The notes under the pieces were generated by a model. That model had not been told where the DNA came from. It ran no database searches and saw only the letters and a list, made by a program, of their open reading frames with translations. Shown here one piece after another: positions 1 through 64,000 of a stretch of 64,000 bases of DNA. The stretch is from Candidatus Methanosphaera massiliense. Its GTDB lineage: Archaea > Methanobacteriota > Methanobacteria > Methanobacteriales > Methanobacteriaceae. Numbering within the stretch: position 1 is the first letter of the stretch; each line of letters starts with the position of its first letter. Position numbers and translations under genes: made by a program. Location of the stretch: positions 2,501 through 66,500 of the forward strand of contig NZ_JARBXM010000001.1 in NCBI RefSeq assembly GCF_028890305.1. Reading direction: 5' to 3'.

Positions 1-95
1 GTACCAGTTCATGTGTTTCGCTTTTTGTAGCACATACTATACTCACCACAAGAACCATCACAAGAAAAATAGAAAATACTGCACAAAAATATTTT
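1..95 (-). CDS. possible start of a secreted or membrane protein, cut by the left edge
   Basis: On the minus strand an open frame runs from about position 95 off the left edge and encodes a hydrophobic stretch (FCAVFSIFLVMVLVVSIVCA) followed by a polar TKSETHE segment, which looks like a signal peptide or membrane anchor. The first in-frame ATG is at 58..56, inside the hydrophobic run, and a stop codon lies just upstream of the frame, so the true start is unclear. Only about 30 codons are visible. The call rests on the hydrophobic pattern alone, and it could be a degenerate remnant. Confidence 0.25.
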
Positions 96-231
96 GTAGA
101 ATATAATTATCTAACAAAAAAGATAGATAAAAAAAAGTACAGAGAACATAATATAATAAAAAAAATTCAATATTATCTTATAACAGGAAATATATGATAA
201 AATAGAATAATCCCTTTTTTTCATCAATTAA

Positions 232-1266
232 ATGAGTGTTTCTATGAATGGTATAAAAATTAGTAAAAAAAATGCAAATGAATTACGAAAAAAATTAATC
301 AAAGAAAATCAAGTGAACATGGAGTATAAGATACGAAATGATAAGACAAATGTATATATTCCACTTAGTGATAACTATGACAAAACACTGATTAAGAAAC
401 TATCAGAAGAATATCCCTTTAAACTGGATAACTATGATTTTTCTATGTCAAGACACAGAGCAAAAAATTTCATGGAATATTTAAATGATAAAATACCTGA
501 AAAAGAATTAAAAGATATAAGAAAATCATTTGATATAATTGGGGATATTGTTATACTAGAAATTCCACCAGAACTAGAAAATGAGAAAAAAATTATTGGT
601 GAAGCAGTTCTTAAATTCACAAAAAGAAGAAGTGTATACTACAAGAAAAGTAAAATTCATGGAGTTAGAAGAACACGTGACTTAGAATTTCTTGCAGGAG
701 TTGATGATTTAGAAACTATTCATAAAGAATATGGTATCCGATTTAAACTAAATCCTTCAACAGTATACTTTAGTCCAAGACTTGCTACTGAAAGATCCAG
801 AGTAGTAAATGAAGTGAAAGAAGATGAGATAATTATAGATTTCTTTGCTGGTATTGGTTCTTTTCCTATAAGTATTGCTCATGTGAAAAAATGTAAAATA
901 TATAGTGTGGATATTAATCCTGAAGCATACAAGTATGTTAACGAAAATATAAAACTTAATAAACTTGTTGGAGAAGTAATTCCTATTGAAGGTGATATAA
1001 GAAATGTTATAGTTGACCTTCCATTAGCTGACAGAATAATTATGAATCTGCCTGGAATGGCTAAGGACTTCCTGGATATAGCAGTTAATCATCTGAAAAA
1101 GGGAGGTATTCTAAATTATTATGAATTTGCATCAGATTATGAAACCGTTATTAACCGTGTGAAAAATGTTGCATATCCACGAAAAGCTGAAATACTTAAC
1201 ATTAGAAAAGTAAAATCCCAAAGCCCGGGAGTATGGCATATCGGTGTGGATGCAAAAATTATCTAA
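232..1266 (+). CDS. trm5: tRNA (guanine-N1-)-methyltransferase Trm5
   Basis: The 344-residue protein matches archaeal Trm5, which uses S-adenosylmethionine to methylate G37 next to the anticodon in the cytoplasm. The N-terminal third is the RNA-recognising part. The C-terminal half is a Rossmann methyltransferase with YFSPRLATERSRV near residue 177, the SAM-binding FFAGIGSFPI near 204 and MNLPG near 273, the equivalent of the NPPY-type catalytic motif. Length fits the Trm5b/c forms. No clear ribosome binding site precedes ATG 232, and ATG 244 is an alternative start. The gene stands alone and converges on mtnA. Confidence 0.93.
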   Translation: MSVSMNGIKISKKNANELRKKLIKENQVNMEYKIRNDKTNVYIPLSDNYDKTLIKKLSEEYPFKLDNYDFSMSRHRAKNFMEYLNDKIPEKELKDIRKSFDIIGDIVILEIPPELENEKKIIGEAVLKFTKRRSVYYKKSKIHGVRRTRDLEFLAGVDDLETIHKEYGIRFKLNPSTVYFSPRLATERSRVVNEVKEDEIIIDFFAGIGSFPISIAHVKKCKIYSVDINPEAYKYVNENIKLNKLVGEVIPIEGDIRNVIVDLPLADRIIMNLPGMAKDFLDIAVNHLKKGGILNYYEFASDYETVINRVKNVAYPRKAEILNIRKVKSQSPGVWHIGVDAKII

Positions 1267-1299
1267 AAAAAAGAGGAAATTTAGGTTAAGGTGTTAATT

Positions 1300-2253
1300 T
1301 TATAATGGTTTTTTAATACCTTCCTCTGTTATGATTCCTGTTATTAAATTTGATTCAACAATGTCAAATGCAGGATTTTCTACTCTTGTTTCTTCTCTTG
1401 CAATATATTTTCCATTAACTACCAGTACCTCTTCAGGATTTCTTTCTTCTATTTTTGTATCGAAAATATTATTTTCAAAGTCAAATGTACTTATTGGTGC
1501 TGCTACATAAAATGGTATATTATATCTTTTTGCTGCTAGTGCAACCATTAAGGAACCTATTTTATTTGCTACTCCGCCCTTGGCTACTCTGTCAGCTCCT
1601 ATAACCACTTTATCAACTTCACCTTTCTGCATCATATGTCCTGCTGCTCCGTCTACTATGAGTCTTACAGGTATATTTTCCTCCTGCATTTCAAATACAC
1701 TTAATCTTGCACCCTGAAGTACTGGTCTTGTCTCATCACAAATTACATTAATATTCTTATCATGTTCATTTGCTGCTCTTATTACACCTAATGCTGTTCC
1801 ATATCCTGCACATGCCAGTGCTCCTGCATTACAGTGTGTTAGTATAGTATCACCATCATCTATAACAGTATTTCCATATTCACCTATTTTTTTGTTGATT
1901 GATATGTCCTCTTTTTCCATTTGTATTGCTGTATCCACTGCTGTGTTTCCTTGTTCTACTGATTTTAGTACTTTATCTACTGCCCAGAACAGATTAATTG
2001 CTGTTGGTCTTGCCTGTTTTATTTCCTGTCCTGCTTGTTCTAAGTTTTCACCCTGTACTTCTGCTAGTGCCATTGCATATGCTGCTGATACACCAATTGC
2101 TGGTGCTCCTCGTACTTTCATTGTTTTTATTGCTGTGATTACTTCCTGATAAGTTTTACATTCACAGTATTCTATTTCATGTGGCAATATTGTTTGATCT
2201 AACAGGTATAATTTATTGTCTTTCCAGTATAATGTTTCTATCATAACACTCAT
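1300..2253 (-). CDS. mtnA: S-methyl-5-thioribose-1-phosphate isomerase family protein (eIF2B-like)
   Basis: The 317-residue protein belongs to the MtnA/eIF2B-alpha sugar-phosphate isomerase family. It shows the KVRGAPAIG substrate loop near residue 47, the catalytic-cysteine segment THCNAGALACAGYGTALG near 139 and IGADRVAKGGVANKIG near 218 with the catalytic aspartate. The expected reaction is methylthioribose-1-phosphate to methylthioribulose-1-phosphate in methionine salvage; a related archaeal role as ribose-1,5-bisphosphate isomerase cannot be excluded. GGAG lies 3 nt before ATG 2253 and 12 nt before ATG 2244, so the start is uncertain by three codons. It follows nifB by about 150 nt and is probably a separate unit. 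Confidence 0.88.
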   Translation of the reverse strand: MSVMIETLYWKDNKLYLLDQTILPHEIEYCECKTYQEVITAIKTMKVRGAPAIGVSAAYAMALAEVQGENLEQAGQEIKQARPTAINLFWAVDKVLKSVEQGNTAVDTAIQMEKEDISINKKIGEYGNTVIDDGDTILTHCNAGALACAGYGTALGVIRAANEHDKNINVICDETRPVLQGARLSVFEMQEENIPVRLIVDGAAGHMMQKGEVDKVVIGADRVAKGGVANKIGSLMVALAAKRYNIPFYVAAPISTFDFENNIFDTKIEERNPEEVLVVNGKYIAREETRVENPAFDIVESNLITGIITEEGIKKPL

Positions 2254-2401
2254 TTACTCCATAATATTTTCTTTTTAGATTATTTACAATTCTCTTTACT
2301 TATTACATTATATTTATTTTATAGAATTAGAATCTAACTACTTTTAATTTTATAGAAAAAAAAAGATTTAAAAAAAGGGGATTGGTGGTTATTATAGGGT
2401 A

Positions 2402-3271
2402 CTAATAATGACTATTAGGCACCATTTCTAGTGAGAAATCCTGATTCTTCTTGCCAGGTATTCCAAATGCATCTGCCCTGCACTGAGTACAAGCCCGGAA
2501 TACTGGAAGATATTCCTCAACTTCCTCTCTTACGGTGCTTAACATTCCACATCCTGGTCTTTCAACATCCTTAAATTTATTGAGTGGAATTAGTGGCAGT
2601 ACATTCATAATTGATGCACCCTTACTTTTCACAACTCTTGCAATCTCAACTATATGCTTATCATTAACACCTGGTATAAGTACACTGTTAACCTTTACTA
2701 TTACTCCGAGATTTGATAACATCTCTATACCCTTCAACTGATTTTCCAGCAGTATGTTGAATCCATCTATTCCATGATAGACTTCACCATCATATTCTAT
2801 GTCATCATATATCTGAGCACCAATCTCCGGGTCTACAGCATTTACTGTGACAGTCACTGTCTTTACTCCTACCTCTGCTATTTCCTCAGCATATCTTGGT
2901 AGTAGCAATCCATTAGTACTCATACATAGAATTAAATCCGGAAATTCCTCCCGTACTCTTCTGAATAACTCCAGTGTACCTGAGTTACATAAGGAGTCAC
3001 CTGGACCTGCTACGCCAACTACACTAATAGGCATTTTACTAGTTGTTTCGCGTATATGTTCTAAAGCCTGATCTACTGTCATGACACATGAAGCTACTCC
3101 AGGCCTATTTTCCTTGCCATCTAGTTTTCTTGTGCAGAATCCACATTGTATGTTACAGCTTGGTGCTATAGGTATATGGATTCTTCCTACTTTATCATGT
3201 ATCTTCTCATTAAAGCAGGGGTGTGCCTGTGTTACATGGGCAAAGTGTTTCATCCTCTTTTCATCATCCAT
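2402..3271 (-). CDS. nifB: NifB-type radical SAM FeS-cluster (L-cluster) synthase
   Basis: The 289-residue protein is a stand-alone NifB core without the C-terminal NifX-like domain of many bacterial NifBs. It carries HPCF (Cys19), the radical-SAM triad C39-x3-C43-x2-C46, VGVAGPGDSL near residue 83, and the C-terminal ACTQCRADAFG segment. NifB fuses two [4Fe-4S] clusters and inserts carbide and sulfur to give the [8Fe-9S-C] L-cluster. It is the last gene of the mmp operon, 61 nt after mmp17, with GGAGTG before its ATG. No nifHDKEN genes are in the window, so a role in methyl-coenzyme M reductase activation rather than nitrogenase is the inferred job. Confidence 0.92.
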   Translation of the reverse strand: MDDEKRMKHFAHVTQAHPCFNEKIHDKVGRIHIPIAPSCNIQCGFCTRKLDGKENRPGVASCVMTVDQALEHIRETTSKMPISVVGVAGPGDSLCNSGTLELFRRVREEFPDLILCMSTNGLLLPRYAEEIAEVGVKTVTVTVNAVDPEIGAQIYDDIEYDGEVYHGIDGFNILLENQLKGIEMLSNLGVIVKVNSVLIPGVNDKHIVEIARVVKSKGASIMNVLPLIPLNKFKDVERPGCGMLSTVREEVEEYLPVFRACTQCRADAFGIPGKKNQDFSLEMVPNSHY

Positions 3272-3332
3272 AATAAAAACACTCCTTATTATGTTACTGG
3301 TTTTACATGCCAGCCATGATATTCACTAATCT

Positions 3333-3884
3333 TTATTGATTTTTTACTTCTTCAATTACTTCATTAAATTTCTTGTTCCATTTTTCATCAATAATTTCAT
3401 CACTACTCATGAGACAGACAAGATTTCCTTCACTTGCATTACGTGTCATACGGAATCCTTCAGGCATTACCCTGAATAATGCATCATATACTCTGCGTTT
3501 TAGTTCTTTTGATGGGTCAACAACCATTAGATTCTCAGGGTCTATTGTCGGATTAGATATTTCAATCTTATACCTGTCTGGCTGTGCAACATTAACACGG
3601 CCTTCCTCTCTCCATAATACTCTTAACAAGTCAGGAGTATAATTCTCATTATCTATAAGTATCTTTAGTAAATCACCCTCATACTTATATGATGCCATGT
3701 CTTTCAGGTATATTGGCTGAGAAGCTTTCTCTAATTTTACAACAGCTATGAATATTGCATCTCTTGGGTCTATAAATACTTTCACTGCATTAATTGCACG
3801 TGCTAGTTTTAGTTCCTGAAGTGCATGTCTTAGTAGTGTATCATATACTTCTGCTCCTACCTCATCATAACATTCTACATACAT
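3333..3884 (-). CDS. mmp17: methanogenesis marker protein 17
   Basis: The 183-residue protein resembles the methanogen-specific marker 17 family (start MYVECYDEVGAEVYD, then a mixed alpha/beta protein with KRRVYDALFRVMPEGFRMTRN near residue 128). From family knowledge, Mmp17 copurifies with McrC, Mmp3 and Mmp7 in the ATP-dependent activation complex of methyl-coenzyme M reductase. GGAGG sits 10 nt before ATG 3884. It lies between mmp15 and nifB in one minus-strand operon. The family assignment is from memory of the sequence pattern. Confidence 0.85.
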   Translation of the reverse strand: MYVECYDEVGAEVYDTLLRHALQELKLARAINAVKVFIDPRDAIFIAVVKLEKASQPIYLKDMASYKYEGDLLKILIDNENYTPDLLRVLWREEGRVNVAQPDRYKIEISNPTIDPENLMVVDPSKELKRRVYDALFRVMPEGFRMTRNASEGNLVCLMSSDEIIDEKWNKKFNEVIEEVKNQ

Positions 3885-3922
3885 CTTAAGTTAACCTCCA
3901 CAAATAAAATGATATAAAATTC

Positions 3923-5176
3923 TTAGTATTTTTTACTATCATCAATATCTGTATCTTTAAGTCCTGATACTAGCATTGCTGCTCCTATAGAACCAATGTA
4001 CTGTGAATATTCTGGTACAATTATCTCTATTCCACCAAGAATGTCCTGTACAGCATCTACTAATCCGCCAATTAGTGATGTTCCACCTACCTGTATTAAT
4101 GGTTCACGAATATCAATTTCCTGTAATTGCTGTTCATATACCTGTTCTGCTACAGAGTGACATGCAGCACTAGCAGCATCTTCCTTCTTTGCTCCTCCTG
4201 CAAGAGATGTTACAAGGTCCTGTATACCGAATACAATACAGTAACTGTTTAGTAATGCGTTTTTATAGTTACCTTTCTGTGCCAGTGGTCCTAGTTCTGT
4301 AATATCCACCTCTAGTCTTCTACTGGTCATATCTAGGAAACGTCCTGATGCACCAGCACATATACCACCCATGGTAAAGTTATCAGGTATACCATTATTT
4401 ACAGTGATTACCTTGTTATCCATACCACCAATATCCAGTACTGTTGCTTCTCCTTTCTGAGCATCAGCCAGATATACGGCACCCTTACTGTTAACAGATA
4501 TTTCTTCCTGTATAAGTTTTGCTCCAAGAGCTTTTCCTATGGTCATACGTCCATAACCAGTTGTTCCTATTGCTTCCACATCGCCTAAGTTATAGTCTGT
4601 TTCTGCAAATGCTTGTTTCATTGCATCATCAGTACATCCCAGTATATCTCCTGTCGGAACCCATCCTGTACCTATTACTTCATCATTTTCCATGAGTGCT
4701 ACTTTTGTTGTGGTGGATCCGCTGTCTATTCCAAGAGTAAGTCCTTCCTGTTTTTCACGTGCAAGTATACTTTTTCGTGATACAACTGTTGTTAATGCTT
4801 CCATACGTATAAATAACTCTGATGCTTTTGTTTTCTCTGTGAAGGAGTATGTTACTACTGGCAGGTCTGTATTATTTTGGATTAATCTACGTACTTCATT
4901 TCTTGTAATAGCTGCTTCTGCACATCTGAAACAGGTACATATGAATACTGCATCTGCCTCGTTTTTACCTTCTACTAATGACATTGCTCTTGCTATCATC
5001 AGTTTTAAACTAGAACTTGCACAGTTTAAACCAAATTTTTCAAATGCTTCGTCAATATCATCAAGGTTTACATCAGGTAATACCATCTGTGCTCCGAACA
5101 TTTCAGCTGCTTTTTCTATTTCCTTTTGTATACCACTGTATTCAGTACCACATGATAATTGTGCTATCTTTATCAT
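3923..5176 (-). CDS. mmp15: methanogenesis marker protein 15 (BadF/BcrA-type ATPase activator)
   Basis: The 417-residue protein has an N-terminal region with a Cys pair ([11 protein letters not shown] near residue 80) and a C-terminal ASKHA ATPase domain: phosphate-1 motif [13 protein letters not shown] near 149 and [13 protein letters not shown] near 270, the cysteine loop that in 2-hydroxyacyl-CoA dehydratase activators holds a subunit-bridging [4Fe-4S] cluster. It is therefore predicted to be an ATP-driven low-potential electron injector. Its ribosome binding site lies within the terminal Glu codons (GAG GAG GAG GAA) of the preceding gene, with the stop one base before ATG 5176, indicating translational coupling. 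Confidence 0.87.
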
Positions 5177-5177
5177 A

Positions 5178-5624
5178 TTATTCCTCCTCCTCTTTTAGAT
5201 TGTCAAGAAATGTATTTATTTTATACACCATTTCTACTGTAGCATCTCTAGATGTTGGGTACTCTAATTCAAGAATTGGAATGTTTCGTCTTCTTAGTGA
5301 AAATACTGTTAATTCTGCAGAACGTGCGCATCCCACACATCCAAATCCATATGGTGCTTCACTCATTATTATTGCTGCTTCTGCTTGTTCTATTATTGGT
5401 CCAAATAGAGACATACGACCTCTTACACCGGAAGGCACTTCAATTGCAGCATATTTAAGTCCATTTATTGGGTCTTCTTCTGTCATGTTAAATGGTGGCG
5501 CATCTATATCCGGACTTGTTACTTTCTGCTTCATTTCTTTTTGAACTACTAGCGGTTCATGTCCACTTCTAACTATCATGTCTGCTAGAATCATAGAGTT
5601 AGGTGGAAATATTGCAACTTTCAT
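5178..5624 (-). CDS. mmp5: methanogenesis marker 5-type protein, copy 2
   Basis: The 148-residue protein fits the methanogen-specific marker 5 family. It contains PPFNM near residue 43, [13 protein letters not shown] near 64, a conserved CVGCAR motif near 96 and [11 protein letters not shown] near 115. Function is unknown; the Cys-x2-Cys suggests metal or cluster binding. It is a tandem paralog of the gene just upstream (5627..6268), which has the same motifs in the same order. AAGGAG precedes the ATG, and the gene is coupled to mmp15 downstream. Confidence 0.78.
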
Positions 5625-5626
5625 AA

Positions 5627-6268
5627 TTATTTATTCTCCTTATTAAATCTTTCTTCTTGTTCTACTTCATTTACTATATTTCTAAATTCATAGGGTGTTA
5701 TTTTTTTATTAGATGGTCTTAACTCTACAGTTAAGTTATCATCATTTATTATTCCCGGCTTTATCTCATCAGTTCCCAGTTTCTGAAGAAAATCATTTAC
5801 TCTATTAATTAGACTTATTATTTCATCTCTATTAGTAGGGTATGCTAATTCTAGTATAGGAATATTCTTCTGTTTTAGTAATTTCACTACTAATTTATAT
5901 TGATTTGCACAGCCAATACAGCTGAATAATATTAACTCATTTAGATTGTCATACATGTGCTTATACTTACGTGGAGGCGGTCCTAATATTATTGCCGCTT
6001 CTGAATTCTGAATTATATTATCAAATAATGATAAACGTCCTCTTAATCCTGATGGTGTTTCACAGGAGGCATATTTATTACCAGCCATTACTTCATGTCC
6101 TTTCATATTAAATGGTGGCTCATCACGGTCAAAAGCTTCATCTGCATATGGGTCTCTGTCACGTAATTTATCTTCACTCATATTTGTTGCTGATAATACT
6201 TCATGACCATTCTTTGTTACTAGATGTGTGATTATCATTGCAAGGTCAGGTAGTACTGCAACCTCCAT
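5627..6268 (-). CDS. methanogenesis marker 5-like protein, copy 1 (longer paralog)
   Basis: The 213-residue protein is a clear paralog of its downstream neighbour: PPFNM near residue 51, [13 protein letters not shown] near 69, CIGCAN near 115 and [12 protein letters not shown] near 135 match in order and spacing. It carries an insertion before the CxGC motif ([16 protein letters not shown]) and a 50-residue C-terminal extension. The gap to the next gene is 2 nt, so the two are cotranscribed and perhaps form a heterodimer (inference). The role is unknown beyond the methanogenesis context. Confidence 0.75.
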
Positions 6269-6296
6269 ATTATCATCCCATGAGTCTTTTTTCTAT

Positions 6297-6794
6297 TTAC
6301 TTGTTTTTCTCTGTTTCTTCAACTATTTTCTTAAATTCTTCTACAGGAATCTTTTTTGGAGGATTTAAGTCAACATGTTTCGGATGTTCTAATGCATAAC
6401 TTACATCAGGTAATAATTTATATTCTGCTTCTAGTTGATGGAATCCTTCACGGGCTCCTCCTCTTTTTGCCCTACATCTTCTAGGGTCACCTGGTGGAAA
6501 TCCTCTGAATTTTATGAAAATATGTGTTGGATCTAATGCTCTTGCCTTAGTAACAGCTTCCATAACATACTCCGGAACACCATTAATATTTGCTCCATAG
6601 CATGTTAGACGAATATTTATTGGTAGTTCTAGTAAATGTAAGAAGTTCATTAATTCCTTTGAACTTACAGCACATCCAGGTCCTAAAACTATCATCCTGG
6701 TTATTTTATCTTTTTGATCAGAATCCCTGTATGTTCCATCCCCCATAGGGATATGACAGAATTCTGTGTCAATATCTTTATCGTTCTTTGACAT
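6297..6794 (-). CDS. mmp6: methanogenesis marker protein 6
   Basis: The 165-residue protein resembles methanogenesis marker 6, with [15 protein letters not shown] near residue 35 and [19 protein letters not shown] near 96. Function is unknown. The frame stays open upstream to 6833, but the start at 6794 (MSKNDKD) is preferred because GGAAGGAGA lies about 10 nt before it, inside the end of mmp3. The two genes overlap by 17 nt, which implies translational coupling. The Arg/Lys-rich RRCRAKRGG stretch is notable for a predicted soluble protein. Confidence 0.78.
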
Positions 6795-8310
6795 AAACAG
6801 TATCTCCTTCCTTGAATGCTTTGAAGTTTTCAAATCCTGCAGTTACTTTTCCTATTATATTTGTTCCACTGAATGATTCACCAGTAGGACCAAATTCATC
6901 ATTATCTATAAATCTGATTCCTATGTTACCAACGTGTTTTGTTGCAGTGTTACTTACACAGATTTCCCATGCTTTTACTTCTCCGTCTGGTAATTTTTCA
7001 GGTATTAGACCTTTTGCTTCTTTATTCACTGCTTTAAACATTATCAGATTCATTTCAGGTATGGCCATGTTTGTTCTTAAGTGTCCTACATCACCACTTA
7101 ATAGTCCTGATATCTTTCTGAAATACCATACTGAGCTTGGACTTTCATCTTCATATAATTCTATTTCTACAAAGTCCTCTGGTGGTACTCCTAGTGTTTT
7201 TATTTTCTTGGATTTATCTATATCTACTGTGTATAATGGGTCTTGTGCTACTACCACTGCATCATCATCTGTTAGACCATCACGTGTATGTTCTATTCCT
7301 CTAGATTCTAGGTATTCATCTGCTTCTTTTTGTGTTAATGCTACTGTTGATATTCTCTCAGGATTTGTTATTATTGTTATTTTATCGTTTTCTTTAATTG
7401 TGTCTAGTAATTGCATTCCTTTTGTAACATGACCTACAATATTATGTGTTGGTACGGATACTCTGTCTTCTCTGTAGATGTATATTTTACCTACACCTGC
7501 ACCTTGATTTCTTAGAGTAACTGCACCTCTTTTTCTTTTCTCGATTACCTCAGAATCTCTTTCTAAACCTTTTAATGTATCGTTTTCGACGAATGTTTCT
7601 GATTCATAGTCTACTTTTAGTGTTCCTTTTTCTATGATTTTTAGAAAGTGTTCGAATGATACTGGTGCATCAGGGTTTGCTGTGACTTCTAAATATGTGA
7701 AGATTTCATTTCCTTCTTGTAGTTCTGTTGAGAAATCTGTTACAGCTGCACTTTTTATAACGCTTTTTCTTTCAATTACAGGTTCTATATCTATGATTTC
7801 ATCAGTATTATCTAGTTTTAGTAAGTTTCTTTTTCCACCTACTACTGTTGCGAATATTCCTTTATTTTGGTCAGGAACACCATATACTGATTGATGTTTA
7901 GATTTAGAGAAGATTATATGAGTAGCCTCATTTGAAAATCCGGATAAGCTTATTATCACATCCCACCTATTATATAAAAATTCATCATTAGTAGGTTCTA
8001 AATCAGATACTATTGAACCCATTGCTACTTCATGAGTAGTGGTCCACCGTATGACTTTACTAATAAATTCTTTATAATTATTCTTCCAGAAATCAGTTAA
8101 AATATCAGCATTTTTAACTAATTCAATAATTATACTGCCCTTTGTAGTTTTTATTTTATACTTATTAACATGGCCTTCTAGTACCTCTCTTCCTTCTATT
8201 AAGGCAATAGCTGAGCCATCTATATAAGGAGCATTTGATTTTTTTATAGCATCTTCAACGGTTGAACCAGCATTCATATCCATTTCAACATCATTGATTT
8301 TTATTTGCAT
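6778..8310 (-). CDS. mmp3: methanogenesis marker protein 3 (UPF0288)
   Basis: The 510-residue protein matches the UPF0288/marker 3 family, with a ubiquitin-like N-terminus ([21 protein letters not shown], residues 1-60) and two cyclophilin-like segments in the middle and C-terminal parts ([14 protein letters not shown] near 284, [15 protein letters not shown] near 480). Mmp3 is known to copurify with McrC, Mmp7 and Mmp17 in the MCR activation complex. It is the first gene of the seven-gene minus-strand operon ending with nifB, and the 226-nt spacer upstream must hold the operon promoter. Confidence 0.88.
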
Positions 8311-8476
8311 TTTTTCGCCTCAATAAGAACTAAAATTTTTTTTGATTGAAAAAAATTATCAATTCTTAAATATATATTAGAAATTATTTTTGAAGTATTT
8401 CTATATTTTTAATTTATAAGTTTTATAGTATTAATAACTTCTAATTAATTAGATATTATCTTAAATAAGAAGTAGT

Positions 8477-8503
8477 AAAAAAGGCTGATAATAATAAATT
8501 ATC
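8477..8503 (-). terminator. hairpin plus T-run after mmp2
   Basis: Read on the minus strand, GATAAT (8503..8498), a 5-nt loop and ATTATC (8492..8487) are followed by a run of six T (8482..8477). It lies about 35 nt after the mmp2 stop and before the promoter area of the mmp3 operon, so mmp2 probably ends here. The stem is short and AT-rich, so the T-run may do most of the work. Confidence 0.45.
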
Positions 8504-8536
8504 ATAAAAAGAGAATAAAAGGAGATTATAGTGGAT

Positions 8537-9520
8537 TTATTTGTCCTCTGAGAATCCCATGATAATTTCTGAGCTAAAATCAAAGACTGTTTTTTTATCA
8601 TTTTTGTATGACATAGATAGTTTATGATTATCTGTTACTTTACCTATACATTCTGCATTGATGTGTGAATTGTTAAGTAATCTGATTGCTTCGTCGGTTG
8701 TTTCTTCTGGTGCTGTTAGTACAAATGCACTTCCAGGATACATTTTAAACCATTGTATCCAGTCAATGTTATCTGCTCGTGGTATTTTTTCCATGTCTAT
8801 GTCTGCACCCATATTAGATGCTTCTAATAGCATTCCTAAAGTTCCTACTATTCCAGGGTTACTTATATCTTTTCCTGCATGTACTAATTGTTTTTTACCT
8901 ATTGTGTTCATTATTTTTATTTGGTCTTGAACGTATTGTGGTGTTTTATCGCTTGTTGTATCCCAGTTGATATCTGTTCCTGGGTATACTTGACCATCTA
9001 GATCTATTGCTACTATTACATTGTCATCTTTTTTTGCACCACAGCTTGGTATTATTGCATCTTTATCTACAATACCACTAATAGCAACATCTAATGCATT
9101 GTATGGTGTGTCTGGATGAGTATGACCACCAACCATTGGAACACCAAATTTCTTAACACCCTCTTTTATTCCATCCATAATTTGTGATGTGATATCAGAA
9201 TCAGATGATGATAATACATTAGTCATTCCCATTGGAAGTCCGCCCATAGCAGCTATGTCATTTACATTTACTAGTACTGAACAATAACCTGACCACCATG
9301 GGTCCACACTCATTAATGAACCCCATATACCATCAGTTGCTAGTAACATTAACTGATTATTACCTATATCTACAGCTGCTGCATCATCGCCAAAAGCTAG
9401 GTAAACATTACCTGATATATTATAAATATCTTTAAGTTTTTCACGTACATCTGCTATGGAGTGTTTTCTTGTTACTCCCTTAAATGTTCTTATTGATTCA
9501 ATTATTTCATTAAAATCCAC
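8537..9520 (-). CDS. mmp2: methanogenesis marker protein 2 (AIR synthase-related)
   Basis: The 327-residue protein belongs to the PurM/SelD/HypE-like ATP-binding superfamily, in the methanogen-specific marker 2 branch. It has GDDAAAVDIG near residue 44, NVNDIAAMGG near 86, VGGHTHPD near 130 and ISNPGIVGTLGMLLEAS near 220. The substrate is unknown. The start is a GTG (9520..9518) with GAGG 8 nt upstream; the nearby ATG at 9527 is out of frame. It is transcribed in the same direction as the mmp3 operon but is separated from it by a terminator. Confidence 0.85.
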   Translation of the reverse strand: MDFNEIIESIRTFKGVTRKHSIADVREKLKDIYNISGNVYLAFGDDAAAVDIGNNQLMLLATDGIWGSLMSVDPWWSGYCSVLVNVNDIAAMGGLPMGMTNVLSSSDSDITSQIMDGIKEGVKKFGVPMVGGHTHPDTPYNALDVAISGIVDKDAIIPSCGAKKDDNVIVAIDLDGQVYPGTDINWDTTSDKTPQYVQDQIKIMNTIGKKQLVHAGKDISNPGIVGTLGMLLEASNMGADIDMEKIPRADNIDWIQWFKMYPGSAFVLTAPEETTDEAIRLLNNSHINAECIGKVTDNHKLSMSYKNDKKTVFDFSSEIIMGFSEDK

Positions 9521-9673
9521 TGTTCATTCCTCGTTTATTCTATAAATAATGTTATGCTATGAAAAAATAAAATTATTTTATATATTCAATCTAATTAGTA
9601 GTTATGTTTTTCTAGTATAAAATAATATTATTCATTATCAATGAATAACCTTTATTGTAATTATATTCTATTA

Positions 9674-10801
9674 CTATTCTAATTGTTTATCAACAAATTT
9701 ATAATCCAGTCCTGATTTATCAATAACATCCAATAAACTATTAGTGAATGTAGATATATCATCTATGTTTATCTTTTCTTTACCATCAAATAAACAATCA
9801 TGTATTTTATGACCAATTATATCATCATTTCCCTGTTCAACCTGTATAATAATTGAGTCTTTATGTTTAAATCCTTCAAGTACAACTTTATCTAAATCTC
9901 CATCAGTAATACCAATTATAGGAATATTAAACCTATAAAGAATATCAGAAGATAACAATGTAGTATCATCACCTACACTAACAAGTAAATCAACATCCCT
10001 ATACTTATAAATATCCTCAGCTGCATGATCAAGAAATGCCACAACGAGATTATCGTTAGACTCATGTTCAATAATTCTAGGCTTTATATTATCTGCCTTT
10101 CTTAATAATCCCGTTTTAACTATAGCGGTAGATAAATCAACCTCACCTAACTTCTCCAGGCCATGTTGCTTTATAATACCACCAATCATCTCAACAATAT
10201 GATTATCTTCACCAATAATTACCAGCTCATCTGAAGTAGCTTTTCCAACAATTGTACCATTAACCATTATATTCTCTCCAGGTGACACCCCTGCTATCTT
10301 ACGTTCAATACGAGAATTATTCTTATCATACCCTGTTAAATCTTTTACTAATGATTTCACTTCATCTGCCTTTATAACTGGAAGATTTAAATCAGTAGCT
10401 ACACTATTTATTAAGGTCACATCTGATTTTTCATTCCATTGTATAATAGTTCCATCATCTTCACCCGGTCTTTCTATTTGCACAAGATTAATATCATTAC
10501 CTGCATTACCTAACACCTTATATCCGAAAGTATGGCCAGTAACAGTTGATTTACCATAATTTAAAAGAAACAGTACGTCATTATTATTAGATAATAATTT
10601 TATTGACTGACTAGGTAATAATTTCTCACTAATATCAATAATATCCTCTAAATTACCATCAATAACGGCAGTTCTTCCCATTGTTCCACCAAGCTTACAT
10701 GAAACAACACCATACTTTGATAATACTTCAATAATTTTCTTTGCATAACCTGAATCTATAATTCCTGGACCATGCACTATTACACCAATTCTTAGAGTCA
10801 T
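9674..10801 (-). CDS. conserved archaeal protein, DUF2117-like
   Basis: The 375-residue protein begins MTLRIGVIVHGPGIIDSGYA and has Gly-rich KLGGTMGRTAVIDG near residue 36 and VSVGDDTTLLSSDIL near 275, suggesting an NAD-kinase-like or P-loop-less nucleotide-binding fold. I recognise it only as a family conserved in methanogens (probably DUF2117), of unknown function. GGGATTGAA precedes ATG 10801, and nob1 lies 26 nt upstream in the same direction, so the two likely form an operon. Confidence 0.7.
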   Translation of the reverse strand: MTLRIGVIVHGPGIIDSGYAKKIIEVLSKYGVVSCKLGGTMGRTAVIDGNLEDIIDISEKLLPSQSIKLLSNNNDVLFLLNYGKSTVTGHTFGYKVLGNAGNDINLVQIERPGEDDGTIIQWNEKSDVTLINSVATDLNLPVIKADEVKSLVKDLTGYDKNNSRIERKIAGVSPGENIMVNGTIVGKATSDELVIIGEDNHIVEMIGGIIKQHGLEKLGEVDLSTAIVKTGLLRKADNIKPRIIEHESNDNLVVAFLDHAAEDIYKYRDVDLLVSVGDDTTLLSSDILYRFNIPIIGITDGDLDKVVLEGFKHKDSIIIQVEQGNDDIIGHKIHDCLFDGKEKINIDDISTFTNSLLDVIDKSGLDYKFVDKQLE

Positions 10802-10827
10802 GTTTCAATCCCTTTTTTTAATTATAT

Positions 10828-11337
10828 TTAATGATTACTATGTGCATTCACTCTTTTTCTTATAATTGGAGAACCACATATTTCACATACTTCCTCAGTA
10901 CTATCACTAGGATATTCCTTTCTGCATCCCTTACAAATTCTCTTCCACTGGACCGTACTATTAATACCCTTTGTTCTAACCGACTTAAATTCAATGTTTA
11001 ACAGTTTTAATGAATTTTGCATGGAATAATCATCAGTAACTGTAACTACATCATCACCATCTTGCTTATGTTTTAATGCAAGTGCAATAATATCCTTATC
11101 AGTACTAGAAAGTCTCATAAGATCACCACTAGATAATAATACCTCCCTAATTTCAGGATTATCATCATAATTAACATCTTCTATATGAATAAGACCCTCA
11201 TTTATACAATTCTCCAGTAATATTTGAGTATTAATATCTTTAATTTCAGATACTGTTGAAGAGGTCATAAAGTTAGGTGATTTTTTTGAATAAAAACCAT
11301 TAATTAAACCAGATGCATCTAAGATATAAACTTTCAT
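10828..11337 (-). CDS. nob1: Nob1-type rRNA maturation endonuclease (PIN domain plus zinc ribbon)
   Basis: The 169-residue protein has an N-terminal PIN domain (LDASGLINGFYS near residue 6, TDKDIIALAL near 79 and TVTDDYSMQNSL near 99 supply the acidic residues) and a C-terminal zinc ribbon with two Cys pairs (CKGC near 137, CEIC near 152). Nob1 cleaves at the 3' end of 16S rRNA in pre-40S/30S particles. AAGGAA lies before ATG 11337. It heads a two-gene minus-strand unit divergent from the PRC-barrel gene. Confidence 0.87.
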   Translation of the reverse strand: MKVYILDASGLINGFYSKKSPNFMTSSTVSEIKDINTQILLENCINEGLIHIEDVNYDDNPEIREVLLSSGDLMRLSSTDKDIIALALKHKQDGDDVVTVTDDYSMQNSLKLLNIEFKSVRTKGINSTVQWKRICKGCRKEYPSDSTEEVCEICGSPIIRKRVNAHSNH

Positions 11338-11506
11338 AATAATCTTCTTTCCTTCCCAATTAAAGTTGTTATCTAATATATTATATTAAACTTAATTTAT
11401 TAATTATTTAATAATAAAAAAAACTTATTACATGAATTATAAATAAGTATGTATAATCAAAAATTCTAAGAAAATTAATAAAAAGATAACTATCAAAGTG
11501 ATAAAA

Positions 11507-11779
11507 ATGCGTTTATTAGATGACATAATTGGTAAAGAAGTATTAGATAATACTGCTTCTGTGATGGGAAAAGTTAAAGATATTGAATTAGATACATCTT
11601 CAAACAAACTAGAGTCCATTATAGTTACTAAAGGTGGAATTTCTGAAAGTATTGGTATATCCAAGAATGAAATTATTGTTCCTTTTGAAATGATTAAACG
11701 TGTTGGTGACAAAATACTTCTTAAAAAAACTATTGATGATGCGGAAATCATGGTAGAAGAACTAGAAAACGATTTATAA
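11507..11779 (+). CDS. PRC-barrel domain protein
   Basis: The 90-residue protein is a single PRC-barrel domain (MRLLDDIIGKEVLDN, then VMGKVKDIELD and a SESIGISKNEIIVPFEMI beta-rich stretch). Such small proteins are common in methanogens and are thought to act in RNA processing or as adaptors. ATG 11507 is preferred to the in-frame GTG at 11498 because it fits the family start. The gene sits 39 nt before pyrE and probably shares its transcript; a second PRC-barrel gene follows pyrE. Confidence 0.82.
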   Translation: MRLLDDIIGKEVLDNTASVMGKVKDIELDTSSNKLESIIVTKGGISESIGISKNEIIVPFEMIKRVGDKILLKKTIDDAEIMVEELENDL

Positions 11780-11818
11780 AATAATTAATGTGAAAATAAA
11801 AAAACAAAGGGTTATAAT

Positions 11819-12358
11819 ATGACAGATTATAAAACTAAACTAATTGAATTACTAAAGGCTAACGATGTAATTAAATTCGGTAAATTCACTTTATCATCAG
11901 GTAAGGAAAGTGACTACTACGTGGATATGAAAAAAGCTATTACAATGCCTGAAATACTTGAATGTGTTGCCCACTTAATCACCGAACAAATCAAGGATGA
12001 TGAAGTAGATAAAATCGCAGGTCCAGCACTAGGAGCTGTTCCAATAGCTACAGCAACATCACTCATATCAAAAAAACCAATGCTAATGATAAGAAAACAA
12101 AAGAAATCATATGGTACTAGTAAACAAATTGAAGGTGAATTACTAGAGGGAGACAATGTAGTAATAGTAGAAGATGTTACTACAACAGGAGGATCATTAC
12201 TAAAAGCAATAGATGTAATAGAAGATAATGGTGGACATATTACACAAGCATTTGTGATTGTTGATAGAGAAGAAGGAGCACAGTCAGCATTCGAAGAAAA
12301 AAATATTAAATTTAACCCTTTATTAACTATAAGTGAATTTAAAAGTTATCTAGATTAG
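11819..12358 (+). CDS. pyrE: orotate phosphoribosyltransferase
   Basis: The 179-residue protein makes OMP from orotate and PRPP in pyrimidine synthesis. [18 protein letters not shown] near residue 23 is the family signature, [14 protein letters not shown] near 67 follows, and the PRPP motif [18 protein letters not shown] is near 118. AAGGG lies before ATG 11819. It is flanked on both sides by PRC-barrel genes in the same direction. Confidence 0.96.
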
Positions 12359-12433
12359 AAAAATAATAAAAAAGATATATATGAAAATAGATATACTAAA
12401 AAATTAATGAAATAATTGATTAATGGTGAAAAT

Positions 12434-13000
12434 ATGAATACTAAAGATGTATTTGGAATGAAAATAATAGATAAAAATGCTAAAGAAGTAGCAAAAATTG
12501 CAGAATTTGAATTCAACGTGAAAACATACAAAGTAAACAAAATATACGGATCCTTCGGAAACCCTATAAATAAAAAATACTACGAAATAGATCCTAACAC
12601 TATAATATCCATAGGAGATTACTTATTAATCGACACAACAGTTGAAAAACTATCCGAAAACACACTCGATAAAATACCAAAAGCAGAACAAAACGATTTA
12701 AAAGTAAATGAAGCAATGGGAAAAACAGTACTTGACGCAGAAGGAAATACCGCAGGAAAAGTAAGTAACATAGACATAGACTTTGATAATTTTGAAATAA
12801 CAAATATAACAATAAGCAAACAAACATCCTCCTTCGGAAAAAAAGATGTGAATGTAATACATAAAGATGAGATAAAAGGTATGGGAGACTACGTAATAGT
12901 AGACAAAGTATTCAACGGAGAAACTAAAGACTCTGAAAAAGAAGATAAAAAAGAAGATGAAAGCAACGAAAAAGTCAAAGTCAACATTAACATTGACTAA
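12434..13000 (+). CDS. double PRC-barrel domain protein with acidic tail
   Basis: The 189-residue protein contains two PRC-barrel repeats (MNTKDVFGMKIIDKNAKEVA from residue 1 and KVNEAMGKTVLDAEGNTAG near 92) followed by a Lys/Glu-rich tail (DSEKEDKKEDESNEK). Function is unknown. ATG 12434 is preferred to an upstream in-frame TTG at 12416 because GGTGA precedes it and homologous domains begin there. A hairpin terminator follows the stop. Confidence 0.8.
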   Translation: MNTKDVFGMKIIDKNAKEVAKIAEFEFNVKTYKVNKIYGSFGNPINKKYYEIDPNTIISIGDYLLIDTTVEKLSENTLDKIPKAEQNDLKVNEAMGKTVLDAEGNTAGKVSNIDIDFDNFEITNITISKQTSSFGKKDVNVIHKDEIKGMGDYVIVDKVFNGETKDSEKEDKKEDESNEKVKVNINID

Positions 13001-13033
13001 ATCTATTTATTCTGTGTAAAAATAAAATAAAGG

Positions 13034-13074
13034 GGAATACCAAATACAAGTATTCCATACACACTATTTTTTTT
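13034..13074. terminator. hairpin terminator between convergent genes
   Basis: GGAATAC (13034..13040) and GTATTCC (13050..13056) form a perfect 7-bp stem with a 9-nt loop, followed on the plus strand by a T-run at about 13067..13074. It lies between the convergent PRC-barrel gene and the small minus-strand gene and could serve the plus-strand operon. Confidence 0.55.
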
Positions 13075-13402
13075 AAACTAGTTTTTTTAACTCATTTAAA
13101 TTCATTTTAATAAAATCAGTAGCATTAGGCTTAGCAAGAATTTTAAACTGTTTCTTATTAGTTTTTTTATAAGCTTCAAGCATGACAGCCTGTAATTCCT
13201 TAACATCTGATGTTAATATTAAATCTAACTTTTCTCTCTCATCATCAGATAATCCCTCTAAATTAGAAAGAACAACATTATTAAACTTCTTAACTAAATT
13301 AGTATTTCTTTTCACCATAGTACCTAACAAAAATGAAGGTGCAATAGTAAATAACGATTCATATGGTTTCAAATCAGAATATGTAATTTTTCCATCAGTC
13401 AT
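13073..13402 (-). CDS. small conserved hypothetical protein
   Basis: This 109-residue protein (MTDGKITYSDLKPYESLF...) is predicted to be mostly helical, with LEGLSDDEREKLDLILTSDVKELQAV typical of an all-alpha fold; no known motif is seen. ATG 13402 is preferred to the codon at 13411 because GATGAT lies upstream, within the end of the metallo-hydrolase gene, whose stop is 11 nt away. Cotranscription with that gene is likely. I do not recognise the family. Confidence 0.6.
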   Translation of the reverse strand: MTDGKITYSDLKPYESLFTIAPSFLLGTMVKRNTNLVKKFNNVVLSNLEGLSDDEREKLDLILTSDVKELQAVMLEAYKKTNKKQFKILAKPNATDFIKMNLNELKKLV

Positions 13403-13412
13403 AAATATCATC

Positions 13413-14253
13413 TCATAAACTATGTCCCAGTATAATATTAATATTATATTTATCTTTAAATCTTAAAATTCTTTCTAAAGACTTCTGAGATACATTTTTA
13501 TTCCAAGTATAATCAGAAGCAGTAACACCATACTTCAAGCCATGCCTAGTATAACACGCGTCACCAGCAAACAAGACCTTATTCTCACCATTAAGTAAGT
13601 ATGATAAATGACCAGGAGTATGACCAGGAGTATAAATAGCATAGAATGATGAATCACCGAACACGTCAAAACATCTGCCGAGAATAGGTGTATCAACAAA
13701 AGAATCCACATCTAAAACTTGAATAAACTTCTTAGACCTAAAATATTCAGCATAATAAAAAGGCTTTAAATCCATACTCTTCTCCCTATTAGAGAAAAAT
13801 ATGGGAATACCATCATCCAAATCAACAATACCCGATACATGATCCACATGAGTATGAGTCAAGAAAACACCAGATAAGTCAATTTCTCTTTCTTCAACAA
13901 AATCAGATATACTAGAACCCTCTTCTTGAATAAAAAAAGAACCATAATCCTTCAGTAAACTACCACGACAACGACCAAAACCATTAGTAGCATAAGATTT
14001 ATCTAATCCAGCATCAACAAGAAAAATATCCGAATTTTTCATGAACAAATATATGAGATAATACAGGCACATAAAAACTAACGTCAGGCACGTCATCAAT
14101 AAATTCATAATCAACACTAACCGTACCTCGTAAATTTAACATAACTTTACCCGATATAATAGAATCAACAAAATGAATATCACAATCTAAAGATAAAACA
14201 TCATCCCAACAACTAAAATCATTACCATTACCTTGAAAAGAACTAATATTCAT
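13413..14253 (-). pseudogene. metallo-beta-lactamase fold hydrolase, split by a frameshift
   Basis: Two overlapping minus-strand frames look like one gene. The first, from ATG 14253 (MNISSFQGNGNDF) with GGAAG upstream, runs through FIDDVPDVSFYVP. The second picks up as YYLIYLFMKNSDIFLVDAGLDKSY and continues to 13413. The second part carries the metal-binding THTHVDHVSG motif, TPGHTPGHLSYLL, FAGDACYTRHG and a terminal ILGHS. Family members usually start with a strand-rich segment leading into a VDAGLD motif in one frame, so a single-base indel around 14050-14090 is inferred. It may be a real pseudogene or a sequencing error; the catalytic part is intact. Confidence 0.68.
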
Positions 14254-14639
14254 ATTAAAAACTTCCATAAAAAATCTAAACAAACATCTGCTAGAATAAA
14301 CATTTCTTAAAAGATATACTCTGTTTAATTGTATTTTCTAATTTAAATAAATTAATTATCAACATTAGATAAAATTTATATATTCTATATCAATAACTTT
14401 TCTTGTTGATTGTTTATTAGTGTTTTATTTTATTTCTGTTTGTTTTATTTTCTCATTAAATATTATATTAGTAACTACTATTTTTTTTACTGTGTATACT
14501 GTTTTTTTCATTAAAGATTATTAAATAAACTTTTATATGTAATAAAAATGTTATATTTAATTATGTTAGTTATTAGAAAATAATTAACTTCGAAAGTTGA
14601 ATAATATAATATCCAAATTTCATTAAGGAGGTTTAATTC
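14254..14639. other. AT-rich intergenic region before the surface-protein gene
   Basis: This stretch between divergent genes carries no recognisable gene. It contains T-rich runs, TATA-like elements (for example CTTTTATATG near 14530) and a short inverted repeat AACTT-CGA-AAGTT near 14587. A strong AAGGAGG ribosome binding site lies at 14625..14631. Its likely content is the promoter and leader of the surface-protein gene. Confidence 0.5.
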
Positions 14640-16604
14640 ATAAAGGGTTATTTTGGAATGATTCTATTAATTATCACAGTTATATTTTTAGTAGGATCAG
14701 TAGCAGCTGCTGATACTGCATCCAATGATAACACAATAATTCAACATGATTCAAGTACTACTGAGGTAAGTACTAGTTCAGTTGTATCTGATACTTCTAG
14801 TGTTTCTACTTCAGATAGTTCTAAAAGTTCCTCATCTTCAAGTAGTTCAGTAGGTACCAGCGTTGGTACTACAGTCAATGCAAGTTCTTCCAGTAGTTCT
14901 AGTCATAGTTCTAGTAAATTAATTAGTAATACCTCTAGTAAATCTATTAAAAGTAGTTCAGATAGCTCTACCTCTTCAAAAATAAAAACTACCACTTCAG
15001 TAAATAATGCTGAAGTAGGTGGATATGATACTTTAATACTGAATGCTACAGTTAAAAATTCTAATAACAAGGTTATTTCGGATGGTACTGTAGTATTTGA
15101 GATTAATGGAAATAAAATTGGAACAGCTACCGTTGATAATGGTTATGCTATTTATAAGTATAATATACCTGGGTATGCTGCTAATAAATACACAATCAGT
15201 GCTAATTACTCTGGTACTGATAAGTATTATTCTAGCAGTGATAAAAGTACATTAACTGTAAATAAGTATAATACCAACATTAAAATTTCATCTATACACG
15301 CTACGCCGGGTAAGACAATTACTCTGAAGGCAACTGTTAAAACAAGTAGTGGATCTAATGTTAAGAATGGAAAATTAACATTCAAAATTAATAAAAAATC
15401 CATTAATACTGTGAGAGTGTCTAATGGTGTAGCTACTACCAATTATACTATCCCAAAATCATGGGCTGATAGAACATATTCATTATATGTCGTGTATGGA
15501 GGTAATAGTGTATATAAATCATCAACAACTGATGATGGAAAATTATACTTAAATAGTGTTGTTAATACAAAGGTAACTGTTAAAACTGTTTCCGTTACTG
15601 CTAGTAATACTGTTACTTTAAGTGCAAGTGTTAAAGACGCTAAGACTTCAAGTAATATTAATGGTGGTAAACTCTCTTTCAAGATTAATGGTAAAACTAT
15701 TGGAACAGTAAAAGTATCTAAAGGAGGAGCAACCTTAAAATATAAAGTACCTGCAACATGGAAGGGTTCTTATAAAATTTCAGTAGTGTATGGAGGATAT
15801 AACGAATATAAATCAGCAAGTGCTACAGGTACATTAAAAGTATCTCAAGCACCATCAACAAAGATAACAGTAAGTAATATTAAAGGTGCAGCTGGATCAA
15901 ATGTTACCTTAAAAGCAACTTTAAAAACTAGTACTGGTAGTCTGGTAAAAAGTGGAAAAATTGCTTTTAAGATTAACAGTATAACAGTTAGAACTACTAC
16001 TGTTAAAAATGGTGTTGCAACGCTGAAATTCCATATTTCATCAGAATTTGCTGATTCATCATACACTATTTCCGCTGTATATGGAACTAATAATAACTAT
16101 TTATCAGCAAGAGCTAATGGTACATTATCCATTATCGCTAAGGATAATATCCCATCAAATCTAAAGGAATATCTTAAAGCTACAAGAAATTGTGAAGTAA
16201 ATAGTAAAACAATACAATCCATTGCTAAAAAATTCTCTGGATATACTAGTACAAAAGCTAAAGCTACAGCAATATTTAATTACTTAAACTCTATTACATC
16301 ATATAGTGGTTATTATGATACTAGATATGGTGCAGTAGGTACCTATCAACGTAGATATGGTAATTGTGTGGATATGTCACATTTATTAATTGCTGTTTCA
16401 AGAGCTTCTGGTATTCCAGCAAGATATTGTCATGCTACATGTACATTCCGTAGTGGACTTGTAGTAGGTCACGTATGGGCGGAATTATATGTGAATGGTA
16501 AATGGGTAAGTTGTGATTTAACATCCAGCAGTAATCGTTTTGGTAAGATTGTAAACTGGAGATCACATACAACAATACATAGATATATATCCTTACCATT
16601 CTAA
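14640..16604 (+). CDS. secreted adhesin-like protein: Ser-rich region, four Ig-like repeats, transglutaminase-like domain
   Basis: The protein of about 650 residues begins with a signal peptide (MILLIITVIFLVGSVAAADT), followed by a Ser/Thr-rich stretch (residues about 20-105). Four Ig-like repeats of about 95 residues follow, each with a KFKIN- or FEINGN-type strand, a GVAT turn and a YxxVYGG strand. The C-terminal domain (residues about 495-648) is transglutaminase/protease-like with the Cys-His-Asp set GNCVDMS, GHVWAELY and CDLTSS. It is likely cell-wall bound. AAGGAGG at 14625..14631 is 8 nt before an in-frame ATA at 14640, giving an N-terminus IKGYFG; the first ATG is at 14658, 26 nt away. 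I place the start at 14640 tentatively. Confidence 0.85.
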   Translation: MKGYFGMILLIITVIFLVGSVAAADTASNDNTIIQHDSSTTEVSTSSVVSDTSSVSTSDSSKSSSSSSSSVGTSVGTTVNASSSSSSSHSSSKLISNTSSKSIKSSSDSSTSSKIKTTTSVNNAEVGGYDTLILNATVKNSNNKVISDGTVVFEINGNKIGTATVDNGYAIYKYNIPGYAANKYTISANYSGTDKYYSSSDKSTLTVNKYNTNIKISSIHATPGKTITLKATVKTSSGSNVKNGKLTFKINKKSINTVRVSNGVATTNYTIPKSWADRTYSLYVVYGGNSVYKSSTTDDGKLYLNSVVNTKVTVKTVSVTASNTVTLSASVKDAKTSSNINGGKLSFKINGKTIGTVKVSKGGATLKYKVPATWKGSYKISVVYGGYNEYKSASATGTLKVSQAPSTKITVSNIKGAAGSNVTLKATLKTSTGSLVKSGKIAFKINSITVRTTTVKNGVATLKFHISSEFADSSYTISAVYGTNNNYLSARANGTLSIIAKDNIPSNLKEYLKATRNCEVNSKTIQSIAKKFSGYTSTKAKATAIFNYLNSITSYSGYYDTRYGAVGTYQRRYGNCVDMSHLLIAVSRASGIPARYCHATCTFRSGLVVGHVWAELYVNGKWVSCDLTSSSNRFGKIVNWRSHTTIHRYISLPF

Positions 16605-16755
16605 GCTCCTCCACAAAAATCTCATTTTTTTCTTTTTTTTATTTTATTATTGTAATCATTGTTCAATTGCTATTTTTATTTTGATTAGAAAAAATTTAAT
16701 TAAACACTTTTTATAAATCTATTATTTAATAACAACTTTAGGGAGTAGTAATTAA

Positions 16756-18057
16756 ATGATATGGGATGAAGAAATTGAATGCATGTCCAAGGAAGACATG
16801 GAAGAATTACAACTAAAACGATTACAGGAAGTCGTTACAACAGCTTATAACAAAGTACCCTATTATCATAAGAGATATAGTGAAGAAGAAGTATATCCTG
16901 AGGACATAGAAACTCTTGAAGATATAGAAAAATTACCATTCACAACAAAAACTGATTTAAGAGCATCATATCCCTTCGGATTATTTGCAGTACCACAGAA
17001 AGACATAGTAGAAATCCACACATCCAGTGGAACTACAGGGAAACCAACAGTATCTGGTTATACAAGAGCAGATTTAGATATTTGGTCAGAAGTTATGGCT
17101 AGAGGTTTGACTATGATGGGCATAACTGATGAAGATATAATACAAAACACTCATGGTTATGGGTTATTTACTGGTGGTTTTGGTGTACATTATGGTGGAC
17201 AAAAAATTGGTGCAACAGTAATACCAATATCTACTGGTCAAACACTAAGACAAATCGAGTTAATGAGAGATTTCCAGACAACAATGATAATTTTCACTCC
17301 ATCCTATGGATTACACATAGCAGAAGAATTAGAGGAAATGAATATCAAGCCATCTGACCTAAATCTTAAAGTTATTGGTTTTGGTTCTGAAAGTTGGACA
17401 GATGAAATGAGAAAACAAATAGAAGATAAATTCCAAACTCCAGCATACAATATCTATGGTTTAACAGAAGTAATGGGTCCTGGTGTAGCAATGGAATGTT
17501 CAGAACAAGATGGACTACATTTATATGAAGACCACTTCTATCCTGAAATAATTGACCCAAACACTATGAAACAAGTACCTGAAGGACAAGAAGGCGAACT
17601 AGTTTTAACAACATTAACAAGAGTAGGAATGCCATTAATACGATTTAGAACTAGAGATATTACAACATTACAGCATGGAAAATGTGGATGTGGAAGAACA
17701 CTTGCAAAAATAAGTAAAATAAAAGGAAGAACCGATGATATGCTTAAAATCAAAGGTGTAAGCGTATTCCCATCACAAATTGAGAAATCATTACTGTCTA
17801 TTGAAGGTGTAGAACCACACTACCAGATTATATTAACAAGACCTGATGTTTTAGACCAAATAGAAGTTAAAGTTGAAGCATCCCCAGAAATATTCTTCGA
17901 TAATGTGAAAGAATTAGTGGGTATAAAAGACAAATTAGCTGAAGCAATACATGACGAGATAGGATTAAGAGTTAATGTAACACTTGTAGAACCAAAAACT
18001 ATAGACCGTGTTGATTCAGGAAAAGCAAAAAGAGTAATTGATAAAAGAAATGAATAA
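16756..18057 (+). CDS. paaK: phenylacetate-CoA ligase family protein (AMP-forming)
   Basis: The 433-residue enzyme of the adenylate-forming superfamily has the AMP-binding loop [14 protein letters not shown] near residue 93, [11 protein letters not shown] near 233, RFRTRDIT near 295 and ILKIKG-like [17 protein letters not shown] near 330. It activates phenylacetate or other aryl acids to CoA thioesters. In methanogens such enzymes, with indolepyruvate oxidoreductase (genes iorAB just beyond), can feed exogenous aryl acids into aromatic amino acids. GGGAG precedes ATG 16756. An ACT-domain gene follows in the same operon. Confidence 0.9.
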
Positions 18058-18080
18058 AAAAAATATTAAGATGTGAAAAT

Positions 18081-18521
18081 ATGTCAGACATTTATGTAAA
18101 CCAATTATCTATATTTTTAGAAAACAAGGAAGGAAGAATGTTAAACACCCTTGATATCATAGAGAAATTAGGCATTAATATAAGAGCATTATCCATAGCT
18201 GATACATCTGAGTTTGGTATACTTAGATTAATTGTTACAGAACCTGAAAAAGTAAAAGAAGTTCTAGAAAAAAATAATTTCATTGTAAAAATTACAAAAG
18301 TATTAGCTGTTTCAATTAGTGATGAGCCTGGAGGACTAAATCAGGTTCTAAGAATATTAGATGATGCAAATATAAACCTGGAATACCTATATGCATTTGT
18401 AGAACAAAAAACCTACCATGCTATAGTTATACTAAAACTAGAAGATATGGAGAAAGGAATAAAAATATTAGAAGAAGGAAATGCAAATATTATTTCTCCA
18501 GAAGAAATATACTCCATATAA
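18081..18521 (+). CDS. tandem ACT-domain protein, probable amino-acid sensor
   Basis: The 146-residue protein consists of two ACT domains (residues 1-70, starting NQLSIFLENKEGRM; residues 71-146, starting LAVSISDEPGGLNQVLRILDDANI) and nothing else. It commonly sits next to phenylacetate-CoA ligase genes and is thought to sense aromatic amino acids and modulate the ligase. It lies 23 nt after paaK and is probably cotranscribed. Ligand identity is inferred. Confidence 0.85.
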   Translation: MSDIYVNQLSIFLENKEGRMLNTLDIIEKLGINIRALSIADTSEFGILRLIVTEPEKVKEVLEKNNFIVKITKVLAVSISDEPGGLNQVLRILDDANINLEYLYAFVEQKTYHAIVILKLEDMEKGIKILEEGNANIISPEEIYSI

Positions 18522-18552
18522 TCATTTCCTTAAACTTTCACTTTTTTTAATA

Positions 18553-19140
18553 CTATTTTTTACATGAATTATATCCATCACTAAATGCTTTGATGTTAAT
18601 ATCTATTGATTTTGGTGGAAGATTATCCTTCATTGTATCAATTACTGATTCTGTATCTAAGGGGAATGTTGATATTGCTGTTGCTCCACCAAGCATTGCC
18701 ATGTTCATAGATAATGGATGTCCTGCATTTAATGCTATTTTATTTGCATCCATACTATAAACCTCTGCTACTTTACTATCTAACTCGGATAATATATCAT
18801 CAATTTCTGGATAGTCAATGTCTTGTTGATTAATTGTTGATGGAAGTACAGGAGATGTATTTAATACTATGATTGTATCCTTACTTGTTTTTTCTAGTGC
18901 ACGTGAAGCTTCTATCGGTTCAAATGCTAGAACTAAATCAGCATGTCCACTTTGAATTATAGGACTTTGATCTTCCCCAATCTTTAATTCTGTGGAAACT
19001 ACTCCCCCTCTCTGTGACATTCCATGTATCTCACTCATAACAACATTTTTATCTAATTTAAGTGCTGTTTCCCCTATTACTATAGATGTTTTTATTATAC
19101 CTTGTCCACCTATACCACAAATGTAAATATTATATGCCAT
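18553..19140 (-). CDS. iorB: indolepyruvate:ferredoxin oxidoreductase, beta subunit
   Basis: The protein of about 195 residues is the gamma-type (POR-gamma fold) subunit of IOR, with YICGIGGQGIIKTSIVIGE near residue 5 and MSEIHGMSQRGGVVSTELKIG near 35. With IorA it oxidises arylpyruvates to aryl-CoA plus CO2, reducing ferredoxin, or runs in reverse for synthesis. ATG 19140 is chosen because AGGAGTG is 8 nt upstream; that site overlaps the TGA stop of iorA, so the two genes are coupled. Confidence 0.94.
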   Translation of the reverse strand: MAYNIYICGIGGQGIIKTSIVIGETALKLDKNVVMSEIHGMSQRGGVVSTELKIGEDQSPIIQSGHADLVLAFEPIEASRALEKTSKDTIIVLNTSPVLPSTINQQDIDYPEIDDILSELDSKVAEVYSMDANKIALNAGHPLSMNMAMLGGATAISTFPLDTESVIDTMKDNLPPKSIDINIKAFSDGYNSCKK

Positions 19141-19145
19141 GAATA

Positions 19146-21002
19146 TCACTCCTGTTTATGAATTGCACCTGTAGGACATACGTCTACACAAACTGCACAA
19201 TTATTACAATCCAGATTGATTGTTATTTCACCATTTATTTCATTTAAACTAGGACATGCTAGTTGATCTATACATTTATTACAGTGTACACATTTACTAT
19301 TATCAACTACTACCTTATAATTACGTGCTCTTATTTCTTTCTTATTAATTAAATTACATGGATATTTAGCAATAATTACAGATACTCCATCATAATCTAA
19401 TGCTTTCTTATAAACATCAATCATATCATTAACATTTAATGGATTAATTGTTTCAACAAATCCTACACCAATAGATTTTACAAGTGCTTCTATGGATATT
19501 GCTGGTGCTTCATCACCCATACCATCAATTGGTATTCCAGGGTTTGTTTGTCCACCAGTCATAGCAGTAATTCTGTTATCAAGTACTACTAGTGTGAATT
19601 TGGTTTTATTATGAACAGCATTTATAAGAGGTGGTATTCCTGCATGGAAAAATGTTGAATCTCCAATAAAACTTATTATTGGCTGGTCTTCTGTTGCTTT
19701 ACTAAAACCGCAACTTGTACCTACACTAGCACCCATTGACATAAGATAGTTTGCCATGTTATATGGTGGTGCTATTCCTAGAGTATAACATCCAATATCT
19801 GATGGATGTATACTTTCAATATCTAAGTTTAAACTGTTTATTGCTTGCCTTGCTGCATAGAATGATGCTCTATGTGGACATCCAGAACATAATGTAGCTG
19901 GTCTTGAAGGTAGTGGAATATCAGATTTAGTATTAGCAATTACATCAGTATCTACTGATAATAGTTCACATAATGCATCACTTATAATATCTGGAGTATA
20001 TTCAAATATCTCAGGAAGCATACCATCCTTTTTACCATGAATTTTAACATCAATATTATTTGCTCCTGCAACTGCTAATGTTTCCATTTCATTAATTGGA
20101 TCTACTTCTTCCACAACAAGTACCTCATCATTATCTACTAGGAATTGTTTAACAAGTTCTTCAGGAAATGGATGTGAAAATCCTAGCTTTAAAATGTTAA
20201 CATTAAAATTATTTTTATTAACTACATCTGCTACATAGTTATATGCTCCACCAGATGTGATTATTCCAATGTTAGAACCTTTATCAATTACCTTGTTTAG
20301 TGGACTGTTATTTGATACTTCTCGTATATCTTTTATTTTTTCTACCAGATTTTTATGCATTGTTCTTGCTATTTCTGGTACTGGTACATGTAATCCTTCA
20401 TTTTTGAATTCACCAGATGTAATCTGATTTTTTGTGTATTTACCTGTTTCAACAATACCTCTCATATGTGAAACTCTAGTTGTTGTTCTTACAATAACAG
20501 GAGTGTTAAATTTATCTGAGATATCATATGCATATATGATAAAATCTTTTATTTCCTGAGGATTTGATGGCTCAAATATAGGTATATTTGCCTGTCTTGC
20601 AAAGTGTCTTGTATCTTGTTCATTTTGTGATGAAAATGTAGAAGGATCATCTGCTACTAGTAATAAGAAACTACCCTCTACTCCCATGTATGCACTGGTC
20701 ATTAATGAATCTGCAGCCACGTTTACACCTACATGTTTCATGAATGAGAATGTACGTAAACCAGAACTTGCAGCTGCTGATGCTACTTCAACAGCTACCT
20801 TTTCATTTGATGAAAATTCAAAGTATACATTAGCATCTTTTGCTATTTTAAATAAGATATCCCCTATCTCTGAAGAGGGTGTTCCCGGATATGTTGCTGC
20901 TAATGAAAGACCAGCTTCTAAAACTCCACGAACTGCTGCTTCATTACCTAGCATGAAATATTTCTCATTTTCACCCGGACTTAGTAAGTCATTTATAATC
21001 AT
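19146..21002 (-). CDS. iorA: indolepyruvate:ferredoxin oxidoreductase, alpha subunit
   Basis: The 618-residue protein has an N-terminal pyrimidine-binding domain (GNEAAVRGVLEAGL near residue 19, TYPGTPSSEIGD near 38), a TPP-binding domain with CSGCPHRASFYAARQ near 370 and GDSTFFHAGIPPLINA near 440, and a C-terminal two-cluster ferredoxin domain (CVHCNKC...C near 570 and CNNCAVCVDVCP near 600). It is full length. It is transcribed ahead of iorB. The end-to-end placement next to paaK and its ACT protein points to aryl-acid or aromatic amino-acid metabolism. Confidence 0.95.
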   Translation of the reverse strand: MIINDLLSPGENEKYFMLGNEAAVRGVLEAGLSLAATYPGTPSSEIGDILFKIAKDANVYFEFSSNEKVAVEVASAAASSGLRTFSFMKHVGVNVAADSLMTSAYMGVEGSFLLLVADDPSTFSSQNEQDTRHFARQANIPIFEPSNPQEIKDFIIYAYDISDKFNTPVIVRTTTRVSHMRGIVETGKYTKNQITSGEFKNEGLHVPVPEIARTMHKNLVEKIKDIREVSNNSPLNKVIDKGSNIGIITSGGAYNYVADVVNKNNFNVNILKLGFSHPFPEELVKQFLVDNDEVLVVEEVDPINEMETLAVAGANNIDVKIHGKKDGMLPEIFEYTPDIISDALCELLSVDTDVIANTKSDIPLPSRPATLCSGCPHRASFYAARQAINSLNLDIESIHPSDIGCYTLGIAPPYNMANYLMSMGASVGTSCGFSKATEDQPIISFIGDSTFFHAGIPPLINAVHNKTKFTLVVLDNRITAMTGGQTNPGIPIDGMGDEAPAISIEALVKSIGVGFVETINPLNVNDMIDVYKKALDYDGVSVIIAKYPCNLINKKEIRARNYKVVVDNSKCVHCNKCIDQLACPSLNEINGEITINLDCNNCAVCVDVCPTGAIHKQE

Positions 21003-21271
21003 ATTTCTTCTCCTTATAAATTCATAAAATAGTATTAATAAAAAGTCTTAATTATCATAGATGAATTCTATAATTAATAATTATGATAATATATCTATTT
21101 TATAAAATATTTAAGTTATGATAATAAAAATAATATTTACTTTAAAATGAAATATATAATAGATATAACAAAATAATAATTATATACTAGAATTATAATA
21201 ATTCGTTAGACATATTAAAATAATTTAATAAAAAACATGTTAATTATAGTTATAAAAATTAGGGGTAGCAT

Positions 21272-22771
21272 ATGATTACTGTTAACGTTAAAAGATATGA
21301 TCCAGAAGAAGATAAACATTATATTGAATCATATGAAATTGAAAAAACAGATAATATGAAAGTTTTAGATGCATTACAGCAGATAAACAATAAATATGAT
21401 GCGAAAATAGCCTACAGATACTCTTGTAGAGCCGGACAATGTGGGTCATGTGCAATAAAAATAAATGGAAAAGCAAAACTTGCATGTAAAGCAGAAATTA
21501 ATGATAATGACACATTAGAGCCATTAGATTTCAAAGTATTAAGAGATTTAATTGTTGACCGTGAACCATTAAACTCAAAAACAAAAGAATTAAATCTATA
21601 TATGGCATCAGAAGATTGCGTTTCTAACCAAAAAGAACCATCCAAACTAAAACCAGAAACATATGCAAGAACAGAACCATTACGAGGATGTATAGACTGT
21701 TATTCATGTATATCCATGTGTCCAGTTATCAAAAAAACAAATGAATATGTAGGTCCATACTTCATGAGAGCATACTCAGATATATGTTTTGATCCACGTG
21801 AAGATTTCTCAAGAAGTGAAGAAGCAGTAGATTCAGGAATATACTGCTGTACATCATGTGGTCAATGTTCTAAAACATGTCCGAAAGAAATTGACATCTA
21901 TGGAAAAGCAATAGAAAAACTAAGAGCTCAAATATGTTCTGAAAAAGAAGGACCATTAGCTAAACATATAAAAATAAGAGAAGCAGTACTTGGAACTGGT
22001 CGCAGTGTACAGCCCGATGAGAATAGTAAATATCCTGAAGGATTTATAAAAGAATACAACAAACAACATCACTTCGAAGAAAAACCAAAAATAGCATTCT
22101 TCACGGGATGTATGATTGATAATAAACTTCCATGGATTGCAGAGTATTTCGTGAAAATATTATCAAAACTAGGATATGAAGTAGATATTCCAGAAGGACA
22201 AGTATGTTGTGGCTCACCATTAATGCGTACAGGACAGGTGGATATAATACCAGACCTTGTAAATACAAACTATGAAATCTTTAAAGATTATGATTTAGTA
22301 TTAACTGTCTGTGCTGGTTGTGGATCAACACTGAAAAATAATTATCCTGATTATGGTGTAAAACTCAACGTAATGGATATTACAGAATTCCTACAGGGCA
22401 AACTTAACACTGAAGATATGAAAAAATTAAATCTTAGAGTAACCTATCACGACCCATGTCACCTAGTTCGTGGACAAGGAATATCCGAGGAACCACGTAA
22501 CATATTAAAACAGATGAATGGTGTAGAATTTATAGAAATGGATAAACCAGATCTCTGTTGCGGTGCTGGTGGAGGAGTAAAATCAGGAAAACCAGAAATA
22601 GCAAATGCATTAGCAGATGATAAAGTAGAAATGATAGAAAAATTAGATGTTGATTATGTTGTAACTATTTGTCCATTCTGTGAATTTAATATACAAGATG
22701 CATTAAACAGAAATAACTCTGATACATCAGTTATCAATTTAATGGAATTATTAAACCAAGCATATGAATAA
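21272..22771 (+). CDS. tfrB: thiol:fumarate reductase (CoM/CoB) subunit B
   Basis: The 499-residue protein joins a succinate-dehydrogenase-type iron-sulfur subunit to an HdrB-like part: [2Fe-2S] loop SCRAGQCGSC near residue 51, [4Fe-4S] motifs CIDCYSCISMCP near 139 and CCTSCGQCSKTCP near 191, then two CCG domains (CCGSPL near 309, CCGAGGG near 429). This layout is that of methanogen TfrB, which takes electrons from CoM-SH and CoB-SH for fumarate reduction by TfrA and yields the heterodisulfide. No tfrA is adjacent; from memory the two genes are also unlinked in Methanothermobacter. AGGGG precedes ATG 21272. Confidence 0.9.
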   Translation: MITVNVKRYDPEEDKHYIESYEIEKTDNMKVLDALQQINNKYDAKIAYRYSCRAGQCGSCAIKINGKAKLACKAEINDNDTLEPLDFKVLRDLIVDREPLNSKTKELNLYMASEDCVSNQKEPSKLKPETYARTEPLRGCIDCYSCISMCPVIKKTNEYVGPYFMRAYSDICFDPREDFSRSEEAVDSGIYCCTSCGQCSKTCPKEIDIYGKAIEKLRAQICSEKEGPLAKHIKIREAVLGTGRSVQPDENSKYPEGFIKEYNKQHHFEEKPKIAFFTGCMIDNKLPWIAEYFVKILSKLGYEVDIPEGQVCCGSPLMRTGQVDIIPDLVNTNYEIFKDYDLVLTVCAGCGSTLKNNYPDYGVKLNVMDITEFLQGKLNTEDMKKLNLRVTYHDPCHLVRGQGISEEPRNILKQMNGVEFIEMDKPDLCCGAGGGVKSGKPEIANALADDKVEMIEKLDVDYVVTICPFCEFNIQDALNRNNSDTSVINLMELLNQAYE

Positions 22772-22864
22772 AAAAAATATTATTATTCATATCTTTTATT
22801 TAATCTCTTTTTTTAAAAAATAATTATTATTACTATACTTAAAATAATAGATACAATCCTCGCC

Positions 22865-23185
22865 TTAATATAATACTGCTGTTCCATTAACACTAACTAG
22901 TATAGTATTACCCATAGTACCGCCAAGATTACTGTATTTTATCCTAATATTTAGTATTGCATTAGCACCTAATAATTCAGCCTTCTCTACCATACTATCT
23001 ATTGCTACTTCTCTTGCTTTTCTTAGTTCTATTTCATATGATGATGTTCTTCCACCTACAACATCTCTCACACCAGAAAAGATGTCTTTATAGACGTTAG
23101 CTCCTACTAATCCTTCACCATTTACTATTCCATAATACTTTTTAATGGTTTTTCCTTCAATATTAGGTGTTGTTACTAATAACAA
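22865..23185 (-). CDS. YbjQ/UPF0145 family protein
   Basis: The 106-residue protein matches the UPF0145 (YbjQ) family: [24 protein letters not shown] at the start, [17 protein letters not shown] near residue 44 and [17 protein letters not shown] near 73. These form small pentameric barrels of unknown function. No neighbour suggests a role. A start a little further upstream is not excluded. Confidence 0.85.
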
Positions 23186-23307
23186 AAATTATCAACTCTT
23201 AGCATTGTATTAATAATATTTTATGTTTGTTGAAGTTAATAAATATTAAAAAAAAAATAATTTATGAAAAAGAAGGTTAAGTTTAGAAATAAAAAAAAAT
23301 AATTTTT

Positions 23308-23844
23308 TTATTCAGATTTTTGTATATCAATATATTCCTGTCTTGTTAATGTAAAACAGGATAATATTCCCATTAATATTAACCAGATTCCTATAACTAC
23401 TCCCATGTTCCATGGATTCTTAACTATTACACCTACTAATATGTATATAATACCAAATATTACGTCAAGTATTCCCATAATACGTAGAGGTTTAAATTTC
23501 CATGTTGCAATTAGATGTGAAATACCTGCTATTATCATTATAAATCCAAGAATATAAATCATGTAACTTGCAATTACTGAGATTACAGCAGGATTAAATA
23601 ATAATAACCAACTGAATATTATACTAATAACAGCAAGAATTATTGATAAAATACCAACTGCTTTATTAAAAACCATTTGACCTGCAGCTATTGTAAATAA
23701 CATTAATGCAACCATTAAAAACATGAAACCGGATATAATACCTATAGTCATTGTTGATACTAATGGAAAGAGAATAGATATAAGTCCCAGTAATATCAAT
23801 ATTAATGCAGAGAAGTTTAATTGAAAATTCCTTTTAAAATTCAT
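23308..23844 (-). CDS. HdeD-like (DUF308) integral membrane protein
   Basis: The protein of about 178 residues has six hydrophobic segments of about 20 residues separated by short loops (for example ALILILLGLISILFPLVSTM and IYILGFIMIIAGISHLIATW), with a short polar C-terminus, as in the HdeD/DUF308 family. The role is unknown; bacterial HdeD is linked to acid stress. AGGAGGG lies 10 nt before ATG 23844, and the in-frame ATG at 23850 is only 4 nt away, so 23844 is chosen. Confidence 0.82.
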   Translation of the reverse strand: MNFKRNFQLNFSALILILLGLISILFPLVSTMTIGIISGFMFLMVALMLFTIAAGQMVFNKAVGILSIILAVISIIFSWLLLFNPAVISVIASYMIYILGFIMIIAGISHLIATWKFKPLRIMGILDVIFGIIYILVGVIVKNPWNMGVVIGIWLILMGILSCFTLTRQEYIDIQKSE

Positions 23845-24055
23845 CAGCATTATCCCTCCTCTTATTTTTATTAAAATATTATATGTAATACATTTATAAA
23901 ATAATTGTTTATTAAAGAAATAATTCCCCAAGTTCAATATTGAAAAATGTTATTTATTCTAATTGTATAAAAATTCATTCTTAATAGGATAATAATTATT
24001 TGGGCTAGTTAAATATTTTAAAAATATCAGACAAATATATAGATAGTGATTCTTT

Positions 24056-24769
24056 TTGAAAATTTATACAGTATTTGTTGAACCAGAAACATCAGGAAAC
24101 ATAGGTTTTCTTGCAAGAAGTATGAAAAACTTTGGATTAACCGATATGGTATTAATTAATCCATGTGAACTAAAAGATGATGCATATTACCAAGCAATGC
24201 ATGCAAAAGAAGTAGTACAGAATGCATCAATCTATGATACTTTAGATGAATTCTTTTCAGATAAAGAAATAACTTCAATAGTGGGAACTACAGGTACTCC
24301 TGGTGGAAGTTATAATATTCCAAGAATTCCAATAACACCTGAAGAACTTGGAAAGAAAATGAATGTGAACGGCAATATAGCTCTACTATTTGGAAGAGAA
24401 GGTGATGGATTAACTAATGAAGAACTAGAACAATGTGATGTTCTAGTATCCATCCCTACAAGTGATGAATATCCAATTATGAACATAACCCATGCTGCAA
24501 CAATTATATTCTATGAAATATTCAAAAACAAGAAAAGCTATCCTATAGACAACTTAGACGTTGCAAGCTATGAAGATAAACATGTGCTAACACAACTATC
24601 CGAAAGCATAATATCTAAATTAGATTACCCAGAACATAAAGAAAGACAAGCAAATATAATTGTAAAACGTATAATTGGAAGAGCATTTATAGCAGGCCGT
24701 GAATCACGAACATTAAGAGGTACATTAAAACGTATAAATTCAAGAATTAATAATTCTCATGAGGAATAA
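24056..24769 (+). CDS. trmJ: tRNA 2'-O-methyltransferase, TrmJ/SpoU family
   Basis: The 237-residue SPOUT methyltransferase shows EPETSGNIGFLARSMKNFG near residue 9, TTGTPGGSYN near 80, LLFGREGDGLTNEEL near 109 and SIPTSDEYPIMNITHAA near 131, the trefoil-knot SAM site. TrmJ methylates position 32 of tRNA; other SpoU specificities are possible. The start is TTG 24056, as no in-frame ATG exists before conserved sequence. It heads a plus-strand group with dcd and glyS; dcd begins 4 nt after its stop. Confidence 0.85.
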   Translation: MKIYTVFVEPETSGNIGFLARSMKNFGLTDMVLINPCELKDDAYYQAMHAKEVVQNASIYDTLDEFFSDKEITSIVGTTGTPGGSYNIPRIPITPEELGKKMNVNGNIALLFGREGDGLTNEELEQCDVLVSIPTSDEYPIMNITHAATIIFYEIFKNKKSYPIDNLDVASYEDKHVLTQLSESIISKLDYPEHKERQANIIVKRIIGRAFIAGRESRTLRGTLKRINSRINNSHEE

Positions 24770-24773
24770 ATCT

Positions 24774-25367
24774 ATGGCAATACTTAGTGACATTGATATA
24801 AAAAAATACCTAGATGAAGGTAAAATTGTAATTGACCCATTAAAGGATGAGAAACAAATACAGCCATCATCAGTAGATTTAAGAATAGGAAATGAATTCA
24901 AAGGATTTAAGATAATAACAAAACCATTTATAGATCCTTTTGATGATACTGATTTAGAATCATACATGAGTTCCTTTACAATAGAAGAAGGACAACCATT
25001 CATAATACATCCAGGAGAATTTACATTAGCAACAACATATGAAACAGTTAAACTACCAGCAGACATTGTAGCACGGGTAGAAGGACGCTCATCAATGGGA
25101 AGACTTGGAATTACCATGCACGTAACCGCTGGATATATAGACCCTGGATTTGAAGGTAAAATAACTCTTGAAATTTCTAACATAGGAAAAATGCCCGTAG
25201 CATTATATCCGGGACAAAGAGTATGTCAAATAGTATTTGAAACAATGACATCACCATCAATAAAGCCATATGGTCATGAAGATAGAGATAGTAAATATAT
25301 GGGACAAACAGGACCACAAGTAAGTAAAATAAAAGAAGATTTTGATATTAAAAATGGGGGAAAATAA
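24774..25367 (+). CDS. dcd: dCTP deaminase (possibly bifunctional with dUTPase activity)
   Basis: The 197-residue protein has IQPSSVDLRIGNEF near residue 30, the GRSSMGRLGITMHVTAGYIDPGFEG region near 108 holding the catalytic glutamate area, and PGQRVCQIVFE near 147. It converts dCTP to dUTP; methanococcal relatives also hydrolyse dUTP, so the product may be dUMP. ATG 24774 (MAILSDIDI) is chosen over 24759 because GAGG lies 10 nt upstream and the family starts there. It overlaps the glyS start by one base. Confidence 0.93.
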   Translation: MAILSDIDIKKYLDEGKIVIDPLKDEKQIQPSSVDLRIGNEFKGFKIITKPFIDPFDDTDLESYMSSFTIEEGQPFIIHPGEFTLATTYETVKLPADIVARVEGRSSMGRLGITMHVTAGYIDPGFEGKITLEISNIGKMPVALYPGQRVCQIVFETMTSPSIKPYGHEDRDSKYMGQTGPQVSKIKEDFDIKNGGK

Positions 25368-27109
25368 TGGGAAATGAAGAAATGATGAGTATATCAAAGA
25401 AAAGAGGATTTTTATATCCATCCTTTGAAATATATTCAGGAGTAGCAGGATTCTATGATTACGGACCACTTGGAGGAATACTAAAAAACAATATAATGAA
25501 TCTCTGGAGAAAATATTATGTTGCACGTGAAGGATTCTATGAAATAGAAGCACCAACAATAATGCCAAGAGAAACATTAAAAGCATCAGGACACGTAGAT
25601 AACTTCACAGATCCAATGACACAATGTACAGAATGTCATGAAGTATACCGTGCAGATCATATTATTGAAGCTGCAATAAACAAAGAAGTAGAAGGATTAC
25701 CTGACGAGGAATTAACAAAGATAATTGAAGATAATAATATAGTATGTGAAAACTGTGAAGGTAAATTATCTCCTGTAAGAAGCTACAATCTCATGTTCAA
25801 GACAGAAATAGGTGTAAGTGGAAAACAAATAGGATACATGAGACCTGAAACAGCACAGGGTATATTCATAGCATTCAAAAGAATCAGCAGATTCTACAAA
25901 GATAAACTACCATTTGGAATAGTGCAACTAGGAAAATCATACAGAAATGAATTATCTCCAAGACAAGGAGTAATCAGATTAAGAGAATTCACACAAGCAG
26001 AAGCAGAAATCTTTGTTGACCCATCAGATAAAAGCCATAGATACTATAAAAACATAGAAGACTATGAATTAGAATTATACAGTCAAGAAGAACAATTAAA
26101 TGATAAAAAACCAGTCAGGTTAACAGTGAAAGATGCAATAGAATCTAATGTTGTCTCAAGTGAAATGCTAGTATACCAATTAGTATTAGCACGTGAATTT
26201 TTAAAAGATCTTGGAATACCTAATGAAGCTATCAGATTCAGACAACACTTACCAGATGAAATGGCCCACTATGCAATAGATTGCTGGGATGCTGAAGTAA
26301 AAACAGACCAGTACGGATGGGTGGAAATCATAGGAATAGCAGACCGTACTGATTTTGATTTAAAATCACATATCAAACATAGTAAAGAAGATTTATCAGT
26401 ATTCAAAGAATATGACACTCCTAAAAAAGTAGTTAAAACAACACCATCATTTAACATGAAGAAGTTTGGTCCAACATTCAAAGGAGATTCTCCTAAAGCA
26501 AAGGAAATCCTAGAAAACACAAATCCTGAAGTAATTATTGATTCATTCAAGACAAATGGAACCTATAAATTCAATATAGGGGATAATGAATATGAAATTG
26601 ATGATAGTTTCATAACCTTTGAAACAAAAGAGGAAGAAATACGTGGAGAAAGAATTGTACCGCACGTAATAGAACCATCATATGGTATTGATCGTATAAT
26701 CTACTCAACACTCCTACACTCATATACTGAAGATGTATCAGATGAGGGAGAAAAAAGAGCATATCTTAAAATACCTGCAATAATAGCTCCAATAAAAGTA
26801 GCTATACTACCATTAGTAAACAAGGAACCATTAGTGGATATTGCAAAGGATATAGAAATAACACTTCGTGAAAACAACATGATTTCATCATTTGATGGTA
26901 GTGGAACCATAGGAAGAAGATATGCACGTGCAGATGAAATAGGAGTTCCATTTGCAGTTACAGTAGATTATGATACTATTGATGATAAAAAGGTTACAAT
27001 ACGTAATCGTGATACCTTTGAACAGAAGAGAGTAGCAATAAGAAGACTACCAATAATAATTAAAGAACTTGTAGAAGGAAATATTACTTTTGAGGAATTA
27101 GAAGAATAG
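25367..27109 (+). CDS. glyS: glycyl-tRNA synthetase, class II
   Basis: The 580-residue protein is an archaeal-type alpha2 GlyRS with SGVAGFYDYGPLGGILKNN near residue 24, zinc-type CTECHEVYRADH near 86 and CENC near 126, motif 2 RNELSPRQGVIRLREFTQAEAE near 188, motif 3 YGIDRIIYS near 440 and a C-terminal anticodon-binding domain from about 470. It charges tRNA-Gly. Its ATG overlaps the last base of dcd, so translation is coupled. Confidence 0.97.
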   Translation: MGNEEMMSISKKRGFLYPSFEIYSGVAGFYDYGPLGGILKNNIMNLWRKYYVAREGFYEIEAPTIMPRETLKASGHVDNFTDPMTQCTECHEVYRADHIIEAAINKEVEGLPDEELTKIIEDNNIVCENCEGKLSPVRSYNLMFKTEIGVSGKQIGYMRPETAQGIFIAFKRISRFYKDKLPFGIVQLGKSYRNELSPRQGVIRLREFTQAEAEIFVDPSDKSHRYYKNIEDYELELYSQEEQLNDKKPVRLTVKDAIESNVVSSEMLVYQLVLAREFLKDLGIPNEAIRFRQHLPDEMAHYAIDCWDAEVKTDQYGWVEIIGIADRTDFDLKSHIKHSKEDLSVFKEYDTPKKVVKTTPSFNMKKFGPTFKGDSPKAKEILENTNPEVIIDSFKTNGTYKFNIGDNEYEIDDSFITFETKEEEIRGERIVPHVIEPSYGIDRIIYSTLLHSYTEDVSDEGEKRAYLKIPAIIAPIKVAILPLVNKEPLVDIAKDIEITLRENNMISSFDGSGTIGRRYARADEIGVPFAVTVDYDTIDDKKVTIRNRDTFEQKRVAIRRLPIIIKELVEGNITFEELEE

Positions 27110-27120
27110 TAGTGATTAAA

Positions 27121-27885
27121 ATGATAATTGATGCTCATATGCATGCAGATACAAGACCAATAGAGAACTTTAAAGATATAAAAATGGCTGGAGTAGATGC
27201 AGTAGTAACCTGTGCCCACGACCCCCTTGAAATGAAAAAATCAAATGTAACTCTCGAACACTTAAACAGAGTAGTATATCAAGAACCTAAAAGAATCAGC
27301 AAACATAATGTTAAAGTATATGCAGCGGTAGGTATACATCCAAGAGCAATACCTGATGATTATGAGAATGTTCTAAAAGAATTACCTAATTATATGAAGG
27401 AAGATCATGTAATTGCAGTTGGAGAGATTGGACTAAACTCAACAGCACAAATAGAACAAGAAGTTTTTATAAAACAGTTACAATATGCTGATGAAAATAA
27501 CTATAATATTATTGTTCATACGCCAAGAACAGATAAACCTACTGTAACTAAAAGAACAATAGAATTAATGGATGAATATATTAATCCTAAACAAGTTCAA
27601 TTAGATCATATAGATTATTCTATTGTAGATATGGTTATTGATAAAGAGTATACTCTTGGAATTACAGTTCAACCGGAAAAAATGTCTGTTGATGATACTG
27701 TTAAAATGTTAGATGAGTATGGTTTTGATAAGTTTGTCCTAGATAGTGATATGAGTTCAGCACCATCAAATCATATGTCACTTCCTGAAACTAAGCATAG
27801 TTTAGAAGTAAATGGATTTAATAAGAATGATATTGATAAAGTCATATATAAAAATCTTGTTAAATTCCATAATCTTAAAATTTAA
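27121..27885 (+). CDS. TatD-like metal-dependent hydrolase
   Basis: The 254-residue TIM-barrel protein begins MIIDAHMHADTRP, giving the HxH metal motif at residues 6-8. AVGIHPRAIP near 61, VGEIGLNS near 97 and LDSDM near 205 supply further metal ligands of the amidohydrolase/TatD family. The substrate is unknown. ATG 27121 is used; GTG 27112 is in frame upstream but fits the family less well. It follows glyS by 11 nt and is probably cotranscribed. Confidence 0.83.
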   Translation: MIIDAHMHADTRPIENFKDIKMAGVDAVVTCAHDPLEMKKSNVTLEHLNRVVYQEPKRISKHNVKVYAAVGIHPRAIPDDYENVLKELPNYMKEDHVIAVGEIGLNSTAQIEQEVFIKQLQYADENNYNIIVHTPRTDKPTVTKRTIELMDEYINPKQVQLDHIDYSIVDMVIDKEYTLGITVQPEKMSVDDTVKMLDEYGFDKFVLDSDMSSAPSNHMSLPETKHSLEVNGFNKNDIDKVIYKNLVKFHNLKI

Positions 27886-27975
27886 ACTCCCTTTATCTTA
27901 TTTTTTTATAAAAGACTAAAATAAATAAATATTTAAAAAAAAGTTTGAAAAAAAATAGAATACTGTAAAATAATA

Positions 27976-28455
27976 TTATTGTTTAAGTAATCTTATCTCT
28001 TTTGGAGTTACTACAATAACATTACCAGTACTACCTAAAAGAACTACGTTTGCATTTGTTGTATTTTTGAATGCTTTTAATGTTGACCCTACTTTTTTGA
28101 ATTCGGATAGTTTTCTTTCTTGAAGATATTTAAAATCTATAATTGCTGGAACACCAGTCTTATTAATATTATCTAATTCATCAGATAATGCACTTAATGA
28201 TCGTATTTTTATTAACCGTATTGTATCAATATTATTTCCTTGATTTGGTTCAATTAAAACATCGTCATCATCAGAATGATCAATTACAATATCTTCATAA
28301 TCATCATCATATTCATTCTCTATTGAGGATATTACATTATCATTTAACATTTTTTGATCATTATCAAAATTTGGCTGCATATTGTAATCCCCATCATATT
28401 CCCGGTCTATAGATTTTTTTATATTAATAGTAAAATCTTTTAATGTGTTTTCCAT
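27976..28455 (-). CDS. sepF: cell division protein SepF (archaeal FtsZ membrane anchor)
   Basis: The 159-residue protein has an N-terminal amphipathic helix (MENTLKDFTINIKKSI) suited to membrane binding, an Asp/Glu/Asn-rich linker (residues about 17-75) and a C-terminal SepF core (VPAIIDFKYLQE near 102, KVGSTLKAFKNTTNANVVLLGSTGNVIVVTPKEIRLL to the end). Archaeal SepF, studied in Methanobrevibacter, anchors FtsZ to the membrane. Its start overlaps the end of the upstream DUF1611 gene. ATG 28455 is preferred to 28464. Confidence 0.86.
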   Translation of the reverse strand: MENTLKDFTINIKKSIDREYDGDYNMQPNFDNDQKMLNDNVISSIENEYDDDYEDIVIDHSDDDDVLIEPNQGNNIDTIRLIKIRSLSALSDELDNINKTGVPAIIDFKYLQERKLSEFKKVGSTLKAFKNTTNANVVLLGSTGNVIVVTPKEIRLLKQ

Positions 28456-28456
28456 G

Positions 28457-29512
28457 TTATTCACCTACATAATCCAAGACTGTTTGAAGTAAACGTTTTA
28501 AACCACCATTAGAGTCTGTATGTAAGTCAACTGTTGGTAGATTAAATTTCTCTTCAATTTCTTCTAAAGATACATCCGGAGCATTCCTTCTATTAATTGA
28601 TAAACCTATAACTTTAGTAGGTTCTACTGCTTCTATAGCTTTTAATTCTTCAGATATGCCTATTGGTTCTCTGAATGGATGGTTTGGTCTGTGACATAAT
28701 ATTACAGCATCAGGCATTGCTCCAAATAATATTGCTGCAGATAGTCCTTTTGGATGAGGGTTTCCTGTTTCTGTAAGACTAGATTGTCCTTCAATAAATA
28801 TAATATCAGGATTCTTATTTTCTTCCATGTATTTAACGGTTCCCATTATTGCTGCTGGAACATCCATTACTGATAAACTTCCTGCTCTGAAATTTATATC
28901 TGTTGGTTCGTCTAATCCCATTTCATCTGTTGAAAATATTATAGCATTAAGTCCTAATTCTTTTGCTGCTTTACCTAATTTTCTTGTTGTGGTTCTTTTT
29001 CCACATTCTTGTGAGGTTCCACCTACAAATATTACTGGTTTTTTGTGATAGTATGTTATTTTTGGTAAAACTTCTGTTACTTTATCTGGTGCTGTTCCCA
29101 TAACTTTTTTAACATTATCTAATCGTGAGCTAATTTCTTTGATTTGTACACCTTTTTGATTAGCAAATTTTATTAAGGATGGATTTTCTTCGAGTGGTAA
29201 TGATCTGAATGATGTTAAAACATTTTGTCCTAAATCAATTGCTTGAACAGCATATTTTAGTGCAGCTCCTTCAGCTCCTATAGGTAACATTATAGCAACT
29301 GATTTTGAATTAGTTTCTTCAATTAATTTTTTTAAATCAGAGCCTACTATATGACCACAGAACTCTTTTCCTTGTTTTTTCTCATTATCATCTAAGAAGC
29401 CTGCTGTTTCTACTCCTGTGAAATTGGAAAATTTCTCTCCACCTCCACCAGCGCCTATAATGATAAATGGACTTAGTTCTCTAAAGTCTTCACTAGATGT
29501 TATAGAATACAA
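28457..29512 (-). CDS. DUF1611-family P-loop protein
   Basis: The 351-residue protein has an N-terminal Rossmann-like part ([15 protein letters not shown] near residue 16) and a C-terminal P-loop NTPase domain with Walker [18 protein letters not shown] near 165, [16 protein letters not shown] near 196 and [18 protein letters not shown] near 236. Some bacterial DUF1611 proteins act in D-glutamate amide breakdown; whether that holds here is unknown. The start is TTG 29512 with a GTGA upstream, since no in-frame ATG fits. It is probably cotranscribed with sepF. Confidence 0.78.
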
Positions 29513-29665
29513 AAAATCACTTCTCCAAAATATTAATTTATAAAAATTTTTATCTTATATCTATATTCTATTTTATAAACTATATAATTTAAACTATACT
29601 ATAAAAAATAGTTTTTGAAAATAATTTAGATGAAAAAAAGTTGATATGGTGATGATATTTTAAAG

Positions 29666-30673
29666 TTAATATCTTATTTTTCCTATATGTCTAGTACTTC
29701 CAGGGTCTTCACCATTGAATATTGAAAGATGATATATGAACCATTCTAATGGAATTATAAGTACAAATGGAGTTAATAATGGATCTATATCTGAGTATTC
29801 TTGTAAGTCAAATACTATATTATTTACTCTGAGATTTTCACAGAATTTAATTGCTCTATCTGTAACTTCATCAGGTTGGTCACCAGATCTTAGAAATACT
29901 ACTGTAACTCCTTCTTCTACACGTTCTATTAAACCATGTCTGAATTCTCCAGAGTATATTGGACAAGCATGTTTTAATGATCCTTCCATGAACATTGTCA
30001 TTGCTAGTTTATATGCTAATCCGAAGTTTAATCCACTACCCATGCAGTAAAATAAGTCTACATCCTTATTTTCTTCTGCGATTTTCTTAGATTTCTCTTC
30101 TGTTGATTTAATTAATTCTTCTATTAAATCAGGTACTGTGTATAATTGTTCTAGAACATGCTCTGCTCTTTCAGATTTTACCATCTTAAAGAATATTAGA
30201 TATAATGCAAATAACTGGGTTACATATGTTTTTGTACCTATAATTGCTAATTCAGTGCCGCCTAATGTTATTACTGCTTCATCTGCTTCTTTTGCCATGG
30301 AACTATCTTTTTCATTTGTTATTGCTACTGTTTTTATATTATTTTCCTTTGCCTTTCTTAAAGCAGATAATGTGTCAGATGTTTCACCCGATTGTGAAGT
30401 TAATATAACTCCAACATTACTATCTTTCTCTAAATATTGGTTATCAACAAATTCATAACCTGTTTGAACATCTATATCTATTGTTGATATTGTTTTTATT
30501 GCATCTTTTATTGTGTAACATGTAGATATAGAACTTCCACAACCAATTAAGTATATTTTATCAAATTTTGAGTATTCTTCGGATATCTGTTCTAAATGTT
30601 CTTTTTCTGATTCTATAGTGCGCTTCAGTGAAATTGGTTGTTCCATTATTTCATTGTACATTTCATATTCCAT
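29666..30673 (-). CDS. double-SIS sugar-phosphate isomerase/deaminase, GlmS-like without glutaminase domain
   Basis: The 335-residue protein contains two SIS domains (IYLIGCGSSISTCYTIKDA near residue 40, LTSQSGETSDTLSALRKAKE near 91; YCMGSGLNFGLAYKLAM near 208, GEFRHGLIERVEEG near 240) and lacks the N-terminal Ntn-hydrolase domain of glucosamine-6-phosphate synthase. It therefore cannot use glutamine itself; likely roles are glucosamine-6-phosphate deaminase (GlmD-like) or fructosamine-phosphate deglycase (FrlB-like). AAGGAG precedes ATG 30673. Substrate is not decided by sequence. Confidence 0.82.
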   Translation of the reverse strand: MEYEMYNEIMEQPISLKRTIESEKEHLEQISEEYSKFDKIYLIGCGSSISTCYTIKDAIKTISTIDIDVQTGYEFVDNQYLEKDSNVGVILTSQSGETSDTLSALRKAKENNIKTVAITNEKDSSMAKEADEAVITLGGTELAIIGTKTYVTQLFALYLIFFKMVKSERAEHVLEQLYTVPDLIEELIKSTEEKSKKIAEENKDVDLFYCMGSGLNFGLAYKLAMTMFMEGSLKHACPIYSGEFRHGLIERVEEGVTVVFLRSGDQPDEVTDRAIKFCENLRVNNIVFDLQEYSDIDPLLTPFVLIIPLEWFIYHLSIFNGEDPGSTRHIGKIRY

Positions 30674-30804
30674 TATTTGTAACTCCTTTAGTTGTACGTA
30701 TTATCTATTTAACAGTAACTATATTATATATAATATATTTCTCATTTGATATTTAAATATTCATATCTTAAACTAATTAATTAATAAAAATAGTAATAAT
30801 AAGT

Positions 30805-31203
30805 TTAGAATCGAATGATTCCTTGATTTATTAACTTTGTTAATTTAATAACCTTGTATATTTGAAATATATATAATACAAACCATGTTAACACAACCAA
30901 ATAAACTCCTATTTCTGAAGAAATATTATACGTTGTAGAATAAAATGCTGCAATTACAGCATAACTAATAAAAATTAATGGAATTAATAATAAAAATAAA
31001 ATTCCACTATACCACTGCTCAATATAAAAATAACTGATACCTGGCAGAAATATTGCTAATAATATACTAATTACCATATTTTTTTGTTTTATAACTGTTT
31101 TATCAGAAGCATTATCTAAGTTACTTATTAATTTAAATCCACAGTATATACAGTACTTGTCATTATTTTGATTATGAAAACCACACCTTGGACATTTAAT
31201 CAT
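30805..31203 (-). CDS. zinc-ribbon membrane protein, paralog A
   Basis: The 132-residue protein starts with a zinc ribbon (MIKCPRCGFHNQNNDKYCIYCGFKL; two CxxC pairs) followed by three to four hydrophobic segments, of which LLAIFLPGISYFYIEQWYSGILFLL (in two parts near residues 48-72) resembles a TM2-type hairpin. It shares this layout with the next gene and with the gene at 32530. Function is unknown. Confidence 0.75.
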   Translation of the reverse strand: MIKCPRCGFHNQNNDKYCIYCGFKLISNLDNASDKTVIKQKNMVISILLAIFLPGISYFYIEQWYSGILFLLLIPLIFISYAVIAAFYSTTYNISSEIGVYLVVLTWFVLYIFQIYKVIKLTKLINQGIIRF

Positions 31204-31218
31204 ATGAATCTCCTTCCC

Positions 31219-31713
31219 TTAATCTAATAACATTGCTTGTCGATATGTATCACATATACCTATAATATATACTAATAAACTAGCTAAAAACATCATATAC
31301 ACAATTATATATGATTCTAATAAATTGAATAATATTATTGTGAAAAATAATAAAAATAATTGACTAGCCAGAAATACTAAACCTCTGTCCAATTTATGTA
31401 TATAGAAATATCCAATTCCCGTGAAAAGAGCTGATAATAATGTTGCAATAAATTGTTTTTTTGATACTGTGTAATAACTATCAGGATAATAAGAATCTGT
31501 ATTTGTAGAATTATTCCCCTTGATGTAATCATCATTCATAAAATTATTTGATAAAAAAGAATAATATAAATCTCTTAAATCATTGTTTTTTTGATTATCT
31601 TCTTGAATGATAATGTTAAAATCAGCATCTTGAGAAAATAAAGCTTTAGAGCAGTGCATACAATATTTACTTCCCTCAACATTCTCATATCCACAATATT
31701 TACATTTAACCAT
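31219..31713 (-). CDS. zinc-ribbon membrane protein, paralog B
   Basis: The 164-residue protein begins with a zinc ribbon (MVKCKYCGYENVEGSKYCMHC), has a polar Asn/Asp-rich linker (residues about 30-85) and then hydrophobic segments with LLSALFTGIGYFYIHKLDRG near 100. It is 15 nt upstream of paralog A and in the same direction, so the two are probably cotranscribed. Function is unknown. Confidence 0.74.
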   Translation of the reverse strand: MVKCKYCGYENVEGSKYCMHCSKALFSQDADFNIIIQEDNQKNNDLRDLYYSFLSNNFMNDDYIKGNNSTNTDSYYPDSYYTVSKKQFIATLLSALFTGIGYFYIHKLDRGLVFLASQLFLLFFTIILFNLLESYIIVYMMFLASLLVYIIGICDTYRQAMLLD

Positions 31714-31770
31714 GATCAGTCACTTATCATTTTTATATAATATATTTATATAGACTAGCATTTAATATAA

Positions 31771-31780
31771 TTTTATATAA
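31771..31780 (+). promoter_or_regulatory. TATA box placing the sfsA start at or near the transcript 5' end
   Basis: TTTTATATAA at 31771..31780 lies so that the expected archaeal start point, about 25 nt downstream of the box centre, falls on or next to ATG 31802. No Shine-Dalgarno sequence precedes that ATG, which fits a leaderless transcript. Confidence 0.5.
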
Positions 31781-31801
31781 GCGCTAGTTGAGTAAATTAA
31801 T

Positions 31802-32518
31802 ATGAAAATCAATGATTTAATTGAAGTTAAATACATATCAAGACCTAATCGCTTCACAATCAAATTTAAAAACTCGGATAATAAATTAGATATAGCACAT
31901 TTACATGACCCTGGAAGATTAAAAGAATTACTAATAGAAAATACGCCCATTTTAATAAAATATGTACCTACCTACAAAAAAACTAACCGTAAAACTAAAT
32001 ACAATGTAATAGCCATTAAGGATAAAGAAGATTGGATATTACTAAACAGTAATTACCATAACAAAATTGTAGAAGAATTAATTGATAATCATGAAATTCC
32101 GGGACTTGAAAAATATCATGTTGAAAAACCAGAATATACCTATGGAAATAGCAGATTAGACTTTCTTTTAACTGATGAATATAAAAATAAGATGTATTTA
32201 GAAGTTAAAGGTTGTACATTACAAATAAATAAATTAGCAAAATTTCCAGATGCACCTACAAAAAGAGGTACAAAACACTTAAACGAATTAATAAATATAA
32301 GAAAAAACCATGGAAACAGTGCTGTTGTCATATTAATATTACATAACAAAGCAGAGACTTTCATGCCAAACTATGATACAGACCCTGAATTTAGTAATAC
32401 ACTGAAAAAAGCATATGAAAATAATGTGGAAATATACCCATTTCATATGATAACAAAAACAGAAAATGATTCCTTAATAATAGAAGCAGACAAAAAATTA
32501 CCATTAATATTAAAATAG
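31802..32518 (+). CDS. sfsA: SfsA family protein (sugar fermentation stimulation homolog)
   Basis: The 238-residue protein matches SfsA: an N-terminal OB-like part with HLHDPGRLKELL near residue 40 and a nuclease-like C-terminal part with SRLDFLLTDEYKNKMYLEVKGCTL near 118 and FPDAPTKRGTKHLNEL near 148. The D..EVK pattern resembles restriction-like nuclease folds; the role in archaea is unclear. It lies between zinc-ribbon membrane genes and precedes paralog C by 11 nt. Confidence 0.92.
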   Translation: MKINDLIEVKYISRPNRFTIKFKNSDNKLDIAHLHDPGRLKELLIENTPILIKYVPTYKKTNRKTKYNVIAIKDKEDWILLNSNYHNKIVEELIDNHEIPGLEKYHVEKPEYTYGNSRLDFLLTDEYKNKMYLEVKGCTLQINKLAKFPDAPTKRGTKHLNELINIRKNHGNSAVVILILHNKAETFMPNYDTDPEFSNTLKKAYENNVEIYPFHMITKTENDSLIIEADKKLPLILK

Positions 32519-32529
32519 AGTGATTATTC

Positions 32530-32967
32530 ATGAAATGTGATAGATGTTATTATGAAAACCCTGATGATGAAACATACTGTATTAATTGTGGTAAAAAATT
32601 ACCTGAAAAAACAAAACCTACTGTTATTACAGTGATAACCATACCTTCAAAAAATAAAGAAAAAAAGGAAAATGATTACTACTCTATTGAATATAAAGGT
32701 CCTGAAATAACAACTCAAAACCAAAATAATACGAACAATGATGAAGATATTGAAAACAATGACTTAATTGCTATATTTCTAAGCTTTCTTTTTCCAGGAT
32801 TTGGACATCTATACATAAAACAAAACATAAAAGGTATTATATATCTATTCATAGCTATAATACTAGGATATATCTCAACAATTAAACAGGAAGTAATATA
32901 TGTATTAGTAGTAGTCTATTTAATTCAAGTTATGGATGTTATAATATGTTGTAGACGAAAAAAATAA
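32530..32967 (+). CDS. zinc-ribbon membrane protein, paralog C
   Basis: The 145-residue protein has a zinc ribbon (MKCDRCYYENPDDETYCINCGKKL), a long polar linker rich in Lys, Asn and Glu (residues about 25-80), and hydrophobic segments with IFLSFLFPGFGHLYIKQNIKG near 88. It shares domain order with the two genes on the other side of sfsA. It directly follows sfsA and is probably cotranscribed. Function is unknown. Confidence 0.75.
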   Translation: MKCDRCYYENPDDETYCINCGKKLPEKTKPTVITVITIPSKNKEKKENDYYSIEYKGPEITTQNQNNTNNDEDIENNDLIAIFLSFLFPGFGHLYIKQNIKGIIYLFIAIILGYISTIKQEVIYVLVVVYLIQVMDVIICCRRKK

Positions 32968-33311
32968 TTTATATTAACCAAGACTTTTACATAACCCTAT
33001 TAAACAATATTAAATAGTATATTTTAAAATGGAAATATAATTACTCTAATTCTTACTTTTCCTCTTAATATATTCTTCTAATAAATTATTTAAAAACATT
33101 TATAAGAATTAATATATCATTTTTAAAATATTTAGAAAATTAATATAAGAAATATTTATTTAAACATTAATTGGATTCACTATAATTTATATATGAAAAT
33201 AGATATATAATATTATCAACATACTATGAAAAGAGTTAATAAACTAAAAAAAATATAAATATAAATAATTAATTTTTTAAACAAGAGATAATATAATATG
33301 AAGGATAATAC
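32968..33311. other. AT-rich intergenic region
   Basis: No gene is seen in these roughly 340 bases. Several TATA-like elements occur (TTTATATATG near 33187, ATAAATATAAATAA near 33255), and AAGGATA lies just before the next start. It probably holds the terminator of the sfsA unit and the promoter of the SWIM-ribbon-ferredoxin-GGR group. Confidence 0.45.
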
Positions 33312-33587
33312 ATGTCTGCAAGAATCATAGAAGGATACAAATTATACAAGGATAATGCTGTAATTGTAGAACATTATGAACCAGACCATGTTATATTCAA
33401 AGTAAAAAACAAAAAAAATACAGATTATTATCTCGTATCCATGATGTATGGATATTGGAATTGTGACTGTGCAGACTACCAGTACAGAAATCAAAGACAA
33501 CCCGGTAGTTTTTTCTGTAAACACTTAGAAGCAGCACAATTTAAACTTCTTGACTTGTTAAACAATTCCGATAAAGAAGGAGACTAG
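33312..33587 (+). CDS. small SWIM zinc-finger protein
   Basis: The 91-residue protein has the SWIM signature CxC-x(n)-CxH: WNCDCADYQYRNQ near residue 48 and SFFCKHLEAAQ near 65, after a beta-rich segment. SWIM domains bind DNA or proteins; archaeal stand-alone versions are uncharacterised. It is followed after 3 nt by a zinc-ribbon gene and likely starts a multi-gene transcript. Confidence 0.78.
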   Translation: MSARIIEGYKLYKDNAVIVEHYEPDHVIFKVKNKKNTDYYLVSMMYGYWNCDCADYQYRNQRQPGSFFCKHLEAAQFKLLDLLNNSDKEGD

Positions 33588-33590
33588 AAT

Positions 33591-33803
33591 ATGAAAATAG
33601 AGGAATTATTAAAACCTTGTCCTGAATGTGGTTCCAGAGACAAGACCCAACATAGAGATTTTGACAGAGAATTTCTAGCATATGGATCTAATGCTGAACT
33701 AAAATGTTCCAACTGCGGACATATATTTATTACTAGAGATGAAGCAATAGATATGAGAAGAGCAGAAGAGAAAAAACTAGAAGAAAATAAAAAAGAAGAG
33801 TAA
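33591..33803 (+). CDS. small zinc-ribbon protein
   Basis: The 70-residue protein has a zinc ribbon with CPECGS near residue 9 and CSNCGHIF near 39, then a charged helix (MRRAEEKKLEENKKEE). It looks like a small nucleic-acid or protein-binding adaptor. It is closely spaced between the SWIM gene and the ferredoxin gene; its role is unknown. Confidence 0.75.
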   Translation: MKIEELLKPCPECGSRDKTQHRDFDREFLAYGSNAELKCSNCGHIFITRDEAIDMRRAEEKKLEENKKEE

Positions 33804-33828
33804 ATATGATGAATAAGGGGATTGAATT

Positions 33829-33993
33829 ATGATAGTGAAAGATATTTGTATGTACTGTGGAGCATGTGCAGGAGTTTGTCCTACTAATGCAATTCAAGTA
33901 CAAGAACTAACAGTAGTTGTTGATGATGACACATGTACAAAATGTGGAATATGTGTAAAAGCATGTCCAATTGATGCATTAGAACTAGAATAG
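33829..33993 (+). CDS. 2[4Fe-4S] ferredoxin
   Basis: A 54-residue ferredoxin starts at ATG 33829 (MIVKDICMYCGACAGVCP) and ends at TAG 33991. It has two classical CxxCxxCxxxCP motifs (CMYCGACAGVCP near residue 7 and CTKCGICVKACP near 36). AGGGGATTG precedes the ATG. It lies 8 nt before the geranylgeranyl reductase gene and is the natural candidate for that enzyme's electron donor. Confidence 0.93.
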   Translation: MIVKDICMYCGACAGVCPTNAIQVQELTVVVDDDTCTKCGICVKACPIDALELE

Positions 33994-34001
33994 GTGATAA
34001 T

Positions 34002-35183
34002 ATGATAGAAACAGATATCTTAGTAGTAGGAGCTGGACCTTCAGGATCACTTGCAGCAAAAGAAGCTGCTTTACACAGAGCAAAAGTCATACTAATCGAT
34101 AGAAAATCAGCAATAGGCTCACCAAAAAGATGTGCTGAAGGAGTATCCAAGAATGGATTAGCAGAATTAGGCATAAAACCAGACCCAAGATGGATTGCAA
34201 GAGATTTAAAGGGAGTAAGACTAGTAGCACCTAATGGTACAAATGTATGGTTAGATAATGACACAATACAACTACCAGAATCAGGATATATTCTGGAAAG
34301 AAAAGTATTTGATAAACATATGGCAATGGATGCAGCACGTGCTGGTGCAACTATAATGATAAAAACTAATGCTACAGCATTAGAAAGAGTAGAAGATGGT
34401 ATTATCATTACTGCAGACCATTTTGGTGAAGAAATAAAAATCCACGCACATATTGTTATTGCAGCAGATGGTCCAGAATCAAAAATTGGTCGCTGGGCTG
34501 GATTAGAATCTAGTACTGCACCAGAATACATGGAATCATGTGCTCAATATGAAATGGCTGGAGTAGAAATGGAAAATAATAGAGATATCGCTCTATTCTT
34601 TGGATCAGTTTCTCCTGGAGGATATGCTTGGATTTTCCCTAAAGGCGATGACATAGCAAATGTAGGATTAGGTGTACTAAAAACACACACAGATAAAACA
34701 GCAATAGAACACTTAAATGAATTTGTAAAAAACTGCCCAGAAACAAAAAATGCACAGCCAGTTGAATTAAATGTAGGTGGAGATCCTGTAGGTGGAATAA
34801 TAAAAGACCGTATTGGTGATAATATCCTAGTTGTAGGAGATGCTGGTGGATTTGTAAATCCATTAACAGGTGGAGGAATCAACAGTGCCCTTGAATCAGG
34901 AGTATATGCAGGAATAGTAGCTGCTCAAGCAATTCAAGAAGGAGATTACAGTAAGAAAAAATTTAAAGAATATGTTAAATTAACTGACGAGAATATAGGT
35001 AAAAACTATAAAAAATACGATAAAGCTAAAGAATATTTATTATCATTAAATGATGATGAATTAAATGATATAGCAAAAGAATTTGAAAAAGCAGATTTCT
35101 CAGAAGTCAATCCTAGATCATTAATAAAAATGCTAGTTAAAGTATCTCCTAAAGCATTATTAAAACTAGGAAAATTATTCTAA
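34002..35183 (+). CDS. digeranylgeranylglycerophospholipid reductase (GGR family flavoprotein)
   Basis: The 393-residue FAD protein has the dinucleotide-binding VVGAGPSGSLAAKEA near residue 6, SPKRCAEGVS near 40, GGYAWIFPKGDDIANVGLGV near 206 and VGDAGGFVNPLTGGGINSAL near 277. GGR saturates the geranylgeranyl chains of archaeal ether lipids and works with a ferredoxin, and a ferredoxin gene lies immediately upstream. GGTGAT precedes ATG 34002. Membrane association is expected but no transmembrane segment is obvious. Confidence 0.9.
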   Translation: MIETDILVVGAGPSGSLAAKEAALHRAKVILIDRKSAIGSPKRCAEGVSKNGLAELGIKPDPRWIARDLKGVRLVAPNGTNVWLDNDTIQLPESGYILERKVFDKHMAMDAARAGATIMIKTNATALERVEDGIIITADHFGEEIKIHAHIVIAADGPESKIGRWAGLESSTAPEYMESCAQYEMAGVEMENNRDIALFFGSVSPGGYAWIFPKGDDIANVGLGVLKTHTDKTAIEHLNEFVKNCPETKNAQPVELNVGGDPVGGIIKDRIGDNILVVGDAGGFVNPLTGGGINSALESGVYAGIVAAQAIQEGDYSKKKFKEYVKLTDENIGKNYKKYDKAKEYLLSLNDDELNDIAKEFEKADFSEVNPRSLIKMLVKVSPKALLKLGKLF

Positions 35184-35232
35184 TCCCCTATTTTTACCTT
35201 TTTTTTAACATATTTTTAAAGAGAAGATAAGT

Positions 35233-36153
35233 ATGAATAATACAAAAATACCATGTGTAACTGAATTATCATTACATAGACCAGAAGTAATTAGATGGCA
35301 AGAACGAATGAAACTGTTAGAACCATACAGTGATACTATCATAGTTCTACCATGTAGTATGAAAAAGCCATATTCACAATCTAAATCACATAATATATTC
35401 AAGAAGTATACTAAAGGATTACAGGAAGTAATACTAACTTCACCATTTGGGATATGTCCAAGAGAAATGGAACGAACATATCCTATACAATCTTATGATG
35501 CATCAACCACAGGTGACTGGTCTGATGAGGAAATAAAAGCATCCGGAAAATGTCTAAAAGAATATGTTAAAGATTACAAAGTAATTGCACACGTAACTGG
35601 AGGATACCGTGCAGCATGTGAAGAATTCCTAGATAATGTGGTGTACACGTGTGATGATGGTAACACAAGATCAAATGAATCATTAAATAATCTAAAAGCA
35701 GAAGTAAAGAAAGCTGACAAAATTGGTCATAATAAACATAAGATACATGATCTTAGATCAATAGCAAGATACCAATTTAACACAAAAAAAGCGGATGCAT
35801 TAATACCAGAAAATACTCAGACTAGAGGCAGATTTAATACACGTATACTTGTAGATAAAACTCAAATTGCAACATTGCACTTTGACACAGGATTATTCAC
35901 ATTAAACTTACCAGCAGGAGAAATACTTAAAGAAAATGAAATAAACAGAGTATATATTAACTTTGATTTACAATCAAACACATTATTTACCCCTGGAATT
36001 GATGATGCTGATGAAAATATCATCCCGGGTGACGAAGTAGTGATAATAAAAGATGATGAAGTCATTGGTGTTGGAAAATCTATGATGAATGGTAGAGAAT
36101 TAGTTGACTCTACTAAAGGTGTAGGTGTAAAAATACGACATCAAATCAAATAA
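35233..36153 (+). CDS. arcS: ArcS-like archaeosine synthase core with PUA domain
   Basis: The 306-residue protein carries the ArcS core motif LPCSMKKPYSQSKSH near residue 38, TSPFGICPREMERTYP near 67 and TTGDWSDEE near 94, and a C-terminal PUA domain (RILVDKTQIATL near 208 to the end). ArcS adds lysine to preQ0 in tRNA, and a radical-SAM partner finishes archaeosine. The N-terminal TGT-like domain present in longer ArcS proteins is missing. No radical-SAM partner gene is adjacent. Confidence 0.84.
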   Translation: MNNTKIPCVTELSLHRPEVIRWQERMKLLEPYSDTIIVLPCSMKKPYSQSKSHNIFKKYTKGLQEVILTSPFGICPREMERTYPIQSYDASTTGDWSDEEIKASGKCLKEYVKDYKVIAHVTGGYRAACEEFLDNVVYTCDDGNTRSNESLNNLKAEVKKADKIGHNKHKIHDLRSIARYQFNTKKADALIPENTQTRGRFNTRILVDKTQIATLHFDTGLFTLNLPAGEILKENEINRVYINFDLQSNTLFTPGIDDADENIIPGDEVVIIKDDEVIGVGKSMMNGRELVDSTKGVGVKIRHQIK

Positions 36154-36211
36154 GCTTAATAAAAAAGTATATATAAACAAAATTTTAATAAGTAAATATG
36201 GAGAGATAAAA

Positions 36212-36511
36212 ATGGCAGAAGCAGAATTAAAACAAGAAATTAAAGATAAATTAGCATTAATCGCTGATCCTCATATGGGTATAAGTATCGTAGATATGGG
36301 TTTAGTAAGAGATATAGCAATAGATGAGGAAAATAAAAAAGTAAATATAACCCTATCACCTACAAACCCTGGATGTATGAGTATCGCAAATGTAGCAATG
36401 GCTTCTAAAATAGAAATTGAAAAATTAGAAGACGTTGACAAAGCAGAAATTACTGTTATTGATCATATGATGGCAGATACCATAAATGAAATGGTCAATA
36501 AAGAAGAATAA
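36212..36511 (+). CDS. MIP18/DUF59 family Fe-S assembly protein
   Basis: The 99-residue protein is a single DUF59 domain with ADPHMGISIVDMGLVRDI near residue 18 and SPTNPGCMSIANVAM near 51, including the conserved cysteine. Such proteins (SufT/MIP18-like) help mature iron-sulfur proteins. GGAGA precedes the ATG, and AAGTATATATAAAC near 36165 is a likely TATA box for it. It stands alone. Confidence 0.87.
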   Translation: MAEAELKQEIKDKLALIADPHMGISIVDMGLVRDIAIDEENKKVNITLSPTNPGCMSIANVAMASKIEIEKLEDVDKAEITVIDHMMADTINEMVNKEE

Positions 36512-36575
36512 ATATTCCATCATTTTTGATGTTTAACACATCATATTTTTTTTTGAACAACATAAAAAGATAAAG

Positions 36576-36586
36576 TATATATATAA
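36576..36586 (+). promoter_or_regulatory. TATA box upstream of tRNA-Ile
   Basis: A TATATATATAA-type element near 36576..36586 precedes the tRNA gene. Transcription would start about 25 nt downstream, leaving a leader of roughly 40 nt to be removed by RNase P. Confidence 0.5.
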
Positions 36587-36649
36587 GAAACATACAATAT
36601 AATAATAGTTGCTTACAAAGCACAAGCAATATTAATTTTAAACATTTGA

Positions 36650-36724
<75 letters not shown>

Positions 36725-37301
36725 TTTAATAAAAACTATTTTCTATTTTAAAAGATTTAAAAATTATTTTTTCATGTAACTTATTTTTTTTCATTTTATA
36801 TTAATTTTTATTCATACTAATTAATCCAAATTTATTTAAAAATAGACTACTAAAAAAATAAAACATCATTATCAAATAACATGAAAAAAACAACACAAGA
36901 TAGAAATATTAAGAAATAATAGAACATAACACAATCAAACTAATTAAACACCACAATAAATAATCTGCATAAAATATAAAATAAATTCAATGAAAAAAAA
37001 CTAATAATAACAATAACCTTATTTTCTTAAAAAGAATAATAGAAAAATAAGAAATTATATGGAATAATATAAAATATACACTACTTTAAAGCCTAAAAAA
37101 ATAAATTAATAAAATATATTAAGTAATTTTAATATAAAAAAAAATGGAGCAAATGGTAAGATACGGTTAAAAAAAACTCACCATATTTTACCTACTTAAT
37201 TCATTAAAAACTACTAATTTTAACACTATTACTTATTTAATAATTAAAAAAAGAATCATCTTTATTATTTAAACCATATAAATTATTATATAATATACAT
37301 C
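36725..37301. other. long AT-rich spacer between tRNA-Ile and the transposase-derived gene
   Basis: No supported gene lies in these roughly 577 bases, which are almost entirely A and T with many short A-runs. The only clear structure is an imperfect inverted repeat at 37155..37192. TATTATATAATATA near 37285 is a probable TATA box for the gene that follows. Confidence 0.5.
37155..37192 (+). repeat. imperfect inverted repeat / RNA hairpin
   Basis: GGTAAGATACGGT (37155..37167) pairs with ACCATATTTTACC (37180..37192) over 13 positions with one G-U pair and one A-C mismatch, around a 12-nt A-rich loop. It is GC-richer than its surroundings. It may be a remnant of a mobile-element end or a small structured RNA; there is no T-run to make it a plain terminator. 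Confidence 0.45.
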
Positions 37302-37319
37302 ATGAAAAAGGTGTTTTAT

Positions 37320-38270
37320 ATGTCATATATGAATAATGATGAAAATCAGACAAGATTAACATTTAATAGACTAGATTCTAACATTCCTAATAACCATATT
37401 TCCCATTTTATAAAGAAATTCACAGCCAAACACTTCAAAAAAATAGATGAAAAATATGAGAAAAAACGTGGAAGACCAGCATTTCCCAAAACAGCACTAC
37501 TAAACATAATATTATATGGAACATATGATAATTTAAAAACATTTCAAGAAATCAGTCAATCCTGCGAATATAATATATACTATAGATACCTTACTGGCGG
37601 TTTAGTACCATCAGAACGTACAATTCAAAGATTTGCTGAAGATCATGGTACAATAATCACAGAAGTTCTTGAGAAAATAGTTGACTATGCTAGCAACACC
37701 CACTCTATAAAACAAATAACATTAAATGGAGACATCCAGCCCGATAACAGAGAGGATAAAGTACAACTTGAAGAAATAAATGATTTTACATACGATTTAA
37801 TAAAACTTATTAGAAAATATGAGAAAAATAACAGAATAATAAATAGAGAATATGAACTTAGTAGAAATGCAATACTAATTTTTGAAGATAATAATATCAG
37901 CCCATTAGAGAAAATAAATACCATTAATAACATCCAAAAGAAATTAAAAAAATCAAAAGAGGAAAGTGTATTCATTAACAGTCTTGATGCATTATTAAAT
38001 CTGGAAAAAACAAGACTTTATCCTATAACTTATAAAATTGATACAAAAGATTATAACCCTAATTTTATATCAAAAATTAATATTACATCAAAAGAACCTG
38101 AAAAAATAGATATATCAAAAATTCAGAATAATATTACACTATTATCCTGTGTTTATAATCTTAAAATAATAAATAATATTAATCAGGAAAAAATGAATTA
38201 TAAATTAATATATAAATTTATGGAAGTTGTTCAGAATAAGTATCCTGATATTAAATTTATCGTAAAGTAA
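37320..38270 (+). CDS. transposase-derived protein (IS1182/IS5-type N-terminal domain, no visible DDE core)
   Basis: The protein of about 316 residues has in its first third a typical IS1182-type transposase N-terminus (KKRGRPAFPKTALLNIILYG near residue 48, YRYLTGGLVPSERTIQRFAE near 88). After ITLNGD near 136, where the transposase would continue into the first catalytic Asp-Gly-Thr, the sequence turns into a Lys/Asn/Ile-rich helical region without recognisable DDE motifs. It is an open frame with no stops, so it may be a domesticated DNA-binding protein or a diverged remnant. GGTG before ATG 37320 favours that start over ATG 37302. Confidence 0.68.
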   Translation: MSYMNNDENQTRLTFNRLDSNIPNNHISHFIKKFTAKHFKKIDEKYEKKRGRPAFPKTALLNIILYGTYDNLKTFQEISQSCEYNIYYRYLTGGLVPSERTIQRFAEDHGTIITEVLEKIVDYASNTHSIKQITLNGDIQPDNREDKVQLEEINDFTYDLIKLIRKYEKNNRIINREYELSRNAILIFEDNNISPLEKINTINNIQKKLKKSKEESVFINSLDALLNLEKTRLYPITYKIDTKDYNPNFISKINITSKEPEKIDISKIQNNITLLSCVYNLKIINNINQEKMNYKLIYKFMEVVQNKYPDIKFIVK

Positions 38271-38319
38271 AAAATAGTGAGTAAAATTCAGATTATAAAA
38301 AAAAAGAATTGAAAAAAGA

Positions 38320-38544
38320 TTATTCATTTTCTAATTCATCAAGTAATTCATTCCAGGTGTTTAATGTTTCTTTAGCTGCTTCTTCGGTTAATACTTCTAT
38401 AGCATAACCAGAGTGTATAAGAACATAGCTTCCTATATCTGCATCAACTAAGTCAAGTTTTGCTTCTTGTTTAACTCCACCAAAATCACAAGTTGCTACA
38501 TTATCATTTATTTCTAATACTTTTGCAGGTGCTGCAATACACAT
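38320..38544 (-). CDS. hypC: hydrogenase assembly chaperone HypC
   Basis: The 74-residue protein begins MCIAAPAKVLEI, with the essential N-terminal cysteine at residue 2, and has ATCDFGGVKQEAKLDLV and GSYVLIHSGYAIEVL. HypC carries the Fe(CN)2CO unit to nickel-iron hydrogenase large subunits together with HypD. AAGGAGGAG precedes the ATG. No other hyp gene is adjacent. Confidence 0.94.
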   Translation of the reverse strand: MCIAAPAKVLEINDNVATCDFGGVKQEAKLDLVDADIGSYVLIHSGYAIEVLTEEAAKETLNTWNELLDELENE

Positions 38545-38819
38545 ATTAACTCCTCCTTATCATTAAAAAAAAATTATAATTAATCACTTTATTTTTTATA
38601 TTATTAATCATTTAATTATATATTAGTTTTATTATTTATAGGTTCATAAAAAGAAAAAAGAATATTATATATAATAAATAGTATGTATAAAAAATTATAT
38701 ATATAAAAAAAAATACACTAATTATATGAATACTTTAAAAAATTAACTTTTCTAATAATTTTCAAATTAAGTACACAAAAAGAAAAATTAGAATTATTAA
38801 TTTAATAAAGTGTGATATA

Positions 38820-40202
38820 ATGATTGATAATATTAAGAAAATTATTAAAGACGATTCTGAGGCAATGTTTAAGAATCCAATAGTAGTTATTGTATTAATT
38901 GCATTAATCATTCTTCCATCACTATATTCCGTTATAAATGTTTATGCTTGTTGGGATCCATATGGTGATACAGATAATATAGATTTTATTATTGTAAATA
39001 ATGATAATCCTGTAACCGTCAATGGTACAACCTATTCTTATGGTACTCAGGTAATACAAAGCCTACAAGAAAATAACAATTTTAATTGGGTGTATAAAGA
39101 TGAAGATGATGCAAGGGATATGGTAAAAAATGGAACGAGTTACGCCGCCATAATAATACCTCCTGATTTCACAAAAGATGTGTTATCAGTGTATTCCGGT
39201 AATCCAACACAGGCTCAAATTGAATACTTAGTTAATGATAAAACTAGTCCAGTAGCACCTAAAATCACAGGTAATGCTGCTACTAATGTTAATACAGCAG
39301 TCAGTGATGCTATAATTGAAAAATTTAACACTAGAACTTATGGATCAACTACTCAATCCCCAGTAGCAGTTCAACAAACTCAAGTATCACAAAATGCTAC
39401 AACACAAAACGCAACAACACAAACTGCTACAGCTCAAAATGCTGCAACAGGAAATGTTACTAATGCTAGTACATCTAATATGACTACTGCAGAATTAACT
39501 CAGGCAAGTTATAATCAAAAAGTATCAGAATACTTCAATTCACCTACCGAATTAACTAATCATACATATTACAAAGCAGATAGTTATGCTCAACAAGTAG
39601 CACCATTCTATACTGCATTAGCTTCATGGGTAGGTTGTATTATATTAATAGCATTATTAAGTGTTAAACCAGTGAAAGATGAAGATAAATATTCACCTAT
39701 AGAAGTTTACTTCGGTAAAATTGGTTTATTCTTAGGAATGAATACTTGTCAATCTATTGTAACATTTATTGGTTTATGTATTCTTGGAATACCTATGAGT
39801 AGTGGATTAACTGTATTGCTTGTTATGTTACTAATTGGATGGGTTTTCATGACAATAGTATACACGTTAGTATCCTTACTGGGTAATATAGGTAAAGCAA
39901 TAGCTTTAATTATATTAGTATTCCAAATATCCGGAACTAATGGTATTTATCCTATTGAAATCATGTCACCATTATTCCAAGGATTAATGCCATATCTACC
40001 AATGACATATGCAATATTACTATTAAAAGATGCAGTATTCGGCGTAATTTGGCCAACATTCATAAGAAATATTGGATTCCTTATAATATTCCTAATCGCT
40101 GCTTTAGCTATTGGTATTATTGTCAAAGAAAAACTTGATAAAAGAGCTAAATACTTTGATAAAAAACTTAATGAAAGTAGATTATTTGAATTACGTAAGT
40201 AA
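38820..40202 (+). CDS. YhgE/Pip-type ABC-2-like membrane protein
   Basis: The 460-residue protein starts with a cytoplasmic helix and one transmembrane segment (VVIVLIALIILPSLYSVIN near residue 23), has an extracytoplasmic domain of about 210 residues with the Pip-type IDFIIVNNDNPV and YAAIIIPPDFT, then about five C-terminal transmembrane segments. The usual long coiled coil is replaced by a Gln/Asn/Thr/Ala-rich stretch (residues about 180-225) with many Asn-x-Thr sites suited to N-glycosylation. It may export or organise a surface component. It stands alone. Confidence 0.78.
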   Translation: MIDNIKKIIKDDSEAMFKNPIVVIVLIALIILPSLYSVINVYACWDPYGDTDNIDFIIVNNDNPVTVNGTTYSYGTQVIQSLQENNNFNWVYKDEDDARDMVKNGTSYAAIIIPPDFTKDVLSVYSGNPTQAQIEYLVNDKTSPVAPKITGNAATNVNTAVSDAIIEKFNTRTYGSTTQSPVAVQQTQVSQNATTQNATTQTATAQNAATGNVTNASTSNMTTAELTQASYNQKVSEYFNSPTELTNHTYYKADSYAQQVAPFYTALASWVGCIILIALLSVKPVKDEDKYSPIEVYFGKIGLFLGMNTCQSIVTFIGLCILGIPMSSGLTVLLVMLLIGWVFMTIVYTLVSLLGNIGKAIALIILVFQISGTNGIYPIEIMSPLFQGLMPYLPMTYAILLLKDAVFGVIWPTFIRNIGFLIIFLIAALAIGIIVKEKLDKRAKYFDKKLNESRLFELRK

Positions 40203-40247
40203 TTCTTACCACTTTCATCTTTTTATAAAAAAAGAGAGACTATTTTT

Positions 40248-40751
40248 TTAATATAATGAAACTTTTGACACACCATCTATTTTTAATAATAATTGAATTA
40301 AATCTCCTTCTAATTGTTTATCTGTAATTATTGTTATGTGAGGTATTGGATCTATTTCTGGGTCACTTGCATATGCCTGCCTTATACTTATATTTTCTTC
40401 TGCTAGTATTTTTGCAATCTTATATAATATTCCTGCTTTTTGTCCTAGTCCTTCTATTTCTATTACTCCTAAGCCTAGTACATTAGATATGTTTGTTAAT
40501 ACTGGTCCTGAAGGATATATGTTCATGAATATTTTTTTTAATTCTTCATCTTTTAATATATTTTTAATTGTTGAGGTGATTACTCTTCGGTCTGTGTTCA
40601 ATGATTTTGCTAGGGAGGATATGTTTATTTCTACATCTTTACAGTAGATTTTGTTATTCGTATCAATTCTCAGTCCTAATTCTAGTAATTTTTTTACTAC
40701 TTTTTGTTGTGATGGATATTTTTCAAATTTTTCCATTATATTGTTCCACAT
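40248..40751 (-). CDS. trpY: TrpY-type tryptophan-responsive regulator (HTH plus ACT)
   Basis: The 167-residue protein has an N-terminal winged-helix-like part (SSLAKSLNTDRRVITSTIKNIL near residue 47) and a C-terminal ACT domain (VIEIEGLGQKAGILYKIAKILAEENI near 95 onward). It is transcribed divergently from trpEGCFBAD, exactly as TrpY is in Methanothermobacter, where it represses the trp operon and itself in response to tryptophan. Two palindromic sites lie between the genes. Start ATG 40751 has GGAA 9 nt upstream; ATG 40736 is an alternative. Confidence 0.85.
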   Translation of the reverse strand: MWNNIMEKFEKYPSQQKVVKKLLELGLRIDTNNKIYCKDVEINISSLAKSLNTDRRVITSTIKNILKDEELKKIFMNIYPSGPVLTNISNVLGLGVIEIEGLGQKAGILYKIAKILAEENISIRQAYASDPEIDPIPHITIITDKQLEGDLIQLLLKIDGVSKVSLY

Positions 40752-40819
40752 TTTATTAATTCCTTTTTTTATTTTATTGTTCTATATTTTATTTTGTTAT
40801 ATCTACTATTTATCAATAA

Positions 40820-40835
40820 TGTATAAATTTATACA
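40820..40835. promoter_or_regulatory. perfect 16-bp palindrome, candidate TrpY operator over the trpY promoter
   Basis: TGTATAAATTTATACA is its own reverse complement. It contains the TGTA...TACA ends that recall the TGTACA TRP box described for Methanothermobacter TrpY. It also contains a TATA-like core that on the minus strand is well placed to serve as the trpY TATA box, about 70 nt from the trpY start. Confidence 0.65.
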
Positions 40836-40841
40836 CCAAAC

Positions 40842-40863
40842 ATTTAAATAGTACATTGATGTA
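40842..40863 (+). promoter_or_regulatory. trp operon TATA box and downstream inverted repeat
   Basis: ATTTAAATA (40842..40850) with CCAAAC before it is a reasonable TATA/BRE for trpE. Directly after it, TACAT-TG-ATGTA (40852..40863) is an inverted repeat lying between the box and the expected start point near 40870, a position where a bound repressor would block transcription. Confidence 0.6.
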
Positions 40864-40894
40864 ATTATTATATAACAACAAGAGGTTGATAAAT

Positions 40895-40939
40895 ATGAAT
40901 AAGAGTGAATGTTTTTGGCAACTTAAAAAAATTAATTAA
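40895..40939 (+). other. 14-codon ORF at the trpE start, one frame off
   Basis: ATG 40895 has the best ribosome binding site here (GAGGT, 8 nt upstream) but opens a 14-residue frame (MNKSECFWQLKKIN, one Trp codon) ending at TAA 40937, out of frame with trpE. The trpE frame itself has GTG 40905 as first start. This may be a leader peptide or mark a one-base indel at the trpE N-terminus. Confidence 0.45.
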
Positions 40940-42281
40940 AAAACCAACAACTAAGAAAATAGACATAGATAATCCATTTAAATTATTTAAAAATTTATAT
41001 TATAACTATAACGATGCATTTCTATTAGAATCAATGGAATCAGATAATGGACTAGCAAGATATTCAATAGTAGGATTTAACCCTGTAGCAAAAATAAAAG
41101 CACATGACCACCATGTAACCATCACTACAGACACTGAAACAATAGAATATGAAGCAGAAAATCCATTACTTGACTTAAAATCATTAATAAATAATGATTA
41201 CGAACAAGAAGGATTCAGAGGCGGCTTAATGGGATATGTCTCATATGAATCCATCAAATACTTCGAAGACGTACCAACACATAAAAGTATTTATCCTGAC
41301 TTCGAATTCGGATTATTCCTAGACTGTGTAGTATATGATAATATCCATGAAACATGTGAATATACAACATTAAATGAAGATAGAACAGAATTAATAAAAA
41401 AAATCTACCAAGAAGAACACACAAACGGAATATTAGAATACAAAATAATAAAAGAAGATTTCGAAGAAGATGAATATAAAGACGCAGTCCAAGAAACAAA
41501 AGGCCTAATAACTGATGGAGAAATATTCCAAGCAGTAATATCAAATTCAGAAAACCTTGTACTAAAAGGAAGTAAACTACCCTTATACGAACACTTACGA
41601 AAAATAAATCCATCACCATACATGTATCATATCAAATTAGGTGAACGAGAAATAATTGGATCAAGTCCTGAAATGTTAATGAGACTAGAAAAAGGAATAA
41701 TAGAATCATACCCAATAGCAGGGACAAGACCAAGAGGAAAAACACCAGAAGAAGATAAAGAACTTGAAGAGTCATTATTAAATGATGAAAAAGAATTAGC
41801 AGAACATTTAATGCTAGTTGATTTATCACGTAATGATATAGGAAAAATAAGTAAAAGAGATTCCGTAGAAGTAGAAGAATTTTATGGAATAAGAAAATTC
41901 TCACATGTACAACATATAGTATCACATGTAACTGGAAAAATCAAAAACAAATTAGATGCAATAGATGCGTTCATGTCATTATTTCCCGCAGGAACATTAA
42001 GTGGAGCTCCAAAAATACGTGCCATGGAAATAATCAATCAAAAAGAAAAATATGCAAGAGGTCCATATGGAGGAGCTGTAGGATACTTCTCCTTAAATGG
42101 AAATGCAGACTTTGCAATAACAATAAGAACATTAACAACTAACAAAGAAAGAGCAGAGATACAGGCAGGTGCAGGAATAGTTTACGATTCTATTCCAAAA
42201 TCAGAATATGAGGAATGTAGAAGAAAAAGACAAGCTATTGTACAGGCACTTCAAGAATCAGGTAGTGAGGTAATACAATGA
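40905..42281 (+). CDS. trpE: anthranilate synthase component I
   Basis: The 458-residue protein converts chorismate to anthranilate with ammonia from TrpG. It has the feedback-site LLESMESDNG near residue 40, the chorismate-binding IIGSSPEMLMRLEKG near 250, PIAGTRPRG near 272 and LFPAGTLSGAPKIRAMEII near 360. As written it starts with GTG 40905, but the ribosome binding site points to an out-of-frame ATG at 40895. The stop overlaps trpG by 4 nt. First gene of trpEGCFBAD. Confidence 0.95.
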   Translation: MNVFGNLKKLIKKPTTKKIDIDNPFKLFKNLYYNYNDAFLLESMESDNGLARYSIVGFNPVAKIKAHDHHVTITTDTETIEYEAENPLLDLKSLINNDYEQEGFRGGLMGYVSYESIKYFEDVPTHKSIYPDFEFGLFLDCVVYDNIHETCEYTTLNEDRTELIKKIYQEEHTNGILEYKIIKEDFEEDEYKDAVQETKGLITDGEIFQAVISNSENLVLKGSKLPLYEHLRKINPSPYMYHIKLGEREIIGSSPEMLMRLEKGIIESYPIAGTRPRGKTPEEDKELEESLLNDEKELAEHLMLVDLSRNDIGKISKRDSVEVEEFYGIRKFSHVQHIVSHVTGKIKNKLDAIDAFMSLFPAGTLSGAPKIRAMEIINQKEKYARGPYGGAVGYFSLNGNADFAITIRTLTTNKERAEIQAGAGIVYDSIPKSEYEECRRKRQAIVQALQESGSEVIQ

Positions 42282-42850
42282 TACTCATAATAGACAATTA
42301 TGATTCATTCACATACAATTTATATCAACTAGTAGGAAAATTCACAGCAGATATAAAAGTAGTGAGAAATGACAAAATAACCATTTCAGAAATAAAGGAA
42401 ATGAATCCGGATCATATAATAATATCTCCAGGACCTGGAAATCCTATGAATAAAAAAGATTTCGGTATATGTGGTGAAGTAATAAAACAATTTAAGAAAA
42501 CTCCAATATTAGGTGTATGTCTGGGACACCAGGGAATATATTACACATATGGAGGAAAAATATCAAAAAATAAACCAGTGCATGGTAAAACAGATACTAT
42601 CAAACATGGTGATTCTTCACTATTTACTGATGTACCTGAAGAATTTGAAATTGTAAGATATCACTCATTAATCTGTGACAAAACAGATGTCCCAGAGGAT
42701 ATTAAGATAACTAGCTACACAGAAGATGGAATAATAATGTCCATAGAACATGAAAAATATCCAACATTTGGAATACAATTCCATCCAGAATCAATAGGAA
42801 GTAGCTATGGCGATACTATAATAAAAAACTTCTTAGAAATAAATGGCTGA
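42278..42850 (+). CDS. trpG: anthranilate synthase component II (glutamine amidotransferase)
   Basis: The 190-residue class I amidotransferase starts MILIIDNYDSFTYNLYQ, has the catalytic cysteine in LGVCLGHQGI near residue 79 and the His-Glu pair in FGIQFHPESIGS near 168. It supplies ammonia to TrpE. ATGA overlap with trpE and GAGGT upstream show coupling; its end overlaps trpC by 8 nt. Confidence 0.96.
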   Translation: MILIIDNYDSFTYNLYQLVGKFTADIKVVRNDKITISEIKEMNPDHIIISPGPGNPMNKKDFGICGEVIKQFKKTPILGVCLGHQGIYYTYGGKISKNKPVHGKTDTIKHGDSSLFTDVPEEFEIVRYHSLICDKTDVPEDIKITSYTEDGIIMSIEHEKYPTFGIQFHPESIGSSYGDTIIKNFLEING

Positions 42851-43649
42851 TAACATGAATGTTGTAGAAGAAATAGTTAAAAACAAGAAGAAAACATTAA
42901 CAGAACTAAAAAAAACTAAATCAACAAGTCAAATAAGAAAAGAAGCCATAGATTACGTGTCAACAAAAAATAATAAATTCAGATTTCAAGAAATTTTAAA
43001 AGATAAAAACTCAACAAAACTCATAGCAGAATACAAACCAGCAAGTCCATCACAGGGAGATATCAGTACACTTAAACCTGAAGATGTAATACCCCTGTAT
43101 GATAAAAACAACGTAGATATGATCTCAGTGCTAACAGAGGAGTCTTATTTCAAAAGTAACCTTAACAACTTTAAGAAGGCAACAACATTAACAGAAAAGC
43201 CAATACTTAGAAAGGATTTTGTTATAGATAAATACATGTTATATGAAGCAGCTGCAAATAATGCTAGTGCAGCTTTATTAATCACAGGAGTATGTCCAGA
43301 TATAGAAGATTACTTAAACACATGTTATGATTTAGGATTAGATGCCATAGTAGAATGTCATACACTAGATGACATTGAACAAGTAGTAGATTATAATCCT
43401 AAAATTATAGGTGTAAATAATAGAAACTTCAATGATTTATCAATAAATCTTGAAACAACGAAGAACTTACGAGAATATGTACCTAACTATCTGATATCAG
43501 AAAGTGGAGTAAAAACTCTAAACGATGCAGAAAAACTAAAAAGCTATGGTGCAGATGCACTGCTAATAGGTACCAGTCTTCTAAAAAATAATAATGATAC
43601 GGAAATTGTGGAATTCATAAATAAATTAGATAATATATTAAAATCTTAA
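42843..43649 (+). CDS. trpC: indole-3-glycerol phosphate synthase
   Basis: The 268-residue TIM-barrel enzyme has LIAEYKPASPSQGDI near residue 59 with the catalytic Glu/Lys, RKDFVIDKYMLYEA near 122, GVNNRNFNDLSINL near 193 and LISESGVKTLNDA near 215. It makes indole-3-glycerol phosphate from CdRP. It overlaps trpG by 8 nt; ATG 42855 is an alternative start. Confidence 0.95.
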   Translation: MADNMNVVEEIVKNKKKTLTELKKTKSTSQIRKEAIDYVSTKNNKFRFQEILKDKNSTKLIAEYKPASPSQGDISTLKPEDVIPLYDKNNVDMISVLTEESYFKSNLNNFKKATTLTEKPILRKDFVIDKYMLYEAAANNASAALLITGVCPDIEDYLNTCYDLGLDAIVECHTLDDIEQVVDYNPKIIGVNNRNFNDLSINLETTKNLREYVPNYLISESGVKTLNDAEKLKSYGADALLIGTSLLKNNNDTEIVEFINKLDNILKS

Positions 43650-43675
43650 AAAAACACGGCTATTGAGGTATTAAA

Positions 43676-44356
43676 ATGACCCTTAAAATAAAAGTATGCG
43701 GAATAACAAATGAAAAGGAAATGAAAGAAATAGAAAAATTAAATGTTGACCGCATAGGTTTTATAAATATTGAAAGATCAAAAAGAAATGTTTCTCTAGA
43801 AGAAATAGAAATCTTAGAAAAAAAATTATTAAATAAAAGATTAAGTACAATAGTTCTAGAACCAAACAATGCATATGAAGCTTTATTAAAAGCAAATAGA
43901 ACTAAAATATTTAATTTACAATTACATTCACTTACATGTTTTGATATAAGATATATGACCTGGTTAAATCAATACCACAATGGTGAAAGATTAAATATAA
44001 CAAAAGTAATAGGATTAAGAGATAAAATAAATAGAAAAGATGAAAAAGAAATAAAAAATCATTGCTTATACTCTGATAATATATTATTTGATTATGTTAA
44101 AGATGGAAAAACAGGTGGAACTAACACACACATTCCAATAGACACTGCTATAGAAGCAAGCAGATTAGTTAAGAAATATGATAATAGAACAGAAGTAACA
44201 TTAGCTGGTGGATTAAATCTCGAATATTTAGAAGAAATTTATGATAAACTACACTATTTTGATAGAATTGATTTAAATAGTGGTGTGGAAGATAAACCTG
44301 GAAGAAAGAATATTAAAGAGATAAAAAAGATTATAAAATTAGTAAACGAAGAATAA
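43676..44356 (+). CDS. trpF: phosphoribosylanthranilate isomerase
   Basis: The 226-residue protein starts with the family motif [14 protein letters not shown] (catalytic Cys near residue 8), has LQLHS near 80, the acid in [19 protein letters not shown] near 138 and [13 protein letters not shown] near 180. It is more divergent than its neighbours, as archaeal TrpF often is. GAGGT precedes ATG 43676, and the gene lies between trpC and trpB. Confidence 0.93.
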
Positions 44357-44366
44357 AAGTGATATT

Positions 44367-45548
44367 ATGAAACATGACGGAAAATTTGGTAAATATGGAG
44401 GTATATTTGTACCTGAACTACTAATACCTGCAGTAGAAGAATTAGAAGATGCATTCTATAAATATAAAGATGATGAGAAATTTAAGAAGGATTTAGAATA
44501 TTATTCCAGAGAGTTTACAGGTAGACCAACAGGATTATACTACGCAGAAAATCTTTCTAACAAATTAGGATGCAAAATATATCTTAAAAGAGAGGACATG
44601 TTACACACAGGAGCACATAAAATAAACAATGCAATAGGTCAGGGCTTACTAGCAAAATACATGGGTAAAACACAATTAATAGCAGAAACAGGAGCCGGAC
44701 AACATGGAATAGCAACAGCAGTGATAGGTGCAAAGTTAGGAATGGATGTAAAAATATTCATGGGATCAAAAGATGTTGAAAGACAGAAATTAAATGTATT
44801 CCGTATGGAATTATCTGGAGCAGAAGTAATACCTGTAGATATGGGTTCACAAACATTAAAAGATTCCATTAACGAGGCATTCAGGTATTGGATTTCTAAT
44901 TTAGATACCACGCACTACCTAATTGGAACAACAATGGGACCTCATCCATATCCAACAATGGTCAAATACTTCCAAAGTGTAATTGGAAAAGAAGCACGTG
45001 AACAAATATTAGAACTAGAAGGAGAACTACCAGATACTGTCATAGCATGTGTTGGTGGTGGAAGTAACTCTATAGGAATATTCAGCGGATTTATGGATGA
45101 TGAGGAAGTAGATCTTATAGGAGTTGAAGCTGGTGGTGAAGGTATAGAAACAAGTGCACATGGTGCAACCATGACAAAAGGTACTGATGGAATATTACAC
45201 GGAGCATTATCACTAGTATTACAGAGTGATGAAGGACAAATTCAGGAGACTAGTAGTGTATCAGCAGGACTTGATTATCCTGGTATTGGACCAGAACATG
45301 CATATCTAAAAGAAATAGGTAGAGCTAAATATGTTCCAATAAATAATGATGAAGCATTAGAAGGATTTAAAGCATTATGTGAAATTGAAGGAATTATCCC
45401 GGCATTAGAAAGTGCACATGCAGTAGCATATGCTATTAAGTATGCTAAGAAAGAAGAGAATAAAGGAAAAACAATTATTGTAAATTTATCAGGACGTGGA
45501 GATAAGGACATGTTCACAGTCGCAAAAGAATTAGGGGTGGAAATATGA
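44367..45548 (+). CDS. trpB: tryptophan synthase beta chain
   Basis: The 393-residue PLP enzyme has the cofactor lysine in [18 protein letters not shown] near residue 75, [13 protein letters not shown] near 109, [15 protein letters not shown] near 228 and [10 protein letters not shown] near 376. It is the TrpB1 type that pairs with TrpA, and condenses indole with serine. Its stop overlaps the trpA start by 4 nt. Confidence 0.97.
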
Positions 45549-46357
45549 ATATGCAGACATATCAGGAAATGTTTGAAAAAACCAAAAAAGATAATGAGGG
45601 AGTTTTCATACCTTTCATAGTAGCTGGAGATCCAGACTATGATACTTCTCTACAAATAGCTAAAACATTAATTGATAATGGTGCTGATGCTCTTGAAATA
45701 GGATTTCCTTTTTCAGATCCTGTTGCTGATGGTAGAAGTGTACAAAATGGTGACCTCAGAGCATTCAAGAGTGGTATGACTATTGCTAAATGTTTCACAT
45801 TCCTAAAAGATTTACGGGAATATACTGATAAACCATTTGGACTATTATTATACTATAACCTAGTATATCAACATGGAATTGATGAATTTTACAAAAAATT
45901 AAGTGAAATTGGCGTGAATTCTGTATTAATAGCTGATCTTCCACCAGAAGAAGCAGATGATGTTATACTAGCTTCAAAGAAATATGGTGTGGAAGAAGTA
46001 TTTATAGTATCACAGGCTACAAGTAATGAAAGATTAGCAGATATAACTAAGATAGTAAGTGGGTTTATATACATAGCATCTGTAATGGGAACTACAGGTG
46101 CACGTAAAGAAGTAGAACATGACTCAACAGAATTAATTAAACGTGTACGTGAACACACGAATCTTCCATTATGTGTAGGATTTGGAATATCTAAACCAGA
46201 GCATGTTAAAGAAGTATTAGATGCTGGTTCTGATGGTGCTATTGTTGGAAGTGCTATATTAAATATTATTGAAGATAATTTAGACAATGAAGATGTAATG
46301 TTTGGAAAAATAGCAGAATATATTCAAGAAATGAAAAGTGCTACTAAGAAGGAGTAA
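45545..46357 (+). CDS. trpA: tryptophan synthase alpha chain
   Basis: The 270-residue TIM barrel cleaves indole-3-glycerol phosphate. [15 protein letters not shown] near residue 21, [16 protein letters not shown] near 47 (catalytic Glu and Asp), [10 protein letters not shown] near 178 and [25 protein letters not shown] near 214 are present. It is translationally coupled to trpB and followed by trpD after 2 nt. Confidence 0.96.
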
Positions 46358-46359
46358 TT

Positions 46360-47409
46360 ATGATTGATGATGTATTAGAAGACATAATTGATGATAAACG
46401 GGATTTAACAGAAGAAGAAGCATACAAATGTATGGATGATTTAATAAGTGGAGATTATCCTGATGTTAAAGTTGCAGCTTTTTTAATTGCATTAAGAATG
46501 AAAGGTGAAACTATTGATGAAATTACAGGATTAACTAAGAGTATGAAAGATCATGCTGTTCAAATAGATTATGATCCTGATGAGTACCTTATTGAAACAT
46601 GTGGTACCGGTGGAGATACTTTTAAAACATTTAATGTTAGTACTGCTTCATCAATTATTGCAAGTGCTGGTGGGGCTAAAATATCTAAACATGGTAATAG
46701 AAGTGTAAGTAGTAAGTTCGGTGGAGCTGATGCTCTTGAAGCTTTAGGTATAAATATTAAGTTATCACCAGAACAGGTTATTAATTCCATTGAAAAATGT
46801 AATTTTGCATTCATATTTGCACCAATTTATCATAAAGCTACTAAAAATGTTATGATGATTAGAAAAGAATTAAAAACTAGAACTGTATTTAATGTTCTTG
46901 GTCCTATATCTTGTCCATCCAATGTTACTGCTAGATTAACTGGTGTATATGATCCGGACCTTGTAGAACCTATTGCCAGAGTTGCTAGTAATTTAGGAGT
47001 TAAAAGAGGTATGATTGTCCACGGATTTGATGATGAAGGTAATCCTGCTATGGATGAGGTATCTAATATTGGAAAAACTAAAGTTGCATTCATAGATCAT
47101 GGAGATATTGAAGTTAAGTATATTAGTCCTCATGATTTCGGTCTTGAGTTCTCTAATCCCGATGATATTCGTGCTCCCGAGAGTTCTGAAGAACATTTAA
47201 AAATTATTTATAATATCATAGATAATGTAACTGATACTAGTAAGGATAAGGCTCGTCTAGATTTATGTCTTATGAATTCTGCTTGTATATTATATTTAAC
47301 TGAGAAAGTAGATTCCTTAGAGGAAGGCGTTGAATTATCAAGAAAAATAGTTGAAGATGGAACTGCTAGAAAACAGTTAGATAAGATTATTAAAATTAGT
47401 AATGAATAA
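46360..47409 (+). CDS. trpD: anthranilate phosphoribosyltransferase
   Basis: The 349-residue enzyme transfers phosphoribose from PRPP to anthranilate. The motifs ETCGTGGDTFKTFNVST near residue 78, SKHGNRSVSSKFGGADALEALG near 109 and NVLGPISCPSN near 178 are intact. AAGGAG precedes ATG 46360. It is last in the operon; an AT-rich stretch with T-runs follows from 47410. Confidence 0.96.
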   Translation: MIDDVLEDIIDDKRDLTEEEAYKCMDDLISGDYPDVKVAAFLIALRMKGETIDEITGLTKSMKDHAVQIDYDPDEYLIETCGTGGDTFKTFNVSTASSIIASAGGAKISKHGNRSVSSKFGGADALEALGINIKLSPEQVINSIEKCNFAFIFAPIYHKATKNVMMIRKELKTRTVFNVLGPISCPSNVTARLTGVYDPDLVEPIARVASNLGVKRGMIVHGFDDEGNPAMDEVSNIGKTKVAFIDHGDIEVKYISPHDFGLEFSNPDDIRAPESSEEHLKIIYNIIDNVTDTSKDKARLDLCLMNSACILYLTEKVDSLEEGVELSRKIVEDGTARKQLDKIIKISNE

Positions 47410-47544
47410 TTACTTCCCTTCTTTTTTTATAATTTATTTTATTATCTTTTTTTATCAGAATATTTAATTTAGTATATTAACAAACTAACTTATTATATTA
47501 ATTATAAATACTATCATATACTAGAACAATATTAAGTGATTAAT

Positions 47545-48852
47545 ATGACTAAAATAATTATTATTGGAGCAGGACCTGCAGGAAGATTCTCTGCTATGGC
47601 TGCTGCCGAAAAGGGAAATGATGTAACACTTATAGAAAATAAACATATAGGCGGAAAATGTTTAAATCAGGCATGTATGGTTGTATGTGCACTCAGTGAC
47701 ATTTCTAAACACTTACTTGATGTAGAGAATTTTAATAATTTAGGAGTGATTGAAGCTACACCTAAACTAAATTATAGTGTTGCTACTAGCCTAGTTAAGG
47801 AAACTCAAAAGAAAATAAGACATGTTATAACCAAGGAAACTACAGGTACTGGTGTTAATTATGTACATGGTACAGCTGAGGTAGATGCTCAGAGAAAAGT
47901 GGTTATTGTTAATGAGGATGATGAGTATGAATATGATAAGTTACTAGTTTGTACTGGATCTTCACCATACATTCCTAACATTCATGGTGCTGATAAAGCT
48001 TATACTTATAAAGATACTTTGAAGTTTAAAGAAGTTCCTGAAAAACTAGTTATTATTGGTGGTGGTTCTACTGCTGCAGAATATGCCGGAATCTATTCTA
48101 GTATGGGTAGTCAGGTAGAAATATTATGCAGATCACAGTTCCTTAAAATGCTAAATGACCCAGAAGCTGAGGAATATATTGTAAGGAATTTACTTAAAAA
48201 TACAATAATACATGAAAATGTAGAAATTAAGGAGATTACAGATACATCAGTTATAACAAATTTTGGAGAAATTAAAGGTACAGTATTATTAGCAACAGGT
48301 GTAACACCTAATTCTGAAATAGTAAAAGACGTAGTAAAACTAGACGAAAAAGGCAATATCATTGTAGACCAGTACATGCAAACATCAAATGAAGACATAT
48401 ATGCAGCAGGTGATGTTATTGGCGGAATTCTTTCCACACCAGTATCACGAATGGAAGGAATGACAGCAATTAAAAATATAATGGGAGAACAAATAACACC
48501 AGACTACTCATTAATACCATTAACAATCACATTACCATATGATGTAAGCTATGTACTAGGAAATCAAGTTTCAGATATAGGAACTAGTGCAAAACTACCT
48601 GGAGCTGCAGGACCTGGAACATTCTGGCACATGTTAGATGGAAAATTAGGATATACAAAAGAAGTAGTAAATAGCGATGGTGAAATAACAGACATACTTG
48701 CAATTACGCCTTCATCCAACATTGCATTACCTTACATGATTAAATCAATAAAAGATGGTAACAAGATAACTGATTTTGATAACTTCCTAGAAATACATCC
48801 ATCTACTGATGGAATATTCAAGTTAGCAGAATATTTCAAAAGGTATCTTTAA
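47545..48852 (+). CDS. dihydrolipoamide dehydrogenase-like flavin disulfide oxidoreductase
   Basis: The protein of about 435 residues has the FAD motif IIIGAGPAGRFSAMAAAEKG near residue 4, a redox disulfide C-x4-C in GGKCLNQACMVVCAL near 39, the NAD(P) motif VIIGGGSTAAEYAGIYSSMG near 168 and AAGDVIGG near 290, with a dimerisation domain ending IHPSTDGIFKLAEYF. The catalytic HP pair is present but its partner Glu is not clear. No 2-oxoacid dehydrogenase genes are nearby, so the disulfide substrate is unknown. ATG 47545 is preferred over 47536. Confidence 0.83.
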   Translation: MTKIIIIGAGPAGRFSAMAAAEKGNDVTLIENKHIGGKCLNQACMVVCALSDISKHLLDVENFNNLGVIEATPKLNYSVATSLVKETQKKIRHVITKETTGTGVNYVHGTAEVDAQRKVVIVNEDDEYEYDKLLVCTGSSPYIPNIHGADKAYTYKDTLKFKEVPEKLVIIGGGSTAAEYAGIYSSMGSQVEILCRSQFLKMLNDPEAEEYIVRNLLKNTIIHENVEIKEITDTSVITNFGEIKGTVLLATGVTPNSEIVKDVVKLDEKGNIIVDQYMQTSNEDIYAAGDVIGGILSTPVSRMEGMTAIKNIMGEQITPDYSLIPLTITLPYDVSYVLGNQVSDIGTSAKLPGAAGPGTFWHMLDGKLGYTKEVVNSDGEITDILAITPSSNIALPYMIKSIKDGNKITDFDNFLEIHPSTDGIFKLAEYFKRYL

Positions 48853-48964
48853 TTACTGGATAATCATCCCCAATATCTTTTTTTTAAAAAATAGTATAAC
48901 AATAATTTTCATTAAAAAATAAGTATTTAAAAGAGAGTAAAAATAAGAAAAAAATAGTAAAGAT

Positions 48965-50014
48965 TTATTTCATATGTTTCATTACAAAATTTACTAAATG
49001 ATGAGGTCCATTAATAATTCCCTGTGAATACTTAGCAGCGGCTTTTTTCATCTCTGTCTCATTATCTAATGCTTTATTAACAACTTCTGTTATGTTATCA
49101 GCATGACTTTCTAGTACTGCACCATCAAATACCTTTGATAATCCATGATATCTACCATATTTAACTCCAATCACAACAACAACTGGTATTTCACAGGCAA
49201 GAGTTTCATGTAAAGTTAAACCATCATCAGTTATAACTGCTATATCTACAAGATCATATAAATCCTTAATATAATTAATATAACCTAAATTAATAATATT
49301 AGGATGATCTATAATCTCTTTAATACCATCATGTAATGGATCACCAATTAAAAATATGTTGACATCATCATTTTCCTCTGCATAATTACGTGCTGCTTCT
49401 GCCATACCATCGAATAATGTTGATCCTGAAGAAAATAATATTGATTTCTTATCTGGGTCAAATTGTTCAGGTAATATATCCATGATGTTATTTTTATTAC
49501 CCTCTATTATATCAAGTTTAATTGGAGAGTATTGTTTTTCAAAATCATATTTTGATTCTATGTTATTACTAGTAAATAGTGGTGATTCTGGTAATATTAA
49601 TGTTGGATTACATTTAAGTGAAACTTTGGTATCAGTAGGTGTTGCAACAATTCCTACTGCTGGTACTCTAGCTAGTTTAGCAGATAAACATCCTATTACA
49701 ACACCACCACCAATAACACCTACTACACCATCAGCTTTTTCTTTCTTAATTAAACGTGCCCCAGATATTGCTGCTCGTATAGATTTTAAAGCTGCTTTGA
49801 ATAATTTTGTTTTTGATGCTGCATGTCCACCTGCAGCAGGTATTGGTGATTGTAACCATGTTATATCACGTTTTTTTAAGTAGTATCCTGGAGCTGAGGG
49901 ATCTAATACTATTTTAGTATCTATACCTACTTCTTCTAATTCTTTTGATATATTGTAGGCTGTTACAGCATCTCCCCCAATTCCTCTACCTGTTACAAAA
50001 ATTAAATACTTCAT
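48965..50014 (-). CDS. MurG-like glycosyltransferase (GT28 type), candidate pseudomurein enzyme
   Basis: The 349-residue protein has an N-terminal MKYLIFVTGRGIGGDAVTA, Gly-rich GVVGVIGGGVVIGCLSAKLA near residue 95 and the UDP-sugar half with ILFSSGSTLFDGMAEAA near 188 and ITDDGLTLHETLACEIPVVV near 258. This is the MurG/GT-B layout. A MraY-like gene lies on the same strand 0.6 kb away, which suggests a role in the lipid-linked steps of pseudomurein or another wall polymer (inference). Confidence 0.75.
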   Translation of the reverse strand: MKYLIFVTGRGIGGDAVTAYNISKELEEVGIDTKIVLDPSAPGYYLKKRDITWLQSPIPAAGGHAASKTKLFKAALKSIRAAISGARLIKKEKADGVVGVIGGGVVIGCLSAKLARVPAVGIVATPTDTKVSLKCNPTLILPESPLFTSNNIESKYDFEKQYSPIKLDIIEGNKNNIMDILPEQFDPDKKSILFSSGSTLFDGMAEAARNYAEENDDVNIFLIGDPLHDGIKEIIDHPNIINLGYINYIKDLYDLVDIAVITDDGLTLHETLACEIPVVVVIGVKYGRYHGLSKVFDGAVLESHADNITEVVNKALDNETEMKKAAAKYSQGIINGPHHLVNFVMKHMK

Positions 50015-50205
50015 TATATAACCTACTCTAGTTTATATGAGAAAAAATAATATCCCTTATAATATTTTTTTTAGTTAATATTATGTTATATTGTAATTTA
50101 TTAATAAAATCCACTGATAGAAAAAGGAAGGGAGGTTATCTTGAATTGGTGTGAAAAAGGGAAATGTAAAAAAAGCAGTGATTATTTCCCATAACCTTAA
50201 GTTAT

Positions 50206-50439
50206 TTATACTGGATTTCCTTCATCATCGTATACTTCTATACATTCACCTAAGCAGTTATCTGCTGCTTCCTTATATATTTCAATGTCGTCTACTTCAT
50301 ATTCGTCGATTTCATCGTCCCGTGTTGACCCTATTATTGTAGCTCGGTCGTCATCGTCAAATTCAAATAGTGTATCATCAACGTCTATACAGTGTCCACA
50401 CATTGTACAATCGTCTCTAACTAATATTACTTCATACAT
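50206..50439 (-). CDS. acidic single-cluster ferredoxin
   Basis: The 77-residue protein has CTMCGHC (Cys 11, 14, 17) and a second Cys pair (C62, C66) around a very acidic middle with FDDDDR and EYEVDDIEIY. The pattern CxxCxxC...C fits a one-cluster [4Fe-4S] or [3Fe-4S] ferredoxin. It sits between the MurG-like and MraY-like genes; no redox partner is evident. Confidence 0.82.
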   Translation of the reverse strand: MYEVILVRDDCTMCGHCIDVDDTLFEFDDDDRATIIGSTRDDEIDEYEVDDIEIYKEAADNCLGECIEVYDDEGNPV

Positions 50440-50594
50440 TTTTTTAATCTCCCATGAAAAAATATATATATTCTAAAATAATGTTAGTACGTTGCATATA
50501 TAAATGTTTTGTTTTTTTATGAGATTAGTATAATAAGAATTTATAAATATTGAGTATTTTTAAAAAAAAATAAAAAAAAGAGTTTTGTTTAGGA

Positions 50595-51569
50595 TTATAG
50601 TAATCCTTCTTCATCTTCTCGTAGGTGTGGATGTTTTTCTAATGATTCTTTTTTATTTGAATTTCTTGCGTGGGGATTATAGGCTAATCTTCTACCACCT
50701 AATTTTATTGCTAATGTATTGTTAACAGCATATTGCTTGTTTTCTAAGATTAATCTTCTAAATAAATCTCCTAATCCTCCACCTGTTAGAACATCCATCA
50801 CATAGTCACCATATGTTGGATTTTCTATGTGTAGATAGTTTTCTAAATAATAATGTAACGTTTCCTCTCTTAATTTAGCAATAATCATTGTTGTGATTAA
50901 GAATAATACAATCATTATTAAGAATTCTACAGGATAGAAAGCAGTTGCTGTCACTGTTTTAGCTAATGCTGCTGAAACTAATGCAAGACATATACCTAAA
51001 GCTACTCCGAAAGAATGATTTCCTATTTCTCCCATCATAATATATCCTGAATAATCCTGTGAAATATAACCTAAACAAATAAATAACAGAAGCACAGGCA
51101 AATAATATGCTGGTGAACGTAGAATTGCTAGTATTGCAAATGATATCACTGACATTATTACAACAGTTAAACAAGCAGTTCCTGGTTGCATATCTGCAAT
51201 ATTAAATATTTGTACCATTAATGCCACTAGAATTGCTACAGGTCCCATTACAAAGTAACCGTATATCATAACTACAAGAATACCTATTCCCCTAAAGAAT
51301 TGACCAATTTCCATATATGGACCTAATTTCCTGCGTCCAATAATATCATCAATAAATGCAGTTATACCTATGACAGCTATAAGATAATTATAGGGCACTG
51401 GGAAAAATAACACCATTACAATAAATGGTGCTATACCAACACCTCTAGGTATTCCACCACGTATGTCTTCAAATAGATTTCCTTTGATTTTAGTAAATAA
51501 TACTGTGAATATTATTGTTAAAATCAGTGAAAGAATAAATGCAGCTATCCACATTTGATAAATTTCCAT
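50595..51569 (-). CDS. MraY/WecA-like polyprenyl-phosphate sugar-phosphate transferase
   Basis: The 324-residue integral membrane protein has about nine hydrophobic segments, GGIPRGVGIAPFI near residue 39, the Asp-rich FIDDIIGRRKLGPY near 72, NIADMQPGTACL near 123 and MGEIGNHSFG near 176. These are positional matches to MraY motifs, with GEIGNHSFG in place of GDxGSLxLG. It likely attaches a sugar or wall precursor to a polyprenyl phosphate, possibly in pseudomurein synthesis. GGTGA precedes ATG 51569. Confidence 0.8.
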   Translation of the reverse strand: MEIYQMWIAAFILSLILTIIFTVLFTKIKGNLFEDIRGGIPRGVGIAPFIVMVLFFPVPYNYLIAVIGITAFIDDIIGRRKLGPYMEIGQFFRGIGILVVMIYGYFVMGPVAILVALMVQIFNIADMQPGTACLTVVIMSVISFAILAILRSPAYYLPVLLLFICLGYISQDYSGYIMMGEIGNHSFGVALGICLALVSAALAKTVTATAFYPVEFLIMIVLFLITTMIIAKLREETLHYYLENYLHIENPTYGDYVMDVLTGGGLGDLFRRLILENKQYAVNNTLAIKLGGRRLAYNPHARNSNKKESLEKHPHLREDEEGLL

Positions 51570-51666
51570 ATATTCACCTAAATCTATTGATTTTACAGAT
51601 ATTTGAAAAAAAATATCTTATATTAATAGTTTATTGACGTAAGTATAAAATAATTAGCATAATTAA

Positions 51667-52722
51667 TTATATAGGAAATCTTAAAAATGCTGCTATGGAA
51701 CCTAGAGCTTGAAGTTGTTTACCTGCATCATGTTCACTACTAATTATTTCTACCTTTCCACCCATATACTCAACAGTATTCATTGTTTTCTGTGTATTTT
51801 TATTACGTACTAATTCATCAAGTACTAATAGTTTTTCAATAGCACCCATATTAGCAGCATCAGCTACCTGTTTTGGTCCATATATTACAGTATTTGATGA
51901 TTTACCTATCTGTTCTAATAGCTTATTTACAGAGGCTGTTTCAGTAGCAACTTTTGCATCTTTAGATAATGATTCAATTAGACCATTTTTAAGCACTTCC
52001 TGTATTCCTGCATGTCCCCCTGAACCTGTATTTTCCAGTATGGATTTTTTTGCTAAATTAGGATATTTATCTTCTAAGAAATTATAATAATCATTTTTTG
52101 TAAATCCTGGACCTATTATTATTAATTTATTAATGTTTTCATGTTGCTGAACTGTTTTTGTTACTTCCTCATAGTATTGGTTTATTTTTTCTTTTCGATT
52201 TTTTTGTATTTGACGTTTACCTGATATATCTCCCATTATATGGCCTATGTATTCAATTCCATATTGTTTTATTATTCCTAAATCAGTTGTATTATCTTCC
52301 ATTGCTACGATTATTTCAGTGGGTCTTTTTGATGCTTTTACTGCTGTATTTAATCGTTCCAATGACCATTTATTCCATGTTTTTTGTATTTTAATACTGT
52401 TATTTATTTGTACATTTATAGTATGATGTGAACCTAGTGGTACTAAATCCTCTGGGCCTGATTCGATTATTCCTGTAAATCTTAACATTCCAGTGTATTT
52501 ATGAAAATTAATTTTTTCTACCCGTATCCCTAGGAAGAATGTTTTTTTAACTCCCCTGTCTGCCCTTGTTTTTCCACTAGTTTTATCTTGTATTCTTCTT
52601 GTTGTTAATGTTGAAACATAGTCTCCTTCTTCCACTATGTGTGATAGATGCCATAAGTCATCAATTGTTTCAGGTATTACTTCAATTAATCCTATTTTTT
52701 TGTCTTGATTTTTTATTTGCAT
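51667..52722 (-). CDS. pelA: pelota (mRNA surveillance / ribosome rescue)
   Basis: The 351-residue protein matches archaeal Pelota: an Sm-like N-terminal domain (LIEVIPETIDDLWHLSHIVEEGD near residue 12), a middle domain (KLIIIGPGFTKNDYY near 195, SGGHAGIQEVLKNGLIE near 230) and an eRF1-like end (ISSEHDAGKQLQALGSIAAF near 328). With the ABCE1 and aEF1-alpha proteins it splits stalled ribosomes. Full length. Confidence 0.95.
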   Translation of the reverse strand: MQIKNQDKKIGLIEVIPETIDDLWHLSHIVEEGDYVSTLTTRRIQDKTSGKTRADRGVKKTFFLGIRVEKINFHKYTGMLRFTGIIESGPEDLVPLGSHHTINVQINNSIKIQKTWNKWSLERLNTAVKASKRPTEIIVAMEDNTTDLGIIKQYGIEYIGHIMGDISGKRQIQKNRKEKINQYYEEVTKTVQQHENINKLIIIGPGFTKNDYYNFLEDKYPNLAKKSILENTGSGGHAGIQEVLKNGLIESLSKDAKVATETASVNKLLEQIGKSSNTVIYGPKQVADAANMGAIEKLLVLDELVRNKNTQKTMNTVEYMGGKVEIISSEHDAGKQLQALGSIAAFLRFPI

Positions 52723-52892
52723 ATTTCTTTCCTTGTTGTTCTACTTTAATAATTATATATTAATATTTGATTAGCATAATTATTTAATTAAAACATAGTA
52801 TTACATATTAATATAAAAAGTAATACTTTTTTATAGTGGAAATAATAAAACATTATAATACAAAAAAAATACAAGGTGAAAAAAACAATATC

Positions 52893-53201
52893 ATGAATAG
52901 CGAACAAAAAAAGATATTAGTAAAAGCAATCGAACAAACAAGTCCCTGGGAAAGAATACCTACAAGCATAGAAGGCGTGTTTGTAGTTAAAACACCAGAA
53001 CACAATAATATACAAACCATATTTGTAGAATTAAATCCTTCAATAAAAGGACAGCCCATAAAAAAGAGAGGAGTATATCTAAAAAATATTAATGAACTAG
53101 AAGCATTCCAGGAAATTATCAACAACCCCAAAATACACGAATTACTAGATACAATAACTCAGTACTACAGTAGACAGAGTGTAACTAGAATAGAAATATA
53201 A
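52893..53201 (+). CDS. small conserved hypothetical protein
   Basis: The 102-residue protein (MNSEQKKILVKAIEQTSPWERIP...) looks like a mixed alpha/beta domain with FVVKTPEHNNIQTIFVELNPS in the middle and a helical end. ATG 52893 is preferred to the codon at 52836 because GGTGA lies 13 nt upstream. It lies 38 nt before tyrA and may share its transcript. I do not recognise the family. Confidence 0.6.
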   Translation: MNSEQKKILVKAIEQTSPWERIPTSIEGVFVVKTPEHNNIQTIFVELNPSIKGQPIKKRGVYLKNINELEAFQEIINNPKIHELLDTITQYYSRQSVTRIEI

Positions 53202-53239
53202 ACTAATAAAAACAAAAAGAAATACAACTAATAATAAAA

Positions 53240-54586
53240 ATGGATGGATTACTTATGACTTGTGAAGAAAAAATAAATATAACAATAATTGGAGGTTCAA
53301 GAGGACTAGGAAACTGGATTGCTCGAGAACTAAAAAAAGACAATTATAACGTGACAATCACAAGTCGTAACAAATCTTCCGGAGAAAAGATTGCACAAAG
53401 AATGGGAGTAAACTACAATAATAACAATATAGATTCCATAAAAAATGCAGATGTGATAATATTTAGTGTACCTATAGAATACATGTTAGATACTATTAAA
53501 GAAGTTGCACCTCACGCACCAGCAAAAGCATTATTAATGGATATCACATCAGTAAAGACAGAACCAGCAAAAGCATTGGAGGACTATGCTCCAAAAAATA
53601 CTGAAATATTACCATGTCACCCCATGTTTGGACCAAGAGTACCCTCATTAGAAGGACAGGTTGTTATATTAACACCTATAGAAAATAGATGTAATTCTTG
53701 GTATGATAAAATAGTTAAATATCTAAAGAAACATGATGCAAATGTTGTTATAACTACCCCTGAAGAACATGATAAAACAATGAGTGTAGTCCAGGGATTA
53801 ACTCATTTTTCATATATTAGTATAGCTAATACAATTAGAAAACTGGGAATAAGTGTGAAAAAATCACGGGAATTTGCAAGTCCAGTATACAGTTTAATGT
53901 TAGATATGATTAGTCGTATAGTCTCCCAAAACCCATACCTCTACTATTCAATACAAAAATCAAACAAACAAACTGCAATATCAAGAAAGACTCTGATTGA
54001 AGAAAGTAATAGGCTAGCAAAACTTATTGATGAAGGAAAAGAAGAAGAATTTGTATATGAAATGAGTGAATCAGCAAAACATCTTGATGAATTTGAAGAA
54101 GCATTAGGTAGATCTGATAAAGCAATCAGTTTACTTACTCAGGATTTAAATACATTGAAAGCATCTATTGGTAAAGAAATAGGATTAGAGCATCAATATT
54201 CAAAGAATATACATGTAGGTATTGTGAAATCTGTGACATCAGATGAAGTAACAATAACTGATTTAAGAGGTAATGATGTTACATTAAAAATTTCTAATGT
54301 AAATATATTACCACGTGAAGAAGTGTATAGTTGGAAGAAGAATAACCTTCAAATACATAGGTTTGATGTTTCCGTTATACTACCTGAAACATGTGATACA
54401 AATATTCTCGTACATATGTTTAAAAATATTGACCCTGTAATTGATGTTAAAGTAAAAGAAGTATATACTGGAGAACAGATTGAAGATGGATATATTAGTA
54501 TAACATTTACATATACAACATTTAATAAAGAAGACAGGAAAGTTGTTGAAAAGTATCTTGAGGGAATCGGTGGTACAATACGCTAA
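53240..54586 (+). CDS. tyrA: prephenate dehydrogenase with C-terminal extension
   Basis: The 448-residue protein has an NAD-binding start (ITIIGGSRGLGNWIARELK near residue 15), SVPIEYMLDTIKEVAP near 75, the PCHPMFGPRVPS motif near 132 and SVVQGLTHFSYISIAN near 182 holding the catalytic His region. The last 130 residues form a beta-rich module plus an ACT-like domain, probably for tyrosine feedback. It makes hydroxyphenylpyruvate. ATG 53255 is an alternative start. Confidence 0.92.
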   Translation: MDGLLMTCEEKINITIIGGSRGLGNWIARELKKDNYNVTITSRNKSSGEKIAQRMGVNYNNNNIDSIKNADVIIFSVPIEYMLDTIKEVAPHAPAKALLMDITSVKTEPAKALEDYAPKNTEILPCHPMFGPRVPSLEGQVVILTPIENRCNSWYDKIVKYLKKHDANVVITTPEEHDKTMSVVQGLTHFSYISIANTIRKLGISVKKSREFASPVYSLMLDMISRIVSQNPYLYYSIQKSNKQTAISRKTLIEESNRLAKLIDEGKEEEFVYEMSESAKHLDEFEEALGRSDKAISLLTQDLNTLKASIGKEIGLEHQYSKNIHVGIVKSVTSDEVTITDLRGNDVTLKISNVNILPREEVYSWKKNNLQIHRFDVSVILPETCDTNILVHMFKNIDPVIDVKVKEVYTGEQIEDGYISITFTYTTFNKEDRKVVEKYLEGIGGTIR

Positions 54587-54945
54587 ATAATTTATAGCAA
54601 TTTATTATTCATTCTTCTTATATATCTTTTTAAAATTAGTTCTTAATTTAATTAATACTAGTTATTAAAATTTATTTAAATTTATAACAGATTTATTTAT
54701 CTTATTTTTTATTTTAAACTATTGTAATCAATTTTTATTTTATATTTTTGATAACTGAACCGAAAGCTTTATATAATATTATGATTATATTTATAATTAC
54801 AAAAAGTAACTAAAAGATGATTAAAAAATAAATAATTTAATAACCTTTATATACTAAAAGATATAGACTTATAATTACAAAAAGTAAATAAAAAAAATAA
54901 TTAAAATTATCAAATCATACAAAATAAATATTAGGAGATGATATT
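54587..54945 (+). promoter_or_regulatory. cdc48 upstream region with duplicated promoter
   Basis: The 359-nt spacer contains two promoter copies. Copy 1 has CTTTATATA at 54767..54775 with a BRE-like CCGAAAG in front. Copy 2 has CTTTATATA at 54845..54853. Each is followed, at exactly the same distance, by the same 19-bp sequence (54791..54809 and 54869..54887). The period is 78 bp. The rest of the spacer is AT-rich and shows nothing else. Confidence 0.75.
54791..54887 (+). repeat. 19-bp direct repeat, two copies 78 bp apart
   Basis: TTATAATTACAAAAAGTAA occurs at 54791..54809 and 54869..54887 without mismatch, and similarity continues into the following A-rich bases. Each copy begins 24 nt after the first base of a CTTTATATA box, so the repeat covers the expected transcription start regions. 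Confidence 0.85.
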
Positions 54946-57135
54946 ATGGCTGACGAATTAAAATTAAAAGTAGCCGAAGCATTCTCACAATCAGATATTG
55001 GAAAATCTTTAGCTAGAATCGATCCAAAATGTATGGATGAGCTAAAACTACACGATGGTGATGTAATAGAAATCGAAGGAAACAGAATCACCACAGCAAC
55101 AGTAGTAGCATCACAATCAGATGTAAGTCTAGGAATACTAAGAATAGACAGTTACCTCAGAAAGAACGCGGGAACATCAATAGGGGAAGAAGTAACAATC
55201 AGACCAGCACAAGTAAAAGAAGCAAAAAAAGTAAAACTAGCACCAGTAGACCAGGAAATAGCAATCCAAGGAAATTTAAATAGTGTCTTCCTAAACAGAA
55301 CCGTAAACAAAGGAGACATCATAGTTACAGGAATCCGAAAACAACAACCAAGAACCTCAAGCATGATGTTCGACGACCTATTCAACCAAATGATGTCTAA
55401 CATGGCATCAATCGGTGAAATAAAATTAGCAGTAATTAACACCAAACCTCTTGGCCCAGTAAAAATAACAGATAACACTCAAATAGAAATGGAAACAAAA
55501 CCAGTGGATCCAAGTAAATTCGAAGGAGTAGAAAACCTAATAGATGTATCCTATGAAGATATAGGTGGACTTCAGAATGAAGTTAAAAAAATAAGAGAAA
55601 TGGTAGAAATTCCATTAAAAAGACCAGAACTCTTTAAACAATTAGGAATATCTGCTCCAAAAGGAGTACTATTACACGGCCCACCAGGTACAGGAAAAAC
55701 ACTCCTTGCTAAAGCTGTTGCAAACGAAACAAACGCACACTTCATACTAATCAACGGACCAGAAATCATGAGTAAATACGTTGGTGGATCAGAAGAACAA
55801 CTACGAGAACTATTCGAAGAAGCAGAAGACAATGCCCCATCAATTATATTCATAGACGAACTTGATGCAATAGCACCAAAAAGAGAAGAAGTAACTGGTG
55901 ACGTTGAAAGAAGAACCGTAGCACAATTACTAACATTAATGGATGGACTTAAAAGCAGAGGAGAAGTAGTAGTAATTGGTGCAACTAATCGACCTGATGC
56001 AATCGACGAAGCACTAAGAAGACCAGGAAGATTCGACAGAGAAATAGAGATTGGTGTACCAGACAAAGACGAAAGAAAAGAAATTCTTGAAGTACACACA
56101 AGACGTATGCCACTAGCAGAGGATGTAAATCTCGATGAAATAACAGAAGTAACCCATGGATTCGTAGGAGCAGACCTCGAAGCACTATGTAAAGAAGCTG
56201 CAATGAGAGTACTAAGAAGAGTACTACCAGAAATACAGACAGATAAAGAAGTACCACCAGAAATACTTCAAAAAATGGTACTACACAAAGACGACTTCAA
56301 AGAAGCATTAAAAGAAATACAACCATCAGCACTACGTGAAGTGCTAGTACAAATACCAGACGTAAAATGGGAAGATGTAGGTGGACTAGAAGATGCAAAA
56401 CAAGAATTAAAAGAAGCAGTAGAATGGCCACTTAAAAATCCTGAAAAATTCAAAAAATTCGGAATTACTCCACCAAAAGGAGTACTACTAACTGGTGTTC
56501 CAGGAACTGGTAAAACCTTACTAGCAAAAGCAGTTGCAAACGAAAGTGATGCAAACTTCATATCAGTAAAAGGACCAGAACTATTATCTAAATGGGTAGG
56601 AGACTCTGAAAAAGGAATACGAGAAATATTCAGAAAAGCAAAACAAACAGCACCAACAGTAATATTCTTCGATGAAATAGATGCAATTGCATCAACAAGA
56701 GGACAAGGAAACGATAGTGGTGTAACAGAAAGAGTAGTAAACCAACTCCTTACTGAAATGGATGGAATGGAAGAATTACATGATATATCAGTAATTGCAG
56801 CAACAAACAGACCAGATATATTAGACCCAGCATTACTTAGACCTGGAAGATTCGACAGACATGTAGAAGTAGGTTTACCTGATCAAAAATCAAGAGAAGC
56901 AATTTTCAAAGTACACACTAAAGACATGCCATTAGCAGACGATGTAGACATAGAAGAATTAGCAAGAAAAAGTGAAGGATTCGTAGGAGCAGATATTGAA
57001 GCAGTATGCCGTGAAGCAGTAATGTTAACATTAAGAGAAGACCTCGAATCTGAAGAAGTATACATGTCAGAATTCGAAAAAGCAATGAAAAAAGTAAAAC
57101 CTAAAAAAGAAACTGAACTAGTATCATACAACTAA
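54946..57135 (+). CDS. cdc48: Cdc48/VAT-type AAA+ ATPase (p97 homolog)
   Basis: The 729-residue protein has the N-domain (residues 1-190) and two AAA modules: Walker [18 protein letters not shown] near 244 with Walker [16 protein letters not shown] near 301, and [17 protein letters not shown] near 515 with [15 protein letters not shown] near 572; SRH arginines follow both ([22 protein letters not shown]). It unfolds proteins for the proteasome. GGAGATGAT precedes ATG 54946. Two promoters and a downstream hairpin frame a single-gene unit. Confidence 0.97.
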
Positions 57136-57150
57136 GTATAATACTAAAAT

Positions 57151-57179
57151 AGGAATGTAGAATTCCTATCTACATTCCT
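57151..57179 (+). terminator. strong hairpin after cdc48
   Basis: AGGAATGTAGA (57151..57161) and TCTACATTCCT (57169..57179) form a perfect 11-bp stem with a 7-nt loop, 15 nt after the cdc48 stop. Further T-rich sequence follows from about 57198. A terminator or 3'-end stabilising role is likely. Confidence 0.65.
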
Positions 57180-57336
57180 GATTTCTCCATTTAACTAATT
57201 TTTATAAATAAAGTAATATTCTATTTTTTTTAACAAATATCAACTATTTTTCAACCATAAATAAAATATAAACTAATAATAAGAATCAAATAGATATATA
57301 TTATTAAGAAATATTTGTTGAAAGAGGATGAAATTA

Positions 57337-58590
57337 ATGACATATGATATAAAAGATATTAATTTAGCTCCAGAAGGAGAAAAGAAAATCAAATGGGTAC
57401 AAAGACATATGCCTGTACTAGAAACAATCAAAAAACAATTCAAAGAAGAAAAACCATTTGAAGGAATAACTATTGGTTCATGCCTACACTTAGAACCTAA
57501 AACAATAAACTTAGGTCTAACATTACAAGCAGGTGGAGCAGAAGTAGTTATGACAGGATGTAACCCTTTATCCACACAGGACGATGCAACAGCAGCAGGT
57601 GCTAAGTTAGGATTAAATATGTATGGATGGACTGGTGAAACAAACGAAGAATACTATGAACAACTTAACAATGTATTAGACTACGAACCAGACATAGTAA
57701 TTGATGATGGAGCAGATCTAATATTTATGATTCATAAAGAAAGACCAGAACTACTTAAAAAACTCCGAGGAGGATGTGAAGAAACAACAACAGGTATTCA
57801 TAGATTAAAAGCAATGCACAAAGACAAAGCACTTAAAATACCAGTAATGGCTGTAAATGATTCATACATGAAATATCTATTTGATAACAGATATGGTACT
57901 GGACAATCCACTTTTGACTCAATAATGGGTTCAACAAACTCTGTAATCGCAGGACAAACTGTAGTAGTCTGTGGGTACGGATGGTGTGGAAGAGGTATTG
58001 CTATGAGAGCAGATGGTCTTGGAGCAAATGTCATTGTAACAGAAGTAGATCCAATAAGAGCACTAGAAGCAAAAATGGATGGTTACCGAGTAATGACTGT
58101 ACAAAAAGCATTAGAAGAAGCAGATATTGCAATAACAGCAACAGGTAACAAAGATATTATCTCTGGAGATGACTTTAAACATGTTAAAGATGGATGTATG
58201 TTAGCAAACTCTGGACACTTCAATGTAGAAATTAATGAAAATGATTTATTAGCACAAGCTGTTAGTCATGAATCCTTAAAACCAGATATTGAAAGTTATG
58301 AAATGCCTGACGGACGTAGTATTTATTTATTAGCTGGTGGAAGACTTGTAAACCTAGCAGGACAATATGGACAAGGACATCCTGCTGAAATTATGGATTT
58401 AAGTTTTGCAATGCAAGCATTATCAGCAAAAAGATTACTTAATGAAGACATGGAACCTGGAGTATACAAAACTAGAGATGAAACTGATATAGAAATTGCT
58501 AAACTTAAACTTAAAACTATGGGTGTTGAAATAGACCAACTAAGTGATGATCAGAAAGTTTACATGAACAGTTGGGATGTAGGAACATAA
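57337..58590 (+). CDS. ahcY: adenosylhomocysteinase family (S-inosyl/S-adenosylhomocysteine hydrolase)
   Basis: The 417-residue protein has TIGSCLHLEPKTINLG near residue 47, GCNPLSTQDDATAAG near 75, NDSYMKYLFDNRYGTGQS near 181 and the NAD-binding VVVCGYGWCGRGIAMRADG near 210. It removes the product inhibitor of SAM-dependent methylation; methanogen members are reported to prefer S-inosylhomocysteine. AGAGG lies 10 nt before ATG 57337, so that start is preferred over ATG 57328. Confidence 0.94.
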   Translation: MTYDIKDINLAPEGEKKIKWVQRHMPVLETIKKQFKEEKPFEGITIGSCLHLEPKTINLGLTLQAGGAEVVMTGCNPLSTQDDATAAGAKLGLNMYGWTGETNEEYYEQLNNVLDYEPDIVIDDGADLIFMIHKERPELLKKLRGGCEETTTGIHRLKAMHKDKALKIPVMAVNDSYMKYLFDNRYGTGQSTFDSIMGSTNSVIAGQTVVVCGYGWCGRGIAMRADGLGANVIVTEVDPIRALEAKMDGYRVMTVQKALEEADIAITATGNKDIISGDDFKHVKDGCMLANSGHFNVEINENDLLAQAVSHESLKPDIESYEMPDGRSIYLLAGGRLVNLAGQYGQGHPAEIMDLSFAMQALSAKRLLNEDMEPGVYKTRDETDIEIAKLKLKTMGVEIDQLSDDQKVYMNSWDVGT

Positions 58591-58711
58591 ATCTACCTAA
58601 TATATAGAACACTTAATCTCCCAAAAAATCTTTTTTTTTAAATCCTATTTTTTAAATTAATACAAATAATTATAATGAAAAAAAGTAGTTTAGTTAGAAA
58701 ATATATCCTTT

Positions 58712-59698
58712 CTAGAACCAACTTTCTAAGCTTGTTTGTGCTGTTTTTAGTTGTAGTTTTTGTATTGCATTGTTTGTTCTATGTTCATCAAAATCATGTT
58801 CCCCACATAGATAATCCAGTAATTTTTCTTTTTTAGGTCTTCTGAACTTTAGATCATAATCTGTTACTACATCAGGGTTTAAGAATATTTCACGTATTTC
58901 ATTAGGGTCTACTTCCATTGTTTCATCTAATGCTTCTAATGATTTTTCTAATGTTCCATATTTATGAATTAGTTTGATTCCTTTTTTTGCTCCTATTCCA
59001 TATACTCCCTTGTTGAAGTCTGTTCCTACTAACATTGCTACGTCGACTAGTTGTTCTCTTGTTAAATCTAAGTCTTTTAATGTTTTTTCTAATGATATTA
59101 TTTCCAGATTCTTAGATTGACTTCTTGATAATTTGAAGTTTTTTAACATTCTTGTTGCTCCAAATTGTAGACAATCATAATCTTGTGATACTACTGCCCA
59201 TGCATCCCCTTTTGACACCATGTATGATGCTTGTGCTTCTCCTTCTGTTTTTGATTGTACGTATGGTACTCCCATTAATTTTAGTAATTTCTTTGATGAT
59301 TCTATTATTTCATGGTTTAGTTCTGCAGTTCTTGCAGCATATTTTCTTGCTTTTTCATTATCGCCTGATTGTTTTGCTTCTAGGTATTTCTGTTTTGATT
59401 CTTTTTTGATACTGATTCTTTTTTCCTGTGTTTTCTTTTTGAGTTCCGGTGCTTTTCCATCAAAAACGTATACTGGTTTTATTTCTTTTTCTATTAATGA
59501 GGATGTTTGGAACATTATTCCATTTAGGTGTGATGTTATATTTCCATTCATATCTTTTAGTGGTGTTCCATCTCCTTGTCTCATACCTGATAAAAATTTA
59601 TAAATTACATTTGATGCATCAACTGTTAATATTTTTCCTTTGAGGTCGTTCATTTCTATTGGTTCTGGATCTGTGATATCTTTAAATTTTACTCCCAT
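58712..59698 (-). CDS. fen: flap endonuclease 1
   Basis: The 328-residue structure-specific nuclease has the N-domain DASNVIYKFLSGMRQGDG near residue 28, VYVFDGKAPELKKKT near 77, the I-domain acids in EGEAQASYM near 152 and SQDYDCLQFGA near 171, AMLVGTDFNKGVYGIGAKKG near 215 and a C-terminal PCNA-binding QTSLESWF. It removes flaps in Okazaki fragment processing. It is last in the galE-GT2-fen group. Confidence 0.96.
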   Translation of the reverse strand: MGVKFKDITDPEPIEMNDLKGKILTVDASNVIYKFLSGMRQGDGTPLKDMNGNITSHLNGIMFQTSSLIEKEIKPVYVFDGKAPELKKKTQEKRISIKKESKQKYLEAKQSGDNEKARKYAARTAELNHEIIESSKKLLKLMGVPYVQSKTEGEAQASYMVSKGDAWAVVSQDYDCLQFGATRMLKNFKLSRSQSKNLEIISLEKTLKDLDLTREQLVDVAMLVGTDFNKGVYGIGAKKGIKLIHKYGTLEKSLEALDETMEVDPNEIREIFLNPDVVTDYDLKFRRPKKEKLLDYLCGEHDFDEHRTNNAIQKLQLKTAQTSLESWF

Positions 59699-59718
59699 AC
59701 TTTCATCCCATATTATCT

Positions 59719-60729
59719 TTAATCATATAATATTTGTTTTGGTTTTTTATTGTCAAATTTAGATGTTAAACCATCATAATATGCATTTGTAAAGAATTTT
59801 ATTCTTCTGTATTTATGGTCATCAAAAACAATGATTCCTATTAGGGTCATTATATAGTTTTTTATTATTGTTGTATATAGTGATAGTTTATTTGTTGAAT
59901 ATTTTCGTCCTATCCATATTAAATTTCTTTGCATATAGTAGTTTATCCATAATTTATCGTAGGGCCTGCGGTTTGCTGTAACGCCTAGTACTGTTTTTTT
60001 GTATGTTCCTTGCACACTTCCTTCTGCATGTTTAATTATGCTTTTATTTATTAGTTTAATCTTTCCAGTTGTTCTTAACCGAATACAGTATTCTAGGTCA
60101 TCTGTATGTATGAAGAATTCTTTTTTGGGATAACCTATTTTTTTTATTGCATCTTTCTTAACTAATAATCCTACAAATGATGCCATGTCTATGTCTTTTA
60201 CCGGTACTTTTGTATCCTCTGAAGTTATATGTTCCTGTATAGGCAGTCCCTGATTGAAATTAAAATATCCTCTGTGATGATATAGGATATTATTATTCAA
60301 ATCTACTTTTAAGCTTGCTAATGCAACAGTATCCTCTAAGTCATAGTAAGGTTCTAAATTTTCTAGGCATGCTGGTGTTGGAAATGCATCATCATCCATT
60401 ATCCATACCCAGTCATAATTATCCTCATATGCTTGTTTTACTCCGTAGTAGAATCCTCCTGCTCCCCCAATATTTTCAGGTAGATGAATGTATTTGATGG
60501 TTATTTGTTCATATTCCGTTGATGATGTCCATATATTATTTTCTAGTTGCGGTGTTGTTTTTAGATAGTTATGTTTTATTAATAGTTCAGGAGTGTTATC
60601 TGTTGAATTATTATCTACTATGTATATTGCCTGTGGTTTTAGTGTTTGATTTACTAGTGATTCTATGCATTTTATGAGCAAATCCTTTCTATTATATGTT
60701 ACTACTACTGTACATACAGTGTTTTCCAT
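59719..60729 (-). CDS. family 2 glycosyltransferase
   Basis: The 336-residue GT-A enzyme starts VCTVVVTYNRKDLLIKC, has NNSTDNTPELL near residue 40, GGAGGFYYGVKQAYEDN near 88, the metal-binding DDDAF near 113 and HTDDLEYCIRL near 212, with C-terminal hydrophobic stretches. It resembles galactofuranosyl/rhamnosyl transferases. It begins 5 nt after galE, so UDP-galactose or its derivative is a plausible donor (inference). Confidence 0.87.
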   Translation of the reverse strand: MENTVCTVVVTYNRKDLLIKCIESLVNQTLKPQAIYIVDNNSTDNTPELLIKHNYLKTTPQLENNIWTSSTEYEQITIKYIHLPENIGGAGGFYYGVKQAYEDNYDWVWIMDDDAFPTPACLENLEPYYDLEDTVALASLKVDLNNNILYHHRGYFNFNQGLPIQEHITSEDTKVPVKDIDMASFVGLLVKKDAIKKIGYPKKEFFIHTDDLEYCIRLRTTGKIKLINKSIIKHAEGSVQGTYKKTVLGVTANRRPYDKLWINYYMQRNLIWIGRKYSTNKLSLYTTIIKNYIMTLIGIIVFDDHKYRRIKFFTNAYYDGLTSKFDNKKPKQILYD

Positions 60730-60734
60730 TTTCT

Positions 60735-61709
60735 TTATTCCTTATTTAGTTTTTGATGCCAATTCCATGCTGTTTCTACTATTTGATCTATGTCCGTGTA
60801 TTGAGGATTCCATCCTAATACTTCTTTTGCCTTTTTTGAGCTTCCTATTAATATTGCAGGATCCCCTTCTCTTCTTTCTGATGCAGTTACTTTGAAATCT
60901 TTTCCTGTTACTCTTTTTACTGATTCTATTACTTCTCTTACTGAGAATCCCTGGCCGTTTCCTAGGTTAAATTGGTTGCTTTTGTTGTTTTGTTCTAAGT
61001 ATTTTAGTGATAGTATATGAGCATCTGCCAGGTCAGTTACATGTATGTAATCTCTTATACATGTTCCATCAGGTGTATCATAATCTGTTCCAAAGATTTT
61101 TATATCTTCTCTTTTTCCCATCGCTGCATCCAGTATTAATGGTATTAAATGTGTTTCTGGATTATGCCATTCTCCTATTTCACCAGATTTATCTGCTCCA
61201 GATGCATTGAAGTATCTTAATATTACTGATTTTAATCCATATGCTTTATCATAATCTTTTAATATTCTTTCTACCATTAGTTTTGTCCATCCATATGGAT
61301 TTATTGGATTTTGTGGATGGTCTTCCACTAGTGGTATTTTTTGTGGTACTCCGTAAGTAGCACATGTTGATGAGAAGATAAATTTCTTAACATCATGTTT
61401 TAACATGACATGTATTAAGTTCATTGTGTTTAATACATTGTTATGATAGTATTTCTCGGGATTTCTCACTGATTCCCCCACATCTATAAATGATGAGAAA
61501 TGCATTACAGCTGTAATATCATATTTATTAAATACCTCATCTACATCATCAATATTATTTAAATCACAATTACAAAATGTACCCCATTTAATTGATTCTT
61601 CATGTCCATAACTTAGGTTATCTAAGATTACTGTCTCATATCCTTCTTCGTTTAAAGCTTTATTTACATGTGAACCTATGTAACCGGCTCCACCAACAAT
61701 TAATATCAA
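60735..61709 (-). CDS. galE: UDP-glucose 4-epimerase
   Basis: The 324-residue SDR enzyme has the NAD motif VGGAGYIGSHVNKALNEEG near residue 4, the Ser and YxxxK catalytic set in SSTCATYGVPQKIPL near 113 and YGWTKLMVE near 140, and GTCIRDYIHVTDLADAH near 209. It interconverts UDP-glucose and UDP-galactose. The start is TTG 61709 with GGTGATA just upstream. First gene of the galE-GT2-fen group. Confidence 0.94.
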   Translation of the reverse strand: MILIVGGAGYIGSHVNKALNEEGYETVILDNLSYGHEESIKWGTFCNCDLNNIDDVDEVFNKYDITAVMHFSSFIDVGESVRNPEKYYHNNVLNTMNLIHVMLKHDVKKFIFSSTCATYGVPQKIPLVEDHPQNPINPYGWTKLMVERILKDYDKAYGLKSVILRYFNASGADKSGEIGEWHNPETHLIPLILDAAMGKREDIKIFGTDYDTPDGTCIRDYIHVTDLADAHILSLKYLEQNNKSNQFNLGNGQGFSVREVIESVKRVTGKDFKVTASERREGDPAILIGSSKKAKEVLGWNPQYTDIDQIVETAWNWHQKLNKE

Positions 61710-61791
61710 AATATCACCAAGAAAAAAATTTTAATTAATCAAATAAATATTATAAAAAAATTATAAAGAATATTCTACGCATAAATTAAGC

Positions 61792-62262
61792 TTAAATAGT
61801 GTAATACTCACCATCAGCTCTTTTCACACGTTTTAATAATTGTTTATTTTCCAGAGCTACTGTAATATTATATGTTCTCTTAGTTGACAATCCTAATTCA
61901 CCATACAGCAATGCTCCCTCTAAAATATATCTAGGTGCATATCCATCATATTGAGAAATGACATCCTGAATAATAACATAAGCTTCCTCTTCAGTTTTAT
62001 TCAGCATATAAGTCTTCAAAGCAGATTTATCTTCAACAATTTTAACTTCAACGTCAAGGTCATTATATGTGACCATCTTAGTATCCTGGTCAACAAATAT
62101 AAAATTCTTCTTTTGAAGTGAATTTAATAAATCAACAACTTTGGTTTCAGATAAATCTAAAACATCCCTAATAGTATCATATGAAAGGCTTTCAGGATAT
62201 TTATCAAGATTATTTTTAATAAACATCAATATACGATTCTCTTGTTTAGTAATAATTTGCAA
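61792..62262 (-). CDS. winged-helix-like protein of unknown function
   Basis: The 156-residue protein has an N-terminal helix-turn-helix-like part (ENRILMFIKNNLDKY near residue 8, YDTIRDVLDLSETKVVDLLNSLQKKNFIF near 24) and a second possible winged helix at the end (STKRTYNITVALENKQLLKRV). The start is TTG 62262 with AGGTG upstream. It is divergent from nurA-herA. A transcription-related role is only inferred. Confidence 0.65.
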   Translation of the reverse strand: MQIITKQENRILMFIKNNLDKYPESLSYDTIRDVLDLSETKVVDLLNSLQKKNFIFVDQDTKMVTYNDLDVEVKIVEDKSALKTYMLNKTEEEAYVIIQDVISQYDGYAPRYILEGALLYGELGLSTKRTYNITVALENKQLLKRVKRADGEYYTI

Positions 62263-62516
62263 TTAATACACCTAACTATATTATAAATAGTAATTACTTA
62301 TTAGTTATCTAATTTATAATTAATAATTTTATTCAAAAAAGAAAAAAAATAATCTTCAATAAAATAAACTAGTCTCCCTCTTTACTATAATAAAAAATAT
62401 AAATCAATAAAATAAACAAAATACGAAATAAAATAATTAAATATATATCTTAAAAAAATGAGAAATAGAATCATGATAAATTATAAATATAAAAAGGAAT
62501 AGGGGGTAATAGAAAC

Positions 62517-63680
62517 ATGTTAGAGCCATTATATGAGAAAACAATACAAAAAAAGAAATCAATCAAGAAATACTTTGATAATATTCAAGATAATATTGAC
62601 ATAGAAAAAGTAAAAAAATCATACCACGAACAGGAATTTACCAAAGAAAATCAGGATAAAATATTTGCCGCTATAGACGGAAGTTTTAATAAAACAAAAT
62701 TCATGGCATGCTTCATATATGCTATAGAAAGTCAAACCATAATCTCAATACCTGATGAAGGAATAAAGAAAGAATCGCCATCAGGAGATATCGACATGGT
62801 TTCCACAATCAGAAGCAGAACAATAGATAGCATCCTATCCCAGCACATGAACATTCTCGAGCTAAAAAGTACAATAGACACCCTACAGAAATATCCTGAA
62901 ATAGATTATATGTTAATGGATGGATCTATACGTGGAACACTAATGAATTACTCCACTAACTTTGAGTTACCCTCTCTTGTAACAAGATATCTCAACTCAA
63001 AAATTAAAGAAATCGTGCCAATATTAGAAAAAGGTAGTTTTCCAATAGAAGTAACGACAAATACATTAACAGAGGAAATATTATATGAAGTACGGCTATC
63101 ATTAGAAAAGAATAATCCTGAAATAGATATAAATGAAATACGCTCTGAAGTACTACGATACTTTGAAGGACTAGAACAATTAACATGTATAAACTATCTT
63201 TTAGAACATTACAAAGAAAAAATAATATGTATCTCTAAAACAAGCAGTACAAAGGACTTTTTTAATGAAAACATACCTGATGCAGCAGTACTTGAATACA
63301 CATGTGAAAATCCGGGATACACTTATTTAGATCATAAAGAAGACAACAGACTAGTACGATATGATTCAGAAAATGAAATTATACGAAGAACAAACTATCC
63401 AATATATCCTGAACTAAGTGACAATACATTTACAATATTCTTCACACGTTTAGATAAACGAGCAAATGTTTTAAAAATAGAAATACCTAATAAAATAGAT
63501 AAGAATGATACAGAGAAAATAGAAGAAATATTGAATGATTTACACAGTACATGTATAAATGGATATCCCTACATTCTTAAAAAGGCACATGATGAAGTAA
63601 TAATTAAAAATACTGACATGAACAATATCATAAATAAACTAGAAGTATTTGAAAAAACAGGACGAGACATGCTAAAATAA
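62517..63680 (+). CDS. nurA: NurA 5'-3' nuclease domain protein
   Basis: The 387-residue protein shows the NurA pattern: FAAIDGSFNKTKFM near residue 50 with the first catalytic Asp, MLMDGSIRGTLMN near 141 with the second and TYLDHKEDNRLVRY near 270. NurA works with the HerA helicase to resect DNA ends for homologous recombination, and herA follows 25 nt downstream. GGGGG precedes ATG 62517. A dimeric ring on HerA is expected from the family. Confidence 0.88.
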   Translation: MLEPLYEKTIQKKKSIKKYFDNIQDNIDIEKVKKSYHEQEFTKENQDKIFAAIDGSFNKTKFMACFIYAIESQTIISIPDEGIKKESPSGDIDMVSTIRSRTIDSILSQHMNILELKSTIDTLQKYPEIDYMLMDGSIRGTLMNYSTNFELPSLVTRYLNSKIKEIVPILEKGSFPIEVTTNTLTEEILYEVRLSLEKNNPEIDINEIRSEVLRYFEGLEQLTCINYLLEHYKEKIICISKTSSTKDFFNENIPDAAVLEYTCENPGYTYLDHKEDNRLVRYDSENEIIRRTNYPIYPELSDNTFTIFFTRLDKRANVLKIEIPNKIDKNDTEKIEEILNDLHSTCINGYPYILKKAHDEVIIKNTDMNNIINKLEVFEKTGRDMLK

Positions 63681-63705
63681 TATATTAATATAAAAAAGTG
63701 ATAAT

Positions 63706-64000
63706 ATGGTAGAAACAATAGGAAGATGCTTAGGCGAAACAAGTCCAATGAAGGTAGACTTTGTATCTAAGAAAACACCAACAGTAGGCGAATATGTATA
63801 CCTAAAATATAACAATCAAATAGTACTGGGAATGATTGACTCATTATTTAGGGGAAGTACAACTCTGAGTAATGATATATTAAATCCTGAGACAATAGAA
63901 AAAATATTAAAAATAGAAGGAAACATTGACCACTACGTTAGAGGTTCAGTAACAATACTTGGTGACAAAGATAAATTACAGATTCCTAAAACACCGGCAC
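63706..64000 (+). CDS. herA: HerA DNA helicase, N-terminal part, cut by the right edge
   Basis: From ATG 63706 an open frame of 98 codons runs off the window. It begins MVETIGRCLGETSPMKVDFV, with VGEYVYLKYNNQIVLGMIDS following, the HAS-barrel start typical of HerA. The ATPase domain lies outside the window. It follows nurA on the same strand, the usual archaeal pairing. GTGAT precedes the ATG. Confidence 0.82.
   Translation, partial: MVETIGRCLGETSPMKVDFVSKKTPTVGEYVYLKYNNQIVLGMIDSLFRGSTTLSNDILNPETIEKILKIEGNIDHYVRGSVTILGDKDKLQIPKTPA

Follow-up and report, generated by a model that had tools for sequence, protein, structure and literature searches.

The window, the whole stretch of 64,000 nucleotides that was analysed, carries a minus-strand unit running from 8310 to 2402. 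Open reading frames and family profiles give the gene order mmp3, mmp6, mmp5 paralogue, mmp5, mmp15, mmp17 and nifB, and confirm the tight array of seven same-strand genes, with outer coordinates 2402–8310, described in the original prediction. The features, from 5' to 3' of the unit, are:

8537..9520, minus strand: mmp2 (AIR-synthase-like), a neighbour that is conserved on the upstream side and probably forms its own unit
8311..8536, minus strand: A+T-rich spacer of 226 bp 5' of mmp3, putative promoter region and mmp2 terminator
6778..8310, minus strand: mmp3, first gene of the unit (TIGR03268, E = 3.8e-217)
6297..6833, minus strand: mmp6 (DUF2102; TIGR03272, 3.1e-50), probable ATG start at 6794
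5627..6268, minus strand: mmp5 paralogue, 213 aa (DUF2112, 1.1e-45)
5178..5624, minus strand: mmp5 (DUF2112), 148 aa (TIGR03271, 2.4e-73; invariant C96xGC99)
3923..5176, minus strand: mmp15 (TIGR03286, 7.2e-213; CoA_E_activ, 7.1e-96; 4eht, 3.8e-32)
3333..3884, minus strand: mmp17 (TIGR03291, 3.6e-69; 8s7v_G, 4.6e-15)
2402..3271, minus strand: nifB (TIGR01290, 3.4e-92; 7jmb_A, 4.6e-124; motifs HPCF, CxxxCxxC, ExRPG and CTQCRAD)
2356..2376, minus strand: two T-tracts (7 and 9 T) directly 3' of nifB, probable archaeal terminator
1300..2253, minus strand: mtnA (methylthioribose-1-phosphate isomerase), downstream neighbour past the T-tracts

With the start of mmp6 placed at the in-frame ATG at 6794 (a TTG at 6833 overlaps mmp3 more), the internal gaps are, 5' to 3', -17, 28, 2, 1, 38 and 61 bp, and no run of six or more T occurs in the gaps between the seven genes. 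The flanks measure 226 bp toward mmp2 and 148 bp toward mtnA. Because T-tracts of 6–9 lie in both flanks and none in the gaps, a single transcript of seven genes ending after nifB is plausible. The proposal that nifB closes the operon accordingly stands for the present genome, where T-tracts follow the gene, but not for the class: elsewhere mtnA is close behind, within about 20 bp 3' of nifB in loci L018–L020.

The unit has the make-up of the Methanobacteriales mmp–nifB locus, with mmp3, mmp6, mmp5, mmp15, mmp17 and nifB on one strand and in that order. The product of the additional mmp5 gene is 44% identical to Mmp5 and falls under the TIGR03271 cut-off (112.9 versus 140.25 bits).

The NifB of the operon is a radical SAM protein of 289 aa without a NifX domain; its best matches among solved structures are 7jmb and 7bi7 (E = 4.6e-124, residues 4–289). 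The motifs HPCF, CxxxCxxC, ExRPG and CxxCRAD define NifB, and all four patterns are present, the last at the C-terminus; deviations occur in 4 of 81 NifB rows and affect ExRPG only. The protein scores 309.5 bits against a curated TIGR01290 cut-off of 343.65, aligning to model positions 8–291 of 441, and the cut-off is reached in none of the 130 genomes of the class. Since the crystallised NifB chain of genome G015 also lies below it (306.7 bits), we read the low score as the likely result of a missing C-terminal part, with membership in NifB intact. The mmp-linked NifB of locus L020 is identical to the crystallised chain over the stretch compared. To judge from its family, the operon NifB would make the [8Fe-9S-C] L-cluster.

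Linkage across genomes and a second nifB

The original prediction expected the association of nifB with mmp genes to be conserved in other methanogens, and within the Methanobacteria this is borne out. Linkage was computed for 130 genomes of this single class: nifB lies directly 3' of mmp17 in 116 of the 123 that have both genes, on the same strand and at a spacing of 44–623 bp (median 118). Among the mmp15-anchored loci listed (at least 80, all Methanobacteriales, one titled only Euryarchaeota and one only archaeon), mmp17 is followed by nifB in 69 of 80 named loci. Downstream, mtnA comes after nifB in 49 of these 69, at spacings of 7–4873 bp; gene order is thus conserved more strictly on the mmp side than on the mtnA side. 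In a phylum sample of 151 genomes, again of one class, mmp17 was detected in 145 and nifB in 142 (at 1e-40).

Exceptions exist. In locus L053 (Methanovirga procula) no nifB occurs in the 8.7 kb past mmp15, and tblastn of the 16 kb around the nifB of genome G098 detected neither mmp nor nif genes. Both mmp17 and nifB are unmatched in G020, a one-contig genome of the same genus, where part of the region reads N; we do not accept this as gene loss, and the genome is kept as a miss in all counts. According to PMC12176620, the further mmp genes of M. maripaludis are scattered, which means that linkage is not required.

The genome is 99.88% complete and holds three PF00148 and four PF00142 places. 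All lie outside the window, in agreement with the earlier statement that the window lacks nitrogenase genes. The PF00148 scan of the whole genome revealed no complete nif operon and no nifDKEN, vnf or anf set, the matches comprising a D–K pair and a single short hit of the size of CfbD. The pair belongs to a nitrogenase-like D-K-H operon on the second contig, which has its own nifB paralogue. A 1043-aa frame spans both PF00148 matches; we rejected a fused D–K protein, as these are two genes in one frame with a TAA between them. The second NifB groups with other D-K-H-linked copies (100/97), and the D-K-H-linked NifBs fall within a 20-row clade (100/99) of Methanosphaera-type copies and a single unassigned Methanobacteriaceae row. 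Apparently the second nifB is a duplicate that arose near the base of the genus. We found no report of a D-K-H-B operon in Methanosphaera in the open-access literature.

Among solved chains, D is nearest to MarD (3.8e-69, versus 7.1e-29 for nitrogenase) and K to MarK (5e-83, versus 9.1e-16). The MarBHDK operon (PDB 9fmg/9d9u) also includes a NifB-like gene, as the operon on the second contig does, and all 15 D rows have a counterpart of MarD Cys270. No His of the D rows aligns with MarD His429; the conserved His485 and Cys468 lie elsewhere, and His485 is not aligned with the NifD His either. Because His429 is not conserved by alignment, we do not claim a methylthio-alkane reductase (MAR): the predicted product is MAR-related, not MAR.

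These genes bear on a different explanation of the locus, namely that the place of nifB in the operon reflects nothing but inherited gene order, and that NifB serves some other client, for example a nitrogenase or an enzyme resembling one that is encoded elsewhere. The MAR-related operon could be such a client, at least two D/K-type matches occur in 37 of the 130 genomes, and only one nifB is seen in relatives with nitrogenase, G015 among them. Yet of the 86 genomes in which PF00148 has no match at 1e-40, 82 retain nifB, which argues against a nitrogenase client, and the nitrogenase-like operon of the present genome has a nifB of its own, which argues against service by the operon copy. The NrpR box has the consensus GGAAN6TTCC; no box of this type occurs in locus L008 or in the window, where chance expectations of 0.17 and 0.67 mean that its absence says little. 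On balance we consider this explanation improbable. Genomes with two NifBs would separate two uses of the L-cluster naturally, which single-copy genomes cannot do.

A proposed cluster supply to methyl-coenzyme M reductase

Clusters resembling [8Fe-9S-C] have been seen in the activation complex of methyl-coenzyme M reductase (MCR), with NifB named as their probable maker and the mmp gene cluster of M. marburgensis noted as "followed by nifB" (PMC12176620). The idea that NifB supplies MCR, and the linkage itself, are therefore not new. For the M. maripaludis complex that paper gives composition, structure and ATP dependence as established and the carbide as not settled. All seven published L-cluster ligands, one of them tentative, are kept in the McrC and Mmp7 of this genome: the M. 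maripaludis ligands C12, H49, C55 and H118 of McrC and H84, C90 and C143 of Mmp7 fall on the same residues (positions counted by eye), C90 being the ligand that the paper calls tentative (PMC12176620). By sequence, the products of mmp17 and mmp3 are subunits of the complex.

The linkage, the kept ligands and the lack of nifDKEN together support the original proposal that nifB in this operon points to an L-cluster supply for MCR. It is highly probable, in our judgement, that the locus is the Methanobacteriales MCR-activation operon and that its NifB feeds L-clusters to the activation complex. NifB would build the carbide-centred [8Fe-9S-C] L-cluster; L-clusters would sit in McrC and Mmp7 and, with Mmp17, Mmp3 and ATPase A2, would conduct electrons to the F430 Ni(II) of MCR. 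The operon NifB would supply these McrC and Mmp7 clusters, and the Mmp15 activase, perhaps with Mmp5, would lift electrons to the required potential. The second NifB, beside the D-K-H enzyme, probably serves that enzyme, which would leave the operon copy for MCR.

The cluster made by NifB might instead be meant mainly for another essential enzyme, itself a product of the mmp genes or encoded alongside them, MCR activation not being the main client. The invariant cysteines of Mmp5, Mmp6 and Mmp15 would suit such an enzyme; against it, we know of no other L-cluster consumer in mmp operons. An extra NifB function is left open by PMC8809328, whereas McrC and Mmp7 themselves were observed to hold clusters with the L-cluster topology (PMC12176620), and the ligands of these clusters are kept here. 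We judge this alternative very unlikely, while a further client of NifB could exist beside the supply to MCR.

The suggestion that Mmp5 and Mmp6 transfer clusters found no support. The Mmp5 model leans weakly toward an activase partner, and that of Mmp6 has a plain ferredoxin-like core (best listed fold match 2eky_D, E = 4.6e-4, TM 0.31). With profiles that are shallow (Neff <2), Mmp5 gave no match to McrC, Mmp7 or the NifX-type protein of the genome, and Mmp6 none to Mmp7; no NifX-type protein stands among the listed fold matches of either, which excludes nothing.

A candidate electron injector and known systems

Ti(III) citrate served to drive the published activation complex, so that the physiological injector is missing. 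How the very low potential for MCR activation is reached is an open question of methane biology, and the genes of the operon supply a small set of candidates.

Mmp15 consists of an N-terminal domain of ~145 aa, with invariant Cys 9, 82 and 85 (L020 numbering), and a 2-hydroxyacyl-CoA dehydratase-type activase in which all 14 sequences share Cys 273 and Cys 313. This C-terminal part matches the BadF/BadG family and has the two cluster cysteines, which presumably bind the cluster. Family and conserved cysteines thus favour Mmp15 as a candidate electron injector, as had been predicted.

Four of the six top Foldseek matches of the Mmp5 model belong to the activase-partner family, none significant alone; a Pfam scan of Mmp5 gave no HGD-D match up to E 10, and its profile remains at background: among 728 non-family sequences, those of the comparison set rank 5, 35, 43, 237 and below. 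With the profile of the Mmp15 N-domain, the top-ranked of 714 non-family sequences was an activase-related protein (13.7 bits, the next 7.0); the Pfam scan of this domain gave no HGD-D, and the matches obtained were all below threshold, CGGC being the best (E = 0.011 and 0.021 in two homologues). A pattern that was devised post hoc from the sequences (strand, Cys, 17–19 residues, [ILV]P) is present in 14/14 Mmp15 N-domains and in 4/10 members of a comparison set that mixes annotated dehydratase/activase-related proteins with neighbouring ORFs that lack annotation and include some activases; it is found in 0/1019 background ORFs and 0/52 Mmp5 sequences. By eye, the Cys-to-P spacing of Mmp5 fits the pattern, but a longer loop precedes the Cys. 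No HGD-D protein over the cut-off occurs in 40 genomes of the class, and no paper on methanogen Mmp5 or Mmp15 was found in the open-access literature.

We propose Mmp5 as the partner of Mmp15 and regard the Mmp15/Mmp5 injector as a testable lead, not a result. More speculatively, and with considerable doubt, Mmp15 (activase plus dehydratase-like domain) and Mmp5 (a free domain of the same kind) may form an ATP-driven, DCCP-like injector charging the L-cluster wire of MCR, with a Methanosphaera-type L-cluster supply split between one NifB for MCR and one for the nitrogenase-like reductase.

As a locus, the unit is of the same kind as that of M. marburgensis, where MTBMA c04360–c04410 are followed by nifB. 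Locus L020 reads mmp3, mmp6, a 123-aa gene, mmp5, mmp15, mmp17, nifB and mtnA; in the present unit a second mmp5 copy replaces the different 123-aa gene of such Methanothermobacter-like loci and, unlike in the L020-type locus, T-tracts lie between nifB and mtnA. Homologues of McrC, Mmp7 and Mmp17 of the M. maripaludis complex (PDB 8s7v/8s7x/9h1l), together with Mmp3, are present here, Mmp17 having diverged from its M. maripaludis counterpart (8s7v_G, E = 4.6e-15); the co-purified subunits named for that complex do not include Mmp5, Mmp6, Mmp15 or NifB. Compared with DCCP:DCCP-reductase and the 2-hydroxyacyl-CoA dehydratase/activase systems, Mmp5 is a single small domain, unlike the dehydratase-type partner, which is weakly resembled by the Mmp5 model and, by profile, by the Mmp15 N-domain; Mmp15 shares with these systems the activase domain and both cluster cysteines.

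Conservation of the mmp–nifB operon

Seven genes in tight same-strand array, from mmp3 to nifB, had been predicted for this stretch of the Candidatus Methanosphaera massiliense genome (bases 2501–66500 of contig 1; 1.786 Mb in two contigs, 99.88% complete), and the array is borne out:

8310 to 2402, minus strand: mmp3, mmp6, mmp5 paralogue, mmp5, mmp15, mmp17 and nifB, in that order

Intergenic distances range from -17 to 61 bp, taking the ATG at 6794 as the start of mmp6, and spacers with T-tracts flank the unit (226 bp to mmp2, 148 bp to mtnA). The encoded NifB groups with those of Methanosphaera, sharing 99% identity with the NifB of an uncultured Methanobacteriaceae (L105). The mmp5 paralogue (5627–6268) occupies the slot between mmp6 and mmp5 held by a different, 123-aa gene in Methanothermobacter-like loci; by tblastn, the paralogue is present in 7 and the 123-aa gene in 6 of 80 named loci.

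Comparison across relatives, as the original prediction had proposed, showed the nifB–mmp linkage to be conserved. Among 130 genomes of the class Methanobacteria (nifB threshold E 1e-50), 126 contain mmp17, 124 contain nifB and 123 contain both. In 116 of these 123, nifB lies downstream of mmp17 on the same contig and strand, at a distance of 44–623 bp (median 118); in the remaining seven, the genes fall on separate contigs of assemblies in 200–490 pieces. Three genomes carry mmp17 without nifB (G096, G104, G111) and one nifB without mmp17 (G129); neither gene was detected in G020 (partly masked), G109 or G116. Of the 80 named loci anchored on mmp15, 69 show mmp17 then nifB on the same strand, and several of the other 11 stop within about 1 kb. 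At L053 (Methanovirga procula) nifB is absent from the 8.7 kb searched behind mmp15. In Methanovirga-type methanogens (L053, L138, L144) nifB lies outside the mmp operon; tblastn found no mmp or nif genes in a 16-kb stretch surrounding nifB in G098.

A common downstream neighbor of nifB is mtnA (1300–2253 in the window), which follows it in 49 of these 69 loci. Because the nifB–mtnA distance is very variable (7–4873 bp), we consider the mmp17–nifB order to be the more tightly kept. MtnA-type enzymes can salvage SAM-cleavage products, such as a radical SAM enzyme would release.

Possible NifB clients

Searching the whole genome with PF00148 revealed no nifDKEN, vnf or anf genes, in keeping with the original prediction. 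Of the three places matched, two form a pair on contig 2 and the third is short, about the size of CfbD; in this genome CfbD (F430 synthesis) itself falls below the 1e-40 threshold used for D/K-type proteins in the 130-genome comparison. At that threshold at least two matches occur in 37 genomes (nifB in 35, missing from G096 and G111), a single match in seven (nifB in all) and none in 86, of which 82 have nifB (missing from G020, G104, G109 and G116). NifB is therefore retained without a D/K-type client visible at 1e-40.

A candidate destination for the cluster is the MCR activation complex. PMC12176620 describes three [8Fe-9S-C]-like clusters in the solved complex of M. maripaludis, with ligands in McrC (C12, C55, H49, H118) and Mmp7 (H84, C143 and possibly C90). 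Aligned to those chains, with positions counted by eye, McrC and Mmp7 of the present genome are identical at seven of seven ligand residues, and its Mmp17 matches that of the complex.

The genome's sole NifX/NafY-type (PF02579) protein (L137:1456–1803 on contig 1, match 277440–277703), unlinked to either nifB, is a candidate cluster carrier.

A second NifB in a nitrogenase-like operon

The contig 2 pair belongs to a four-gene operon:

L008:7168–12176 (contig 2): D-K-H-B, nitrogenase-like and related to methylthio-alkane reductase (MAR), with its own NifB paralogue

MAR is nearest to D and K among solved chains, H is NifH-like though slightly below the nifH cut-off, and B is 72% identical to the window NifB. 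Cys96, 122, 190 and 306 are invariant in 15 D proteins (this genome's included), and three cysteines in 16 K proteins. Cys306 sits at the Cys270-type ligand position of MarD; Cys96, 122 and 190 resemble P-cluster ligands, and two of the three alignment modes tried place Cys96 opposite the cysteine of nitrogenase. MarD His429 has no counterpart in the aligned D protein, for which His485 and Cys468, each conserved in 14 of 15, may substitute. Judged by sequence, the product is best described as a MAR relative of nitrogenase-like type. Several further Methanobacteria genomes carry similar D-K-H loci; 11 MAR-related loci from other genera had no NifB within the stretches examined.

A second NifB occurs in four of the 130 genomes, all of this genus, adjoining D-K-H in three (G000, the present genome; G068; G103). 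In G095, of the same species, D-K-H (L130) runs into a contig end, so an adjoining NifB may have been missed. The fourth copy (G080, L010:8876–9757) is long-branched, with no D-K-H nearby. In the larger genome set, G147, of another genus, has two adjacent NifB matches (C75:400–2160). In a midpoint-rooted tree of 81 distinct NifB sequences the D-K-H-linked copies group together (100/97), within a 20-row clade (100/99) whose other members are 15 mmp-linked copies of Methanosphaera type, the one from G080 and a single unassigned Methanobacteriaceae sequence. The simplest reading of this tree, given its midpoint root, would be that nifB was duplicated close to the base of this genus and one copy was recruited to the nitrogenase-like operon.

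Relation to known systems

Linkage in 116 of 123 genomes, retention in 82 of 86 without a PF00148 match and the seven conserved ligands together support the proposed supply of L-clusters by NifB to MCR; a carrier role for Mmp5 and Mmp6, also proposed, is unsupported. The supply-line reading is supported and already public: PMC12176620 states that NifB probably takes part in forming the clusters of the activation complex and that in M. marburgensis nifB is next in line to clustered mmp genes. The same source describes NifB as essential in methanogens, nitrogenase or not; the L-cluster link is restated in PMC13245594, and PMC8809328 had remarked that nifB is sited away from nif genes and may serve another function. 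In PMC9081873 a larger A3a fraction is described as activating MCR with DTT. The present locus is thus one more example of the known mmp–nifB locus, with two additions worth following up: the second NifB with its nitrogenase-like operon, and the possibility that Mmp15 and Mmp5 act as a pair to inject electrons.
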